Source: Methylobacter sp.
GTDB lineage: Bacteria > Pseudomonadota > Gammaproteobacteria > Methylococcales > Methylomonadaceae
Direction of reading: 5' to 3'
Length of the DNA stretch: 64,000 bases
Assembly (NCBI GenBank): GCA_030699385.1
Contig: JAUYMY010000057.1
Location: forward strand, 124,001-188,000
Under the pieces are notes generated by a model. The model was not told where the DNA came from and did no database searches. It saw nothing but the letters and a program-made list of their open reading frames with translations. Every line of letters starts with the position of its first letter. Within the stretch, counting starts at the first letter, position 1. A program made the position numbers and the translations under genes. Shown in pieces: positions 1 through 64,000 of this stretch.

Positions 1-533
1 AGGGAAATAATAAAATTCAGACTTTTGTTGAGTATGCGCGGAAAAGGATGGGCAGAATCCAGGCCGACCGGCGTTAAAATCGGCAACAATTCATTGTTAA
101 AATAAGCCTCCAGCCATTTGTGTTGCGCTTCAGACCATTCCTTTCGGCGAATAAAACGGATATTTTCTTCGGCCAGTTTGGGGATTAGTATTTCGTTAAG
201 CACTTGGTATTGTTCATCAACCAATTGATGCGCATGAACCGAAATCAGTTCCAGTTGCTCGGCTGGCGTCAGTCCATCAGGGCCGATGGCTTTAGGGTCC
301 ATCGCCGCCATTTGTATGACACTGGCGACACGCACCTCAAAAAACTCATCAAGATTGGAGCAGGAAATGCACAAATAATTAAGTCGTTCCAGTAGCGGCA
401 CTTTTTCATCTTTCGCTTGGGCTAAAACGCGCTTGTTAAATTCCAGCAGGCTCAATTCGCGGTTAAGATAAAGTTCCGGTTTTTGCAGGTCGATGACTTG
501 TTCGGTTTCGGTTGGGTTTTCGTTTATGTCCAT
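1..533 (-). CDS. ppk1: Polyphosphate kinase 1, N-terminal part (cut by window edge)
   Basis: Reading the minus strand from the ATG at 533 gives an open frame to the window edge, about 177 residues. It contains the PPK1 N-terminal domain signatures LYLNRELSLLEFNKRVL, PLLERLNYLCI and SNLDEFFEVRVA, which are very characteristic of the family. PPK1 reversibly polymerises the gamma phosphate of ATP into inorganic polyphosphate at the inner membrane. The catalytic histidines lie in the missing C-terminal half. The gene starts 13 bases after the stop of the PLP enzyme gene on the same strand, so the two are probably co-transcribed. The product name is secure; completeness of the gene cannot be judged here. 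Confidence 0.93.
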   Translation of the reverse strand, partial: MDINENPTETEQVIDLQKPELYLNRELSLLEFNKRVLAQAKDEKVPLLERLNYLCISCSNLDEFFEVRVASVIQMAAMDPKAIGPDGLTPAEQLELISVHAHQLVDEQYQVLNEILIPKLAEENIRFIRRKEWSEAQHKWLEAYFNNELLPILTPVGLDSAHPFPRILNKSLNFIIS

Positions 534-546
534 GTTGCGCTCAGAT

Positions 547-1458
547 TTAAAATCGGTTTAATGAGTGTCTTTTTCCCTGCAAACCGCCGGTATGTAACGC
601 GATAATACGTGTGCCGGGTTTGAAGTAGTGTTTTTTAATTAGATCGTAGATGGCGTACATCATTTTTCCGGTATAAACTGGCTCAAGAGGGATTGTAGTT
701 TTTAATTCAAAGTCTTCAATAAATGCGTTTAATTCGGCATTGGTTTTGGCAAAGCCGCCAAAAGAGTAATCCAAGTTTATCTGCCAGTTATTACGGGATC
801 GTGACAGCAGTGCTGCAACGTCTGCGGTTAAGAAGCTGGCATTTTTTAAGGCAGCAAAGCCTAGTACCGAGACGGGTTCCGGTGCCTCCTCAGCAATACC
901 CGCTAACGTTGTTCCGGTGCCGCAAGGCAGGCACAGAGTGTCGTAGTGTATGTCTATTTCGGCGACCAGTTCCGCTACGCCGTTCAAGGCCAAGACCTGC
1001 GCGCCACCTTCCGGCAGCCAGAATTGTCCTTGTTTCAAGTCAGGCAAATCATGCCAGCCTTTATGCTGTCTGAGCAAGCGGTAATCGCTGCGGGAGACAA
1101 ATTTCAAGACCATGCCCCAGGTTTTCATGTCTCGTAACGCTGGGGTTAAAACGGGCGGTTGCTCGCCGCGAACCAAGCCGATCGTTTTTAATCCTAACAC
1201 CTTGCCTACATAAGCCAAAGCATGTAGATGGTTGGAATAAGCGCCGCCCATGCTGATTAGTGTGTCAGCGTTTAGCGATAGGGCGTGGTCGATAATATAT
1301 TTAAGCTTGCGCCATTTGTTGCCGGAAATGACAGGATGCAATAAATCATCGCGCTTCATCCATAATTCGATGTGCTGCGGCGCAAGCAGCGGATCATCAA
1401 TTTTTGTTAGAATCGACGGCGAGAAGGTTTTTTCCAGTTTTATCAGTTTGGGGTGCAT
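547..1458 (-). CDS. PLP-dependent ACC deaminase / D-cysteine desulfhydrase family enzyme
   Basis: The protein of about 303 residues belongs to the fold-type II PLP enzymes of the tryptophan synthase beta group. The Schiff-base lysine lies in the early motif SGNKWRKLKY, followed by the GGAYSNHLHALA stretch and a glycine-rich phosphate loop, CGTGTTLAG. Family members deaminate 1-aminocyclopropane-1-carboxylate or release sulfide from D-cysteine; sequence alone does not separate the two. I chose the ATG at 1458 (MHPKLIK) because family homology begins there. A longer frame runs up to 1488 and would overlap the divergent SRAP gene. ppk1 follows 13 bases downstream on the same strand. Confidence 0.85.
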   Translation of the reverse strand: MHPKLIKLEKTFSPSILTKIDDPLLAPQHIELWMKRDDLLHPVISGNKWRKLKYIIDHALSLNADTLISMGGAYSNHLHALAYVGKVLGLKTIGLVRGEQPPVLTPALRDMKTWGMVLKFVSRSDYRLLRQHKGWHDLPDLKQGQFWLPEGGAQVLALNGVAELVAEIDIHYDTLCLPCGTGTTLAGIAEEAPEPVSVLGFAALKNASFLTADVAALLSRSRNNWQINLDYSFGGFAKTNAELNAFIEDFELKTTIPLEPVYTGKMMYAIYDLIKKHYFKPGTRIIALHTGGLQGKRHSLNRF

Positions 1459-1460
1459 GT

Positions 1461-2156
1461 ATGTGTGGACGTTATAACTTGATCGCAACCTGGCAGCAGC
1501 TCATGGAGCATTTTAGATTGCTGAGTTTACCTGTACACCGGCCCGACTACAACATTCCGCCGGGACAACAGATTATTGCTATTGTGCAACTGGACGACGG
1601 CAGTAATAGAGCGGTTAATCTGCATTGGGGCTTGATTCCGTCGTGGGCAAAAGCTTCCGCTCCTGCTCACGCCCCTTACTTACGTCCTGTAGGCAAAGAT
1701 CGCGTCATGTCCAGCCATTTGATCAATGCCCGGGCGGAAACGCTGGCTGAAAAGCCGTCGTTTAAATCGGCTTACCGGCAGCGGCGCTGTTTGATTCCTG
1801 CTACTGGCTTCTTTGAATGGCAAAGCACTGAGTCCGGCAAAAAGCCTTATCACATACACTTGCCTAATCAGGCGCTATTTGCTTTTGCCGGCTTGTGGGA
1901 GCACTGGCAGCATGATCAGGAAACAGTGTATTCGTGCGCGATTATCACTACCGCTGCCAACGCCACGATCGCGCCTATCCATGAGCGGATGCCGGTCATT
2001 ATTGTGCCTAGTGATTACAAGCGTTGGCTGAACAAAAACACCGCTGTTGAGATAGCCGATTTTTTAGGCGCCGATGCGGGAAGCCCCCTGCAAGTTAACA
2101 CTATCAGTACCCGCGTCAACAACCCGCTGCATAACGACGTAGCGTGTTTAAGGTGA
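1461..2156 (+). CDS. SOS response-associated peptidase (SRAP/HMCES family)
   Basis: The start is fixed by the mandatory N-terminal Met-Cys: MCGRYNL begins at 1461, and Cys2 is the catalytic residue exposed after Met removal. Further SRAP signatures are the Asn and Glu in INARAET, the RRCLIPATGFFEW motif and the HERMPVI histidine. The family binds single-stranded DNA and forms a thiazolidine crosslink between Cys2 and abasic sites, protecting them during replication (YedK in E. coli, HMCES in human). At 231 residues the length is typical. The gene is divergent from the PLP enzyme gene, with only two bases between start codons. The frame extends upstream to 1404, but that start would bury Cys2. 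Confidence 0.93.
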   Translation: MCGRYNLIATWQQLMEHFRLLSLPVHRPDYNIPPGQQIIAIVQLDDGSNRAVNLHWGLIPSWAKASAPAHAPYLRPVGKDRVMSSHLINARAETLAEKPSFKSAYRQRRCLIPATGFFEWQSTESGKKPYHIHLPNQALFAFAGLWEHWQHDQETVYSCAIITTAANATIAPIHERMPVIIVPSDYKRWLNKNTAVEIADFLGADAGSPLQVNTISTRVNNPLHNDVACLR

Positions 2157-2208
2157 CGTTTGCCCGGCAATTATCATACGCATTACTACGCATGCCTTGT
2201 GGAGCTAT

Positions 2209-2221
2209 CCTTATGATAAGG
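2209..2221. promoter_or_regulatory. Perfect inverted repeat upstream of the orphan regulator
   Basis: CCTTAT and ATAAGG form a perfect 6-base inverted repeat around a single G, about 42 bases upstream of the regulator ATG at 2263. Its position would suit an operator for autoregulation, but it could also be a small hairpin. No binding evidence exists in the sequence itself. Confidence 0.35.
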
Positions 2222-2262
2222 TTAGGGGGCAAATATAAAGCCTGCTATTGACGAGGAATGCT

Positions 2263-3057
2263 ATGAGTGCAAATTTTCGGATTATTCTGATCAGTGACGA
2301 CCCTTATCATCTGGGTTTGTTAAAGGGCTATTGCCATGCGCAGGGTTATCAAATGCTTGAAGCGGCAAGCGATGCAAGATCGTTTAATAGCATGTTGCAG
2401 ATGCAACCGAATCTGGTCATTTTCGTTGAAAGCCAGACCTCTAAAACTAATTTTGAGTGGGTGCATAACATCAGCATTAATCATCAAATTCCGGTCTGTT
2501 ATTTGCGTGATGGCAATAACGTGTCCAATTTGGATGAAGTCTTAATTTGTCGGTTTGATACCATTTTAAATATCCCGCTTGATGTTAGCCAGTTGGACGC
2601 GTATTTGTGCGATAAATTTAAACATCACCAACATTTTCTTCCAGAGCATAGGAATCGGGCAAGGCGGACAGTTAATGACCGGCGGCTGTTAATGATGGCG
2701 CAAGATAATGGCGTCGGTAACCATCAGGCTCAGCATAGTATTGATGCTGGTTCGATTGCTCCTTTTCAGATTGATCATCGTTCCAAATGTGTGCTGTTTA
2801 ATGGGGAGTCGTTGCATTTGACGCGCAAGGAATTTGAGCTTTTTGAATTGCTGGCGAATGATCCTGACCGGGTGTTTTTAACCGATGAAATTATCTGCCA
2901 TCTGTGGCCTAAAAATAATCGGGCCAGCAAGTCTGATCTCTATCAATACATGCACTTGCTCAGAAAAAAGATTGAAAGTGACGCGAATACCCCTCACTGG
3001 CTGTTGACGGTTAAAGGTTTTGGCTACAAGTTGAATGTGGCTGACATGTTGTCCTGA
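2263..3057 (+). CDS. OmpR-type winged-helix regulator with degenerate receiver domain
   Basis: The 264-residue protein has an N-terminal region shaped like a response-regulator receiver (residues 1-115) and a C-terminal OmpR/PhoB winged helix (about 165-262). The latter shows LTRKEFELFELLANDP, LCQ-like wing residues and TVKGFGYKL. The receiver keeps the acidic pair in LISDDPYH. The beta-3 strand reads PNLVIFVES, so the phosphoacceptor aspartate is absent, and the usual C-terminal lysine is not seen. It probably works without phosphorylation. No histidine kinase gene is adjacent. ATG 2263 is preceded by GAGG; an in-frame TTG at 2248 is a weaker alternative start. Confidence 0.8.
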   Translation: MSANFRIILISDDPYHLGLLKGYCHAQGYQMLEAASDARSFNSMLQMQPNLVIFVESQTSKTNFEWVHNISINHQIPVCYLRDGNNVSNLDEVLICRFDTILNIPLDVSQLDAYLCDKFKHHQHFLPEHRNRARRTVNDRRLLMMAQDNGVGNHQAQHSIDAGSIAPFQIDHRSKCVLFNGESLHLTRKEFELFELLANDPDRVFLTDEIICHLWPKNNRASKSDLYQYMHLLRKKIESDANTPHWLLTVKGFGYKLNVADMLS

Positions 3058-3137
3058 CGCTAAATACCCCCTTCGCTGTCAAGGTAAATAATCCCAACGA
3101 GACGCCTTTGTCCTTCCGGTTTTTGGCAGGGGCCAGC

Positions 3138-3166
3138 TTGTTGTAAAAGAGTAATTATGGTATAAA
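3138..3166 (+). promoter_or_regulatory. Putative sigma-70 promoter of rpsB-tsf
   Basis: TTGTTG (3138-3143) and TATAAA (3161-3166) are 17 bases apart and sit just upstream of the structured rpsB leader. Strong promoters at this place are usual for rpsB-tsf. The call rests only on consensus matching. Confidence 0.5.
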
Positions 3167-3193
3167 GGGAAGTTCGTTTTTGAACTAATACTC

Positions 3194-3268
3194 ACGCCTA
3201 TCGTCACACTTGGAAGGGTGCCGGTCTACACTTTGTAGACGGTTTCCAAGCGGGATAGGTGGAGGCGT
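3194..3268 (+). promoter_or_regulatory. Structured rpsB leader (likely S2 autoregulatory element)
   Basis: The untranslated leader folds into nested stems visible by eye. ACGCC/GGCGT and CCTATC/GATAGG form the outer stem (3194-3202 with 3254-3268), CTTGGAA/TTCCAAG the middle stem (3209-3215 with 3244-3250), and a GTCTAC/GTAGAC hairpin the tip. In gammaproteobacteria the rpsB leader is a conserved structure through which ribosomal protein S2 represses rpsB-tsf translation. Position and architecture match that element. A spurious reading frame runs through it into rpsB. Confidence 0.65.
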
Positions 3269-3317
3269 AACCCAACTTCGGAACAGATGTTTCGAATTTT
3301 TTATCTTAGGAGAACAC

Positions 3318-4058
3318 ATGTCAGCAGTATCAATGCGTCAAATGCTTGAAGCGGGTGTCCATTTTGGTCACCAAACCCGTTATTGGAACCCGAAAATGGC
3401 AACCTACCTGTTCGGTGCCCGTAACAAAATCCATATCATCGATTTGGAAAAAACGCTTCCGATGTTTAATGACGCAATGAATTATCTGGGTCAGATGTCA
3501 GCAAACAAAGGCACTGTCTTGTTTGTCGGCACCAAGAAAGCAGCGCGTAAAGTGGTTGCTGAAGAAGCCGCGCGTTGCGGTATGCCTTATGTCAATCATC
3601 GCTGGTTAGGCGGTATGCTGACAAATTTCAAGACCATCAAAAAATCTATCAATCGCCTTAAAGAATTGGAAGCGATGAAAGCGGACGGTACTTTGTATCA
3701 ACGTTTTGCCAAGAAAGAAGCACTGGGCATGGAGCGCGAACTGGAAAAGTTGGAGCGCAGCCTGGGCGGGATTAAAGACATGAAAGGTGTGCCTGACGTG
3801 ATTTTTATTCTGGACGTCGGCTATGAAAAAAATGCCATCAGTGAAGCTAAAAAATTAGGCATTCCAGTGGTTGGTATTGTTGATTCCAACAACTCACCGG
3901 AACAAATCGATTACATTATTCCTGGTAATGATGATTCTATTCGCGCGGTTAAGCTGTATTGCGAAAGCGTTTCTGCAGCGGTAATGGAAGCGAAGACAGC
4001 AAGCTTGGGCTTGTCAGCAAAAGTTGATGATTTTGTTGAAGAAGCTGCAGCAGAATAA
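3318..4058 (+). CDS. rpsB: 30S ribosomal protein S2
   Basis: The 246-residue product starts [19 protein letters not shown], a hallmark of bacterial S2. It continues with [29 protein letters not shown] and the PDVIFILDV signature. S2 binds at the head-body junction of the small subunit and is needed for S1 association. The ATG at 3318 follows TAGGAGA at a normal distance; the frame upstream to 3210 runs through the structured leader and is not translated. tsf follows after an attenuator-like hairpin, the standard bacterial order. Confidence 0.98.
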
Positions 4059-4095
4059 ATTTTTTACCGGCGTTCTTTGAACGCTTGATGTTAGG

Positions 4096-4125
4096 CAAAA
4101 AACGCCTCCTCACGGGGGCGTTTTT
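4096..4125 (+). terminator. Intergenic terminator/attenuator between rpsB and tsf
   Basis: AAAAAACGCC and GGCGTTTTT flank a short GC-rich loop and the stem runs into a T-tract, a canonical intrinsic terminator. Since tsf lies only about 30 bases downstream without an obvious promoter of its own, it likely causes partial termination that sets the S2:EF-Ts ratio, as in E. coli. Confidence 0.75.
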
Positions 4126-4156
4126 ACAGTGATGAATAAATGAGGAAAGATAAAGA

Positions 4157-5044
4157 ATGAGTAATACTATTAGTGCAGCAATGGTTAAGGAATTGCGCGA
4201 AAGAACGGCCTCCGGCATGATGGAATGCAAAAAAGCCTTGGTTGAAGCCAATGGTGATATGGAATTGGCTATTGAAAATATGCGCAAATCTGGTCTGGCT
4301 AAAGCCGATAAAAAATCCGACCGTATTGCTGCTGAAGGCATCATCGGCGCTAAAGTCAGTGATGACGGAAAAACAGTGGTGATTGTCGATATTAATTGCG
4401 AGACTGATTTTGTTGCGAAAGCGGATGATTTTGTCAATTTCGTTAATAACGTTACTGCGGCTTTGTTGACGTCTGCTGTTGAAACCGATGAACAATTATT
4501 AGCAATGACTTTGGCTGACGGCACGGTTGTCGATGAAGTCCGTCGTGGTTTGATTGCCAAGTTGGGCGAAAACATTACTGTTAGACGCTTTCAAAAATAC
4601 CATACCGCTACCGGCGGCACCGCGTGCTATTTACATGGCAAGAAAATCGGCGTAATCGTTGAATTGGCTAAGGCCGATGATGAATTAGGCAAAGATATTG
4701 CCATGCATATTGCGGCCAGCAAGCCGAGCTGTATTTCTGATGATCAAGTTTCTGCCGAGTTGATTGAAAAAGAAAAGGAAATTTTCACAGCTAAAGCGGC
4801 TGAAAGCGGAAAGCCTGCTGATATTATTGAGAAAATGATCGGCGGTCAGATTACTAAATTTTTGGCTGAAATCACCTTGTTAGGCCAGCCTTTCATTAAG
4901 GACGATAAATTGACTGTCGGCAAATTGCTGGCGGCAAAAGGCAACAATGTTCTTCGTTTTTCTCGCCTAGAAGTTGGTGAAGGCATTGAGAAAAAAGAAG
5001 AAAACTTTGCCGAAGAAGTAATGGCGCAAGTTAGAGGCAGTTAA
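4157..5044 (+). CDS. tsf: Elongation factor Ts
   Basis: EF-Ts is the guanine-nucleotide exchange factor for EF-Tu. The N-terminal UBA-like module and both family signatures are present: VKELRERTASGMMECKKAL and the following VDINCETDFVAK motif that contains the TDFVA residues contacting EF-Tu. Two core subdomains and a C-terminal HIAAS/PSCIS segment complete the 295-residue protein, a normal length. ATG 4157 follows the AGGAAAGA region. It is part of the rpsB-tsf-pyrH-frr order; a strong hairpin follows the stop codon. Confidence 0.98.
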   Translation: MSNTISAAMVKELRERTASGMMECKKALVEANGDMELAIENMRKSGLAKADKKSDRIAAEGIIGAKVSDDGKTVVIVDINCETDFVAKADDFVNFVNNVTAALLTSAVETDEQLLAMTLADGTVVDEVRRGLIAKLGENITVRRFQKYHTATGGTACYLHGKKIGVIVELAKADDELGKDIAMHIAASKPSCISDDQVSAELIEKEKEIFTAKAAESGKPADIIEKMIGGQITKFLAEITLLGQPFIKDDKLTVGKLLAAKGNNVLRFSRLEVGEGIEKKEENFAEEVMAQVRGS

Positions 5045-5060
5045 TTTAGGCGGAAGACCC

Positions 5061-5093
5061 AAAAGGTTCAAGGCAAAAAGCCTTGAACCTTTT
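5061..5093 (+). terminator. Perfect 14-bp palindromic terminator-like hairpin after tsf
   Basis: AAAAGGTTCAAGGC and its exact complement flank a five-A loop (5061-5074 with 5080-5093), followed by TATCTTTT. It can act as a bidirectional terminator. The arm carries the AAGGTTCAAGG unit that recurs at 17.5 kb, so it may also be a copy of a dispersed repeat. Confidence 0.75.
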
Positions 5094-5139
5094 ATCTTTT
5101 TAATCCATCGACAACAAATACTAACTCCCGGTAATTAAA

Positions 5140-5886
5140 ATGACAGCCATTTCCAATACTAAACCCATTTGCCAAAGAATTTTACTTAAACTCAGTGGTG
5201 AAGCTTTAATGAGTGAGGCGGGTGGCAGTATTGACTCAGATATTGTTAATCGCCTTGCGGCTGAAATTAAAGAGTTATGCGATGTGGGCATTGAGGTCGG
5301 TTTGGTTATAGGTGGCGGTAATATATTGCGTGGTGCCGAAAAAGCATCGGAAGGTTTGGATAGGGTGACTAGCGATCAGATGGGTATGCTGGCTACGGTG
5401 ATCAATGCTTTGGCTATGCAGGATGCGCTCGAGACGCACGGACAGCAGGTTAGAGTAATGTCCGCACTGAAAATCAATCAGGTTTGTGAGGATTATATTC
5501 GTCGCAGGGCGGTCAGACATTTGGAAAAAGGCCGCGTGGTTATTTTTGCAGCGGGTACCGGCAACCCTTTTTTTACCACCGATTCGGCTGCGAGCCTGCG
5601 CGCGATCGAAATTAACGCCGAACTGATGATCAAGGCGACCAAGGTTGAAGGCGTGTATTCGGCCGATCCCCAAAAAGACCCCAATGCTAAATTTTATCCG
5701 CACTTAACTTACGATGAAGCGCTGGATCAGCGTCTCAATGTGATGGACACCACCGCACTGGTATTATGCCGCGATAATAATGTGCCGATGCGGGTGATGA
5801 ATATTTTTGAAAAAGGCGCGGTCATGAGACTGATGATGGGCGAAGAAATAGGCTCACTTATTGAACGAGGAACAGATAATGATTAG
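5140..5886 (+). CDS. pyrH: UMP kinase
   Basis: UMP kinase phosphorylates UMP to UDP with ATP and belongs to the amino acid kinase fold. The 248-residue protein shows LLKLSGEAL at the N terminus, [10 protein letters not shown], the [14 protein letters not shown] helix, [14 protein letters not shown] and [12 protein letters not shown], all diagnostic. The last codons overlap frr by eight bases, so translation is probably coupled. A hairpin separates it from tsf, so part of its transcription may start locally. Confidence 0.98.
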
Positions 5887-6436
5887 TGATATTCAACAAG
5901 ATGCTTCAACACGTATGGGCAAAAGTATTGACGCCTTAAAACATGAATTCTCAAAAATAAGAACAGGCCGGGCTCACCCTAGCTTGTTGGATCAAATTAA
6001 CGTTTCATACTACGGTACCGAGTCATCGTTATCGCAAGTCGCCAATATTGCCGTTGAAGATGCGCGCACTTTGACCATTACGCCTTGGGAAAAGGGTATG
6101 GTGCAGGCTATCGAAAAAGCGATTATGAAATCGGATTTGGGTTTAAATCCGGCGACCAACGGCATGGTCATTCGTATTCCCTTACCGCCGTTGACTGAAG
6201 AACGTCGTCGTACCTTGGTCAAGGTCGTTAAAAATGAAGCGGAAAATGGCCGCGTGGCGATCAGAAATATTCGCCGTGATGCCAATTCAGCGATCAAAGA
6301 CGCGTTAAAAGAGAAAATGATTTCCGAAGATGACGCGCGTACAGCCGAAGAAAAAATCCAAAAATTGACCGATCAATATGTCAAAGACGTTGAGAAATTG
6401 CTGGAAGCGAAAGAAGCCGATTTGCTGTCCATGTAA
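5879..6436 (+). CDS. frr: Ribosome recycling factor
   Basis: The ATG at 5879 gives a 185-residue protein, exactly the usual length. It contains [37 protein letters not shown] and [11 protein letters not shown], the family fingerprints. RRF with EF-G splits post-termination ribosomes. The start is preceded by CGAGGA inside pyrH and overlaps the pyrH stop by eight bases. An in-frame TTG at 5861 would give a seven-codon tail absent from the family and is rejected. Confidence 0.98.
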
Positions 6437-6447
6437 TCGGGATTGAA

Positions 6448-7230
6448 ATGATGTCTACGGATGACAGTAACCGCTTGGTATCGGCTAAGGCCCTTATCGG
6501 CACACATTCCTATCCCCGCCATGTCGCCATTATCATGGATGGTAATGGTCGTTGGGCACAAAAAAGATTCATGCCGCGCGCTTTCGGTCATCAGGCTGGT
6601 GTCAAAGCGGTTCGAAAAATTGTAGAGTACTGCGCTAAACATGAGGTAGAGGTTTTGACTTTATTCGCGTTTAGCAGTGAAAACTGGCGGCGGCCTAAAG
6701 ATGAAGTGTCGTTGTTGATGGCGTTGTTTATGGCGACGCTGCAACGGGAAGTCGATAAGCTGGAACGCAATAATATTCGCTTGCGCTTTATTGGCGATAG
6801 GGCCGCATTCTCTGATAAATTGCAGGCCAAAATGGCTGAAGCAGAGCTGCAAACCCAACATAACACGGCCTTAACGCTGGTGATTGCTGCCAATTACGGC
6901 GGGCGTTGGGACTTGAGCCAAGCTTTTCGCACGGTGGCCGAGAAAATAGCAGACGGAACGTTGAGGCATCAGGACGTCAGCGAACAGCTGATTAATCAGT
7001 ATTTATCCACCGCAGACCTGCCGGAACCCGATTTGTTCATCAGGACCGGCGGCGAGCAGCGGGTCAGTAATTTTTTGCTGTGGCAACTGGCCTATACTGA
7101 GATGTATTTTACGCCGACGTTGTGGCCTGATTTTGACCAAAAATTGCTGGAAGAGGCCATTAACAGCTTTAAAACCCGGCAAAGGCGATTCGGCCATACC
7201 GGCGAGCAATTGCTCGAACAATCACTATAA
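6448..7230 (+). CDS. uppS: Isoprenyl transferase (undecaprenyl diphosphate synthase)
   Basis: This cis-prenyltransferase condenses eight isopentenyl diphosphates onto farnesyl diphosphate to give the C55 lipid carrier for peptidoglycan and O-antigen. The motif HVAIIMDGNGRWA with the catalytic Asp, followed by the GHQAG phosphate site, SSENWRRP and the C-terminal RTGGEQRVSNFLLWQ motif are all intact. About 20 N-terminal residues precede the core, slightly more than in E. coli. The gene begins 11 bases after frr and precedes cdsA, the conserved order. ATG 6448 is followed by a second ATG at 6451; either could be used. Confidence 0.96.
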   Translation: MMSTDDSNRLVSAKALIGTHSYPRHVAIIMDGNGRWAQKRFMPRAFGHQAGVKAVRKIVEYCAKHEVEVLTLFAFSSENWRRPKDEVSLLMALFMATLQREVDKLERNNIRLRFIGDRAAFSDKLQAKMAEAELQTQHNTALTLVIAANYGGRWDLSQAFRTVAEKIADGTLRHQDVSEQLINQYLSTADLPEPDLFIRTGGEQRVSNFLLWQLAYTEMYFTPTLWPDFDQKLLEEAINSFKTRQRRFGHTGEQLLEQSL

Positions 7231-7286
7231 CCTGTCGATTACCGCAATAACCTACTTAATTTTAACTACCTATAATAATTATTAAA

Positions 7287-8168
7287 ATGTTACTACAGCG
7301 AATTATTACCGCATTAATTCTGGTTCCTCTGGTTGTGTTGGCTGTTTTTCAACTGCCTTTGGAGTATTTTTCCTTGCTGATGGGGCTGATTACTCTATTG
7401 GCGGCATGGGAATGGACTCGTCTTGTCGGCATTGATTCGCCGCTTAAACGTGGATTATTTTTGTTGGCGCTGATTCTGCCTATGTTGTGGCTGCAGTTTT
7501 GGACTCAGTTTTTGGAATTGGCGGCCCAAGTATTGGATTGGCCCGATATCAGGAGCTATTCAGGCGCCTTGGAATGGCTGGTGATACTGCCGGTGTTATT
7601 CTGGATTTTGGTGATGATACTAATCAGAAAAGCGCCGGAAGGTGTGCTCAAACTGGAGTTAAAACTCCGTTATAAAGCATTGATTGGTTGGTTTATATTG
7701 CTGGCTTGTTGGATGTTTTTGACCCGGCTAAAGGCTTTTCACGGTCCTGAAATGACTTTGTATTTCTTGGTGTTGGTTTGGGTTGCCGATATTGCCGCGT
7801 ATTTTGCCGGCAAAAAATACGGCACAATCAAATTGTCGCCTGAAATCAGCCCCGGTAAGACAGTCCAAGGCATGTACGGCGCCTTGGTCGCCGGTGCTGT
7901 TTGGGCGGCGATGTTCATTGGCTATTATGGTTATCAAGACGGTTTTATCTGGATGCGGCTGGTGGATTTTGTGTTGCTATCGGTATTGACCGTGCTGATT
8001 TCCATCTATGGCGACTTGTTTTTTAGCGTGGTCAAGCGTCAGGGCGGCATGAAAGACAGCGGTTCGATACTGCCCGGTCATGGCGGCATTTTGGACAGAA
8101 TTGACAGCTTGATTGCTGCGATACCCTTCTTTTATGCGGGCATCTTAATGATTGGGCTGATGGCATGA
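7287..8168 (+). CDS. cdsA: Phosphatidate cytidylyltransferase
   Basis: CdsA makes CDP-diacylglycerol from phosphatidic acid and CTP, the branch point of phospholipid synthesis. The 293-residue protein is almost wholly hydrophobic with about eight membrane segments. It ends in the CTP-transferase signature [18 protein letters not shown] followed by [21 protein letters not shown] is the other conserved cytoplasmic loop. The stop overlaps the dxr start by four bases (ATGA), indicating coupled translation. Confidence 0.96.
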
Positions 8169-9349
8169 AAGGTATCTGCATACTCGGAGCGACAGGCTCA
8201 ATCGGCGTCAGCACTTTAGATGTGGTGGCCAGACATTCCAATCTGTACAAGGTTATCGCATTAACAGCTAATACCAATATTGATGTCCTGTATCAGCAAT
8301 GCCTCGAACATCATCCCGAAGTGGTCGTTGTCGTCGATGAACAAAAAGCACAATTGTTTGAAGAAAAACTCAAAAACTCGCCGATTGCGGACATAAACGT
8401 ATTGTCCGGCGCGAAGGCGCTGGAGCAGGTCGCGACGCTGGATAATGTCGATTCGGTGATGGCAGCCATTGTCGGCGCAGCCGGTTTATTGCCCAGTTTG
8501 GCGGCGGCCAAAGCCGGCAAAACGGTATTGTTGGCCAACAAAGAAGCGCTGGTGATGTCGGGTTCTATTTTTATGCAGGCCGTTGCCGATTCCGGAGCGC
8601 AATTACTGCCGATAGATAGTGAACATAATGCGATATTCCAGTGTATGCCTGCCGGTTATAAAACCGGTATGCAGGCCAAACAGGCGCGGCGTATTCTATT
8701 GACCGCTTCAGGCGGCCCTTTTCGGGACATGCCGGTCGATCAACTGAGTAGCGTCACGCCTGAGCAAGCCGTGGCCCACCCTAACTGGGATATGGGCAGG
8801 AAAATTTCGGTGGATTCGGCGACCATGATGAATAAAGGCCTGGAAATGATCGAGGCCTGTATTTTATTCGACATGACCCCGGATCAAATACAGGTGGTGA
8901 TTCATCCGCAAAGCGTCATCCATTCGATGGTCGATTATGTCGATGGCACGGTGTTGGCGCAAATGGGCAATCCCGATATGCGCATCCCGATTGCCTATTC
9001 TATGGCTTGGCCGGAGCGCTTCGATTCAGGCGTTGAGCCGCTGAACATTTTTGAGGTCGGGCGCATGGATTTTTACGAGCCTAATCTGCAACGCTTCCCT
9101 TGTTTGCGTTTGGCTTACGAGGCTATCGCGACCGGCGGCACCATGCCAACGATATTAAATGCAGCCAATGAAATTGCGGTTGAGGCTTTTTTAAACGAAC
9201 AGGTCAAGTTCACCGATATTCCGCTTATTATTGAGCGTTGCATGAAACAAATCGAGGCCCGGGTTGCTGATACCCTGGATATTATTTTAGACACGGATCG
9301 GCAAGCCCGGATCGTGTCGACACAGATTATTGAAGAGCTTAATCGTTAA
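8165..9349 (+). CDS. dxr: 1-deoxy-D-xylulose 5-phosphate reductoisomerase
   Basis: The enzyme converts DXP to 2-C-methyl-D-erythritol 4-phosphate with NADPH, the committed step of the MEP isoprenoid pathway that feeds uppS upstream. Visible are the NADPH loop [27 protein letters not shown], the metal-binding [12 protein letters not shown], the ASGGPFR substrate loop and the [23 protein letters not shown] region. The length of 394 residues is typical. Start overlaps cdsA by four bases, and the stop shares one base with rseP. Confidence 0.98.
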
Positions 9350-10710
9350 TGGATTTGCTGCATACCCTGTTTTATTTCATCGTTGCCATTAGTGTTCTGG
9401 TTTCAATTCATGAATTCGGCCACTTTTGGGTTGCCCGCAAAGTCGGGGTAAAAGTTCTGCGCTTTTCGGTCGGTTTCGGCAAGGTTTTGTGGTCTTACCA
9501 AAAAGATCCGGATACGACAGAATATGTAGTCTCGGCCATTCCTCTGGGCGGCTATGTCAAAATGGTCGACGAGCGGGAAGGTGAAGTTAAGGAAGCGGAT
9601 TTGCCATACGCCTTTAACCGGCAGTCGGTCTGGGCCAGAATCGCAATCGTCGCTGCCGGCCCGGTGTTTAACTTGATACTCGCGGTGGTGCTGTTCTGGA
9701 GTGTGCTGGTAATTGGCGAAACCGGCATAAAACCCATTGTCGGCGCAGTAGAGCAGGGCACCTTAGCGGCCAGTGCAGGTTTTGCCGATGGCGATGAGAT
9801 TATTTCGGTTAACGACAAAGTGACGCCAACCTGGACTGAAGCCATGGGTACATTGGTTTCTCTGGCACTGGATGGTGAGCAGAGTATAGCGGTTACCGTC
9901 AAAAATACCGATGAGCAGCAACAGATTAGAACGCTGCATATCGCTGAGGATGACAGTAAAAGTCCAGATGAATTGTACCGGCGCTTAGGCTTTAAGCCCT
10001 GGTCGCCGAAGCTGCAGCCCATCATAGGGCAAGTGCTGCCCGATAGCGCCGCTTTGGCCGCCGGTTTGAAGACAGGCGACTTGATTGTCAGCGCCGATGA
10101 CGCTGTTATGAATGATTGGATGCAATGGGTCGGCATAGTCAAAAGCCAGCCGGGTACACCGATAAAATTGGTGGTTGAGCGCGATGGTGTGCAATTGCCG
10201 CTAACCATAACGCCGAAAAGCGTGGTTGTGGGCGAGAATACCGAAGGTAAAGTAGGCGCTTCGGTGTACATTCCTGAACAACTGATGCAGTCAGTCACGG
10301 TTGAATACGCGTTATCGCCGCTGGCGGCAATCCCCGTAGCTTTTGAAACCACCTATTTTTATTCCGTCACCACGTTAAAAATGATGGGAAAAATGCTGAT
10401 TGGTAAAGCCTCAGTGGAAAATCTAAGCGGCCCCATTAGTATTGCGCAATATGCCGGGCAATCGGCAACGATGGGCTTGGTGCCGTTTATAAAATATCTG
10501 GCCTTGATCAGCATCAGTTTAGGTATATTAAATTTATTGCCGATACCGGTGCTGGATGGCGGACATTTATTATTTTTCGCTATAGAAGGCCTTAAAGGCA
10601 GTCCCGTTTCGGAAAAGGCGCAAATTTTCTTTCAGCAAATCGGCATTGCATTGCTGGTGTCATTGATGGCATTGGCGATGTTTTTGGATATTGGACGTCT
10701 ATTCAATTAA
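9349..10710 (+). CDS. rseP: Site-2 intramembrane metalloprotease RseP
   Basis: RseP cleaves anti-sigma factors and leftover signal peptides inside the inner membrane. The zinc motif HEFGH lies in the first membrane helix, two PDZ domains occupy roughly residues 110-300, and the third ligand motif NLLPIPVLDGGHLL lies near the C terminus. The length of 453 residues matches E. coli RseP. The ATG shares one base with the dxr stop. The usual next gene bamA is not present; dsbC follows after 21 bases. Confidence 0.97.
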   Translation: MDLLHTLFYFIVAISVLVSIHEFGHFWVARKVGVKVLRFSVGFGKVLWSYQKDPDTTEYVVSAIPLGGYVKMVDEREGEVKEADLPYAFNRQSVWARIAIVAAGPVFNLILAVVLFWSVLVIGETGIKPIVGAVEQGTLAASAGFADGDEIISVNDKVTPTWTEAMGTLVSLALDGEQSIAVTVKNTDEQQQIRTLHIAEDDSKSPDELYRRLGFKPWSPKLQPIIGQVLPDSAALAAGLKTGDLIVSADDAVMNDWMQWVGIVKSQPGTPIKLVVERDGVQLPLTITPKSVVVGENTEGKVGASVYIPEQLMQSVTVEYALSPLAAIPVAFETTYFYSVTTLKMMGKMLIGKASVENLSGPISIAQYAGQSATMGLVPFIKYLALISISLGILNLLPIPVLDGGHLLFFAIEGLKGSPVSEKAQIFFQQIGIALLVSLMALAMFLDIGRLFN

Positions 10711-10731
10711 TCAAACCCACACAGGAATAAT

Positions 10732-11454
10732 ATGAAAAAAATTATCAAGATCGCCGCATTATCATGGCTTGGCCTAACTTTATCGGTAGCCCAGGCCGAT
10801 GAAGATGCGGTCAGGCAGGCACTGACCAAATCCATGCCTACGGTCAAAATAGGCTCGATTAAACCGTCTGAAATCAGCGGCCTTTATGAAGTGACCGTGG
10901 GCGGCAACATATTTTATGTGTCCAACGATGGCAAATATCTGGTTCAAGGGCATTTGGTCGATATTGCCGCGCGCACCGATTTAACTGAAGCAAAGCTTGG
11001 CGGCGCGCGCAAGCAAGCTTTAGAGAAACTCGGTCAGGATAAAATGATCGTATTCAAAGCGAAAATCAACAAATATACCGTCAGCATTTTTACCGACATC
11101 GATTGCGGTTATTGCCGAAAATTGCATTCGGAAATCGACCAGTACCTAGCGGAAGGCATCACTATCCAGTATTTGTTTTTCCCTAGAGCCGGTAAAGGTT
11201 CCGATTCATACAGCAAAGCGGTATCGGTGTGGTGCGCTGATGACCGTAAAGCGGCGTTAACCGCTGCGAAAAAAGGCGATACGCCGCCGGCTAAAACGTG
11301 CGACAACCCGGTCGACCAGCACATGGAGTTAGCTGAAGAATTTGAAGTAAAAGGAACGCCGATGATTGTTAGCGCGAAAGGCACTATCTTTCCCGGTTAT
11401 TTGCCTGCAAAACAGCTAGCCGAAGCGCTGGCAGATGAAAACGGTCAAAAGTAG
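10732..11454 (+). CDS. dsbC: Periplasmic disulfide isomerase DsbC
   Basis: A signal peptide (MKKIIKIAALSWLGLTLSVA, cleavage near QADE) precedes an N-terminal dimerisation domain (about 25-85) and a thioredoxin-fold domain with the active site FTDIDCGYCRKLH and the cis-proline loop VKGTPMIV. A second cysteine pair in the C-terminal half matches the structural disulfide of DsbC. It isomerises wrong disulfides in exported proteins and is kept reduced by DsbD. It starts 21 bases after rseP with an AGGAAT ribosome site, so it likely belongs to that transcript. Confidence 0.93.
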   Translation: MKKIIKIAALSWLGLTLSVAQADEDAVRQALTKSMPTVKIGSIKPSEISGLYEVTVGGNIFYVSNDGKYLVQGHLVDIAARTDLTEAKLGGARKQALEKLGQDKMIVFKAKINKYTVSIFTDIDCGYCRKLHSEIDQYLAEGITIQYLFFPRAGKGSDSYSKAVSVWCADDRKAALTAAKKGDTPPAKTCDNPVDQHMELAEEFEVKGTPMIVSAKGTIFPGYLPAKQLAEALADENGQK

Positions 11455-11777
11455 TTCATCTTTATTTAGGCGATTCCCAGTAACGTCTATCACCACGAAG
11501 TCCGAGAGCACGAAGAATGAAGCTTTGTGTCGTTTAAAGCGCCTGCTTTTGGTCTTCGTGGTGAATCTGCCTAGTCGTATTCCTACTCTAACCTATGCTT
11601 AAAAAATCGCTGACAGCTTAGCTTTGTTTGCCAATTTCGCTTGCTCGCTACAACCTGTTTCTGGGTATTTTTTTGTTAATTTGTGATACATCCCGCATAA
11701 AAAACGCTAAAAAAAAATCTTTTGCTATACTTTTAAACGCGAACGCACTTTATTAACTTTAGTTTAAGGAATTATGA
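11455..11777. other. 323-bp intergenic region with a palindromic repeat
   Basis: No coding sequence is supported here. The first half holds a long imperfect palindrome of the CACGAAG repeat family (11491-11563). The second half is AT-rich and ends in TGCTATACT near 11724-11732, a good extended minus-10 match that probably drives the small exported protein starting at 11778. Confidence 0.6.
11491..11563. repeat. CACCACGAAG palindromic intergenic repeat, copy 1
   Basis: CACCACGAAG at 11491-11500 is answered by CTTCGTGGTG at 11554-11563, with further GAGCACGAAGA/GTGTCG units inside. The same unit appears at 13.45, 27.08 and 61.80 kb, always between genes and mostly downstream of a stop codon. 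Confidence 0.75.
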
Positions 11778-12191
11778 ATGTTTAAAGAATCCAGATTTAA
11801 AATGGCAATTTTTGGCGGTGTATTGCTTGCAGTTTCATGTTCTGTCAGCGCAGACGGGGCTGATAATCAAAAAAGCTATGGCGCTCAGGTTGCCGATAAA
11901 GCGGGTCATGCGTTGGCGAATATCACCACCGCCTGGATAGAAGTGCCGAAAAATATTTATATTATGACGCGTGAAACTAATATCATTTATGGTTTTATTG
12001 GCGGTACCGGCATGGGTATTTTTAATCTGGCTGGGCGTGTTGGCACGGGGGTGTTTGATTTGGTCACTCTGCCGATTCCTACTGATCAGTTGATTCATCC
12101 TGGTTATGTTTGGGACGATTTTGGCACCAAAACGACTTATGGCGTTCAGTTCTATTTAGAAGAGCCGGTTACTCAAACTGCACCGCAATAA
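11778..12191 (+). CDS. Exported exosortase system-associated protein (TIGR04073-like)
   Basis: The 137-residue protein has a signal peptide ending near SVSADGAD. The mature part has the spaced pattern of the TIGR04073 family: YGAQVADKAGHALANI, WIEVPKNIY, a glycine-rich GFIGGTGMGIFNLAGRVG stretch, DLVTLPIPT and PGYVWDDFGTKTTYG. Members occur in genomes with exosortase/EPS loci, and the function is unknown. No exosortase gene is visible in this window. Its own promoter with TGCTATACT is likely. I recognise the family from the pattern only. Confidence 0.6.
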   Translation: MFKESRFKMAIFGGVLLAVSCSVSADGADNQKSYGAQVADKAGHALANITTAWIEVPKNIYIMTRETNIIYGFIGGTGMGIFNLAGRVGTGVFDLVTLPIPTDQLIHPGYVWDDFGTKTTYGVQFYLEEPVTQTAPQ

Positions 12192-12282
12192 AAAATAGAA
12201 TAAGCAGTCGGGCGCTGATTTTCTGCTTCTACGAGCGACACCTTCTTATTGGCACACATCCTTGTGTTCATCAGGTTTTTTT

Positions 12283-13434
12283 ATGAAACGATTTCTTTGT
12301 TGTCTAGGTATTTTGTTAGTAGGTGTTGCTCAGGCGCAACCCGTGGCCCGTATTATTAATGGTGTTCCTGCGAGTACGGGAACCTATCCGTGGATAGGTG
12401 ATTTAGATGGTTGTGCGGGCACTTTAATTGCCCCGCAATGGGTGCTGACGGCTGCGCATTGTTTTAATAATGCCAGTGATACGGCGGTTGACTTGTCGGT
12501 TGATCACCGCTTGCCGGTGCAGTTTTTGTCTGACAATATTTTGCATGTGAGTGCTCAAGTGGTCGAAGTTAAGGCGATTGAATTAATTCCGCACCCCGAC
12601 TACAACCCGAAACGGGGTTTTAACAATGACATTGCCTTGTTAAAACTGGCTACGCCAATTACCCATATTCCTGTTGCTACTTTAATGTCGGCGTCGTCGA
12701 TTGCGGTGAATACGCCGATGGTTGCGATAGGTCGTGGTGCAACCGAGGTCAATGAGGCTAACGAAGCAATTAAGCCTTCTGAAATCTTGCTTAAAGCTGA
12801 TTTATTTACGGTGAGTAATGCGGCTTGCAAACAGGCTTATCTGGCGGAAAATGAAACAATTACCGATAATATGCTGTGTTTAAGCGGTTTTAGTAGCGAT
12901 GATCGTTCCGATACCTGTAGCGGCGACAGCGGCGGCCCGGTGTTTATTGAAGCGGATAATCAGGCAACCGTACAGACCGGTATTGTCAGCTTCGGTGGTT
13001 CGACTGAAACCGGCATTTGCAGTAACCCTGATTTACCGAGCGTTTACACCCGTGTTTCTAACTATCAAGACTGGATTAAGCAACATGTGCCGGAGGCGAA
13101 GTTTAGCCGGGGTGTCAGTGCAAAATTTCCAGCCTCCTGCAAAAGTCAATTAGACCCTAACTTGAATATTGCCATGCCGTGTTTGGTTTTTGAAAATCAG
13201 GTTTATAGCACGCATTTATGGCTGGTCGATGCCAACTTAAATTGGTTGTGGAGTGAGCAACTCGCCGCTTCGGCTTGTCCGGCTAATCTCCAATATTGCG
13301 TCAGTGTTGGTAACGATTTAAGCCTTAATTTGCGTAACTTGACGCTTGATGGCGGTCAATATAAAGCGACCTTAAGCTATAACCCGATTGCTGAAGGCCC
13401 CGCTTGGCGTTATTTGAGCCATGAGCTTGAGTGA
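12283..13434 (+). CDS. Secreted trypsin-like serine protease with extra C-terminal domain
   Basis: A signal peptide ends near VAQAQPVAR, and the mature chain begins close to RIINGVPASTGTYPW, the classic activation-type N terminus of the S1A family. The triad is complete: TAAHC, NNDIALLKL and CSGDSGGPV. The residue six before the catalytic serine is Asp, which predicts trypsin-like cleavage after Arg or Lys. The protease domain ends near residue 270. About 110 further residues (PASCKSQLDPNLNIAMPC onward) contain four cysteines and match no family I know. ATG 12283 gives the signal peptide; a TTG at 12262 is in frame but unlikely. Role unknown; secretion or envelope processing is plausible. Confidence 0.88.
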   Translation: MKRFLCCLGILLVGVAQAQPVARIINGVPASTGTYPWIGDLDGCAGTLIAPQWVLTAAHCFNNASDTAVDLSVDHRLPVQFLSDNILHVSAQVVEVKAIELIPHPDYNPKRGFNNDIALLKLATPITHIPVATLMSASSIAVNTPMVAIGRGATEVNEANEAIKPSEILLKADLFTVSNAACKQAYLAENETITDNMLCLSGFSSDDRSDTCSGDSGGPVFIEADNQATVQTGIVSFGGSTETGICSNPDLPSVYTRVSNYQDWIKQHVPEAKFSRGVSAKFPASCKSQLDPNLNIAMPCLVFENQVYSTHLWLVDANLNWLWSEQLAASACPANLQYCVSVGNDLSLNLRNLTLDGGQYKATLSYNPIAEGPAWRYLSHELE

Positions 13435-13453
13435 ATAATGACTGGCAAAAAGA

Positions 13454-13515
13454 TTATCACCACGAAAAGCACGAAGTTTCACACTTCGTGCTCTTTGTGT
13501 ACTGCGTCGTGATAA
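13454..13515. repeat. CACCACGAAA palindromic intergenic repeat, copy 2
   Basis: TTATCAC at 13454 pairs with GTGATAA at 13509-13515, with CACGAAAAGCACGAAGT and ACTTCGTGCTC between. It lies between convergent genes (protease and xoxJ) and could serve both as a bidirectional terminator. Confidence 0.75.
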
Positions 13516-13519
13516 GATT

Positions 13520-14389
13520 TTAATCCTTGTCTTCGCCGGCAGCCTGCTTAGGCAGCGCCAGCAAGGGAATGTTGTAACCGGACATGATGTTATCAATTTC
13601 GGTTTTTTTGCGGGCTATCAACTTGTTAAGCAGTTCTTTTCGGGCTTTGTCGCCATTGCGTACACCCATCGCCATCGCAAATTCAAACTTCATCTCCGGG
13701 GTTGATTTCATCGGAATCATGGCGTAGCTGTTTTTTGGGCTTTGCGAAATGATGTAGCCGGCCATCGGTCCCCACAGAATAACCATATCGATTTTCTTCG
13801 CTTTAAGATCCTTTTCTATCTGCATCGCTACATTATTGTCGCCATCACCTGACATGGATTGGTAGGGTATGCCGACATCAAGCAGACCATTTTTTTGCAT
13901 CCAGGTCGTGCCGGGGCCACGGTCAAACATGGCGATTTTTAAGCTCTCTTGTTTTTGCAATGGCAGATTGGCTAATTGGGCCGGATCGCTAATAGCGTCC
14001 CAGCCACGGCCTTTGGCGATTAACAGCACATAAGTGGACTGGTAATACGGTGCCGTTGTCAGGGTGAGGTCGTAGCCGGCAGGAACGCCCATAATGACGT
14101 CACATTTATAGACGTTACTTTCCACATCAGTGTCGTTTAACGGTGCATTCAAGGTGTTGCGGATAAAGCCAAGCCGTTGGGGAAGCCAGGTGTATTCAAT
14201 GTCTTGGTCAAGTTCTTTGGCAAATAATTCGGCGATTTTGTTTTCAAAGCCGTCGCCGTTTTTGCTTGAATAGGGCGGATTTAATGGGTCGGCACAGACC
14301 TTGAGTTTTTCTCCGGATGAGGCATTAAAGCTGAAAGCAGCTAGGAATAGGATGGTGAGCGTGGTGTTAAGGTGAGGCAAAGTCCTCAT
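13520..14389 (-). CDS. xoxJ: XoxJ/MxaJ-like periplasmic binding protein
   Basis: The 289-residue protein is a periplasmic solute-binding-fold protein of the quinoprotein-dehydrogenase-associated type. It shows a signal peptide (TILFLAAFSFNASSG), KVCADPLNPPYSSKNGDGFENKIAE, a CDVIMGVPAGYD motif and TAPYYQSTYVLL. Members accompany methanol dehydrogenases. A structure of XoxJ shows a large cleft and suggests it helps activate XoxF rather than transporting a solute. The start at 14389 has AAGGAGATATTA immediately upstream. It lies downstream of xoxF on the same strand but behind a strong terminator, so expression may be lower or independent. Confidence 0.85.
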   Translation of the reverse strand: MRTLPHLNTTLTILFLAAFSFNASSGEKLKVCADPLNPPYSSKNGDGFENKIAELFAKELDQDIEYTWLPQRLGFIRNTLNAPLNDTDVESNVYKCDVIMGVPAGYDLTLTTAPYYQSTYVLLIAKGRGWDAISDPAQLANLPLQKQESLKIAMFDRGPGTTWMQKNGLLDVGIPYQSMSGDGDNNVAMQIEKDLKAKKIDMVILWGPMAGYIISQSPKNSYAMIPMKSTPEMKFEFAMAMGVRNGDKARKELLNKLIARKKTEIDNIMSGYNIPLLALPKQAAGEDKD

Positions 14390-14458
14390 TAATATCTCCT
14401 TGTGTGTATTGAACAATTAAGATCTGTAACTGCTCAGCGGCAGTTGAAAATAATTAAT

Positions 14459-14549
14459 TAGAACACGGATAGCACTGATAAAATGGATAATCACTGATTA
14501 ATTAAAAAATCCGCGTAAATCCGTCTGATCTGTGTTTTCCGCGTTCTAT
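14459..14549. repeat. AGAACACGGAT...CCGCGTTCTAT interspersed repeat
   Basis: The 90-base segment between xoxF and xoxJ begins AGAACACGGAT and ends CCGCGTTCTAT, with ATCCGCGTAAATCCGTCTGA inside. The arms are imperfectly complementary. It is non-coding, with no similarity to the flanking genes. I see one full copy in this window. Confidence 0.5.
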
Positions 14550-14604
14550 TTCTTTTTTTGCTGAGTAGTTACTAAGATGTAGTTTACTGCATAAACAGGC
14601 AAAA

Positions 14605-14637
14605 AAAAGCCCCGGTTGAACAATCAACCGGGGCTTT
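14605..14637 (-). terminator. Strong terminator of xoxF
   Basis: AAAAGCCCCGGTTGA and its exact complement flank a short ACAA loop. On the minus strand the stem is followed by eight T residues. It lies 27 bases after the xoxF stop and separates xoxF from xoxJ. Confidence 0.9.
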
Positions 14638-14663
14638 TATACCATTTAAAAAATCAAAATGGT

Positions 14664-16520
14664 TTAGTTGCTAGGCAATGCAAACACAGTCAAAGTACCG
14701 CCCAGTTTGGTGTAAGAGCTTAGGCTTCTGTACGCGCCCACGGCTCCTAAGCCTTCTGAGTTTGAACCTGCTTCACCGCTGTCAAGGCCGGCAGCGATAC
14801 CGATACCCGCCCAGCCGCCGATACCTGAAAGAACGCCAACATATTGTTTGCCGTTATATTCCCAAGTATTAACGTTACCGATGATGCCTGAAGGTGTTTT
14901 GAACCGATACAGTTCTTTACCTGTCTTAGCGTCAACCGCTTTCAGATAGCCTTCCAGCGTGCCGTAGAATACGATGCCGCCAGCCGTTGCTACTGAACCT
15001 GACCAAACAGAGAATTGCTCTTTGTTAGACCAAGCAATTTTGCCGGTTTTAGCGTCGAATGCGGTGAATTGACCCAGGTTAGTTGAATTGTCTGGTTTGC
15101 CAGTCAATACATCAGCGCCAGCTGGCATCATAGTCAAGGTCGCGCCAACGTAAGGTTGACCTGCTGTGTAGGAAACTTCGAAAGGTTCGTAGTCCATACA
15201 CAAATGGTTGCCTGAGATATAGAACAGGCCGGTGTCTGGCGAGTAAGAAACCGGTTGTTGGTTTTTACTGCCTAACGCAGCAGGACAGATGCCTGTTGAG
15301 TTAACGTCTTCGCCGTTTTGCTCAGTAGAGTATTTAGATACAACTTGTGGGCGACCGGTGTTCATGTCGACGTGAGTTGCCCAGTTAACTGATTTGTCGA
15401 ATTTTTCAGCAACCAGCAGTTCGCCTGTTTCGCGATCTAAAGTATAGCCAAAACCGTTACGGTCGAAATGCACGATAGTTTTGTGCATTTTGCCTTTCAC
15501 TTCTTGGTCAACCAGAACGGTTTCGTTGATACCGTCAAAATCCCACTCATCGTGTGGTGTCATTTGGTAAACCCATTTAACCGCACCGGTGTCAGCGTCG
15601 CGAGCCCACAATGACATAGACCATTTGTTGTCGCCTGGACGTTGTACAGGGTTCCATGTAGATGGGTTGCCTGATCCGTAATAAATCAAGTTCAATTTAG
15701 GATCGTAGCTAGTCCAGCCCCAAGTAGTGCCGCCGCCGATTTTCCATTGGTCGCCTTGCCAAGTGCTTAAGCTGGAGTCTTCGCCCACTGGAGTGACTTT
15801 GCCGTCTTTCCAGGTAGTCGTTTTCTTGGCATCAATCAAAGTGTCTTTATCAGGGCCCATGCTGTAGCCTTTCCAAGCCAACTCGCCGGTGTTGATGTCA
15901 TAAGCTGCTAAGAAACCGCGAACACCAAATTCACCACCGGAAATACCGGTCAGAACTTTGTCTTTAACAACTAATGGCGCCGCCGTGTTGGTCATGCCCA
16001 ATTTAGGGTCGCCGTTTTGCACGCTCCATACGCGTTTACCGGTTTTAGCATCTAATGCAGTTAACACGGTATCCGATTGTTGCAAGAAGATTTTGCCGTC
16101 GCCGTAAGCTAAACCACGGTTAACCGTGTCGCAGCACATAACCGGAATAGTGACGTCAGCGTCTTGTGTTGGCGTAAATTCCCAGATAACTGATTGGGTT
16201 TTTTGGTCAATTGCGAAAACAGTATTAGGAAAAGGAGTGTGGATGTATAGAACATCGTTGACGACTAAAGGGCCGCCTTCATGTCCACGTAAGACACCGG
16301 TAGAAAAAGACCAGGCTGGTTGCAAGTTCTTCACGTTAGTCGCGTTGATTTCACTGAGTTTGCTGTAACGAGTACCGGCATAATCACCGCCCCAAGTTGC
16401 CCAGTTAGCAGGGTTTTGGGTTAGTTTTTCAACATCGCTGTTAGCCGTTGAAACCGCAGGTGCAGCTAAAATAGCAGCTACACTGGAAGCAAGCAGCCAA
16501 CTTTTTAAAGGCTTCTTCAT
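14664..16520 (-). CDS. xoxF: Lanthanide-dependent methanol dehydrogenase XoxF
   Basis: The 618-residue exported PQQ dehydrogenase has a signal peptide ending near PAVSTANS, eight beta-propeller W-motifs (tryptophan-docking repeats such as DAKTGKIAW) and the adjacent Cys129-Cys130 disulfide over PQQ. The metal site shows Glu197, Asn285 and Asp327, plus a second aspartate at 329 in EWDFDG. That extra Asp coordinates the lanthanide in XoxF enzymes and is Ala in calcium MxaF. The enzyme oxidises methanol to formaldehyde or formate in the periplasm and passes electrons to a cytochrome c. ATG 16520 has CCAGGAGA upstream; a frame up to 16613 lacks a ribosome site. No xoxG cytochrome is adjacent. Confidence 0.95.
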
Positions 16521-16644
16521 ATTATAGTTCTCCTGGTATTCCGTTAATTTGACAGAATAGTGGTTATGTTTTTTAGGACTAATATTAGTTTTAGGGTGGT
16601 TTTCGTGTTCCATGGAGACAGGAAATTTTCACTCTAGGCGCCTA

Positions 16645-16672
16645 AATTTAATGATTTTGCCCCAAAAGTCAA
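16645..16672 (-). promoter_or_regulatory. Putative xoxF promoter
   Basis: On the minus strand TTGACT (16672-16667) and TAAATT (16650-16645) are separated by 16 bases. The predicted start of transcription is about 115 bases upstream of the xoxF ATG, giving a long leader. This is the best sigma-70 match in the 280-base gap between lpxH and xoxF. Confidence 0.55.
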
Positions 16673-16716
16673 CTTTTATAGGCTTGATAGCCGAGGGGAT
16701 TCTGTAACGTTTTGAT

Positions 16717-16733
16717 AAAACACAGGGTGTTTT
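16717..16733. promoter_or_regulatory. Inverted repeat upstream of the xoxF promoter
   Basis: AAAACAC-AGG-GTGTTTT is a perfect 7-base inverted repeat about 45 bases upstream of the predicted xoxF minus-35. It has no T-tract on the minus strand, so it is a poor terminator for lpxH. It could be an activator site for xoxF. Confidence 0.35.
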
Positions 16734-16800
16734 AACGAAAGGGCAAAGGCGAAAGGCGAGCGCTATAAATGAAAAAGCACCAATATGGGGCGTTTTCGTG

Positions 16801-17526
16801 TTAAAGCGTTTCGATCTGATAACCGTTGCTGTTCCAGCATAATACTTCGCCTCTCTGTTTATTCCATGCGGCCAGCACAAAGCGCTGGGCGATTTGATGG
16901 TCTATTGCAAACTCATGGATAGCGGGGCGGTGCGTATGCCCATGAATCAGGCGCAGGCACTGGCGTTCGCGCATGACTTTAATGACGGTGTCTTGATTGA
17001 CATCCATAATGTCTTGAGTTTTATTGCGTTTATGAAAATAACTGCGGATACGATACCAGCGCGCCGCCAGCAGACGTAAAAATAGTGGTTTGGACAGCAC
17101 AGATTGCTGCCATTCGGGGCTGTGTGATTTGGCGCGAAAAGCTTGGTAGGGCAGGTCGTCGGTACATAATAAATCGCCGTGGGTCAGCAGCGTTGGTGTA
17201 CCGTGCAGATCAATGACGGCGTATTCATCAAGCAGGATAACGCCGGTATCCTCGGCAAATTTTGTGCCGAGCAGAAAATCGCGATTGCCTTGCTGCAAAT
17301 AAACCGCCGTGCCTGAGTCGGTCAGTTGTTTCAGTTGTTTGCGGATTTTATTGTTAGGCGGGGTAAAGTCGTCGTCTCCTATCCAGGCATCGAACAGATC
17401 GCCGAGTATGTAAACGGCTTTGGCTTTAGGCGCTCTATCGCTTAAAAATGCAAGAAACCGGCGAGTGATTTCAGGCTTTTCCAGGGAAATATGCAGGTCG
17501 GAGAGGAATAGGATTTCGAGGTTCAA
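16801..17526 (-). CDS. lpxH: UDP-2,3-diacylglucosamine diphosphatase
   Basis: LpxH hydrolyses UDP-2,3-diacylglucosamine to lipid X in lipid A synthesis, at the inner membrane face. The calcineurin-like metal motifs are complete: FLSDLHIS, YILGDLFDAWIGDD, QGNRDFLLG, LTHGDLLCTDD and IHGHTHRP. The C-terminal cap and YQIETL end are normal. No ATG exists near the expected start. The frame has only TTG codons at 17568, 17547 and 17526. I chose TTG 17526 because it gives the family N terminus and has GGA nine bases upstream. The upstream region is made of GGTTCAAGG repeats, which may have replaced the original start. Confidence 0.93.
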   Translation of the reverse strand: MNLEILFLSDLHISLEKPEITRRFLAFLSDRAPKAKAVYILGDLFDAWIGDDDFTPPNNKIRKQLKQLTDSGTAVYLQQGNRDFLLGTKFAEDTGVILLDEYAVIDLHGTPTLLTHGDLLCTDDLPYQAFRAKSHSPEWQQSVLSKPLFLRLLAARWYRIRSYFHKRNKTQDIMDVNQDTVIKVMRERQCLRLIHGHTHRPAIHEFAIDHQIAQRFVLAAWNKQRGEVLCWNSNGYQIETL

Positions 17527-17601
17527 GGTAAAATGTCCAAGGTTCAAGAGACAGGGTTCAAGGTTCAAATTGCGACTTATTCGCCTTGCACCTTGAACCT
17601 T
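17519..17601. repeat. GGTTCAAGG repeat array between ppiase gene and lpxH
   Basis: Units AGGTTCAAGG, AAGGTTCAAG and GGTTCAAGGTTCAA occur within 50 bases, followed by the opposite-strand unit ACCTTGAACCTT (17590-17601). The same unit forms the arms of the palindrome at 5061-5093. The array overlaps the probable lpxH start codon. Confidence 0.7.
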
Positions 17602-17612
17602 TTGTCTTACAC

Positions 17613-18194
17613 CTATTTCAAAATTTCAGCTTTTTCGATAATGATGTCGGTTTTAGGCACATCCTGATGGCCGCCACGGTTGCCGGTTGTTTCTTTTGCC
17701 ATTGCATCGACAACATCCATGCCTTCAATCACTTCGGCAAATACCGCGTAGCCCCAGCCGCTTGCAGTTGGGCTGGTGTGGTTTAAAAATGCGTTGTCTT
17801 TATAGTTGATAAAAAATTGCGCGGTGGCCGAGTCGGGGGCATTAGTGCGCGCCATCGCTAAAGTGCCGCGCTTGTTAGGTAGGCCGTTGTCGGCTTCGTT
17901 TTTGATCGGGTCATGCACGGCTTTTTGGTTGAAATCGGTGTCGAAACCGCCGCCTTGCGCCATAAATCCGGGGATAATGCGATGGAAAATAGTGCCGTTG
18001 TAAAAGCCTTCGTTAACGTAAGTGAGAAAATTGGCCGATGAAATGGGTGCTTTTTCAGTATTCAGTTGAATAATAACGTCACCTAGCGAGGTGGTTAATT
18101 TAACTTTTGATGCTGTGTCAGACATGGGTTTTTCCGTTGCAAATGAGAGTGTTGTGGTTAAAATGAGCATCATGGAGAAAATAAAAGTACGCAT
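17613..18194 (-). CDS. Exported cyclophilin-type peptidyl-prolyl isomerase
   Basis: The 193-residue protein carries a signal peptide (MRTFIFSMMLILTTTLSFA) and a complete cyclophilin domain: FHRIIPGFMAQGG with the catalytic Arg, LAMART, SATAQFFIN, and a FAEVIEGMDVVD motif. It speeds proline isomerisation in periplasmic proteins, like E. coli PpiA. ATG 18194 follows AGGAAAACC; a frame up to 18218 lacks a ribosome site. lpxH lies downstream on the same strand, 87 bases away across the repeat array. Confidence 0.93.
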   Translation of the reverse strand: MRTFIFSMMLILTTTLSFATEKPMSDTASKVKLTTSLGDVIIQLNTEKAPISSANFLTYVNEGFYNGTIFHRIIPGFMAQGGGFDTDFNQKAVHDPIKNEADNGLPNKRGTLAMARTNAPDSATAQFFINYKDNAFLNHTSPTASGWGYAVFAEVIEGMDVVDAMAKETTGNRGGHQDVPKTDIIIEKAEILK

Positions 18195-18343
18195 GGTTTT
18201 CCTAGTAGAGTGATGCAAACGGCAAATTCTAAGTGTTTTTGTCTTGAAAGAGAAGCGCGCGCTTGGTAGATTGTGCGGTTTTGTTTCATCGGGCTCGACT
18301 TATTTGCGGTAGATGTTATCGCCTCACTGAATAATTTAATGAC

Positions 18344-19729
18344 ATGTTGAAAATATATAACACTTTGACCCGGAAAAAAGAACCGTTCCAGCCGCGTGTA
18401 GCGGGTAAAGTCGGCCTTTATGTTTGCGGCATGACGGTTTACGATTACTGTCATATCGGTCATGCACGGGTCATGGTGGTATTCGATACGGTGGCGCGTT
18501 ATTTGCGTTATCAGGGTTATCAGCTGACTTATGTGCGCAATATCACCGATATTGACGACAAGATTATTCAGCGCGCCATCGAAAACGGCGAGGACTACCA
18601 TCAGCTGACCGAGCGCTTTATTGATGCGATGCACGAGGACGAACGGGCGCTGGCGGTGTTGCCGCCTGATCTGGAGCCCAAAGCCACGCAATCTATCGAT
18701 GCGATTACCGCTATGGTTCAAACTTTGATCGATAAAGACTTGGCTTATGTCGGAACGAACGGCGATGTGTTTTATGCAGTGAGCAAATTTAAGGATTACG
18801 GCCGTTTATCGGGCAAGAATCTGGATGATTTGCAAGCTGGCGAGCGGGTCGATGTCGATCTGGCTAAACGCAACCCGATGGATTTTGTATTGTGGAAAAT
18901 GGCTAAGGCCAATGAGCCTTTTTGGGAATCGCCCTGGGGTAATGGTCGTCCCGGCTGGCATATCGAGTGTTCGGCGATGTCCACCTGTTGTTTGGGCAAT
19001 CATTTCGACATACATGGCGGCGGCATGGATTTGCAATTTCCGCATCATGAAAATGAGATTGCCCAATCGGAAGGCGCAACCGGCGAGAAATTTGTCAATG
19101 TGTGGATGCACAACGGCTTTGTCCGTGTCGATGATGAAAAAATGTCCAAGTCGTTGGGCAATTTTTTTACCGTGCGCGAGGTGCTGAAAAAATACCGGCC
19201 TGAAATCATCCGTTTTTTTATTCTGACCAGCCATTACCGCAGTCCGCTGAATTATTCGGACGAATCGCTTAATGATGCAAAAGCCGGCTTGGATCGCTTG
19301 TACACCGCTTTACGCGGTGTGGATGTTGCAGCCGATACCGCGATTGATGAGGCTTATAAAATACGCTTTGAGCAGGCGATGGACGATGATTTTAATACCC
19401 CGGTTGCGTTGGCGGTATTGTTTGATTTGGCGCGGGAGCTGAATAAAACTAAGGAAGTTAATCCTCAACAAGCCGGTATTTTGGCGGCTACGTTAAATCA
19501 ACTCAGCGGCTTGTTGGGGATATTGCAGGATGCCCCCGATGCTTTTCTTAAAGGCTATGTCGATACTGAGTCCGGTGCCGAACAGATTGAAGAGCAAATC
19601 CAAAATCGCATAGCCGCCAAAAAAGCCAAAGACTGGGCTTTAGCCGATAAAATTCGTAATGATTTGAAAGACCAAGGCGTGATTTTGGAAGATTCGCCTG
19701 ATGGTACAACTCAATGGCGTCGAGAATAA
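18344..19729 (+). CDS. cysS: Cysteinyl-tRNA synthetase
   Basis: This class I synthetase charges tRNA-Cys. It has the HIGH motif in [10 protein letters not shown], the zinc-site cysteine in [28 protein letters not shown] and the KMSKS loop [12 protein letters not shown]. It continues into the DALR anticodon-binding region. At 461 residues the length equals that of E. coli CysS. It is divergent from the cyclophilin gene. Confidence 0.98.
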
Positions 19730-19878
19730 GGTTTAAAAATATAGATTGATTCCATGTCAGAGCGTTTATCCAGCCTCCTAATGTGGCTGGAGTATGATGA
19801 AAACACTTGTGTATGACAATGAGCGCCGACGCGTGGAAACTATTAAAAATGCAATGCAAGCAAATACTTTAAGGTTCT

Positions 19879-20571
19879 ATGGCCGATCATAACAAACCGC
19901 CGTCAAACGCTTTGGCAAAGAAATCGTTAAACTTTATCAGCGGTTTTCTCTCTAAAAAAATGCGTAGCGTTTATTACAGCGCAAGGGAATCTATTGGCGA
20001 ACATAAACGCGATATTGTGGTTGTTCATGTCGAGCAGGCTTGTGTGGGCTTGCAGGAAACCCGGAATGAGTTTGAAGATGCGCTGGAGCGCTTTAAGACG
20101 CTGGTTTGTGTCAATGAAACCACGTTGGATCACAAATATAATCTGCTGAACCGGCAGTATCAGTTTTGTTGTGCTAAATCCGAATCTGTCAGTTACAGAA
20201 TTCGCGCGATTGAAGGGGTTAGCGAAGCGCTGTTTGCCGAGTGGGAAGGCGAACTCAAGGAATATACTAACCGTAATTTGCGCGCCCACAGCAAGCAGCA
20301 ACTTAAACTGGCGCGGCAAAATTATGTCCGGCTGATTAAATCTATGCAACGGGCAGAGGCTAAAATACAGCCGGTATTGGCGGCATTCAAGGATCAGGTG
20401 TTGTATTTGAAGCATAACCTTAATGCCCAGGCTATCGCGGCATTAAGGCATGAGTTTATTGAAATTAGCATTGATATTTCACAGCTTATCAATGCCATGG
20501 AGCAGACCATCGCCGAGGCAAGTCAGTTTGTCGCCGTATTGACTGAGCAAAAAGCCTTGCCGGGTCGGTAA
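19879..20571 (+). CDS. DUF2959 family coiled-coil protein
   Basis: The 230-residue protein matches the DUF2959 pattern: IGEHKRDIVVVHVEQA, an acidic heptad-like region, ALFAEWEGELKEY, LIKSMQRAEAKIQPVLAA and FKDQVLYLKHNLNAQAIAAL. It is largely alpha-helical and soluble, without a lipobox. It begins with SLNFISGFLSKKMRSVYYSA, which may be amphipathic. The function of the family is unknown; it is common in marine gammaproteobacteria. It is convergent with the lipoprotein gene, with one base between their ends. Confidence 0.75.
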   Translation: MADHNKPPSNALAKKSLNFISGFLSKKMRSVYYSARESIGEHKRDIVVVHVEQACVGLQETRNEFEDALERFKTLVCVNETTLDHKYNLLNRQYQFCCAKSESVSYRIRAIEGVSEALFAEWEGELKEYTNRNLRAHSKQQLKLARQNYVRLIKSMQRAEAKIQPVLAAFKDQVLYLKHNLNAQAIAALRHEFIEISIDISQLINAMEQTIAEASQFVAVLTEQKALPGR

Positions 20572-20572
20572 T

Positions 20573-20995
20573 TTAGAGCTTGTAGAGTACGTCGTTAGCT
20601 TTATCTTTAGGGTCGGCTTTGGCTTTATGGTTATCCTGATCAAGCCTTTCCTTGCCGAATTCGGAAATCATTTCGTCCCAATTGGCGTATTTTTCATAGC
20701 CGGGAAACCCTGAGTTTTTCCGTTGTTGAAAAAGCTCTTTGCCTATTACGATCAGCTCTTCAGGTTTTTGGCCGTCAACCGTGTTAAGAAATTCTTTTTC
20801 ATCTTTAATCGAATCACGCAGCATCCAGAAGGAAACTTCAAACTCAATGCGCGTTTCGGGCGGCAGGCGATTTTTTAATGCACTGACCGAACGGTATGCG
20901 GTGCGTGTGGTATGGCCGTTGATTTGTGAACCCTTGCTGCATGCGATTAACGATGTGCAGCAGAGAATGAGCAGAAGAATGGGTGTTTTCTTCAT
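20573..20995 (-). CDS. Small lipoprotein (DUF6694-like)
   Basis: A lipoprotein signal peptide with lipobox LIAC at residues 16-19 is clear, followed by a 120-residue charged helical domain with SVSALKNRLPPETRIEFEVSFWMLRDSI and LIVIGKELFQQRKN. The middle resembles DUF6694 lipoproteins, but I am not certain. The product should be anchored in the outer or inner membrane facing the periplasm. Function unknown. Confidence 0.6.
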   Translation of the reverse strand: MKKTPILLLILCCTSLIACSKGSQINGHTTRTAYRSVSALKNRLPPETRIEFEVSFWMLRDSIKDEKEFLNTVDGQKPEELIVIGKELFQQRKNSGFPGYEKYANWDEMISEFGKERLDQDNHKAKADPKDKANDVLYKL

Positions 20996-21124
20996 AAAGA
21001 TAACCTCGAATTTAAGTGGGGATGCATGTCATGCTATTTACAGGGGTTGCGCCCGTTATTATATAACGGCAGAACGCTAAACAAAGTAAAATAGTCGGTC
21101 ATTATAATCCTGAGCCTGCTTTTT

Positions 21125-22879
21125 ATGCTGGAATTTATCCAATTATTAAAACAACGTTATCAGGCGGTTTTAGGCGACCTGCCTACGCGTTCCTACGTTA
21201 ATGACGCGGTTAAAACAAGCTATCAGCGGCGGATCGATCAGTTGCTTTTGGTTGAAGCCTTCATCCGCAAAGGGCAGTTGATTGCGGCATCGGAGCAGCC
21301 GGTGTTGCATATCGCGGTGGTGGGGCCAACCCAGGCCGGTAAAAGTTCGCTGAGTAACCTGTTATTAAACAGCCATGTAGCCGGCGTCAGTCCGCTGGCG
21401 GGTTATACCGTCCATGCGCAGGGTTTTTGCAATGGCATCAGTATTGACGACTGCAACGGCCTGCAACGCTATTTTGGCCGTTTTCAGCAGTTGCCGCAAA
21501 ACCAGCTCAGCAAAGACCGCCACGATTGCTATGCGCTCACCGAAAACACCACGGATTCGGCCTTGTTGCCGTCTTGCGTTTTGTGGGACACGCCTGATTT
21601 CGATTCGATAGATTCAACCACTTACCGCGAAGGTGTGATCAGGGCGATGGCCTTGGCGGATGTGATTATTCTGGTGGTCAGCAAGGAAAAGTACGCCGAT
21701 CAGTCGGTGTGGGACATCATGGCGGCTCTTGAGCAACTGCAGCAACCGACGCTTATTTGCCTGAATAAAGTGGTTGAAGGTTCCGAGACCATCCTGCTCA
21801 AATCGTTACAAGATAAATGGCGGCAAGCCAGAGCCGACAGCTTCCCCGAAGTGGTGCCGCTGTATTATCAAAAGCCGGGCGGACAGCCGGAGTGGCCGGA
21901 AGCTAAGCGCCAGCTGCTGAAAGCGGTGGCCCATAAAGTAAACCTGAATCAACATGCAGTCCTTGAACAAGCGCTATTGAAAAAACACTGGCAAAGTTGG
22001 CTGGAGCCGGTGCTTGCCGAGCATCAAATGCTTAATGATTGGCTTGAATTGGTTGATTTAATGATGCAGCAGGCGATGGAAAATTATCGGCGCGATTATT
22101 TGAACCATCCGCATCATTATGAAACCTTTCAACTGGCGATGACCGAATTGCTCAATCTGATGGAAATACCCGGTTTGGCGCGCATCCTGAGCGGTGCCCG
22201 TAAAATGCTGACCTGGCCGGTTCGGCAGGTGATGAAATTGGGGCGGAAAAGGCTGCATATTTCAAGCAGCAGCTACGAACTCGCGCTGTTAAACCAAATA
22301 GCCGAACATACGCTGATTCAGCTGACCGACAAACTGCTGGATAAGGCCGAGCAAAGTCAGTACAGCCAGTGGTGGCGGCAAGTCAATAGCGGTTTGCGCG
22401 CTCAGCGACAGGCGCTGTTGCAGGATTTCGATGCGGCGGCAAAACACTATCATTTGTCGTTTCAGCAGGATGTGGAAAGCGCCGCGCATCGTTTGTATCA
22501 CAAACTGCAGGAACAACCGATGGTGTTGAACAGCTTGAGGGCGACCCGTGCGACCGCCGATGCCGCCGTGATTGCCCTGACCTTGCAAATGGGCGGCATC
22601 GGCCTGCATGATTTGGTCATCGCCCCTGCAATGCTGAGCGTGACGTCGCTGTTGGCGGAAAGCGCGGTGGGCAGCTACATGCACAAGGTGGAAGCCGAGC
22701 TGAAACAAAACCAATTCAACACCGTTAAACAGGCGTTATTTGTCGAAATCCTGCGTGAAAAACTCTTATTAGTGCCCGGACAATTATCGATGAACGGCCA
22801 TTTTAATATCTCTCCTGACCAGCTCCGTGCGGCCGAGCTACAACTGACAGAAAAGCGCCATGGTTTACGATTACTCTAA
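21125..22879 (+). CDS. Dynamin-like large GTPase A
   Basis: The 584-residue protein has a G domain with P-loop GPTQAGKSS (67-75), G3 motif DTPDFDS (155-161) and G4 NKVV (214-217). A long helical region follows, with a hydrophobic stretch near 485-540 (VIALTLQMGGIGLHDLVIAP), like the membrane paddle of bacterial dynamin-like proteins. The G3 motif departs from DxxG. Its last 20 bases overlap the start of the second GTPase gene, so the two are translationally coupled and the proteins probably work together. No recognised named family member; the function is unknown, with membrane remodelling or membrane-stress response as the general expectation for such pairs. Confidence 0.75.
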   Translation: MLEFIQLLKQRYQAVLGDLPTRSYVNDAVKTSYQRRIDQLLLVEAFIRKGQLIAASEQPVLHIAVVGPTQAGKSSLSNLLLNSHVAGVSPLAGYTVHAQGFCNGISIDDCNGLQRYFGRFQQLPQNQLSKDRHDCYALTENTTDSALLPSCVLWDTPDFDSIDSTTYREGVIRAMALADVIILVVSKEKYADQSVWDIMAALEQLQQPTLICLNKVVEGSETILLKSLQDKWRQARADSFPEVVPLYYQKPGGQPEWPEAKRQLLKAVAHKVNLNQHAVLEQALLKKHWQSWLEPVLAEHQMLNDWLELVDLMMQQAMENYRRDYLNHPHHYETFQLAMTELLNLMEIPGLARILSGARKMLTWPVRQVMKLGRKRLHISSSSYELALLNQIAEHTLIQLTDKLLDKAEQSQYSQWWRQVNSGLRAQRQALLQDFDAAAKHYHLSFQQDVESAAHRLYHKLQEQPMVLNSLRATRATADAAVIALTLQMGGIGLHDLVIAPAMLSVTSLLAESAVGSYMHKVEAELKQNQFNTVKQALFVEILREKLLLVPGQLSMNGHFNISPDQLRAAELQLTEKRHGLRLL

Positions 22880-24473
22880 TTTGCTGGCAACCGCAAAACA
22901 CTGGGCAGAACAGGCGCAGGCAGCGGGCTGGATTAATGCTGATGCGGCGCAGCCATTAAATGCTATTGATGCCAGAACACCGGATACCTTGTTTAACCAT
23001 AACGGTTCCAGGCCGCTGATTGTCGCCTTCATGGGTGGCACCGGCGTGGGTAAAAGCACCTTGCTGAACCGGTTGGCAGGCAAGGCCATCGCCAGAGCCG
23101 GCGTCGAGCGGCCCACGTCGCGCGAAGTCACCTTATTTCATCATGTGAGCGTGGCGATAAAGCATTTGCCGGAACAACTGCCGCTGGCGCAAATTAAAAT
23201 CGTTGAACATGACAACGCGGCGCGGAAAAATGTGATCTGGATTGACATGCCCGATTTTGACAGCACCGAGCAAAGCAACAAACACCAGGTGTTGGAATGG
23301 TTGCCGCATATCGATGTGCTGATTTATGTGGTCAGTCCCGAACGCTACCGGGATGAAAAAGCCTGGCGCTTGTTGCTGGCGGAAGGCGGCAAACATGCCT
23401 GGTTGTTTGTGCTGAATCAGTGGGATAGAGGGCAGGGCGAGCAATATGAAGATTTCAGGCGGCAACTGCATAAAGCCGATTTTGCCGATCCGGTGATCTT
23501 CAAGACCGCTTGCGTCGAAGGTCTGCAAAGCGATGAATTTGCCGCATTGGAATCGACCATTAGCGCGTTGGCAACCGAGCAACTTATTGGCCAACTGGAG
23601 CAACGCAGCAGCCAGATCAAAAAAGACGAACTCAAACAAAGTCTGCACACTATTGGCGAATCATTGGGTTCCGCCTCAGTTTTTCAACAATTGCCGACCT
23701 TGTGGCAAGAGCAATGGCAGCGTACTGCCGACGTGCTGCAACAGGGTTTTGCCTGGCCTATCCAGCAATTGGCGCGCCACTATGCCGATCATGCCGCCGA
23801 TTTATTGCATAACCCGGCCGCCAAATACGCAGCAACCGGCGTTAAATCTAGCTTATGGGACGATTGGGCCGAAGCCCGCTTTGACGATGCGCTGGATGAA
23901 TTTGTTAGCAATGTCGACCAGTTGGGGCTTCCCGTTCATCCGCTTAAAAATCAACTGTCCGCGTTACGCGAAAAAGCCCCCAAAATCATCCAGGCACAAA
24001 GCGAATTAGCCGCCAGACAAGCCTTGGCGAATCCCGGCAACGCCTTGCAACGCGGTTTTTTAAAGTTTATGCGTCTTTGTGAAATCATCCTCCCGCTTGC
24101 CGCCATTTGCTGGGTCGGCTATCAGGTTTTCATGGGCTATTACACAAGCAGCACATCTAACGTAAATTATTTGGGCGTCGATTTTGCGGTACACAGCAGC
24201 CTGTTAATCGCCATCACCTGGCTGACGCCGTTTTTCATCCTGAAAAAATTAAAGCCATCGTTGGAAAAAAGCGCGCTAAAAGGCTTAAACAAAGGCTTAA
24301 ATAGCGCTATCAACAGCATAAATGACGACATGTTGCAGATTATTGAAAACGTTGGCAATCAGCATGCCGAGCAGATCAAACAACTAGGCGGAATTATTGA
24401 ACATTGCGGCGTTATCGACCGGCAAACATCAATAGACAGCGACAGCCCACTGACCCGGATGCTGATTGATTAA
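22860..24473 (+). CDS. Dynamin-like large GTPase B with C-terminal membrane segments
   Basis: The 537-residue partner has P-loop GGTGVGKST (59-67), a G3-like DMPDFDS and G4 NQWD. Both GTPases share the unusual PDFDS switch II. A helical middle region leads to two transmembrane segments at about 400-425 (CEIILPLAAICWVGYQVFMG) and 440-465, then an amphipathic tail (KSALKGLNKGLNSAINSIND). It should be anchored in the inner membrane with the G domain in the cytoplasm. It overlaps GTPase A by 20 bases and converges with the SPFH-like gene 32 bases on. Confidence 0.75.
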   Translation: MVYDYSNLLATAKHWAEQAQAAGWINADAAQPLNAIDARTPDTLFNHNGSRPLIVAFMGGTGVGKSTLLNRLAGKAIARAGVERPTSREVTLFHHVSVAIKHLPEQLPLAQIKIVEHDNAARKNVIWIDMPDFDSTEQSNKHQVLEWLPHIDVLIYVVSPERYRDEKAWRLLLAEGGKHAWLFVLNQWDRGQGEQYEDFRRQLHKADFADPVIFKTACVEGLQSDEFAALESTISALATEQLIGQLEQRSSQIKKDELKQSLHTIGESLGSASVFQQLPTLWQEQWQRTADVLQQGFAWPIQQLARHYADHAADLLHNPAAKYAATGVKSSLWDDWAEARFDDALDEFVSNVDQLGLPVHPLKNQLSALREKAPKIIQAQSELAARQALANPGNALQRGFLKFMRLCEIILPLAAICWVGYQVFMGYYTSSTSNVNYLGVDFAVHSSLLIAITWLTPFFILKKLKPSLEKSALKGLNKGLNSAINSINDDMLQIIENVGNQHAEQIKQLGGIIEHCGVIDRQTSIDSDSPLTRMLID

Positions 24474-24505
24474 TCAAAGGTCGGCGCTCAATATCTGCCT
24501 ATAGA

Positions 24506-25774
24506 TCAATCGGGAAGAGCCGTTTTTTTGGCGTCTTTTATCGACAATTGCAGCTCTAAACGCTGTTTTTCAAGCTCCAGCAATTCAATTTCACGGCGCA
24601 GATAAACATCGGCTTCCTTTCTGTTGTCATAGCTTTCCCTTTGCATGTCCAGCCGTTGCTGTTCCTGGCGCTTTTTGTTCTCGACATCGGCGTCGAATTC
24701 CAGTTGTTTTTGCCGCTGTTCGTAGGCGACTTGTTCGGCATGGAGCTTGTCTCTGGATTCCCGCCAGCGCGCCTGCTGGAGTTCATGTTTGGCAATATCC
24801 GCCTCCAGTTCTTTTTCTTTTAATTTAGCCTGATGCGCCAATAATTCCGCGTGAGTTTGTTGTTCTGCAAGCCGCTGGCGAGTTTCTTGTTTTTGCTGTT
24901 CTTCAAGCTCCACTTCCAGGCTGATGGCTTTTAGGCGGTTTTCGTGTTTGACCTTTTCGGCATGGAGGCGCTGTTCAATGTCAAATTGTGCCAACTGCTG
25001 CTGTTCCTGTTCCTCAAGCAAGCGCTGTTTGTTTTCGGCATCCTGGGCTTGCCTTAAACGTTCGAGTTCGGCCTCGTGATTGAAGTGTTCCAGTTGCTGT
25101 TGTTTATGTTCGAGTGCTTGTTTTTCAAACTCTTGTTGCTGATGGAATAATTCCTCTCTTTTGGCTTCATTAAACTCAAAACTTCTTTTCAGTACGCATA
25201 AATAAACCCGTTCCTGCGCCAACTGCACCTCGGGGAATTCTGCAAATACCGGCTTTAAGGTGCAGAGTGTTTGCGATTGTATATTTTGCAAGATCAGTGT
25301 CTCACTGACCTCCAGCGCGATTTTCTGTTCAATCTCGCTGACGCCTTTTAGTACCCAGCTACCGTCGGCCAATTTAAGCAACTCCTTGTCGATTAAACTG
25401 ATCAGTACATCGTGATAGGTGCTTTTTATATGCGCGTTCAGTTCTGTCAGGATGTCCATATTGCTCAGCGCATATTTCAAACTGGCCTGAAAACGGATTT
25501 CCAGGTTCACGTCAATGCTGCAAAAACCATCATAAAGGCTGATTTTTTGAGCCAGCTGCCAGCTTTCAATCGGCAACGGATAAACTTTGTGATAAAAGCG
25601 TTTAACAAAACCTTCGGGGCGTAAAAACAAACGCCAGTAAGGGCCGATTTTGGTATAGACGAGGTGGCGGTCGGCGTCAAAAACCGGCTCCCACACCTGC
25701 GGGAACGCGGCATCATCGCGCGCCAAGCCACCGTCAATAAACCAGTTATCAATGTCGGTTCTGGCGCTATTCAT
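24506..25774 (-). CDS. SPFH-like protein with long Glu/Gln-rich coiled coil
   Basis: About 422 residues. The first 190 form a globular domain with YDGFCSIDVNLEIRFQ, then LNAHIKSTYHDVLISLIDK and a DGSWVLKGVSEIE segment. The order beta strand-NxE-strand-helix resembles the SPFH/band-7 domain of flotillins. From about 190 to the end it is one continuous coiled coil rich in Glu, Gln and Arg (EEQEQQQLAQF, ELLELEKQRLELQL). No signal peptide or membrane segment. The ATG at 25774 overlaps the upstream stop as ATGAATAG; a longer frame to 25795 is possible. The SPFH assignment is an inference. Confidence 0.6.
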   Translation of the reverse strand: MNSARTDIDNWFIDGGLARDDAAFPQVWEPVFDADRHLVYTKIGPYWRLFLRPEGFVKRFYHKVYPLPIESWQLAQKISLYDGFCSIDVNLEIRFQASLKYALSNMDILTELNAHIKSTYHDVLISLIDKELLKLADGSWVLKGVSEIEQKIALEVSETLILQNIQSQTLCTLKPVFAEFPEVQLAQERVYLCVLKRSFEFNEAKREELFHQQQEFEKQALEHKQQQLEHFNHEAELERLRQAQDAENKQRLLEEQEQQQLAQFDIEQRLHAEKVKHENRLKAISLEVELEEQQKQETRQRLAEQQTHAELLAHQAKLKEKELEADIAKHELQQARWRESRDKLHAEQVAYEQRQKQLEFDADVENKKRQEQQRLDMQRESYDNRKEADVYLRREIELLELEKQRLELQLSIKDAKKTALPD

Positions 25775-27026
25775 GGCTGTCGGCCTGTTTGGCAAGGCTT
25801 GCTTCGGCTTTTAATAGGTTAATTCTGTCGCCCATTTTTTCGGCAATCAAGGGGTAAAGATTGGGCGCAAATTCCACCGTTCTGTCATCTATTTTTCTTA
25901 AAAAACCCCGGCTTAACAATAAGCCAACCGCAAACATTCTCGACCAGTCGGAATAGCGTTTGGCGCGCTCAATTTCGGTCTTTTCGATGACCATTTCCAG
26001 CTCGTTGTTTTTATTGATACGAAACTCGGTGAACTGCCTTAAACATTCAAAAACCAGATTTTCTTCTTCGCTGGTCAACGGGCCGGGCGCGGTAAATTCA
26101 AGGCGATAGGACAGCAACACGGTAAAAAAATCAACCATCGCGGCACAGACAAAGGCGAACAGGGAAAAATCCGACCACATTGCGGCCGAAGGCTGCACAT
26201 CGGCGGTAAATTGTTTGTAGGTCATTAATAATGGTGCTTCCGGCAACGAACGCCCAATAGGGCCGGATAGCAAATTTATCTTCAATTGCACAGCCTGGAA
26301 GTTTTCCAGCATTGCCGCATAGGCGGCTTCAATATTGACCGCGACATCGAGATCATTGATGCTGGCTTGCAGCTTTTGCACATCCTTGTCCAGCTCGGCA
26401 AAGTCATGATCGAATTGCGTTTGCTGCTGTTTTTTCTCCTGATACATCTGGTTGTAATGTTTCCAGAACGGCCCTTCGCCGACTTGGTGTTTGTAGCCTT
26501 CAATGATTTGCGCATGGGTGCCGAAATAGGCCTGCGACACTTCCAGCGCTGCTTTTTCCAACTCGGCATGTTGTTGTTTTAAAACTTCGCTTTTAATCGC
26601 CAAGACCTGGTCTACATAAGACTTTACCTCGGTTCTGATTTGGTTCAGTCGGTTGATGTGCAGCGTGTCCTGCTCGGAAATTTCATAAAACTTGAAATAA
26701 GAAAATGACACCGATGCCATCAGCGCAATGAACAGCGAACAGACCACGGAAAAATAGCGTAGGCGGTTGGCGCGCCAATGCATACCGGCGATTTCCAGCG
26801 AACAAATGACCACAATCGACTGAATGGCAACAGTGATGACCAGTGCAATCCACGGTGTGATGAAATGGGATAAGCCGTAATAGGTGGTGAAACCTGATGC
26901 GACGCTCAACATCAACACAATCGGTATCGTCCATATTCTTAACAAGCCGACAAACAAGGTTTGTATGCTATTAATCAAATAGCCCACGCCGGAAGCTCTT
27001 ATTTTGGAGAATTCGGAAGTTTTCAT
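25767..27026 (-). CDS. Inner-membrane protein with large coiled-coil loop
   Basis: The 419-residue protein has three N-terminal transmembrane segments (about 25-50, 56-78 and 88-110), a helical coiled-coil region (115-265) rich in Gln and Lys, a fourth segment near 292-312 (LFAFVCAAMVDFFTVLL) and a C-terminal cytoplasmic part. The last resembles a winged helix (MFAVGLLLSRGFLRKIDDR). I recognise no family. Its stop overlaps the start of the SPFH-like gene by eight bases, so the two are coupled and presumably form one complex. It faces the GTPase pair. Confidence 0.65.
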   Translation of the reverse strand: MKTSEFSKIRASGVGYLINSIQTLFVGLLRIWTIPIVLMLSVASGFTTYYGLSHFITPWIALVITVAIQSIVVICSLEIAGMHWRANRLRYFSVVCSLFIALMASVSFSYFKFYEISEQDTLHINRLNQIRTEVKSYVDQVLAIKSEVLKQQHAELEKAALEVSQAYFGTHAQIIEGYKHQVGEGPFWKHYNQMYQEKKQQQTQFDHDFAELDKDVQKLQASINDLDVAVNIEAAYAAMLENFQAVQLKINLLSGPIGRSLPEAPLLMTYKQFTADVQPSAAMWSDFSLFAFVCAAMVDFFTVLLSYRLEFTAPGPLTSEEENLVFECLRQFTEFRINKNNELEMVIEKTEIERAKRYSDWSRMFAVGLLLSRGFLRKIDDRTVEFAPNLYPLIAEKMGDRINLLKAEASLAKQADSHE

Positions 27027-27084
27027 TTGACGCCAGGTTCAGGATTGAAGGGTTTTTTGGTAAATAAGCCTATTAAGAATAATT

Positions 27085-27139
27085 GTCCACGAAAGGCACG
27101 AAAAGCACGAAAAATAAAAATGTCGTGCTTTTCGTGGAC
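27085..27139. repeat. GTCCACGAAA palindromic intergenic repeat, copy 3
   Basis: GTCCACGAAAGGCACGAAAA pairs with the segment ending TTTTCGTGGAC at 27139. It lies directly after the cysN stop and may act as its terminator on the minus strand. Confidence 0.75.
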
Positions 27140-27155
27140 TACCTTTTTAGTTCGA

Positions 27156-28784
27156 CTAATAAATAATCTTTTGCTCTTTCAACGTGTTGTAAATGCTGTC
27201 AACATCGACGGCATCGGTATCGAAACTAATATCCGCCAAGTTAGCGCTGTAATTGACGCATAAACAAATCAATCCGGCATTTTTGACCGCGACAATCAGC
27301 GAGGTGTTTTGGGTTTCCAACACGGTCACGGCATGACCGTTATCAAACAGTTTTCGTTCCAGTTGATAAGCAACGTCTTTACTGTCTGGGCCGGTCAGGG
27401 CAATCGCTGTCGGGTGTTGGCTAAAGCGCGCGGCGCGCTCTTCAGGGCTGACCGGTTGCAGGCTTTCTTCTGTTTCGGTGCTGCCGGTAATCATGCCCGC
27501 GCCAACGGTGCTGTTGCTCAAGCGGTCGATGATAATGAAAGAACCGGTGCCTTTGTGGCTCAGATAGGCATCGAAAACCACCGGCGCGTTGACTGAAACC
27601 GTACAGGCGCCAATTTCATTCAAATGCAATTCGGTGGCGTCATGGTGTTCCAGGGTGTTGACATCGATCCTATGGTGAATCATAGAGATAGAACCCGGCA
27701 CACTGCGCGTCGCCAGTTTGATGATGTATTGCTTGCCCGGAGTCAGCGCATTTTCGGCCATCCAGACGATGGTGGCTTTGAATTTGTCTGAAACGGTGGG
27801 CGCGGTTTGTTCGCTGCCGATAAGGGTATCGCCACGGCTGATGTCGATTTCGTCTTCCAGCGTCAAGGTGACTGCCATCGGCGGGAAAGCCTGTTCCAGT
27901 TCGCCGTCGTAAGTCACGATAGCTTTGATCTTGCTGCTTTTACCGGAGGGCAGCGCGGTGATCTTGTCGCCTTTTTTGAAAATGCCGGATGCCACCGTGC
28001 CGCAAAAGCCGCGAAAATCGAGGTTGGGGCGGTTAACGTATTGCACCGGAAAACGCGCATCGTCAAAATTGCGGTCATTGGCGATTTCTATGCTGTTTAG
28101 CGCTTCCATTAATGGCTGGCCGCTAAACCAAGGCATGTGCTCGCTGGGATTAACCACGTTGTCGCCGTCCAGCGCCGACATCGGGATAAAGGTGATGTCC
28201 TGTAACGCCAGCGACTGGGTAAAATCTAGGTAATCCTGTTTGATTTTTTCAAAGGTGGCTTCGCTGTACTCAACCAAATCCATCTTATTGATCGCAACAA
28301 TAATATGATGAATGCCCAGCAACGAGGCGATAAAACTGTGCCTTTTGGTTTGGGTCTGCACGCCGTAACGCGCGTCGATCAGGATAATCGCCAAATCGCA
28401 GGTTGACGCCCCCGTAGCCATGTTGCGGGTGTATTGTTCGTGCCCTGGGGTGTCGGCAATAATGAACTTGCGCGTCGAGGTCGAAAAATAACGATACGCC
28501 ACGTCAATGGTGATGCCCTGTTCGCGCTCGGCTTGCAGGCCGTCGACCAGCAACGCCAAGTCGATTTTGCCGGCGCCGGTGGTGCCGGATTTGACGCTGT
28601 CAGCCTGCACGGCAGCCAATTGATCTTCATAGATCATTTTGGAGTCGTGCAAAAGGCGGCCGATCAAGGTGCTTTTGCCGTCATCGACATTGCCGCAGGT
28701 TAAAAAGCGCAATAATTCCTTGCGTTCGTGTTGCGCCAAATAGGCGTCAATATCGGTGCTGATTAAATCGGATTGGTGGGACAT
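27156..28784 (-). CDS. cysN: Sulfate adenylyltransferase subunit 1 with a degenerate APS-kinase tail
   Basis: CysN is the GTPase subunit that drives APS formation from sulfate and ATP by CysD. The G motifs [19 protein letters not shown] and NKMDL are intact, followed by EF-Tu-like domains 2 and 3 (to about 450). Residues about 457-542 resemble a shortened APS kinase: [20 protein letters not shown] aligns with its first strand, P-loop and helix. The P-loop GxxGxGKST has been lost and only about 86 of 190 residues remain, so kinase activity is not expected. AGGAAACCCC precedes the ATG. It is separated from cysD by two foreign-looking genes. Confidence 0.93.
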
Positions 28785-28831
28785 GGGGTTTCCTGAACTG
28801 TAAAAAACTGAACGTATATTAATCAGAGCGA

Positions 28832-29452
28832 TTAACGGGATAAAGTAAGAAATTTTGCTGGGTCGTTAAGAACCTCGACTAGCTTTTTAGCGTAAGTGCT
28901 GTTTGCAATAACTTTATGAGCATCTATTTTTCCCAGAATTTCAAAAGAATGTCCGCCTTTGTCATATTTGCCCTTAGTGGTATCACAAGTAGCCTTTTTC
29001 AAAGTATCTTCTAATATTTTTTTAGAAATATCTTCTGGATTCAAGTTGCCTGATAAAGCATTTTTCTTAAACCCTTGACCATAATAATGAGTAAGCGATT
29101 CTTTATCAGCCATAAACCAAGCTTCCATACATTCGACCATAAAATGTAAATGTTTTTCAGTCGCTTTATCTGGTTTTGACCACTTATCCCCTTCACGTAA
29201 AAAGACGTGTTGCCAAACACTCGGACTATTAACAGGGGCTTCGCTATCAACCAATAACAAGCAATATTCATTGTTCCTGGTATTTTTCAAGCCAATACAA
29301 AAACTATCGTAGGCATTTTGACGGCTTCCGCAAGCAATAATTTTGGGTTTAAAGTTTAACTTTTTAAAAAACTCGCTAAACCCTTGCCGACATTTCGTTC
29401 TTAAAGTATTGGTATCACCGCCGCCCTCAACATAGATTGTAATTTTTACCAT
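28832..29452 (-). CDS. DUF4276 (TOPRIM-like) protein
   Basis: The 206-residue protein begins [18 protein letters not shown] and has [11 protein letters not shown] some 80 residues later. These are the Glu and Asp-x-Glu positions expected of a TOPRIM-like metal site in DUF4276. A conserved [14 protein letters not shown] helix and the [17 protein letters not shown] segment complete the family pattern. Its ATG overlaps the ATPase stop by seven bases. Such pairs resemble OLD, PARIS and RloAB-type ATPase-nuclease systems. Base composition is AT-rich, unlike cysN. Nuclease or RNA-cleaving effector function is an inference. Confidence 0.75.
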
Positions 29453-30666
29453 CTATTACCGCCGAGCTCGCCTCTACGCCATAACTGCCCTAATCTATAA
29501 TCTTTTAACCAATCGCTCAATTCAGCCCTATCCAAGCGATTAACGGTCGTTGAGCCTTGGGCTTTATCAAATACCAATACCGCTTCCGGCATATCGGTTA
29601 AATCATCAATTAAATCAGCCGAATGCGTGGTAATAATGATTTGGGTTTTTTGTGCGGCTTTTTTCAATAAATCGATTAAGGTCGGCAACACATCAGGATG
29701 CAAACCTAATTCTGGTTCTTCTATACAAATTAAGGGGGGTGGATTTGGGTGTAATAAAATTGCTAATAACGAAAGATAACGTAATGTGCCGTCTGATAAT
29801 CGGGAAGCAGGAATACTAAAACTATTTTCTTCAAAAAAGACTTGTATATATCCACCTTGAATAATGACATCAAAATCATAAATACTTTCATTAAATAGTT
29901 TTAATGCGTCTAATAGTTTTCTTTTTACTTCACTATTGCGGCGAAAACTATTTAGAATTAACCCTAAATTACTGGTATTTTCTTCTAAAAAATCATTAGG
30001 TAAATCGGCTCGTTGTAAATTTCTTGGTGCTGCACTACGCCCAAATTGCCATTCCCGATAAAGCCGTATTTTTTCATAATAATTACTCAAATAAGCCATC
30101 TCTGGATAAGCATCACGGTCTTGGCGTTGCGCCAGAATTGATTGATTAGTTTCAATATTTTCCCAATCTAATTCCCTTCGATTATCTACTCCTTGATTAA
30201 TAACTGCGTCCCGTGCATTATTCTTTAATCGGTAATAATAATTGAAAAATTTTTTGTTAGTTCCGTATTCTGTTCCTACAATCTCCCTAATATATTCTCT
30301 GATAACTTCTATGCGATAATCCATCGCACGAAATTCTAAGGTATGCTCAATTGGCTCTCTAATGCTGTACACAATTGAGTTTTCAATATATTCAGGTTCG
30401 TGACAATCATAGGGATTTTCGATAATCGCTTCTATTCTAACAGAATGATTCTTTTCACCTTTCCATAACCATTCTTCAATACCGCCGCCATCACGTATTA
30501 CTTTACCTAAATCCTTAGGCATAGCCTGCAATAAACTAATCGCTTCAATTAAATTAGATTTACCAGAACCATTTGCACCAATCAGTACATTTAAACCCTT
30601 ATTAAAGCTAATCTCAGTTGTCGCACCAAAGGACAATAAGTTAGTTAGTTTGATCGTTTTTAACAT
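29446..30666 (-). CDS. AAA/ABC-type ATPase (AAA_21, OLD-like)
   Basis: The 406-residue protein starts MLKTIKLTNLLSFG, the usual beginning of SMC/RecF-like ATPases. It has Walker A GANGSGKSN (about 34-42), a signature-like SRLSDGTLRY, Walker B LICIEEPELGLHPD and the switch histidine TTHSADL. The insert between Walker A and the signature is long and helical. The ATG at 30666 lies four bases after the cysD stop; the frame upstream belongs to cysD sequence. It is coupled to the DUF4276 gene. The DNA is strikingly AT-rich: 15 of 60 bases are G or C at 29881-29940 against 38 of 60 at 28561-28620 in cysN. Confidence 0.85.
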   Translation of the reverse strand: MLKTIKLTNLLSFGATTEISFNKGLNVLIGANGSGKSNLIEAISLLQAMPKDLGKVIRDGGGIEEWLWKGEKNHSVRIEAIIENPYDCHEPEYIENSIVYSIREPIEHTLEFRAMDYRIEVIREYIREIVGTEYGTNKKFFNYYYRLKNNARDAVINQGVDNRRELDWENIETNQSILAQRQDRDAYPEMAYLSNYYEKIRLYREWQFGRSAAPRNLQRADLPNDFLEENTSNLGLILNSFRRNSEVKRKLLDALKLFNESIYDFDVIIQGGYIQVFFEENSFSIPASRLSDGTLRYLSLLAILLHPNPPPLICIEEPELGLHPDVLPTLIDLLKKAAQKTQIIITTHSADLIDDLTDMPEAVLVFDKAQGSTTVNRLDRAELSDWLKDYRLGQLWRRGELGGNRW

Positions 30667-30670
30667 GGTG

Positions 30671-31579
30671 TTAAAAATAACCTTCGCGTTTTTTCTGTTC
30701 CATAGAACCGGATTGGTCATGGTCTATCAGTCGCCCCTGCCGCTCAGATGTCGTAGTCAACAGCATTTCTTGGATAATTTCCGGCAGCGTGGTGGCGGTT
30801 GATTCAACCGCGCCGGTCAGCGGATAACAACCCAAGGTGCGGAATCGCACCATTTTCATTTCCACTTTTTCGTCGGGACCAATCGGCATACGCTCGTCGT
30901 CAACCATGATTAACATGCCGTCGCGTTCAACTACCGGGCGTTCTTTGGCGAAATACAGCGGCACGATGGGGATGTTTTCCAGATGGATGTATTGCCAGAT
31001 GTCCAGCTCAGTCCAGTTCGACAGCGGGAACACGCGGATGCTTTCGCCTTTGTCGATTTTGCCGTTGTAGATGTTCCATAATTCCGGGCGCTGGTTTTTG
31101 GGGTCCCAGCGATGGTTCTTGTCGCGGAATGAATACACCCGTTCTTTGGCGCGCGATTTTTCTTCATCGCGCCGTGCGCCACCGAAGGCGGCATCGAATT
31201 GGTGTTTATCCAGCGCTTGTTTCAGGCCGTCGGTTTTCATCACGTCGGTGTGTTTTTTGCTGCCGTGGGTAAACGGGCCAATGCCTTGGGCGACGCCGTC
31301 CTGGTTGATATGCACCAGCAACTCAAGCCCCAATTGCTTGACCAGTTGGTCGCGAAATTGGATCATTTCTTTGAATTTCCAGGTGGTGTCGACATGCAGC
31401 AGCGGAAATGGCGGCTTGCCGGGATAAAAGGCTTTCATGGTCAAATGCAGCATCACGGCGGAGTCTTTGCCGACGGAATACAACATCACCGGGCGTTCAA
31501 ATTCGGCGGCAACTTCGCGGATAATATGAATGCTTTCAGCTTCCAGTTGTTTGAGGTGGGTCAGTTTATAATCAGTCAT
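30671..31579 (-). CDS. cysD: Sulfate adenylyltransferase subunit 2
   Basis: CysD adenylylates sulfate to APS together with CysN. It has the PP-loop motif [15 protein letters not shown], the [10 protein letters not shown] strand, [16 protein letters not shown] and the C-terminal [23 protein letters not shown] (read as its two halves). ATG 31579 gives 302 residues, the same as E. coli CysD; a frame to 31609 lacks conserved residues. Four bases after its stop the foreign ATPase gene begins, so cysN expression must read through two extra genes. Confidence 0.96.
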
Positions 31580-31762
31580 TAAAAGTCCGTCAGGGTTGGG
31601 GCAGGCCAAGTCTATTGAATACGCTCAACAAATAAAGCCGGTCATTTTAATTTGAACAGGCGTTTAATGCCAGATTTGCTTGGGATTTATTCAGCATTGA
31701 GCTGATCAGGCGAATTTTTGCAACGAATCGGCCCAAACGATTGCCCGCGAAACACACCAAGC

Positions 31763-31782
31763 GCTGCAAATCATTTTGCAGC
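31763..31782. repeat. Perfect 8-bp inverted repeat upstream of lipoprotein gene
   Basis: GCTGCAAA and TTTGCAGC flank TCAT. There is no T-tract, so an operator or mRNA hairpin is more likely than a terminator. It lies in the divergent region between cysD and the lipoprotein gene. Confidence 0.35.
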
Positions 31783-31835
31783 TAAGCGGTTACCTCATAT
31801 CATGGGCGTTTTTTAAACCCACACAGGTAGATAAA

Positions 31836-32186
31836 ATGAAAATTAATTCTTGTTCACACCGCGTTGCCGGACGGCTGCGAGTTACTTTAGGCTGTTGGGC
31901 GATGCTGATATTTCTGCTGACTTCAGGATGCGCTACGGTCGGTCATGAATTCCCGGCAGGCCAGGTATCAACCATTAAGATAGGTGAAACTACGCAGAAC
32001 GATATTTACACGACGTTTGGCTCGCCTTGGCGAACCGGCCTTGATAATGGCATGAAAACATGGACTTACGGCAATTATTATTACAGCCTGTTTAGCGATG
32101 GCAGCACCGAAGATTTGGTGATTAAATTTGATCATCGCGGTGTTGTGGCCTCTTTCGTCTTCAATACCACCAAGCGCTCTAAATGA
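31836..32186 (+). CDS. SmpA/OmlA (BamE-like) lipoprotein
   Basis: ATG 31836 follows ACAGGTAGATAA and opens a 116-residue lipoprotein with lipobox LTSGC. The mature part has TIKIGETTQNDIYTTFGSP, WTYGNYYYS, and VIKFDHRGVVASF, the BamE-like SmpA/OmlA fold. Such proteins often sit at the outer membrane. It is too far from bam genes to be called BamE itself. It converges with the CheB-CheR gene. Confidence 0.7.
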   Translation: MKINSCSHRVAGRLRVTLGCWAMLIFLLTSGCATVGHEFPAGQVSTIKIGETTQNDIYTTFGSPWRTGLDNGMKTWTYGNYYYSLFSDGSTEDLVIKFDHRGVVASFVFNTTKRSK

Positions 32187-32207
32187 CCTGTAGCTTAGCC
32201 CGCGCTG

Positions 32208-35129
32208 CTATTTTGATTTGCCACCTTCATTCGCAATAGTATCCATCGCCAGCAAAATCATTTTTGGTTCGCCGATTTTGCCGACGATGCGGCGGGCGTT
32301 GAGTAGTATTTTGTGCTGACCGATGTGCGGAAAATAATGTTCCACTAAATAATTATCAAAAGCCTGGTTATGTAAGAGCACCGATTCGAGCAATTCGCGC
32401 AAGGTGGGTATGTTCCATTGTCCATCGCCAAGATCATAAATAAGCCGCCCTACGGTCTCTTCTGCGTTGACTTGAAAGCTGTGGTAAAACGAGCGACTGG
32501 CGGTGACAACAGCCATGCGCTCATCGAGCACAATCAGCGGTTCGCGCACGGTATTGACGATGCCTTCGGCGAGTAATTTTGCGTCCTCTGTCGCAATGGC
32601 CTTGGTGCGTTCAGTGATGTTGGTGAAGGTCAACACGATGCCGTCTATCATGTTTTCCAGCGTCCGGTAGGCTTGTATGCGCGCCAGATACCAGTCACCT
32701 TTTGTCGTTTTGACTTCGCGTTCTATCGGTATCAGATTCTCCAGTACGCTATGGGCGTCGTTGAGCAAATCTTCGCCTTCCAATTCTGATTTGATGTCGC
32801 TCAGTGAGCGGCCTATGTCCGATGCAACCAGTCGATACATTTGCGTTGCATCGCGGGTGAAACGGCGGATGATCAAGTTTTTGTCGAGAAAAATGGTGCC
32901 GACCTGCATGTTGTCGAGCAGGTTTTTCATGTCGTTTTGCATGTCGGCCAGTTGGGTAATTTTGGCCTGCAGTTCCGAATTGACCGTAACCAGTTCTTCA
33001 TTGATCGATTGCAGCTCCTCTTTCGAGGTTTCCAGTTCTTCGTTAGTGGATTGCAGTTCCTCGTTGGTGGATTGCATTTCTTCGTTGGTGCATTTTAGTT
33101 CCTCGTTGGAGGCGTACTGTTCCTCAATAGTGGCTTGGAGGTTTTCGCGGGTATAAGCCAGCTCGCGTTCCAGCTCTTCGATATGGTGCTGGTTATTGGG
33201 TTTGGGTAAGCGTTTGCTGCGTGGCGGTTTTGGGGCGGTTGGCGTGCTGATGTCCTGAAAGCTGAACAGCAGCAGGTTTTGACTGTCATTTGGATTGGCC
33301 AGCGGCCTTGCGTGGAGCATGACGGGGTGAAAATCGCCGTTGGTCTTGACTGACAGTTCCTGGCTTAGCGTTGTGCCGCCTTGGTTGGCGGCTTGGATGG
33401 CGGCGCGCAGAGCCAGTTGCAGGCCTTCCCGTGCCATCTCGTTGATATTGAGTGAGGCATGTCCGGGGGCAGGGCGCAGGTATTTGCCGGTCTCGCCGTA
33501 GATATAGAGAATATTGCCTTTAAGATCGGTTACTGCCGAGGCGGGCGCGTAGAATTGCAGCAGCATGCGCCGGGTTAGATCGGCCAGGTTGATTTCCCGC
33601 GCGGCTTTGATGATCTCTTCCGGCGTCTTGCGTACCGGTTCTGCCGTCCAGTTCAGGTTGCTGATCAGCAGGGTGCGGATAGAGGCGGGCGTGGGAATGG
33701 CTCTGTAAAACTTCCATTTGCGGTTCAGCGGCGTAAACAGCTCGGTATGGTTGCCGATGCCTTCTGAGGGCGATAGAAATAACACGCCGTCCGGTTTGAG
33801 CGCGTAGTGAAAAGTCGGGATTAGCCGGTTTTGCAGTTCCGGCTCTAAATAAATCATCAGGTTACGGCAGCTGAGTAGGTCGAGTTTGGTAAACGGCGGA
33901 TCTTTGATCACATTCTGCACGGCGAAGACCACCATTTCGCGGATTTCCTTTTTCACTCGATAGCCGCCGTCCTCTTTGATGAAGAAGCGGCGCAAGCGCT
34001 CGGGGGTGACGTCTTGGGCGATATTGGGCGGATAGAAACCGGCGCGTGCGCGGCTGATGATGTCTTCGGCAAGGTCGGTGCTGTACAGCTGCACTTTCAA
34101 TTCACAGTGGCTTTCATCCATGACTTCGCGCAATATCATGGCGATCGAATAGGCTTCTTCGCCGGTCGCACACCCCGCCACCCAGGCACGAAAAATGTAA
34201 TCACTCGGTTTATCTTTGAGCAGCACCGGCAGAATATCCTGTTTTAGCGCCACGAATGCATCCGGGTCGCGGAAGAAGTTGGTGACATTGATCAGCAGTT
34301 CTTTAAACAGCGCGGATAGCTCGGGCGGGTGTTCCAGCAGGAAGCGGGCATAGTTTTCCGGGTCGTCAATGTTGTTTTGCGACATCCGGCGCTGAATGCG
34401 GCGGGTGATGGTGCTTTTTTTATACAGCGAAAAATCGTGGCCGGTGCTGCTGCGCAATTGCATCAGCACTCGGTTAATGCCGCTTAAGGCAATGGCTGGC
34501 GGCTGTTTTTTTTGCAGCAGATCCAGTGTCTGTATGCCGGACAGCAGCGCTTCCGGCATGGCTTCCACCGGTAAAATATAGGTGGCATAGCCGGACTGTA
34601 TGGCGCTGACCGGCATACCGTTGAAGCGCGCGGTGGACGGTTCCTGTGCCAAGGTGATGCCGCCGACACCGAGGATGGCACGCAAGCCTAAGGTGCCGTC
34701 GGTGCCGGTTCCGGACAGAATAATGCCGATGGCTTTTTCGGCTTGATCTTCCGCCAGCGAGCGCAGAAAGCCGTCAATCGGCATACGCAGGCCGTGGGCT
34801 AGGGTCGGTACGCTCAATTGTAAAGTGGAATCGAAAATGGTCATGTCCCGGTTGGGTGGAATCACGTAGACGTGGTTGGGTATAACCGGTATTTGGTCTT
34901 CCGCCTCAACCACCGGCATGGACGTAGTGCGTTGCACAATTTCGGTGAGGATGCTGGCATGGCTGGGGTCAAGATGCGAGACCAGCACGAAAGCCATGCC
35001 GCTATCGGCAGGCGTATGGCGAAAAAACTGCTCGAAGGCTTCAAGCCCGCCGGCAGAAGCGCCCAGGCCGACAATGGGGAAGCCCTTGTCTTGTTGAGGA
35101 TGACTGGATTCGGTTTTATGCGGGGTCAT
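32208..35129 (-). CDS. CheB-CheR-coiled coil-PAS fusion signalling protein
   Basis: The 973-residue protein joins four parts. An N-terminal CheB methylesterase domain (about 15-195) has GLGASAGGLEAF, SHLDPSH and GTGTDGT. A CheR methyltransferase (about 215-480) has RRIQRRM, NVTNFFRDP and AWVAGCATGEEAYSIAMI. A coiled coil with NEELQSTNEELETSKEEL repeats spans about 640-730. Two PAS-like domains follow up to residue 970. There is no kinase domain. Proteins like this couple adaptation-type chemistry to PAS sensing; partners are often hybrid kinases. It stands alone here, so the target is unknown. Confidence 0.9.
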   Translation of the reverse strand: MTPHKTESSHPQQDKGFPIVGLGASAGGLEAFEQFFRHTPADSGMAFVLVSHLDPSHASILTEIVQRTTSMPVVEAEDQIPVIPNHVYVIPPNRDMTIFDSTLQLSVPTLAHGLRMPIDGFLRSLAEDQAEKAIGIILSGTGTDGTLGLRAILGVGGITLAQEPSTARFNGMPVSAIQSGYATYILPVEAMPEALLSGIQTLDLLQKKQPPAIALSGINRVLMQLRSSTGHDFSLYKKSTITRRIQRRMSQNNIDDPENYARFLLEHPPELSALFKELLINVTNFFRDPDAFVALKQDILPVLLKDKPSDYIFRAWVAGCATGEEAYSIAMILREVMDESHCELKVQLYSTDLAEDIISRARAGFYPPNIAQDVTPERLRRFFIKEDGGYRVKKEIREMVVFAVQNVIKDPPFTKLDLLSCRNLMIYLEPELQNRLIPTFHYALKPDGVLFLSPSEGIGNHTELFTPLNRKWKFYRAIPTPASIRTLLISNLNWTAEPVRKTPEEIIKAAREINLADLTRRMLLQFYAPASAVTDLKGNILYIYGETGKYLRPAPGHASLNINEMAREGLQLALRAAIQAANQGGTTLSQELSVKTNGDFHPVMLHARPLANPNDSQNLLLFSFQDISTPTAPKPPRSKRLPKPNNQHHIEELERELAYTRENLQATIEEQYASNEELKCTNEEMQSTNEELQSTNEELETSKEELQSINEELVTVNSELQAKITQLADMQNDMKNLLDNMQVGTIFLDKNLIIRRFTRDATQMYRLVASDIGRSLSDIKSELEGEDLLNDAHSVLENLIPIEREVKTTKGDWYLARIQAYRTLENMIDGIVLTFTNITERTKAIATEDAKLLAEGIVNTVREPLIVLDERMAVVTASRSFYHSFQVNAEETVGRLIYDLGDGQWNIPTLRELLESVLLHNQAFDNYLVEHYFPHIGQHKILLNARRIVGKIGEPKMILLAMDTIANEGGKSK

Positions 35130-35382
35130 TGGCGGCTCTGTGTGTGGGGGAACGGCTGTGTTGTGGAGAGTTTGCCATGTGCTTTAGTCGGTGAATGACA
35201 AAACCGAAAACTTAACTATTCAACGTATATTACCTTTACATTGCGCAGTAATAATAAAGATATTCGCGCAATTTCAGCAAGAGACATACATAAATAAATA
35301 AAGAGCGTTTTATTTATCCACGAGTAGCGTAAAACCTCGCCGTTCAGGGCGGGGATGTAAGCGGCTCAATTCGCAAAACAAT

Positions 35383-35799
35383 CTATTTTGGCGTTCTTTG
35401 TTGTTCGATGTATTGCCGAATAATGGCTATAGGCGCACCGCCGCAACTCCCGGCAAAGTAACTGGGCGACCATAATGCGCCGCCCCACAATTTCTTTTTA
35501 ATTTCAGGGTAATCCTTCTTGCGGATCATTCGGCTTGAGACGCCCTTAAGACTGTTCACCAGCGACGATATTGAAATCTTTGGCGGGTAGTTCACCAACA
35601 GATGGACATGGTCGTCCTCGCCGTCAAATTCAATTAATTCCGCTTCAAAGTCGGCACAAACCTGGGTGAAGATGCCACGCAGGTCATCAATCACGCTTTG
35701 GGTGAAGACGCCACGGCGGTATTTGGTGACAAAGACCAAGTGAACATGAAGATTAAAAACACAGTGTCTACCGTGCCGAATGTCTTGATTATTTTCCAT
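35383..35799 (-). CDS. tnpA: IS200/IS605 transposase TnpA (HUH Y1)
   Basis: The 138-residue enzyme carries the HUH motif HVHLLV, LKGVSSRMIRKK and WSPSYFAGSCGGAPI. The catalytic tyrosine is in IRQYIEQQ. It excises and inserts the element as single-stranded DNA. The length and motifs are complete, so it may be active. Start codons of tnpA and tnpB are 32 bases apart. Confidence 0.95.
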   Translation of the reverse strand: MENNQDIRHGRHCVFNLHVHLVFVTKYRRGVFTQSVIDDLRGIFTQVCADFEAELIEFDGEDDHVHLLVNYPPKISISSLVNSLKGVSSRMIRKKDYPEIKKKLWGGALWSPSYFAGSCGGAPIAIIRQYIEQQRTPK

Positions 35800-35831
35800 A
35801 GACCAATTAAAAATTATGCTAGTATAGCACC

Positions 35832-37013
35832 ATGAACAAGACCATTCGCAAAGCCTTTAAATTTAAGCTCAAAGTGACACCCGAAGTTAGCCAACAACTC
35901 GCTAACTTTGCCGGTGGAAGCCGCTTTGTCTGGAATAAAACGCTGGCGTTAAATCTTGACCGGCTGGAGCAAAAAGCGCCGTTAATGTGGTATCAGGAGC
36001 TGAACTTCTGGTCGACTTTGTGGAAACAATCCGACGAATACGGTTTTTTAAAGGAACTGCCGGCGCAAGTCATACAGCAAAAACTCAGTGACCTTGAAAA
36101 AGCCTTTAAAGATGCGTTCGACAAGAACCAACCGTTAAAGCGCATCCCGAAGTTTAAGAAAAAAGGCCAGCGCGATAGCTTCCGTTATCCGCAAGGATTC
36201 AAAATAAACCAGCAGAAAAATAAAGTGTTTCTGCCCAAAATAGGCTGGGTCAGTTACCGCAACAGCCGCAAGATTGTCGGTGAAGCCAAGAACATCACCG
36301 TCAGTCGCAAAGGCAAATATTGGTACGTTGCCATTCAAACCGAGTACGAAGCCGAACTGTTGCCGCATCAATCAACGTCCATCGTCGGCATCGATATGGG
36401 CATTAAGCAATTTGCCACGTTATCGGATGGCACTGTCTATGCCCCATTAAACAGCTTCAAATCCAAGGCCGATAAATTAGCAAAATTACAGCGCCAACTT
36501 AAACACAAAAAGAAGTTCTCGGCGAACTGGAAAAAAGTAAAAGCAAAGATTACCCAATGCCATGAGGATATTGGCAATGCGCGTAAAGATTACCTGCACA
36601 AAGTCTCAACTGAAATCAGCGAAAGCCAAGCGATTATCGTCATTGAGGATTTACGGGTAAAGAATATGAGCAAATCCGCTAAAGGAAATAGCGAAAAGCA
36701 CGGCAAGAACGTAGCGCAAAAGTCAGGCTTGAATAAGTCCATCTTAGACCAAGGCTGGAGCATGTTTGCAACGATGCTGGACTACAAGCAAAACTGGAAC
36801 AATGGCATTGTGCTGAGAGTACCGGCACACCATACCAGTCAGACCTGTCCGAGCTGTCGCCATGTAGCGAAAGAAAACCGACTGACGCAAGCTGAATTTG
36901 TTTGTGTCGAATGCGGCTTTAGTGAAAACGCCGACCTGGTTGGCGCAATCAATGTGCTGGCTAAAGGCCATGTGCTTTTAGCAGGAAACCAACCGTCGGA
37001 CAGACGGGGCTAG
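35832..37013 (+). CDS. tnpB: TnpB RNA-guided nuclease
   Basis: The 393-residue TnpB has an N-terminal helix-turn-helix-like region (KAFKFKLKVTPEV, AGGSRFVWN), the split RuvC site and a zinc finger. The catalytic residues are intact: GIDMGIKQFATLSDG, IVIEDLRVKNMS and ENADLVGAINVLAK. The zinc ligands are in CPSCRH and CVECG. TnpB uses an RNA from the right end to cut the donor joint and favour retention of the element. It looks active. Confidence 0.95.
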   Translation: MNKTIRKAFKFKLKVTPEVSQQLANFAGGSRFVWNKTLALNLDRLEQKAPLMWYQELNFWSTLWKQSDEYGFLKELPAQVIQQKLSDLEKAFKDAFDKNQPLKRIPKFKKKGQRDSFRYPQGFKINQQKNKVFLPKIGWVSYRNSRKIVGEAKNITVSRKGKYWYVAIQTEYEAELLPHQSTSIVGIDMGIKQFATLSDGTVYAPLNSFKSKADKLAKLQRQLKHKKKFSANWKKVKAKITQCHEDIGNARKDYLHKVSTEISESQAIIVIEDLRVKNMSKSAKGNSEKHGKNVAQKSGLNKSILDQGWSMFATMLDYKQNWNNGIVLRVPAHHTSQTCPSCRHVAKENRLTQAEFVCVECGFSENADLVGAINVLAKGHVLLAGNQPSDRRG

Positions 37014-37147
37014 TCTGTGAAGTGAGCGATGCAACAATGTCGCCAGCAGCAGAAACTAGTGGGCAGTAGCGATACAATCCCACTCCTGAGCAATCAGGAA
37101 TCCCCTTGCTTTAGCTGGGGGAGGATGTCAAGAGCAAGCCACTTAAA
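37000..37147 (+). ncRNA. Putative omega RNA of the IS605-type element
   Basis: TnpB systems make their guide scaffold from the 3' end of tnpB and the right end of the element. Here a hairpin CCCCTTG...TAGCTGGGG ends in GGATGTCAAG, and the following GAGCAAGCCACTTAAA would be the guide. The extent is inferred from the family rule. Confidence 0.35.
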
Positions 37148-37236
37148 ACTATTCTACATTTTTCTCTTGTTCCCATGCGTCGGGTGGAAACGAAGAAAAC
37201 TTGAAAGTATTCACTAAAACGCATAGGAGCTTTGCC

Positions 37237-37802
37237 ATGTCAACTGCAATACCCGCACCTACTTTAGGCGACATTTTGCGCTTGTTTCAAGAAAAAGACC
37301 GTAAATTTCAGGAAACAGATTCGTATTGTTAAGGAATTATAAAGAAACCGACCTCGCTATCAAGGTAGTCAGCACCAATTTGAGTAAGTTGGGTAACCGT
37401 CTGATCGATTTCGTTGAAGAAGCGGTGCGTCCTGCTGCGGTACGCTTATTCCGCGAGTGCGGCATTGATGTGCATGAGGTGCAGCAAAATATTATCGTAA
37501 CGCGCGGGGGCGAAAGTTTAGAGCTGGATTTGTTGGTGGTGAATGATAAGGACGTCGTGGCGATTGAGTGCAAAAGCAATTTGAGCGTCGATGATGTCAA
37601 TGAGCATGAGGCCCGGTTGGCAAAGATGAAGCGGGTGTTGCCGCGCTACAAGGATAGCCGGATTTTGGGTGCGGTTGCCGGCATGGTTATTCCTGAACAT
37701 GTGGCGCTGTATGCGATACGTCGTGGTTTGTATGTTATTGGTCAGAACGGCGATCATTTGGAATTGCGTAATCAGCAGCCGTTCCGCGCTAAAGAGTGGT
37801 GA
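37237..37802 (+). pseudogene. Frameshifted DUF3782-like (PD-(D/E)XK-type) gene
   Basis: The ATG at 37237 opens MSTAIPAPTLGDILRLFQ, the typical start of DUF3782-like proteins, and runs through KFQETD before a TAA at 37330. The remaining 158 residues continue in another frame, where the family resumes with KETDLAIKVV, LGNRLIDFVEE, ELDLLVVNDKDVVAIECKSNL and VAGMVIPEHVALYA. Asp and Glu-x-Lys positions of a nuclease-like fold are present. A one-base change within the QETD repeat region explains the break. It may be a real pseudogene, a programmed slip or a sequencing error. Confidence 0.7.
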
Positions 37803-37929
37803 TTTTCTGTCGGCCTTGCCGATGTTGAGAACGGCCTGTTTTTGTGGTTTAATGCCGCTGTTTTACGTCTTAATGTGCCTCTTGTTTTATTTACATTTGA
37901 AATGAAAGGATAGTTCCGCCGCAACTTGA

Positions 37930-39299
<1,370 letters not shown>

Positions 39300-39300
<1 letters not shown>

Positions 39301-40502
39301 TGTCGCCTAGAGATATTTTAGACAGCATAGAACCGAATTTCACCAAAGGTGGGCGGTTCGAAAAGTATTACGGTCTCTATGAGATGGTCGATACTTTTAT
39401 TTATACCCCGGCTGACGTCACGCGTGGCACCACACATGTTCGCGACGGCAATGATTTGAAGCGCACCATGACTTTTGTGGTGATCGCGACGTTTTTTTGC
39501 ATTTTGATGGCTTGGTATAACACCGGCTATCAAGCCAATTTAGCCTTGGAAGCGATGGGGCTGGACAAAGCCCAGAACTGGCGCAGTATCCCGATGATGA
39601 TTTTCGGCTACAGCACGATGAACCCGTTTTCTAATCTGGTTCATGGTGCTCTGTATTTCCTGCCCATTTATATTGTCACGCTGGCTGTCGGCGGCGTGTG
39701 GGAAGTGTTGTTCGCAACCGTTCGCGGCCATGAAGTCAATGAAGGCTTTTTGGTGTCGTCAATGTTGTACACATTGATTATGCCGCCCGATATGCCTTTA
39801 TGGCAGGTGGCTTTGGGTATTTCTTTCGGTATCGTTATCGGCAAAGAAGTGTTCGGCGGCACCGGTAAAAACTTCTTGAACCCTGCATTGACTGGACGGG
39901 CGTTTTTATATTTCGCTTATCCTGCATCCATTTCCGGCGATTCGGTTTGGGTTGCGGTTGATGGTTATACCGCAGCGACGCCGTTAGGTTTGGCGGCAGC
40001 GGGCGGTCTTGAGGCGGTTTATTCAGCCAATTACAGCTGGATGCAAAGCTTTTTCGGTTTTGAGCCGGGCTGTTTGGGCGAAACTTCGACGCTGGCGATT
40101 TTAATCGGCGCGGCTTTTCTGCTCTATACCAAGGTGGCGTCTTACCGCGTCATGGGCGGCGTATTTGCCGGTATGGTATTGACTTCATTGCTGTTTAATG
40201 TAATCGGCAGCGACACTAACCACATGTTTGCATTGCCGTGGTACTGGCATTTGACTATGGGCGGTTTTGCTTTCGGTATGGTTTATATGGCCACCGACCC
40301 CGTCAGTGCGGCGATGACCGATACCGGTCGCTGGGTGTTCGGCGCTTTAGTCGGCGGTATGACCGTGTTAATCAGGGTTGTGAATCCGGCATTCCCCGAG
40401 GGTATTATGCTGGCCATTCTGTTTTCCAACATGTTCGCGCCTACGATTGATTATTTTGTCATTCAGGCCAATATCAGAAGAAGGATGAAACGTCATGCTT
40501 AA
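39300..40502 (+). CDS. nqrB: Na+-NQR subunit B
   Basis: NqrB is the main membrane subunit and carries riboflavin and a covalent FMN. The 400-residue protein is polytopic with ATTCNT-like loops, FGGTGKNFLNPALTGRAFLYF, and the flavinylation region VDGYTAATPLG, where the Thr is kept but the usual Ser-Gly before it is Thr-Ala. It ends with the DYFVIQANIRRR tail. It overlaps nqrC by eight bases. Confidence 0.97.
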
Positions 40503-41391
40503 ATGCGAACAATTCAATAAAATTTGCGTCGCCTTGGATAAGTGCGAGCGTTACCAAAAGTTTAAAGTTTACCGGGATAAAATCCTGGCTTTGACTAATG
40601 ATAGCTTAGAAAAAACCATCGCCATTGCGGTTGCTCTGTGTTTGGTGTGTGCAGTTCTGGTTTCATTTTCTGCGGTGGCGTTAAAGCCGTTTCAGGTTCA
40701 TAACAAAGAACTGGACATGAAGCAGAATATTCTTGATGTGGCCGGTTTGCTCGAAGCAGGCAGCAATATTGACCAAGCTTTTAGCGAAAAGATTGAAGCC
40801 AAAATCGTCAATCTGGAAACCGGCGATTATGTTGAAGATATGAATGCTGATGAATATGATCAACGTAAAGCGGCGAAAGATCCGGCTTTAAGTGTGACTA
40901 TCCCAAAAGATAAGGATATTGCTCATATTCGCTTTAAGGCTAAATACGCCAAAGTCTTTTTGGTTAAAGAAGACGGTGTGATTAAGTCGATTATTCTGCC
41001 GGTCAATGGTTACGGTTTATGGTCAACGTTGTACGGCTTTTTGTCGGTCGATCCAGACGGGCAAACCGTACAAAGCATCAACTTTTATGATCAAGCGGAA
41101 ACACCGGGGTTAGGCGGTGAAGTGGTTAATCCTACTTGGCGCGCGTTATGGAAAGGCAAGAAAATCTATACCGAAACTGAGCAGGCTGCATTGAGCGAAG
41201 AACCGGCATTGAGTTTGATTAAAGGCGTGGTTGATAGTGCCAAGCCGGGTTCTCAGTATCAAGTCGACGGTCTTGCCGGCGCTACCTTAACCAGTACCGG
41301 TGTGACCAATCTGGTCAGATATTGGATGAGTAAGGAAGGTTTCGCCCCGTATTTAGCTAAAGTCAGAACGGTTAAAGGAGCTCAGTCATGA
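40495..41391 (+). CDS. nqrC: Na+-NQR subunit C
   Basis: NqrC has one N-terminal membrane anchor ([20 protein letters not shown]) and a periplasmic domain with the covalent FMN site. The motif here is [14 protein letters not shown]: the flavinylated Thr is retained, and Ala replaces the common Ser. [11 protein letters not shown] and ETPGLGGEV are also typical. It starts within nqrB, and the stop overlaps nqrD. No apbE flavin transferase gene is seen in the window. Confidence 0.96.
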
Positions 41392-42068
41392 GTGACATTT
41401 TAAATGATGAAACAAAAAAGGTATTAACGGCGCCGCTGGTCAATGACAATCCCATTACGTTGCAAGTTTTGGGTATTTGTTCGGCATTGGCGGTCACTTC
41501 GCAAATGTCGACCTCGCTGATTATGGCGCTGGCGTTGACCTTGGTAACGGCATTTTCCAGTGCCGCCATCAGCGCGATCCGCAACCATATTCCCAGCAGT
41601 ATTCGGATTATCGTGCAGATGACCATTATTGCGTCGCTGGTTATTGTGGTCGATCAGTTGTTGAAAGCTTTTGCTTATGATGTCAGTAAGCAATTGTCGG
41701 TTTTCGTCGGTTTGATCATTACCAACTGTATCGTAATGGGCCGTGCTGAAGGCTATGCGATGAAAAATCCGCCTTTAGAAAGTTTCATGGACGGTATCGG
41801 TAATGGTTTGGGCTACAGCTTGATCTTGATTATCGTGGCGTTTTTTAGAGAGACGTTGGGTTCAGGTAAATTATTGGGCATTGAAGTCTTCAAACTGACC
41901 AAAGATGGCGGCTGGTATGATCCTAATGGCTTAATGTTATTGCCGCCAAGTGCGTTCTTTATTATCGGTTTGATTATCTGGTCTGTGCGTCAGTGGAAGC
42001 CTAATCAAGTTGAAAAAGTAGAGTTCAAAATTATGTCGATTGCTCATGGTGAAGGAGGGCATCACTAA
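41388..42068 (+). CDS. nqrD: Na+-NQR subunit D
   Basis: A 226-residue integral membrane protein with about six segments. [17 protein letters not shown] and the cysteine-bearing [12 protein letters not shown] loop hold the intramembrane iron-sulfur ligands shared with Nqr[17 protein letters not shown] is conserved. It overlaps nqrC by four bases and nqrE by one. Confidence 0.97.
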
Positions 42069-42676
42069 TGGAAGCTTATATCAGTTTATTTGTTAAGGCC
42101 GTTTTTATTGAAAATCTGGCGCTGTCCTTCTTTTTGGGCATGTGTACGTTCATCGCGGTTTCCAAGAAAATCTCGACTGCGATGGGTTTAGGTGTTGCGG
42201 TGATGGTGGTGCAGGCGATTACCGTGCCGGCCAATAATCTTGTTTACCATGCCTTGTTAAAAGAAGATGCGTTATCCTGGATGGGCATCACCGGTGTCGA
42301 TTTAAGCTTTTTAGCGTTGTTAAGCTGTATCGGCATGATTGCCGCGTTGGTGCAAATTCTGGAAATGATTTTAGATAAATTCTTTCCGGCCTTGTATCAC
42401 GCCTTAGGCGTGTTTTTGCCGTTGATTACGGTGAACTGCGCGATTCTTGGCGGCAGTTTGTTCATGATTGAGCGTGACTATAATTTTGGCGAAAGCGTCA
42501 CTTACGGTGTCGGCAGCGGTCTGGGTTGGGCATTGGCGATTACGGTCATGGCGGGTGTGCGCGAAAAACTTAAATACAGTGATATTCCCGCCGGTTTGCA
42601 AGGTCTGGGCATTACTTTTATTACTGCGGGTCTGATGTCGCTTGGCTTCATGGCTTTCTCTGGAATCCAACTTTAA
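42068..42676 (+). CDS. nqrE: Na+-NQR subunit E
   Basis: The 202-residue partner of NqrD has inverted topology. [31 protein letters not shown] and [11 protein letters not shown] carry the conserved cysteines. [11 protein letters not shown] matches the family. It shares one base with nqrD and is followed by nqrF after 12 bases. Confidence 0.97.
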
Positions 42677-42688
42677 GAAGGGTGTGTA

Positions 42689-43909
42689 ATGCTGGAAATT
42701 CTATTAGGGATTATTATTTTTACGGCTTTTGTCATTGCGCTGGTGTTTGTGATTATTGGTGCAAAAAGCAAATTGGTCGCGGAAGGCGATGTTGAAATCC
42801 TGATCAATGATGAAAAGAAAATTCATGTGCCTGCGGGTTCTAAGCTATTAACGGCGCTGGCTGATAACGGCTTGTTCGTTTCCTCGGCTTGCGGCGGCGG
42901 CGGTACTTGCGGTCAATGCAAGGTGAAGGTGCATTCAGGCGGCGGCGAAATTTTACCGACTGAGTTGAGCCATATCACCAAACGTGAAGCGGCTGAAGGC
43001 GAGCGCCTTTCTTGCCAGGTTTCGGTTAAACATAACATGAGCATTGAAGTTGAAGACGATGTCTTCGGCGTTAAAAAATGGGAATGTACGGTTAAATCGA
43101 ATCACAACGTGGCGACCTTTATTAAGGAGCTGGTGCTGCAATTGCCTGAAGGCGAAGAAATTAACTATCGCGCCGGCGGCTACATTCAGATTGAATGCCC
43201 TGCCTACGTCGCTGAATACAGTGATTTCAATGTCGAAGAACGTTTCCGCGATGATTGGGATAAGTTCAATTTGTGGCGTTTTGTGTCTGATGTCAAAGAG
43301 CCTACCTTACGCGCTTATTCGATGGCAAGTTATCCTGAAGAAAAAGAAATCATGTTGAACGTGCGTATTGCGACGCCGCCTCCGGGCGCGCCGGATAGCG
43401 TACCGCCCGGCATTATGTCTTCTTTTATCTTTAACCTGAAACCCGGCGATAAATGTATTGTTTCCGGGCCTTATGGTGAATTTTTCGCCAAAGACACGCA
43501 AAATGAAATGGTCTTTGTCGGCGGCGGTGCGGGTATGGCGCCGATGCGTTCACATATCTTCGATCAATTACGCAGGCTGAAATCCAAGCGTAAAATGAGC
43601 TTTTGGTATGGTGCGCGTAGCAAACGCGAAATGTTCTATGTGGAAGATTTCGATATGCTGGCTAAAGAAAATGACAATTTTGAATGGCATGTGGCATTGT
43701 CAGATCCGTTACCGGAAGATAATTGGACAGGCTATACCGGCTTTATTCACAATGTATTATTTGAAGAATACATTAAGAATCATCCGGCTCCTGAAGATTG
43801 TGAATTCTACATGTGCGGGCCGCCAATGATGAACTCGGCGGTGATTAAAATGTTGCTGGATAACGGCGTCGAGCCGGAAAATATCTTCCTGGATGATTTT
43901 GGCGGATAA
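42689..43909 (+). CDS. nqrF: Na+-NQR subunit F (NADH-oxidising)
   Basis: NqrF takes electrons from NADH. The 406-residue protein has one N-terminal membrane helix, a plant-type 2Fe-2S domain with [14 protein letters not shown], an FAD domain with RAYSMASYP, and a NADH domain with [12 protein letters not shown] and the C-terminal [10 protein letters not shown]. It ends in IFLDDFGG, as in Vibrio. An AAGAAGGGTG site precedes the start. Confidence 0.97.
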
Positions 43910-43965
43910 GTAATGTTGCTGTTTTATCCTTTTTTTAGAAGAATAAAAGAGCAAGCAGCAACGAT

Positions 43966-44003
43966 AACGAGGAGCGCGGTTAAACCCGGTTCCTCGTTTT
44001 TTT
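43966..44003 (+). terminator. Terminator after nqrF
   Basis: AACGAGGA (43966-43973) pairs with TCCTCGTT (43991-43998), with an inner GC-rich stem and seven T residues after. nqrM starts 32 bases downstream, so some readthrough is expected. Confidence 0.8.
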
Positions 44004-44034
44004 ATTGTCAGTTTTAACAATAGAGGGTGAGGCT

Positions 44035-44229
44035 ATGGTTTATTTTCTAGTGACCTTTGTGTTTATGGCTTTTGTCATTGCCATTATGGCCGTAGGTGTT
44101 ATTTTTGGCAGACGCGCCATTAAGGGATCATGTGGCGGTGCCGCGAATAACGCGGATTGTGTTTGTGTGGAAAAATGTGATAAAAGAAAGAAGTTGGAAG
44201 CTGAAGCTCGCTTGCATCAAGGATCGTAG
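44035..44229 (+). CDS. nqrM: Na+-NQR maturation factor NqrM
   Basis: The 64-residue protein has one membrane helix (VTFVFMAFVIAIMAVGVIFG) and four cysteines in CGG..CVCVEKC. That is the DUF539/NqrM pattern. NqrM is needed to put the iron centre into NqrD/NqrE. ATG 44035 follows GAGGGTGAGG; the frame extends to 44005 without a ribosome site. Its place after nqrF is standard. Confidence 0.92.
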   Translation: MVYFLVTFVFMAFVIAIMAVGVIFGRRAIKGSCGGAANNADCVCVEKCDKRKKLEAEARLHQGS

Positions 44230-44269
44230 CTTAGGATTATTACAATAATAAATAACGCAGGAGTTCATT

Positions 44270-44665
44270 ATGTTAGCGAAAATTGCTATCGCAGATTACA
44301 TGTCGAAAAGATTGGTGCTGTTAACCGAGGATACCAATGTGGTCGACGCTGTCAAACAATTGCTGGATCATAAAATCACCGGTGCGCCTGTTGTCGATCA
44401 GCGCGGCCACTTATTGGGTATGTTTTCCGAAAAAGATGTGATGCGGATTGTGCTGGAAACAGTTTACAACCAGAGCATGAGTGGCAAAGTCGGCGATTAT
44501 ATGAGTACAGATATTATTAGTGTTGACGCTGAATCCAGTATTGTCGATTTGGCAGAAAAGTTTGAGCAGACTACGGTCAGGAGTTTTCCTGTATTTCAGG
44601 ATAATGAATTGGTCGGGATTGTGAGCCGCACCGATGTATTAAGAGCTTTGGCTGTACATAATTGA
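44270..44665 (+). CDS. CBS-domain-pair protein
   Basis: The 131-residue protein is two CBS motifs: YMSKRLVLLTEDTNVVDAV through GMFSEKDVMRIV, and YMSTDIISVDAESSIVDLA through GIVSRTDVLRAL. Such stand-alone pairs bind adenine nucleotides and regulate partners. No catalytic domain is present. It starts after a CAGGAG site 40 bases beyond nqrM. Its target is unknown. Confidence 0.9.
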   Translation: MLAKIAIADYMSKRLVLLTEDTNVVDAVKQLLDHKITGAPVVDQRGHLLGMFSEKDVMRIVLETVYNQSMSGKVGDYMSTDIISVDAESSIVDLAEKFEQTTVRSFPVFQDNELVGIVSRTDVLRALAVHN

Positions 44666-44694
44666 GCAGTGTAGGCGTCTAATGGCCTAAATAT

Positions 44695-46155
44695 ATGCAA
44701 ACCTTTTATTGGCACGATTACGAAACCTTCGGCATTGATCCTCAACGAGATCGGCCGGTGCAGTTTGCCGGTCTGCGCACTGATGTTGATTTTAATATTG
44801 TAGATGAGCCGCTGGTTATTTATTGCAAGCCGGCTTTGGATTGCTTGCCTCATCCGGATGCGTGTTTAATCACCGGCATTACGCCGCAACTGGCTGAGCA
44901 AAAAGGTGTTTGTGAGGCGGAGTTTATTCGTCAGATTCACGCTCAATTAGCCCAGCCGAATACCTGTACGCTGGGTTATAACAGTCTTCGTTTTGATGAT
45001 GAAGTGACCCGCAATTGTTTGTACCGCAATTTTTACGATCCTTATGCGAGGGAGTGGCAGAACGGCAATTCGCGCTGGGACTTGATTGATGTGGTTAGAG
45101 CGGCTAGAGCCTTGCGCCCGGAAGGCATTGTTTGGCCGGTCAGTGATGAAGGTAAGCCCAGTTTTAGATTGGATCAGCTCACGGTGGCGAATAATATAAG
45201 CCACGATGCGGCGCATGATGCGCTGTCCGATGTTTATGCCACGTTGGCAATTGCCAAGTTGGTTAAGCAAGCCCAACCCAAACTCTATCAATTTTTGTTG
45301 CAGCATCGTGTCAAAGCTGAGGCGCTTAAACTGCTGCAGCTGGGTAGTTTTAAACCGGTGGTGCATATTTCGGGCAAATACCTGGCGGCTAAAAACTGTC
45401 TTGCGGTAGTGTTGCCTGTGTGTAAACATCCAACTAATACCAACGGCGTGGTTGTTTATGATCTGTCGGTTGATCCCGAGCCTATGCTTAATTTATCGGT
45501 CGAAGACATTCGTCAACGGATTTTTACCGCGACTGCCGACCTGCCGGAAGGCATGGCAAGAATCCCATTAAAAACTGTGCATATCAATAAATGTCCAGTT
45601 TTAGCGCCCATTTCTGTGATTAGGCCGGAAGATGCGCAGCGCCTGGAAATAGATTTGGCGCTCTGTTTGGTCAACATCAATAAAATTAAAGCGGCCAAAG
45701 GTTTGGCTGAAAAATTGGCGGAGGTGTTTAGCGCTCAGTTCTGCGGCGAACAAGAGTGCGATCCTGATTTGGCTATTTATAGCGGCGGATTTTTTTCGGA
45801 CAGCGACAAAAAACAGATGAATAAGATACAGGCTATGCCGCCTGAGCAATTAGCCGCATCTTCCATTAAATTTTCCGATAGCCGTCTGCCGGACATGCTG
45901 TTTAGATACCGCGCCCGAAATTATCCGGAAACATTGGCTGCCGAGGAGTTGTTAAAATGGTACGGATTTTGCCGAAATCGATTGCTGGGTCGTCAGGCGG
46001 GAGGCGGCATTGTGCTGGATGATTATTTTGGTCGCTTGGTAAAAATGCGTGCCGATGCCACTGTCGATACACCGCTTATTGACGCCTTGGAAGCTTATGG
46101 GCATGAGAAAATGACTGTGTTGGGCATGGATATTGAAATAGAGCTTGCCAAATAA
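44695..46155 (+). CDS. sbcB: Exodeoxyribonuclease I
   Basis: ExoI degrades single-stranded DNA 3' to 5' and helps in recombination and mismatch repair. The DnaQ-type motifs are FYWHDYETFGIDP (ExoI), LGYNSLRFDDEVTR (ExoII) and HDAAHDALSDVYAT (ExoIII). An SH3-like domain and ExoI C-terminal domain follow. Length 486 residues is near the E. coli protein. The tRNA promoter overlaps its last codons. Confidence 0.96.
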   Translation: MQTFYWHDYETFGIDPQRDRPVQFAGLRTDVDFNIVDEPLVIYCKPALDCLPHPDACLITGITPQLAEQKGVCEAEFIRQIHAQLAQPNTCTLGYNSLRFDDEVTRNCLYRNFYDPYAREWQNGNSRWDLIDVVRAARALRPEGIVWPVSDEGKPSFRLDQLTVANNISHDAAHDALSDVYATLAIAKLVKQAQPKLYQFLLQHRVKAEALKLLQLGSFKPVVHISGKYLAAKNCLAVVLPVCKHPTNTNGVVVYDLSVDPEPMLNLSVEDIRQRIFTATADLPEGMARIPLKTVHINKCPVLAPISVIRPEDAQRLEIDLALCLVNINKIKAAKGLAEKLAEVFSAQFCGEQECDPDLAIYSGGFFSDSDKKQMNKIQAMPPEQLAASSIKFSDSRLPDMLFRYRARNYPETLAAEELLKWYGFCRNRLLGRQAGGGIVLDDYFGRLVKMRADATVDTPLIDALEAYGHEKMTVLGMDIEIELAK

Positions 46156-46172
46156 AGGGAATGCTCTATAAT
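46145..46172 (+). promoter_or_regulatory. Promoter of the initiator tRNA / nusA operon
   Basis: TTGCCA (46145-46150) and a perfect TATAAT (46167-46172) are 16 bases apart, followed by a GC-rich AGCCC discriminator typical of stringently controlled stable RNA promoters. The tRNA begins 13 bases later. Confidence 0.75.
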
Positions 46173-46185
46173 AGCCCAAATCAAT

Positions 46186-46262
<77 letters not shown>

Positions 46263-46317
46263 TATATAAAACTGCATGGATGCAGGAGTTAGTGCAACGT
46301 AAGGATTGGTTGTAGAG

Positions 46318-46338
46318 AACCCCGTTTTGGGGTTTTTT
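46318..46338 (+). terminator. Terminator 1 between tRNA-fMet and rimP
   Basis: AACCCC-GTTTT-GGGGTT with six T residues. It lies about 55 bases after the tRNA and would partly stop transcription before rimP. Confidence 0.75.
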
Positions 46339-46387
46339 ATTTTCTGGGCTTTGGTTATTTAAAAGCTCTTAGTTGGTTATTAATGGA

Positions 46388-46410
46388 AGAGCCGTCGGCT
46401 CTTTTTTTTT
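46388..46410 (+). terminator. Terminator 2 just before rimP
   Basis: AGAGCC-GTC-GGCTCT runs into nine T residues, 24 bases upstream of the rimP ATG. The tight hairpin and long T-tract make a strong intrinsic terminator, placed as an attenuator of the rimP-nusA operon. Confidence 0.8.
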
Positions 46411-46433
46411 GTGCGAAAGTAAGTGAGGATAAA

Positions 46434-46934
46434 ATGAAACAGGCTCCTGAGCATTTGGTTAATCTGATTGAGCCAATTGTTGAAGGTTTAGGTTATGAAT
46501 GCGTCGGCATTGAATATAATCCACATCCTAAACATGGTCTGTTAAGAATCTATATCGATAGTGATAATGGAATCCTGGTTGAGGACTGCTCTAAAGTCAG
46601 TCATCAAATCAGTGGCGTTCTGGATGTCGAAGACCCGATTCAAGGTAACTATCAGTTAGAAGTGTCTTCGCCGGGCGAAGATAGGCCCTTTTTTAAAGTG
46701 AGCCAGTTTGAGCGTTACATTGGCAGTATGGCGTTCATTCATTTATTTAAAGCCATAAACGGCCGCAGAAAAATTAACGGCCTGATAGAAAAAGTTGAAG
46801 GCGAAGTGATTACGCTTCAGGAAGGCGATGAGGTTTTTGATGTTCCTTTTAGCGCGATGAGCAAGGCGCGCTTGATCCCTGAATCTCGTGTATTAAATCA
46901 AAGTATTGAAAAAGGAGGGCGTGGTGGCAAATAA
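46434..46934 (+). CDS. rimP: Ribosome maturation factor RimP
   Basis: RimP helps assemble the 30S subunit. ATG 46434 follows GTGAGGATAAA and gives 166 residues with [41 protein letters not shown] and [11 protein letters not shown], the two-domain RimP pattern. The frame upstream to 46383 runs through the terminator hairpin. The gene overlaps nusA by 11 bases. Confidence 0.96.
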
Positions 46935-48441
46935 AGAAATTTTGTTGGTGGTTGATGTTTTTTCTAATGAAAAGGATATTGAAAAAGAAGTTGTTTTCCA
47001 GGCCATTGAGTCCGCATTAGAAGCGGCTACAATCAAACGCCACGCGAATCAAATTAAAGCCCGTGTTTGCATTAACAGAAAAACCGGCGATTATGTCACT
47101 TACCGAGTGTGGGACGTAGTTGATGCGAATAGTCAAATTGATGGCGATGTCGAGTTTCCGGAAACGCAAATATTGTTGGAAGTGGCGCGCTTTGATAATC
47201 CGGATGCTCAAATCGGCGATGTCATTGAAGAAGAAATTGAATCAGTCGATTTCGGCCGTATCGCAGCACAGACTGCTAAACAGGTTATTATTCACAAGGT
47301 TCGTGAAGCCGAGCGTAAGAAAATTGTCGACGCTTATAAGAGCCGTGTCGGCGAGTTGATTACCGGTATCGTAAAACGTATCGAAAAAGGCAGTGTCTAT
47401 CTGGATTTGGGCGGCCATGTTGAGGCTTATATTGCCAAAGAAGACATGATTCCCCGCGAAGCGATACGCATCGGCGACAGAATTCGGGGCTATTTGAAAG
47501 ACGTGCGTTTAGAGCCGCGCGGCCCGCAATTGTTTGTTAGCCGTACCGCGCCGGAATTGTTGATTGCGCTGTTCCGGCTTGAAGTGCCGGAAGTGGGCGA
47601 AGGTTTGATTGAAGTTATGGGTGCGGCGCGAGATCCCGGTTCCAGAGCCAAGATTGCGGTTAAAGGCAATGATCCGAGGCTTGATCCAGTCGGCGCTTGT
47701 GTCGGCATGAGAGGGTCGAGAGTGCAGTCGGTTTCTAACGAGCTGGCTGGCGAGCGTGTTGATATTATCCTGTGGAATCAAAGTGAAGCTCAGTTTGTGA
47801 TTAATGCAATGTCGCCTGCTGAAATTCAGTCTATCGTTATCGACGAAGACAAACACAGTATGGATTTGGCTGTCGGTTCAGACAATTTGTCTCAAGCAAT
47901 CGGCCGAGGCGGTCAAAATGTGCGTCTTGCCACCCAGTTAACCGGCTGGGAATTGAATGTTATCGATGCGTCCAAGGCAGAGCAAAACAGTGAAGCCGAA
48001 GCGGATAAGATTAAGCGGTTATTTGTTGAGCAACTGGATGTGGATGAAGACATCGCCATGATCCTGGTTGAGGAAGGTTTTAATACGGTCGAAGAAATTG
48101 CCTACGTTCCGGTCAGCGAAATGTTGGAAATTGAAGGCTTTGATGCCGATTTGGTGGATACCTTGAGAAGCCGCGCTAAAGATGCGTTGCTGATTAGCGC
48201 TATTGCTGCTGAAGAAAAAATAGAAACAGCCGAGCCTGCACAGGATTTGCTGGAAATGGAAGGCATGGACAGGGATTTGGCTTATGATTTGGCAGGTCAT
48301 GGCATTATTACGATGGATGATTTGGCGGAACAGGCAATAGATGATTTATTGAATTTTCCGGGAATAAATGAAGACAGGGCGGCAAAGTTGATTATGAAGG
48401 CGCGTGAGCCTTGGTTTGCTGAGGAACAGGCGAGTAGGTAA
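46924..48441 (+). CDS. nusA: Transcription factor NusA
   Basis: NusA binds RNA polymerase and modulates pausing, termination and antitermination. Domains in order: N-terminal polymerase-binding ([20 protein letters not shown]), S1 ([19 protein letters not shown]), two KH ([36 protein letters not shown]) and two C-terminal acidic helix-hairpin repeats. I chose GTG 46924, five bases after AAGGAGG; GTG 46921 is too close to it. The start lies inside rimP, so translation is coupled. Confidence 0.97.
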
Positions 48442-48453
48442 GGGGTATGAAAA

Positions 48454-51036
48454 ATGAGCAATAAAACGGTACGGCAATTAGCAGAGGTGGTCAAAATACC
48501 TCTGGAACGATTATTAGAGCAGCTGAAAGAAGCGGGATTGTCTGCAACTGCGCCTGATGATGTGATTAATGAAGATGAGAAAATGCGCTTGCTTGCGCAT
48601 TTGCGTAAGCGTCATGGCAAAGAGGACGGGGCGGCTGAAGTTTCTTTGAAACGCGTGACCTTAAAGCGCAGAACGGTCAGCGAGCTTAAACAAGCCAGTG
48701 TGCCGGGCACCGGCACTAAAACGATTAGCGTTGAAGTCCGTAAACAGAAAACATATATCAAGCGTAGCGAAGTAGCTGATTCTGGTGAACAAAAAAACCT
48801 GGAATCGGCCCCGCAAGCGCCTGTTGAACAGGTTGAATTGCCGGTTGAAAGTATTGCGCCTGTTGCAGAGGCTGTAACAGAAGTTGTTTTGGAGTCGCAA
48901 CAAGAGTCAGCGCCCGAATCGGTAGTTGAAGCGGCCGCTGAAAGCGAAGAAACTCAAGTGATTGCCGCGCCGGAAGTCAGTGGCATTAATTTGGAGCCGG
49001 CTGTAGACGACCATAAACAAGCCGCAGAAACTAGAAAAAAACAGCAGGAAAAAGAACAGCGTCTTGAAGAGTCAATTAAAAGAAATGCTGACAAAGTAAG
49101 ACAGCAAGCTTCTGCTAAACAAGAAGTTCTGCATAGAAAAAAACAGGAAGAAGGCACGCGCTCTGGTGCGGGCGGTAGGGACAGTAAAAAACCGAAGAAA
49201 AAAGGCAGCAAAAAGACCGAGCGAGTCAGTATCAAAGCTGAAGGCAAGCATCAATTTGAAATGCCGGTTGAGCCTATCATTAAAGAAGTCACCATCCCGG
49301 AAATGATTATCGTCTCCGATCTGGCGCAAAAGATGAGTGTTAAAGCCGCGATGGTGATTAAGCATCTGATGAAGCTGGGCATTATGGCGACCATTAACCA
49401 AAGCATTGACCAGGAAACAGCGGTCATTTTGGTTGAGGAAATGGGTCACAAAGCGATCATGCAGAGTGATGACGATCTTGAGCAGGAAATGCTGGCCGAG
49501 GCGCAAGAAGAAGATAACCGCGTTGAATTGCCGCGCGCGCCGATTGTCACCATTATGGGGCATGTCGATCACGGTAAAACTTCGCTGCTGGATTATATTC
49601 GTAAAACCCGGGTTGCCGCCGGTGAAGCGGGTGGTATTACCCAACATATCGGCGCCTACCAAGTGAAAACCGATCACGGTTCGGTCACCTTTTTGGATAC
49701 CCCAGGCCATGCTGCTTTTACTGCGATGCGTGCGCGTGGTGCTGATGTGACTGACGTGGTTATTGTTGTGGTTGCAGCCGATGACGGCGTGATGCCGCAA
49801 ACCAAGGAAGCGGTTGAACATGCCAGAGCGGCCAATGTGCCGATCATTGTGGCGATGAACAAAATCGATAAGCCGGCCGCCAATCCTGACAAAGTTATGC
49901 AGGAATTGTCCACCATCGGCGTACTTGCAGAAGAATGGGGCGGCGATGTGCAGTTCCTGAAAATTTCGGCAAAAACCGGTGAAGGTATCGACGACTTGAT
50001 CGAAGCCTTGATTGTGCAAACCGAAATTCTCGAATTGAAAGCACCGGTTGAAGGTGCGGCATCGGGTATCGTGATTGAATCGAGACTGGATAAAGGTCGC
50101 GGCGTTGTTGCTACTGTATTGATTCAAAAAGGAACTTTAGAAAGTGGTCAAATGGTGTTGTGCGGCCATGAATACGGCCGGGTTCGCGCCATGTTCAACG
50201 AGAACGGTATTGCCATTAAAGATGCGGGACCTTGTGCGCCGGTTGAAATTCTGGGGCTTTCGGGTACGCCGAATGCCGGTGATGAATTTTTGGTGGTGCA
50301 AAACGAACGTATCGCCAAAGATTTGGCTAAACATCGTGAAGACCGCAAAAAACTGTCCCGCCATGCGGTGCAACAAGCCTCTAAACTGGATGAAGTATTT
50401 TCCAGAATGGCAACCGGTGAAATTGCCAGCGTCAATTTGGTGCTGAAAACCGATGTTCAAGGCAGTTTGGAAGCCTTGCGCAGTTCTTTGATCGGCTTGT
50501 CGAATGACGAAGTCGAAGTTAAAGTCGTGTTTGGTGGCGTCGGCGGCATTAACGAAGGCGATGCCAATTTGGCTTTGGCTTCCGGTGCAATTTTGATGGG
50601 CTTTAATGTTCGCGCCGATGCTACGGCACGAAAACTGATTGAAGAAAAAGGCATCGACCTTCATTACTACAGCATCATTTATGAAGCGATTGATGAGGTT
50701 AAAAAAGCCATCAGCGGTATGTTGGCGCCGGAAATCAAGGAACAAATTGTCGGTCTGGCCGAAGTGCGCGATGTGTTTAAATCGCCAAAATTCGGGGCGA
50801 TTGCCGGTTGTATGGTGGTTGATGGTTTCGTTAAGAGAAACCTGCCGATACGGGTTCTGCGTAATAACGTGGTGATTTATGAAGGCCAGTTGGAATCTTT
50901 GCGCCGTTTCAAAGACGATGCGGCCGAAGTCAAAATGGGCATGGAATGCGGCATCGGCGTGAAAAATTACAACGATGTCCAACCCGGTGACCAGATCGAA
51001 GTGTTTGAGCGCATTGAAGTTAAACGGGAACTGTAA
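48454..51036 (+). CDS. infB: Translation initiation factor IF-2
   Basis: IF-2 brings fMet-tRNA to the 30S subunit. The 860-residue protein has an N-terminal IF2N domain ([19 protein letters not shown]), a Glu/Ala-rich linker, a second IF2N, and the G domain with [20 protein letters not shown] and NKIDK. Domains II-IV follow, ending near [11 protein letters not shown]. The linker contains long charged stretches ([11 protein letters not shown]-like). Internal in-frame starts could give shorter forms, as in E. coli. Confidence 0.98.
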
Positions 51037-51041
51037 ACAGT

Positions 51042-51431
51042 ATGGCAAGAGAATTTGGCCGCAATGCCCGGGTTTCATCGCAGATGCAGAAAGAACTGTC
51101 GTTGGTTTTTCAGCGTGATATTGATGATTCCAGGCTAGGCTTTATCACTATTAATGAAGTGGTGGTCACGAAAGACTTGGCGGTTGCCAAAATTTACGTC
51201 ACCGTGTTGAATGTTGATGAACAAGGCAAGAAAGCCAACGTTAAATTGCTGAACGAAATGTCGCCGGTGATCCGGCACCAACTCGCCAAGCGAATGCGTT
51301 TGCGGCATATCTCGGATTTGCGTTTTTATTACGACGATTCCTTTGATACCGGGATGCGGGTTGCCGAGCTGTTAAGTGATCTGGATAAAAAGCCTGCCGA
51401 TTCCATTCAGAGCGAGTCAGGCGAAGATTAG
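51042..51431 (+). CDS. rbfA: Ribosome-binding factor A
   Basis: RbfA acts in late 30S maturation around 16S helix 1. The 129-residue protein has the single KH-like domain with RNARVSSQMQKELSLVF, VTKDLAVAKIYVTVL and LRHISDLRFYYDDSFD. It starts five bases after infB and ends six before truB. Confidence 0.97.
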   Translation: MAREFGRNARVSSQMQKELSLVFQRDIDDSRLGFITINEVVVTKDLAVAKIYVTVLNVDEQGKKANVKLLNEMSPVIRHQLAKRMRLRHISDLRFYYDDSFDTGMRVAELLSDLDKKPADSIQSESGED

Positions 51432-51437
51432 TCCGGC

Positions 51438-52358
51438 ATGAGTAAACGCAAGTCAGGACTCAATATTCACGGCATCGTGCTGCTTGATAAACGTTTGGGC
51501 GTCTCGTCAAACAAAGCCTTGCAGGAAGTCAGGCGCTTGTTGAATGCCAATAAAGCGGGGCATACCGGCAGCCTTGATCCTTTAGCCACCGGCTTGCTGC
51601 CGCTTTGTTTTGGCGAAGCGACCAAGGTGTCGGCGCTGATGCTGGATGACAACAAACGTTATCAGGTCGTTGTCCAGCTCGGTGTAATGACCGATACCGG
51701 CGACGCCGAAGGCACGGTAATAGAAAGCAAGCCGGTGCCTGAACTATCGGTTGACGATATTCTGGCCTGTCTGAAAAAATTTACCGGCGAAATCGACCAA
51801 GTCCCGCCGATGTATTCGGCGTTAAAACTTAACGGTAAAAAGCTTTATGAACTGGCGCGAGAAGGCATTACTGTCGAGCGTAAAGCCCGGCATATCACCA
51901 TCTTTGACTTGAAGCTGCTGGATTTTTCTAAAGACCAATTGACGCTGGACGTATTTTGCTCAAAAGGCACCTATATCCGCTCCTTGGCTGAAGATATTGG
52001 CCATGATTTGGGCTGCGGCGGCACGGTAAAAGAGTTGCGCAGGCTTGAAGCCGGCCAATTCAATATAAACGATGCCAGAACCATCGAGCAATTAACGGCT
52101 ATGGATCAGCAAAGTTTGCAGGCTTGCCTAATTAATGTCGATAAACCGCTTGAGCACCTGCCGTCTGTGCAGTTATCGGATGAACAGGCAATCTCCATCA
52201 ACTACGGCCAGTCTGTCGAGCTTTCGCCATTGCCCGATGCCATTATCGGCACGGTGCGGATGTACCGTGCCGAGATGTTTTTAGGCTTGGGAGAAATGGC
52301 TTTGGATGGTAAACTAGCGCCGAAAAAGTTGTTCAATATGAGCAATGAAAGCATCTAA
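51438..52358 (+). CDS. truB: tRNA pseudouridine-55 synthase
   Basis: TruB makes pseudouridine 55 in the T loop of tRNAs. The catalytic Asp is in GHTGSLDPLATGLLPLCFG, with YQVVVQLGVMTDTGDAEG, QVPPMYSALKLNGKKLYELAR and CSKGTYIRSLAEDIG. At 306 residues it includes the C-terminal PUA-like part. It is in the usual place between rbfA and rpsO. Confidence 0.98.
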   Translation: MSKRKSGLNIHGIVLLDKRLGVSSNKALQEVRRLLNANKAGHTGSLDPLATGLLPLCFGEATKVSALMLDDNKRYQVVVQLGVMTDTGDAEGTVIESKPVPELSVDDILACLKKFTGEIDQVPPMYSALKLNGKKLYELAREGITVERKARHITIFDLKLLDFSKDQLTLDVFCSKGTYIRSLAEDIGHDLGCGGTVKELRRLEAGQFNINDARTIEQLTAMDQQSLQACLINVDKPLEHLPSVQLSDEQAISINYGQSVELSPLPDAIIGTVRMYRAEMFLGLGEMALDGKLAPKKLFNMSNESI

Positions 52359-52427
52359 GCTGAAAGGCTCGGATGAAAAAAAATACACCTGTTTCTACAC
52401 CCTATCGTGGACTCAGTGTACTTAAGG

Positions 52428-52456
52428 AGCCGCCCATTATGGCGGCTTTATTTTTT
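52428..52456 (+). terminator. Hairpin between truB and rpsO
   Basis: AGCCGCC-CATTAT-GGCGGCT followed by TTATTTTTT is a good intrinsic terminator. It would separate the nusA-truB part from rpsO-pnp, which probably has its own promoter in this gap. Confidence 0.75.
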
Positions 52457-52488
52457 AATTTTTAATCTATTTAAAATAGGGATTACAA

Positions 52489-52758
52489 ATGCCATTTACT
52501 GCAGAACAAAAAAAAGCGGTTGTCGAAGCGTACCGCCAGTCAGAAACCGATACCGGCTCACCTGAAGTGCAAGTTGCTTTATTGACAGCACACATTATGC
52601 ATTTAACGCCGCATTTTGCAGCGCACAAAAAAGACAATCATTCACGTCGCGGCCTGTTGCGCATGGTTAATCAGCGTCGTAAATTGCTTGATTATCTGAA
52701 AAATAAAGACAGCAACCGTTATCGTACATTGATTGAACGTCTCGGTTTACGTAAGTAA
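52489..52758 (+). CDS. rpsO: 30S ribosomal protein S15
   Basis: The 89-residue protein reads [20 protein letters not shown]-like (here [14 protein letters not shown]), then [19 protein letters not shown] and [24 protein letters not shown], the invariant S15 pattern. S15 is a primary 16S rRNA binder that nucleates the central domain. It lies between truB and pnp as in E. coli. Confidence 0.98.
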
Positions 52759-52765
52759 CAGACTA

Positions 52766-52795
52766 AAAAAACGGCACCTTTACAGTGCCGTTTTT
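52766..52795 (+). terminator. Terminator between rpsO and pnp
   Basis: AAAAACGGCAC and GTGCCGTTTTT flank an eight-base loop. It matches the rpsO terminator position in E. coli, with readthrough into pnp. Confidence 0.85.
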
Positions 52796-52866
52796 GTTGC
52801 AAGCCGGGTTAGTAATAGCGTAGCCCGGCACTCACTCCATAACCCACCTCGCAAAGGAACCTTATA

Positions 52867-54951
52867 GTGAATCCTATCAGGAAAGAATTTCAGTACGGCG
52901 ATCGACTCGTTAAATTAGAAACCGGTGAAATAGCCCGCCAAGCAGATGGCGCAGTTATGATCGATGTAGAGGGTACGACACTGTTAGTTACCGTCGTCGG
53001 TAAAAAACAGGCCAGCGGCGGCGACTTTTTCCCGTTGACTGTGAACTATCAGGAAAAAGCTTATGCAGCCGGTAAAATACCGGGCGGTTTTTTTAAGCGG
53101 GAAGGGCGTCCTAGTGAAAAAGAAACCTTAACCTCACGCTTGATCGACCGACCTATCCGTCCTCTGTTCCCTGAGGGCTACACCAATGAAGTTCAGATCA
53201 TTGCCACCGTTGTATCGCTCAATCCTGAAGTTGATCCCGAAATTCCCGCCTTATTGGGTGCCTCCGCTGCATTGGCAGTTTCAGGCTTGCCTTTTAACGG
53301 CCCCGTAGGTGCAGCCACAGTCGGTTATAAAGACGGTGCCTATTTATTAAATCCAAGCCCTGCTGCCTTGAAAGAATCGCAGCTGGAATTGGTCGTTGCC
53401 GGTACCGCTCATGCGGTATTAATGGTTGAGTCTGAAGCCGATAACTTGTCTGAAGAAGTGATGCTGGGCGCGGTTTTATTTGGTCATGAGCAAATGCAAG
53501 TCGCCATTAACGCCATTAACGAATTTGCCGCTGCTGCCGGCGCAGGCGTGGTTGAATGGGTTGCTCCCGAAGTGAATGCCGAACTTAAAAAACGCGTCAC
53601 TGATGAAGTTGAAGCTGGTATCAAAGCGGCTTATCAAGTTGCGGAAAAACTGGTCAGGCAAGAGCAGTTAAAAGAAATCAGAAATGCTGCTGTTGAAAAA
53701 TTGACGGCCGATGCCGAATATGCCGAAAGCGACATTCGTGGCATTATCGAACACTTGGAATACCGTATCGTTCGTAACGCAATTTTGAACGAAAGCAAAC
53801 GCATAGACGGGCGCGCTTTAGACAAAATCAGACCGATTACAGTCAGAACCGGCGTATTACCAAGAACTCACGGTTCGGCATTATTTACCCGTGGCGAAAC
53901 TCAAGCACTGGTTATCGCAACATTGGGCACACAACGCGATGCGCAAATCATCGATGCCTTAGCCGGTGAATACAAAGAACCGTTTATGCTGCATTACAAC
54001 TTTCCTCCGTACAGCGTCGGTGAAACCGGCTTTGTCGGCTCGCCAAAACGCCGCGAAATTGGTCATGGCCGTTTGGCGAAACGTGGCGTTGCCGCTGTGT
54101 TGCCGAACATGGAAGAATTTCCGTACACCTTGCGCGTGGTGTCTGAAGTGACCGAATCCAACGGCTCAAGCTCAATGGCATCAGTTTGCGGCAGCAGTTT
54201 GGCGTTAATGGATGCCGGTGTGCCGATTAAATCACCGGTTGCCGGTATCGCAATGGGCCTGATTAAAGAAGGCGATAACTTTGCAGTCTTGTCCGACATC
54301 ATGGGTGATGAAGATCATCTGGGCGACATGGACTTTAAAGTCGCAGGTTCCGTGGACGGCATTACAGCGCTGCAAATGGACATCAAAATCGATGGCATTA
54401 CCGCAGAAATCATGAAGTCGGCATTGGAGCAAGCAAAACACGGTCGTTTGCATATCCTGGGCGAAATGAACAAAGCCTTGTCTTCCACCCGTGAAGAAAT
54501 GTCTGATTTTGCACCGCGTATTATCACGTTCAAAATTGATCCTGCAAAAATCCGCGAAGTGATAGGCAAAGGTGGCGCAACCATCCGCAGCATCACCGAA
54601 CAAACCGGCGCCAGCGTTGATTTGACCGATGACGGTGTGGTTAAAGTGGCGTCCGTTGATAAAGCCGCCGGTGAAGAAGCGCGCCGTTTGATCGAAGAAA
54701 TCACCGCTGAAGTTGAAGTCGGTAAAGTCTACGAAGGCAAAGTCGTCCGTTTAATGGATTTTGGCGCGTTTGTTACCATACTGCCCGGTAAAGACGGCTT
54801 AGTTCATATCTCGCAAATTTCAGACGAACGCGTTGATAAAGTCAGCGACAAACTGAATGAAGGCGACATTGTTAAAGTCAAAGTGCTGGAAATCGACCGT
54901 CAAGGTCGCGTCAGATTGAGTATGAAGGAAATCGAAGTCGACGCTGAGTAA
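52867..54951 (+). CDS. pnp: Polynucleotide phosphorylase
   Basis: PNPase is the phosphorolytic 3'-5' RNA exonuclease of the degradosome. The 694-residue protein has two RNase PH domains, with [21 protein letters not shown] in the first and [23 protein letters not shown] and [19 protein letters not shown] in the second. A KH domain ([15 protein letters not shown]) and S1 domain ([21 protein letters not shown]) follow. The start is GTG 52867 after AAAGGA. PNPase usually autoregulates through its leader. Confidence 0.98.
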
Positions 54952-54961
54952 TCTCGTTATA

Positions 54962-55031
54962 TTGCCTCTATAGACTTTTAGTTATTCAATTTTCAATTTG
55001 AAAATTATTTGTCTGAAAGTCTATAGGGCAA
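54962..55031. repeat. 70-bp MITE-like inverted repeat after pnp
   Basis: TTGCCTCTATAGACTTT (54962-54978) and AAAGTCTATAGGGCAA (55016-55031) are inverted copies with one mismatch. An inner ATTTTCAA/TTTGAAAAT stem lies between. The whole can fold as one long hairpin. It lacks a coding sequence. It could be a small miniature element or the pnp transcript end. Confidence 0.6.
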
Positions 55032-55049
55032 CTTTCAAATTATAGAAAA

Positions 55050-55073
55050 ACCGGCTTTCCTGCTCTTGCCGGT
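55050..55073 (-). terminator. Terminator of the methyltransferase pair
   Basis: On the minus strand ACCGGC and GCCGGT flank a 12-base loop and are followed by TTTTTC. It lies about 40 bases beyond the stop of the ICMT-like gene. Confidence 0.6.
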
Positions 55074-55114
55074 AACGCTATTTTTTATTTGGGTGTAATA
55101 ACGGGTGGTTAATA

Positions 55115-55828
55115 TTACAAACCTTGCAATTTTCCAGATTTTTTCAGGTGACGGATACCCAAATAAAGAGCTGTAGATATTAATAACATTGTTATTAATA
55201 ATTGATTGCGTAAGTGCATGTCATTATGAGCAAGTTCTGGGTACTTTAATAATACGACTAAGACAATGCCGATTAACCATACGTAGGTGGATGAGTTATC
55301 TCTTGTTACAGGTCGTTGCCACCTAAAGTCCATGCTGTTAAAGGTAGCAGATAAACCCGATAACTTAGGAACCCAGCGATTTGTGCGCTGACAATAGGCG
55401 TCAAATTTTGCGCCGAATTTACCGCGTAGAAAAAACTCTTCAGCCAATACGATAGCTTGGTAAATGAATAAAAATGCAGGGAGAAAAAGTGCCACATAAA
55501 GTAGCGAATTGGCCAATATACCAAGACCGACTAATTTAAGAATATTGCCGATATATAAGGGATTACGACAGTGATTAAAAACGCCTTGAGTGACTAATTT
55601 AGATGCGTGAACTTTTTTATCTTTACCACCTCGGTCAATATAGGCTAAGCCAATAGTTGCGAAGCGAATGACCTGGCCTAAGATAGTAATAAAAAGGCCC
55701 AGCCAAAGTGTCAAATTATGATTTTCAAGCGTTACTAATTCTGGCGAAGGAATAAAAAGCGCAAGATACAGTGGGATAAATACCCAGTTTCTGTATTTAA
55801 AAAAGAAATTACCTATTTGAATCATCAT
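55115..55828 (-). CDS. Isoprenylcysteine-methyltransferase-like membrane protein
   Basis: The 237-residue protein has about six membrane segments and the ICMT/PEMT-type cofactor region: THGVFNHCRNPLYIGNIL-like (here TQGVFNHCRNPLYIG), then AEEFFLRGKFGAKFDAYC. These RNPxY and EE motifs bind SAM in membrane methyltransferases acting on lipids or small thiols. The C-terminal third adds two further helices. It starts at the last base of the CmoA-like stop, so the two are made together. AT-rich compared with its surroundings. Substrate unknown. Confidence 0.8.
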   Translation of the reverse strand: MMIQIGNFFFKYRNWVFIPLYLALFIPSPELVTLENHNLTLWLGLFITILGQVIRFATIGLAYIDRGGKDKKVHASKLVTQGVFNHCRNPLYIGNILKLVGLGILANSLLYVALFLPAFLFIYQAIVLAEEFFLRGKFGAKFDAYCQRTNRWVPKLSGLSATFNSMDFRWQRPVTRDNSSTYVWLIGIVLVVLLKYPELAHNDMHLRNQLLITMLLISTALYLGIRHLKKSGKLQGL

Positions 55829-56592
55829 TATTTCTTCACCGCGATTAAACCGACAAAATTATACCATTTGAAAAATACTTCGCTATGGGCAAAACCAGCT
55901 ATTTTTAATAGGGTAATATTTTCACTGAGTTTATAAGGAATAAGAACGTTTTCCAAGGCTTCGCGCTTTTGCGATATTTCCATATCACTATAATCATTAC
56001 GCCGTTTATAGTTTAAGTAATGGTTAATAAAGTCGCGGTTAAATACGCTATCTTCGGTTAATATTTTTTCTACGACAATTAATGCGCCACCACTGTGCAA
56101 GCCATCAAAAATATCTTTTAATAATTTTTTACGATTAATAGGGCGTACAAATTGCAACGTTAGACACAAAATGACTAACGAAGCGTTAGAAATTTCTAGG
56201 CTTTCATTTAAGTCTGCAACGCGTAATTCAACCGGGCGTTTCAAACCCGCTTCCGTCAGCTTACTTTGACATTTGGCTAACATTTCGTTTGAATCGTCAA
56301 TACCAATAAAACGAATATCCTCAGGTATTGAGGTATTCATGCCAATTAATGTTGTTCCGGTGGCGCAACCCAAATCATAGACATCAGTACCGGGCATAAC
56401 ATAATCAGCCGCTTGTTCTGCCATCATACGCTGGATTTCTCCATAAAAAGGCACCGATCGGTTTACCATATCGTCAAATACACTGGCAACAGCAGTACCG
56501 AATTTAAAATCCGAGGTTTTGGGGATTTCTTCTTTAAAGACTTTATCTTTATGCATAACACCTAAGTTATTCTGGTTTAATTTAGTCTCCAT
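55828..56592 (-). CDS. CmoA-like carboxy-SAM family methyltransferase
   Basis: The 254-residue protein is close to E. coli CmoA along its length: FGTAVASVFDDMVNRSVPFY, DVYDLGCATGTTL, LCLTLQFVRP, SGGALIVVEK and YSDMEISQKREALENV. The arginine in QKR matches CmoA Arg199, which holds the carboxylate of carboxy-SAM. It may therefore make or bind carboxy-SAM. No cmoB is adjacent; an ICMT-like gene is coupled instead, so a role other than tRNA modification is possible. A TATAAT box overlaps the ATG at 56592, so the true start may be the next Met (MHKDK, 56556). An 11-base G tract lies 28 bases upstream. Confidence 0.8.
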   Translation of the reverse strand: METKLNQNNLGVMHKDKVFKEEIPKTSDFKFGTAVASVFDDMVNRSVPFYGEIQRMMAEQAADYVMPGTDVYDLGCATGTTLIGMNTSIPEDIRFIGIDDSNEMLAKCQSKLTEAGLKRPVELRVADLNESLEISNASLVILCLTLQFVRPINRKKLLKDIFDGLHSGGALIVVEKILTEDSVFNRDFINHYLNYKRRNDYSDMEISQKREALENVLIPYKLSENITLLKIAGFAHSEVFFKWYNFVGLIAVKK

Positions 56593-56620
56593 TATAACTT
56601 ATCTTCATACCATATCGTCA

Positions 56621-56631
56621 GGGGGGGGGGG
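56621..56631. repeat. Homopolymeric G11 tract in promoter region
   Basis: Eleven G residues (poly-C on the coding strand) followed by C and seven A lie between herA and the CmoA-like gene. Tracts of this size are prone to slippage and in other bacteria set promoter spacing. Confidence 0.85.
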
Positions 56632-56651
56632 CAAAAAAATTATTGAAATTA

Positions 56652-58313
56652 TCACTTCCTGCTCTGGGTGCGCCATAAATTAACGATTTCTTCGACATCC
56701 AAATCATCCGGGCCTTCACGCCAGCCGGTGAAATAATCCACGTCGTTGCTTTTCGGCTCGGGATTAGGTCGGTAAATTTGCACCCGCGTCGGTAACGGCG
56801 CGGCTTCGCCCAACACCAGCGCTTCGCCGCGTCCTAGCGAGGTCAATATGTCGGTCAAATCGCCTTCGGCTTCCGGTACCAAGCCTCGGATATACGCCTG
56901 ATCGTCCGGGTTGGTGGTGCGCAAGCAAATGAAAGAGCTGCATTGCGACAACATGGTTTCCGACAGTTCAGTAGGGCGCTGGCTGACGACGCCAATGGAC
57001 ACGCCGTATTTGCGGCCTTCTTTAGCGATGCGTTCCATCATTTTTTTGGTGCCGTCAAACTGGCCGCCTTTTTCACGGGGGATGTAAGCATGGGCTTCTT
57101 CGCAAATCAGCGTAATCGGGAAATTGCGTCGTTGCGGGTTCCAGTAGTTGAATTCGTAGGCCAGACGGCCGACTTGTGCCGATACGGCGGGTCTGACGTC
57201 GGTCGGTACTGAGCTTAAATCGACCACGGTGATGTTGGCTTTTTTGGCGCCCAAGCCGACAAACTGGCGCAATAATTCGGCCATGCTGGCGGAGTTGTTG
57301 CGGATTTTGGGTTTCAGCAAAAAGTCGTAACGCACATCGTTAAATCGGCTTTGCATACGGATCAAAAACTCATCGAACTGGCCGAACAATGCGCCTTGCA
57401 CTTTGCCGAATTCCTTTTTTTCCTCGTTGGCGGACTTAAATTGCATATACAGTTCGGCCAGCGAAAAATAAATCGGCGTATCAATCGAGACCACGCCCAG
57501 ACCGATTTGCTTGGCTTCCTTGCGTTTAAGCTGCTGCAATATTTCGCGCATAAACGACATTTGCATCGATGCGCCTTTGTCGCTGCGGTCGATAAACAAA
57601 TCCACCAGCTCGGCGTAGGTCATCATCCAGTACGGCATTTCCATTTCCATGGCGTCGATATAATTGACTTGGCCTTCGGCAAAGGCTGATTGCAGCACGC
57701 CGTTGTCATCTTTCCAGCAATACTCGCCATGCAAATCCAGCATGATAATATGGCTTTTAGGCATGGCCTTAACTGTGTTCTGTATCAGGCTAGTCACTGT
57801 CCACGATTTGCCGGAACCCGATTGCCCGATAATGGCAAAATGGCGGCCGAACAACGCACGCGGATCAAGGCTTAAATGGTAGTCTTTGTGTGAAGACAGC
57901 TGGCCGATAAAAAACTGGTAATCCCTGAATTTGGAGAATATCGCGTTGATTTCGTTGATGCCGACTGCATAAACCTTGGCACCCGGCGTTGGATAATGGC
58001 GCACACCGCGAACGAAGGTGCCGTTAGCCTCAATTTCGCCCACCGGAATCAGTGAAATAAAGCGGTCGCTTTGGCGGATGCCGGTGTTGTCGAAACGGTC
58101 TTTTTCCCACATTTTGAACACCAGCGCCAACACGCCGATATTGTTTTGACGGATGACGACATAAGAGCCGATTTGCCCGGCCAATAGCTGCTCATTGCCT
58201 ATTTCTATCAGCGGCGAATCGTTGCAATGCTCCGGGGCGATGCGGGCATCCATACCGTCGCCACGGACTTCAGATAAATAACCGATCAGGATGCTGGTTT
58301 GTTGTTCGGACAT
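56652..58313 (-). CDS. HerA/DUF87-type ATPase
   Basis: The 553-residue protein has an N-terminal HAS-barrel-like domain (about 1-150) and a HerA-FtsK ATPase core. Walker A is GQSGSGKSWT, Walker B LICEEAHAYIP, with a glutamine/arginine region GVSIGVVSQRPTELSETMLSQ at the end. HerA hexamers move DNA and work with NurA, SIR2 or other nucleases in repair or defence. No such partner is next to it here. It lies upstream of the methyltransferase pair on the same strand. Confidence 0.9.
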   Translation of the reverse strand: MSEQQTSILIGYLSEVRGDGMDARIAPEHCNDSPLIEIGNEQLLAGQIGSYVVIRQNNIGVLALVFKMWEKDRFDNTGIRQSDRFISLIPVGEIEANGTFVRGVRHYPTPGAKVYAVGINEINAIFSKFRDYQFFIGQLSSHKDYHLSLDPRALFGRHFAIIGQSGSGKSWTVTSLIQNTVKAMPKSHIIMLDLHGEYCWKDDNGVLQSAFAEGQVNYIDAMEMEMPYWMMTYAELVDLFIDRSDKGASMQMSFMREILQQLKRKEAKQIGLGVVSIDTPIYFSLAELYMQFKSANEEKKEFGKVQGALFGQFDEFLIRMQSRFNDVRYDFLLKPKIRNNSASMAELLRQFVGLGAKKANITVVDLSSVPTDVRPAVSAQVGRLAYEFNYWNPQRRNFPITLICEEAHAYIPREKGGQFDGTKKMMERIAKEGRKYGVSIGVVSQRPTELSETMLSQCSSFICLRTTNPDDQAYIRGLVPEAEGDLTDILTSLGRGEALVLGEAAPLPTRVQIYRPNPEPKSNDVDYFTGWREGPDDLDVEEIVNLWRTQSRK

Positions 58314-58482
58314 GGTTCGATCTCTATTTTTAGCAGTGAATGAGCCGTAATTATAATGGCATTGCGGGTGATTTATTTATCGTATTGGCAATTAAACTCA
58401 TACAAGGGAAATTTGGTTGTACCTTGTCGGCCTGTTATCTTACAATCCTGTCGGGTGTGCAGTAAGTTTACCAAAAAAGTCC
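58314..58482. other. Intergenic region upstream of herA and the TnpB element
   Basis: With the left part of the mobile element, the gene-free stretch is about 380 bases. On the minus strand TATAAT at 58355-58350 could be the herA minus-10; no convincing minus-35 accompanies it. I see no other gene or repeat. Confidence 0.4.
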
Positions 58483-59804
58483 GTAAAGCCCCTTCCTTCA
58501 GGTGGGGAATGTAAGGATGCCCTTGATTTATTTTGTTTGCAGCCATTCTGTGTGCACCAATGCGATTAATTTGGCAATTGAAACCGCCCTAATATTTAGC
58601 TTCTTTTTGTCGCGCAGAAAAATCCGCTGTCATCCGAATCTGAAAGCGTTTAACCTGCTTGACCATAAAATGCGCTGTACCACTATAATCCAATGAAAAC
58701 ACAAACCAAAACACTAAAAATCAGGATTAGGGATAAACACATAGATGTGTTAAACCGCATGGCTTTCGAGTGCAATCAGGTTTGGAATGCAGCCAATGAA
58801 GAAAGCGCCGAATTTTCCTGGGTTCCAGTGCCGGAAGTTGGCTATATGAATATGCAGACTTCCGGCTTTGATTTAATGAAAGAACTCAAAGTCATCCGCA
58901 AAGACAGGGATATGATTATCGGTGCGGGGACAGTGCAGGAAGTTATTGCTGTTCATGCCAAAGCCAGAAAACAATTCAAGAAAAACAAACTGAGGTGGCG
59001 TTCATCAGGTGGCGCTCGGCGCGCTTTAGGTTGGGTTCCCTTCAAGTCCGGCGCGGCGGTGTGGGTGAATGGGCAGATTCGATTTTGTGGCATCTATTTC
59101 AAGTGCTGGGACAGCTACGGCCTAAGTCAATACGATTTTAGAAGCGGCTCATTCAGCCAGGATGCCAGAGGCCGCTGGTATTTCAATATCGTGGTGCACG
59201 TTGATGTTGAAGCAAGGTTGTCCGGCCACGGCCAAATCGGTATTGATTTAGGCTTAAAGACAACCGCCACCTGTTCAAACGGCGACACCTTAGAACGTCA
59301 GGACTGCTACCGGAACAGCGAAGCCAAACTCGGCAAAGCCCAGCGTGCCAACAAGAAAAAACAGGTTCAAAGCATTCACGCTAAGATTAAAAACCGCCGT
59401 GCGGATGCCATCCATAAATTCAGCAATAAAATAGTCAAAGAAAACAGTTTAATCGTCGTTGGCAACGTCAGCGCGTCCGGCCTTGCAAAAACTAACATGG
59501 CGAAGTCCGTGTTAGATGCAGGCTGGACGATGCTAAAAACACAACTTGAATATAAGTCGATAGCGACGCAAGGCGTGTTCATAGAAGTCAACGAAGCATA
59601 CAGTACCCAAGCTTGTTCGTGTTGCGGGAGCATTTCCGCCAACAGTCCGAAAGGTAGAGCAGGACTTGGAATAAGAGAATGGGGGTGTCCTGACTGTGGG
59701 ACAAGGCATGATAGAGATATTAATGCCGCCAAAAACATTCTCCGATTGGGGCATCAATCGCTAGCGGTAGGAATCCCCGTCCTTTAGGTCGGGGAGGATG
59801 TCAA
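58483..59804 (+). mobile_element. TnpB-only IS605-type element (no transposase)
   Basis: A left end CGTAAAGCCCCTTCC with TTCA loop, GGTGGGG and AATGTAAG (58482-58515) and a right end GGAATCCCC...GGGGAGGATGTCAA (59770-59803) enclose one tnpB and no tnpA. Both ends closely match the tnpA-carrying element at 35.3-37.1 kb, so the latter's transposase could move this one. Confidence 0.75.
58693..59787 (+). CDS. TnpB-family protein with altered RuvC-II
   Basis: The 364-residue TnpB differs from the one at 35.8 kb. RuvC-I is IGIDLGLKTTATCSNG and RuvC-III RHDRDINAAKNILRLG, both with their Asp. At the RuvC-II position the sequence is LIVVGNVSASGLAKTNM, so the Glu of IVIEDL is Gly. A Glu in EVNEAYSTQ, just before the zinc finger (CSCCGS, CPDCGT), may be a relocated catalytic residue, as reported for some TnpB lineages. 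TATAAT lies three bases before the ATG. Whether it cuts DNA cannot be decided from sequence. Confidence 0.88.
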   Translation: MKTQTKTLKIRIRDKHIDVLNRMAFECNQVWNAANEESAEFSWVPVPEVGYMNMQTSGFDLMKELKVIRKDRDMIIGAGTVQEVIAVHAKARKQFKKNKLRWRSSGGARRALGWVPFKSGAAVWVNGQIRFCGIYFKCWDSYGLSQYDFRSGSFSQDARGRWYFNIVVHVDVEARLSGHGQIGIDLGLKTTATCSNGDTLERQDCYRNSEAKLGKAQRANKKKQVQSIHAKIKNRRADAIHKFSNKIVKENSLIVVGNVSASGLAKTNMAKSVLDAGWTMLKTQLEYKSIATQGVFIEVNEAYSTQACSCCGSISANSPKGRAGLGIREWGCPDCGTRHDRDINAAKNILRLGHQSLAVGIPVL

Positions 59805-59822
59805 TGGGCGTGTAGGTTCCCC
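59700..59822 (+). ncRNA. Putative omega RNA of the TnpB-only element
   Basis: By the TnpB rule, the scaffold would come from the tnpB 3' end and right-end hairpin CCCCGTCCTTTAGGTCGGGG. The guide would begin at TGGGCGTGTAGG after GGATGTCAA. Extent inferred. Confidence 0.3.
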
Positions 59823-59858
59823 ACATTAATAACATAAAATAATATTTTGGAGGATAGT

Positions 59859-60863
59859 ATGTTTAAAATTCGTTCACTGGTTACAGCGCTGGCGCTGGTA
59901 AGTTCCATTTCGGTGGCTTCAGCTTGGGAGGCCTTGCCGACAGAAGCACCGGCGCCGGCTGACAATGCGACAACCCCGGCTAAAGTTGAGTTGGGGCAAA
60001 TGCTTTACCATGACCCGCGTTTGTCTTCTACCGGTACAGTTTCTTGCGCGTCTTGCCATAACACCATGCTCGGCGGCGAAGATAACCGGCCGAATTCTAT
60101 GGGCGTTAATGGGCAAACCGGCGGACGCAGTGCGCCAACGGTTTGGAATGCGGCGTTTAATGCGGTTCAGTTTTGGGATGGACGGGCGGGAAGTTTAGAA
60201 GATCAAGCCGCGGGTCCTGTGACCAATCCTATTGAAATGGGCATGAAAAATTGGGATGAGGTGGTTGCGCGCTTGAAAACCATTGAAGGCTATAAACAAC
60301 CGTTTGAACAGGCTTTTGGCACCGACGTCATTACTAAAGATGCGGTGACCAGAGCGATTGCGGCTTATGAACGGACTCTGATTACGCCTAACAGCCCTTA
60401 TGACCGTTATGTGACCGGCGATAAGTCGGCGTTGACCGAACAACAGGTTCGCGGCATGGAAAAAGTTGCGGAATTGGGTTGTACCTCTTGCCATAGCGGC
60501 GCGGCGTTTAATGGTGCCGGTACTTTCCAAAAATTCCCGGTTACGCCTAACGGTTACTGGGAAGCGCAATACCATATCAGCAAAGATAAAGGTTTGGCGG
60601 AAGTCACCAAAAAGGCAGATGACGAACATTTATGGAAAGTGCCGACCTTGCGTAACATCGCTTTGACCGCACCGTATTTCCACAATGGTTCGGTTAAAAC
60701 GCTGGATAAAGCGGTGACCTTAATGGCCAAATTGCAATTGGGCAAAGATTTAAACAAAGAAGAAGTGGCTGATATTGTCGCCTTTTTGCATGGATTGACC
60801 GGCGAGTTCCCTAAACAGAAAATGCCGATATTGCCTGCGACAGAGGACTCTAGTTTTAATTAA
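59859..60863 (+). CDS. Di-haem cytochrome c peroxidase
   Basis: The 334-residue exported protein has a signal peptide ending at SVASAWEAL and two CXXCH haem sites, SCASCHNTM and GCTSCHSGA. It shows ELGQMLYHDPRLS, FWDGRAGSLEDQA, NPIEMG and VPTLRNIALTAPYFHNG, the bacterial CCP/MauG fold. It reduces hydrogen peroxide in the periplasm with electrons from cytochrome c. ATG 59859 follows GGAGGATAGT. It has its own terminator. Confidence 0.93.
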   Translation: MFKIRSLVTALALVSSISVASAWEALPTEAPAPADNATTPAKVELGQMLYHDPRLSSTGTVSCASCHNTMLGGEDNRPNSMGVNGQTGGRSAPTVWNAAFNAVQFWDGRAGSLEDQAAGPVTNPIEMGMKNWDEVVARLKTIEGYKQPFEQAFGTDVITKDAVTRAIAAYERTLITPNSPYDRYVTGDKSALTEQQVRGMEKVAELGCTSCHSGAAFNGAGTFQKFPVTPNGYWEAQYHISKDKGLAEVTKKADDEHLWKVPTLRNIALTAPYFHNGSVKTLDKAVTLMAKLQLGKDLNKEEVADIVAFLHGLTGEFPKQKMPILPATEDSSFN

Positions 60864-60887
60864 AGGGGTATTTTTGCGTTAAATGAT

Positions 60888-60921
60888 AAGGCGGTTTTGC
60901 GTTAGCAAACCGCCTTATTTT
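60888..60921 (+). terminator. Terminator of the cytochrome c peroxidase gene
   Basis: AAGGCGGTTTTGC and GCAAACCGCCTT (one bulge) flank GTTA, then ATTTTTG. Confidence 0.85.
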
Positions 60922-61131
60922 TGCTATCAATTTTAAGTGGGACACGGGCAGCCTACCACGTTTTAAAAGTCTCGTAGGCCTGTTTCGTGTTAACTGAGTA
61001 GCCGATTTGCATCAAGCGAAATCACTGGAAAATTGGCAGTTAGCCCAACAGGATAAACCGCTCAATTCAATCGAACCTTTGGAGTGAATCCATGATGCTG
61101 CATTACAACTGATTTAAAATATTTGCGGGGG

Positions 61132-61506
61132 TCAACCCGCAATAATAGATACGTCGTAGTGTTTAAAAGCCCCGTCATCAGTCAGCAAGGAATAGCCTCC
61201 AACAATGGCTTGGCTAATGATGATGCGGTCGAATGGATCGCGGTGATGGAAAGGCAGGTTTTTTAAATAGCCGATATGCTCGATTTGTAGCGGCAAAATC
61301 ACAATTTCCGGTGGCAATAAAATTTCTATCGGCTGAGTGAGCGAAAGCTTACCAATATTTCGTTTTAGCTCTATTTCCCATAAGCTGACAATGCTGAGGA
61401 ATTTATTATGGTTTTCGTTTTCTATCAACGCGCTGGTATTTAGGCTTAACTTGGGGTTATCTGCCAAGTGCCAAAGTAAAATATGCGTGTCTAACAGCAG
61501 GTTCAT
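61132..61506 (-). CDS. PIN-domain toxin (VapC family)
   Basis: The 124-residue protein is a PIN ribonuclease: LLDTHILLWHL with the first Asp, SLWEIELK with Glu, HRDPFDRIIISQA and LLTDDGAF with the remaining acidic residues. VapC toxins cleave tRNA or rRNA when free of antitoxin. The start overlaps the antitoxin stop by four bases. Complete, so probably active. Confidence 0.9.
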   Translation of the reverse strand: MNLLLDTHILLWHLADNPKLSLNTSALIENENHNKFLSIVSLWEIELKRNIGKLSLTQPIEILLPPEIVILPLQIEHIGYLKNLPFHHRDPFDRIIISQAIVGGYSLLTDDGAFKHYDVSIIAG

Positions 61507-61727
61507 TGCATATAGTCCTGGAAGTCGACTAAAGGGTCACAAAAATCATCAGCTATAAAAGTGATTTGCTGTTTAGCTGAGCCGCGCTTTAAACTGCTCC
61601 CTTTGGTTTTCAGATGCTTTTCAGTCGTTAATTTGCCGATTAAGGCCATTTGCATTTCTATGGTACTGATATATTGCTGGACAATATTGCTGGGTAAATC
61701 ATCCGGAATATTGATAGTTACTTGCAT
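61503..61727 (-). CDS. VapB-type antitoxin
   Basis: The 74-residue protein starts MQVTINIPDDLPSNIVQQYI, a short beta strand and helix typical of antitoxin DNA-binding ends. It finishes in an acidic, flexible tail (DDFCDPLVDFQDYMQ) that would wrap the PIN toxin. It precedes and overlaps the toxin gene. The family is called from context as much as sequence. Confidence 0.75.
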   Translation of the reverse strand: MQVTINIPDDLPSNIVQQYISTIEMQMALIGKLTTEKHLKTKGSSLKRGSAKQQITFIADDFCDPLVDFQDYMQ

Positions 61728-61795
61728 GGCTGTTCCTGCTATGGGTTAGTTACTGACCGCTAAGGCGATTTCCTGAAAAAGACATGCCAAAAATT

Positions 61796-61843
61796 GTCCA
61801 CGAAAAACACGAAAATTTCGTGGCTTTCGTACTTTTCGTGGAC
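61796..61843. repeat. GTCCACGAAA palindromic intergenic repeat, copy 4
   Basis: GTCCACGAAAAACACGAAAA pairs with CTTTTCGTGGAC ending at 61843. It lies between the antitoxin start and the MBL gene end and matches copy 3 closely. Confidence 0.75.
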
Positions 61844-61919
61844 TCTATTTTTTTTACAGATCATGATTATTAAGGGATGTTATTTCGCGGGAATCATCTA
61901 AGTTATTTCATACTTATTC

Positions 61920-62669
61920 CTAAGTCGCCTTTTTTGTATACAAGCCCACTTTTAATTCCGCCAGCCAATTGATAAAGCGGCTCACGTCCGGACCTTGAAA
62001 AATAGCGCCATGTTGCGGGCACAGCATGTCTATATCCATTTTACTGACGCGTTCACACCAATCCAGTTTGGCATCGTTGGAGCCCATCCAGCGGCGATGG
62101 AAACCTTCCATAAAACGCACATGCTTATCAAAATTACTGACGAATAAATATTCTTCCCCATGCGGTAACAAGGCAGCGCCTACGTCGCCGGAAAAGAGGA
62201 TTTTCGCCGCCGGGTCGTATAAGTTGAAATTGCCGGAAGAGTGCATGTAATGCGCTGGTATCGCTTGCAAGGTCAAATCGCCCAACGGTATCGGCATACC
62301 TTCGTCAGGGATAGAGAAAAAGGTGGTGTTATTGCCGCCGAAATGGGGAACGAAGGTTTCCCATAACCATGAGATATAGCACTTGACTTCAGGGCTGATG
62401 TCCAGCCACAGCGATAACGAGGAAATGATGTCAGGATCCTGATGCGAGGCGAATAAGGCGCGGATTTTTTTCGGGTCGAATTCGGTGCTGATGGCGGAAA
62501 AGACGCTGGGGAAAATCTCAATGCCGCCCGGATCAGTCAACAATGCTTCATCACGGTTAATAATCAGGAATTCATTGGTATCAATCAGATAATTAGGGCG
62601 TTCCGGGTCGCAAGTGATGGCGGCCCAGCGATGCGCCCCTTTAGTGTAAATATATTCTATTTTTTTCAT
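61920..62669 (-). CDS. Di-iron MBL-fold (ODP-type) sensor-like protein
   Basis: The 249-residue protein is an MBL fold of the flavodiiron/ODP type without flavodoxin domain. Ligand motifs are SHQDPD, AHYMHSSGN, FSGDVGA and CPQHGAI. The fourth residue after the first His-x-Asp-x-Asp is Ile instead of His, so one ligand may be missing. ODP proteins bind oxygen at a di-iron site, and one was shown to be a chemotaxis oxygen sensor in Treponema. It is coupled to the MCP-like gene upstream by an ATGA overlap. Confidence 0.8.
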   Translation of the reverse strand: MKKIEYIYTKGAHRWAAITCDPERPNYLIDTNEFLIINRDEALLTDPGGIEIFPSVFSAISTEFDPKKIRALFASHQDPDIISSLSLWLDISPEVKCYISWLWETFVPHFGGNNTTFFSIPDEGMPIPLGDLTLQAIPAHYMHSSGNFNLYDPAAKILFSGDVGAALLPHGEEYLFVSNFDKHVRFMEGFHRRWMGSNDAKLDWCERVSKMDIDMLCPQHGAIFQGPDVSRFINWLAELKVGLYTKKAT

Positions 62670-63286
62670 GTTGATACGCGGATATTGTGGATAAGCGATT
62701 GCAATGAGGCGGTGATTTCGTCCATGGTGGTTTCGATACGATCGGCAACCAGTTTTAGTTCCCCGCTGAGCTCTTGGCCGTAGGCGGCTTCAATTTTGGC
62801 ATTGCGGCTCAGCGCTTCGCTGCTTTTGCAAAGATCGTAAGCATTTTCCAGCGTGGCCAGCAGTGAAGCCAGATCTTCTTCAACGCCTTTATCGAGCTTG
62901 TCCATCGCGCTTTGTTTATGTGCGATGGCGGTGTCCAGTATCGCGTAATGGTCGCCAGTTTGTGCCCGTTGCAAATAGCCCATCATGCGCCGGGTTTTAC
63001 ACAAAATGACCACGTCGTAAATCATTAAGGTGATGATTTTGGATACATCATCCATCAGTCCGCGCAGCCTGCCGCTAAGCAGGCGCAATTCCAGGGCAAT
63101 GATGCCAAAGCCTCGCGATTTGATACCGGCACGGCGGGTAATAAGCATCGCATTGACGGCGATTAGATTAGTTTTGAAGGGGATTTCAATGATCAATTTG
63201 ATGTCTTCGCAAATGACCAAGGTGAGTTCGAGCCGGGTCAGATGCGCGTTAATATCGTAATGCGCTGTGTTTAATGTTGCCGCCAT
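62666..63286 (-). CDS. Soluble MCP-like chemosensory protein
   Basis: The 206-residue protein has no membrane segment. The C-terminal half carries LSRNAKIEAAYGQELSGELKLVADRIETT, which resembles the MCP signalling or helical bundle region, though the usual hairpin tip EIxxI is shortened. The N-terminal half has RRAGIKSRGFGIIALELRLLSGR, similar to the NAxIEAARAGE-GF-VVA pattern read from an MCP. It is coupled to the ODP gene. It may transmit an oxygen or redox signal to CheA. Confidence 0.6.
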   Translation of the reverse strand: MAATLNTAHYDINAHLTRLELTLVICEDIKLIIEIPFKTNLIAVNAMLITRRAGIKSRGFGIIALELRLLSGRLRGLMDDVSKIITLMIYDVVILCKTRRMMGYLQRAQTGDHYAILDTAIAHKQSAMDKLDKGVEEDLASLLATLENAYDLCKSSEALSRNAKIEAAYGQELSGELKLVADRIETTMDEITASLQSLIHNIRVST

Positions 63287-63304
63287 AGCTGCTCGAATTT
63301 ATTG

Positions 63305-64000
<696 letters not shown>

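Follow-up and report, generated by a model that had tools for sequence, protein, structure and literature searches.

Two pairs of overlapping genes face each other in the window analysed here, a stretch of 64,000 nucleotides from Methylobacter sp. (contig JAUYMY010000057.1): those of two large GTPases, A and B, and those of a membrane protein, M, and an SPFH-like protein, S (Table 1). The initial annotation had proposed that the four proteins act together as one membrane-remodelling or membrane-protection machine. The question addressed here is whether the locus holds one unit of four genes or two units of two genes each.

Table 1. Features of the A-B/M-S locus and its upstream flank (positions in the window).
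Feature	Position	Strand	Description
DUF2959 protein	19879..20571	+	
140-aa protein	20573..20995	-	lipoprotein-like N-terminus (presumed); divergent from A
GTPase A, 584 aa	21125..22879	+	putative divergent dynamin-like partner; G3 = DTPD, G4 without the usual Asp
GTPase B, 537 aa	22860..24473	+	mitofusin/BDLP-like (predicted), two hydrophobic helices
Gap, 32 bp	24474..24505		meeting point of A-B and M-S; absent from the nearest relative, G020
S, 422 aa	24506..25774	-	divergent SPFH protein (predicted fold), 230-residue helix, no hydrophobic anchor found
M, 419 aa	25767..27026	-	membrane protein with a charged stretch among four hydrophobic segments; C-terminal part conserved

The genome of the window consists of 84 contigs, of which C71 contains the window, and is 87.8% complete. 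The overlap of 20 bp between A and B, which are read in the same direction, was confirmed. M and S overlap as well, with one change of start codon: an earlier reading had used a TTG at 25795 from the open reading frame (ORF) list, and the start that is commonest in the relatives of S, with an 8-bp overlap with the stop of M, corresponds in the window to the ATG at 25774, which appears to be the best start. According to the same ORF list, the stop codons of B and S are 32 bp apart. Each of the four proteins is conserved in 33 to 35 genomes of a set of 41 relatives (the window's own genome included), so that the observation is not due to chance; weak matches in one further genome (G003; match of B, 9.7e-4) were left out of these counts.

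The GTPase pair A-B

Motifs were compared in an aligned set that comprised 29 sequences of A and 28 of B; for each protein, 12 of these were from outside the order Methylococcales. The P-loop is invariant throughout. The PDFDS switch II that had been noticed in both GTPases was borne out as part of an invariant D-x-P-D-x-D-S (29/29 A, 28/28 B), in which the glycine of G3 is an aspartate in both proteins. The canonical G3 motif is DxPG; as both partners carry DxPD, A-B departs from a plain pair of bacterial dynamin-like proteins (DLPs). The aspartate of G4 is kept in B as N-x-x-D in all 28 sequences. In A, the aspartate of NKxD is present in three of the 29 sequences, and the A of the window has a valine.

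Both proteins gave GTPase or dynamin-type matches in Pfam, NCBIfam and PADLOC. The Pfam family Dynamin_N (cut-off 27 bits) was matched by B above the cut-off (28.5 bits) and by A below it (25.4 bits); A also matched MMR_HSR1 (4.2e-10). When the profiles of A and B were compared, only the G-domain region could be aligned (173 columns, probability 97.9). Sequence searches of the PDB (phmmer and profile) with A and B returned only short and weak matches, the majority of which covered the P-loop region in GTPases such as Der and Era.

In the predicted model of B (pLDDT 82.5, pTM 0.68), a G domain is combined with helices drawn from the two ends of the chain, and two long helices are hydrophobic; the model thus shows the G domain plus helical bundle of the dynamin superfamily. 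Two predicted hydrophobic segments (401-419 and 438-456) lie within the long helices, in agreement with the membrane anchors initially ascribed to the second GTPase; A has one weak hydrophobic segment (481-499), outside its G domain. In a Foldseek search with the B model, BDLP, IniA and the Cj-DLP pair were ranked first. Comparison by VIA-align gave Z scores of 21.1 for Fzo1 and 20.5 for mitofusin 1 (rmsd 3.4-3.5 over 283-286 residues), 18.1 for an EHD ATPase, 15.7 for IniA and 14.4 for BDLP, the last two being no better than those of unrelated GTPases (up to 15.9). Because IniA and BDLP are level with unrelated GTPases and Fzo1 and mitofusin score higher, the mitofusin arrangement is the closest to the predicted fold of B. 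Mitofusin 1 and Fzo1 share with the model the packing of helices from both protein ends; they differ in being eukaryotic, in that the solved chains are truncated, and in sequence (11-14% identity to B). The coupled dynamin-like pair of the initial annotation is thus upheld for B by its predicted fold; A is presumably dynamin-like too, to judge from its G domain and its pairing with B.

Gene pairs are the usual arrangement among bacterial DLPs, as stated in an excerpt of PMC6104087. Cj-DLP1/Cj-DLP2 of Campylobacter jejuni (5owv, 5oxf) resemble A-B in that two genes for dynamin-like GTPases lie side by side, and they are among the first Foldseek hits of B. In contrast to this likeness, no sequence match to Cj-DLP1/2 was obtained in the phmmer and profile searches of the PDB, B has two hydrophobic helices, and the DxPD switch II is present in both A and B. 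By analogy with Cj-DLP1/2, the chromosomal pair A-B would most likely form a heterotypic complex at the inner membrane, to which the mitofusin/BDLP-like B would be anchored by its pair of hydrophobic helices and to which A would contribute an unusual nucleotide-binding site. Such a complex might tether, fuse or patch membranes using GTP.

The pairing of A with B is constant. The genes adjoin in 35 of 35 genomes that have both among the 41 relatives (own genome included). In a sample of 184 genomes of the class, A and B were found in the same 15, adjoining in 15/15; 13 of these belong to the 182 genomes from outside the order. Within the order, A is present in 187 of 201 genomes; once families f7 and f8 are set aside, this is 187 of 190. 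It also occurs in small genomes of about 1.7-2.1 Mb.

This distribution, together with the resemblance of the B model to membrane-fusion dynamins, would suit a role of A-B in shaping the intracytoplasmic membrane stacks in which particulate methane monooxygenase resides, with M-S perhaps as an accessory scaffold; the biogenesis of the stacks is stated to be unknown in an excerpt of PMC9445010. However, any core gene will follow all the traits of its clade, and a PF02461 gene is present in nine of the 11 genomes of f7 and f8 that lack A, so the distribution of A-B in the order is a lead on the membrane stacks and not a result. A-B also occurs in the 13 genomes of the class outside the order. 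M is absent from five genomes with a PF02461 gene (G274, G333, G260, G227 and G231), for which reason M-S was rejected as an obligatory companion of the particulate methane monooxygenase. On balance, a role of A-B in shaping the stacks is considered unlikely.

The genes next to A were compared at 18 loci of the order, the window included. A homologue of the 140-aa protein, the N-terminus of which we take to be lipoprotein-like from its motif, lies beside A at 12 loci, and a DUF2959 homologue is found near A at nine. By this recurrence, the two genes are better candidates for partners of A-B than M-S. Outside the order, ubiA precedes A at four of 12 loci (L061, L063, L066 and L071), with a pyridine nucleotide oxidoreductase gene nearby. 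On the far side of M, a candidate defence pair was detected with PADLOC as HEC-01 (DUF4276 and AAA_21; 28832-30720, reverse strand; HEC-01 B 1.8e-76, A 1.3e-155). It sits between genes reading as cysN (27156-28784) and cysD (30671-31609); the same pair lies between the cys genes in the nearest relative, G020 (L042), and is absent from between them in L043, L044 and L059.

A-B might instead be an anti-phage or envelope-stress system in the manner of DynA or LeoABC. LeoA of PADLOC matches both A (4.2e-8) and B (1.8e-7), and LeoBC matches A (3.2e-7, residues 58-218); the HEC-01-like pair is about 4.4 kb away from B, and DynA is described as delaying phage lysis in an excerpt of PMC8844932. Against this, a full-length match to LeoA or LeoBC was not found: the best stretches are A 40-82 (LeoA) and 58-218 (LeoBC) and B 46-75 and 54-73, those with LeoA being confined to the P-loop region. 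A-B is, moreover, near-universal in the order, the gene beside A at the four loci named above is ubiA, and searches of 72,556 plasmid and 50,697 phage records yielded no full-length relative of B. On the latter searches, A-B was rejected as a mobile defence system. We regard the anti-phage or envelope-stress reading as improbable; a more general stress role for A-B is possible.

The membrane protein M and the SPFH-like protein S

S had been described as an SPFH-like protein with a coiled-coil stretch of 230 residues. Its model (pLDDT 80.5, pTM 0.42) agrees with this and consists of a beta/alpha part (37-177) and a single helix of 230 residues (188-417), to which the low pTM is perhaps due. The 22 best PDB hits of the model in Foldseek are all SPFH entries, 12 with E values of at most 0.001, and the region therefore does not read as a different fold. 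In a second structure comparison, flotillin and prohibitin chains were matched with Z 10.0-10.6 at large rmsd (10 to 37). The SPFH core alone matched stomatin with Z 8.5 (rmsd 3.4 over 108 residues), a score that ties with those of unrelated folds (dihydroneopterin aldolase, 8.4). The family is not apparent from sequence profiles: 63 aligned relatives of S gave no match to the Pfam SPFH/Band 7 model (13 families matched, E up to 0.1), and the S of the window matched nothing in Pfam or PADLOC at E up to 1 and a single NCBIfam family weakly (0.59). No segment of S exceeds the hydropathy threshold, so no hydrophobic anchor of its own was found. By its modelled structure, S is a divergent SPFH protein followed by a long helix.

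The four membrane segments expected in M were found as predicted hydrophobic segments (24-42, 59-77, 91-109 and 280-298); a charged stretch, the putative coiled coil of the initial annotation, separates the last two. The M of the window has only weak family matches in Pfam, NCBIfam and PADLOC (best, 0.014) and no match to NfeD at E up to 1; nor is NfeD among the matches listed for the relatives of M (25 of 63 weak families). A distant likeness to DUF4407 (PF14362) is seen in about a third of the relatives (21/60 at E up to 0.1, best 2.5e-6), the M of the window itself being unmatched. Sequence searches of the PDB with S and M gave no match at E up to 1.

S adjoins M in 32 of the 33 genomes with M among the 41 relatives; in the exception (G016) the two are on different contigs. 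A scan of named genomes confirmed 149 relatives of M, the best 80 of which were used to compare the M-S loci. S follows M in 79 of these 80, and the contig ends at the remaining locus (L082). The coupling of a membrane protein to an SPFH protein, identified as such by its predicted fold, is hence supported. The best 80 are mostly from Methylobacter, Methylomonas, other Methylococcales and methanotrophic symbionts; the others carry broad labels (proteobacterium, Gammaproteobacteria, bacterium), apart from two labelled Bacteroidetes. In the latter, contigs of metagenome-assembled genomes (L107 and L109), M has 71-72% identity and S adjoins it; they are probably methanotroph contigs that were binned wrongly. 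M was found in 139 of the 201 genomes of the order. In the class sample of 184 genomes, M and S are present in two, both from the order and one of them that of the window; as far as seen, M-S is confined to that order. No full-length relative of M was found on the plasmids searched.

Two known arrangements are comparable. YdjI of Bacillus subtilis is an SPFH protein without a membrane anchor that depends on YdjG/H, as given in an excerpt of PMC8581546, and its gene likewise lies beside those of the membrane proteins that recruit it; the operon differs from M-S in that it encodes PspA and two membrane proteins. In SPFH-NfeD pairs, of which QmcA-YbbJ is an example (8z5g, the 17th-ranked Foldseek hit of S), the genes of an SPFH protein and of a membrane protein share an operon. 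M differs from NfeD proteins, which are mostly 140-150 aa long in the excerpted part of PMC2636767, in its length and in the missing NfeD match. M would hold the anchorless S on the membrane, much as YdjG/H hold YdjI, and S held in this way may oligomerise into a scaffold. For M-S as for A-B, the complexes, membrane sites and activities that we infer follow from analogies of this kind.

Linkage of the two pairs

That the four genes would be neighbours across genomes was not borne out. Neither A nor B was found at any of the 80 M-S loci (best 80 of 149 relatives of M; flanks up to 10 kb, often less). In 43 other genomes in which A and M are on one contig, the spacing is at least 23 kb and reaches megabases. 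The expectation that the pairs occur in the same genomes was not borne out either. Outside the order, A-B was found in 13 of 182 genomes of the class, and M and S were found in none. Inside it the pairs do share many genomes, A and M occurring together in 136 of 201, which is a point in favour of a joint machine. Further genomes of the order have A only (51, among them the single-contig assemblies G274, G260 and G227), M only (three, all drafts) or neither (11). All 11 genomes with neither belong to families f7 and f8; among the 190 genomes outside these families, A stands alone in 51, M stands alone in three, and none lacks both. The association of A with M thus comes down to one or two clades: A occurs without M in 51 genomes, and both are missing only in f7 and f8. 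In the Methylomonas-like genus g177, the pairs are 23-25 kb apart in five genomes and 23-30 kb apart in seven. The 136 shared genomes and the 23-25 kb spacing in g177 make some ancestral linkage of A-B with M-S possible.

The junction between B and S was compared with the nearest relative, G020, in which B is 97% identical to that of the window and the two pairs lie on different contigs, each beside other genes. A tmRNA gene directly follows B in G020, G021 and G011 (L025, L026 and L027); in the window's genome the tmRNA is on another contig, C34 (L157), and in G019, of the same genus, it is also away from A-B. After S, G020 has genes that we take from their translations to be lepA, lepB, a small gene, rnc and era. 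Both sides of the junction match the relatives right up to it. As the tmRNA follows B and the lepA-like gene follows S in G020, the abutment of B and S in the window is local. A reciprocal product was not found: the 20 kb around the tmRNA of the window's genome contain neither A-B nor a substantial match to the DNA after S in G020 or G021. The 32-bp gap is either a rearrangement point or a contig join.

These observations are probably best explained by two independent pairs, dynamin-like A-B and the SPFH-scaffold pair M-S, that lie tail to tail in the window through a local rearrangement or a contig join. A single machine of A, B, M and S, for which the abutment in the window, the shared genomes of the order, the spacing in g177 and a synthetic phenotype of DynA and FloT in Bacillus subtilis (excerpt of PMC3551649) could be cited, is very improbable and was rejected on the neighbourhood of the pairs and the taxonomic range of A-B compared with that of M-S.

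It had also been stated that no system with this set of proteins is described. This needs qualification with respect to DynA and FloT: for a dynamin-like protein, a genetic link to a flotillin of the same cell is already in print. DynA is a single protein, and no gene neighbourhood is claimed in the excerpt of PMC3551649. In the open-licence PMC literature, neither pair is described in methanotrophs in the titles and abstracts among the matches listed.

Possible meaning for methanotroph membranes

Treating the locus as its two true units avoids work on a joint system for which the comparison of genomes gives no support. Of the two, M-S contributes an SPFH protein missed by Pfam and paired with a membrane protein whose sequence is not that of NfeD. 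The invariant DxPD in both partners and the rarity of the G4 aspartate in A mark A-B as a putative dynamin-like pair with an altered nucleotide site. That A-B is a dedicated, mitofusin-like heterotypic pair which shapes the stacks in methanotrophs of the Gammaproteobacteria, M-S being an accessory scaffold of the SPFH type in that order, seems more doubtful still than a role in the stacks as such. If A-B does act on the inner membranes of methanotrophs, it would be a concrete candidate for the biogenesis of the methane-monooxygenase membranes discussed in the excerpt of PMC9445010.
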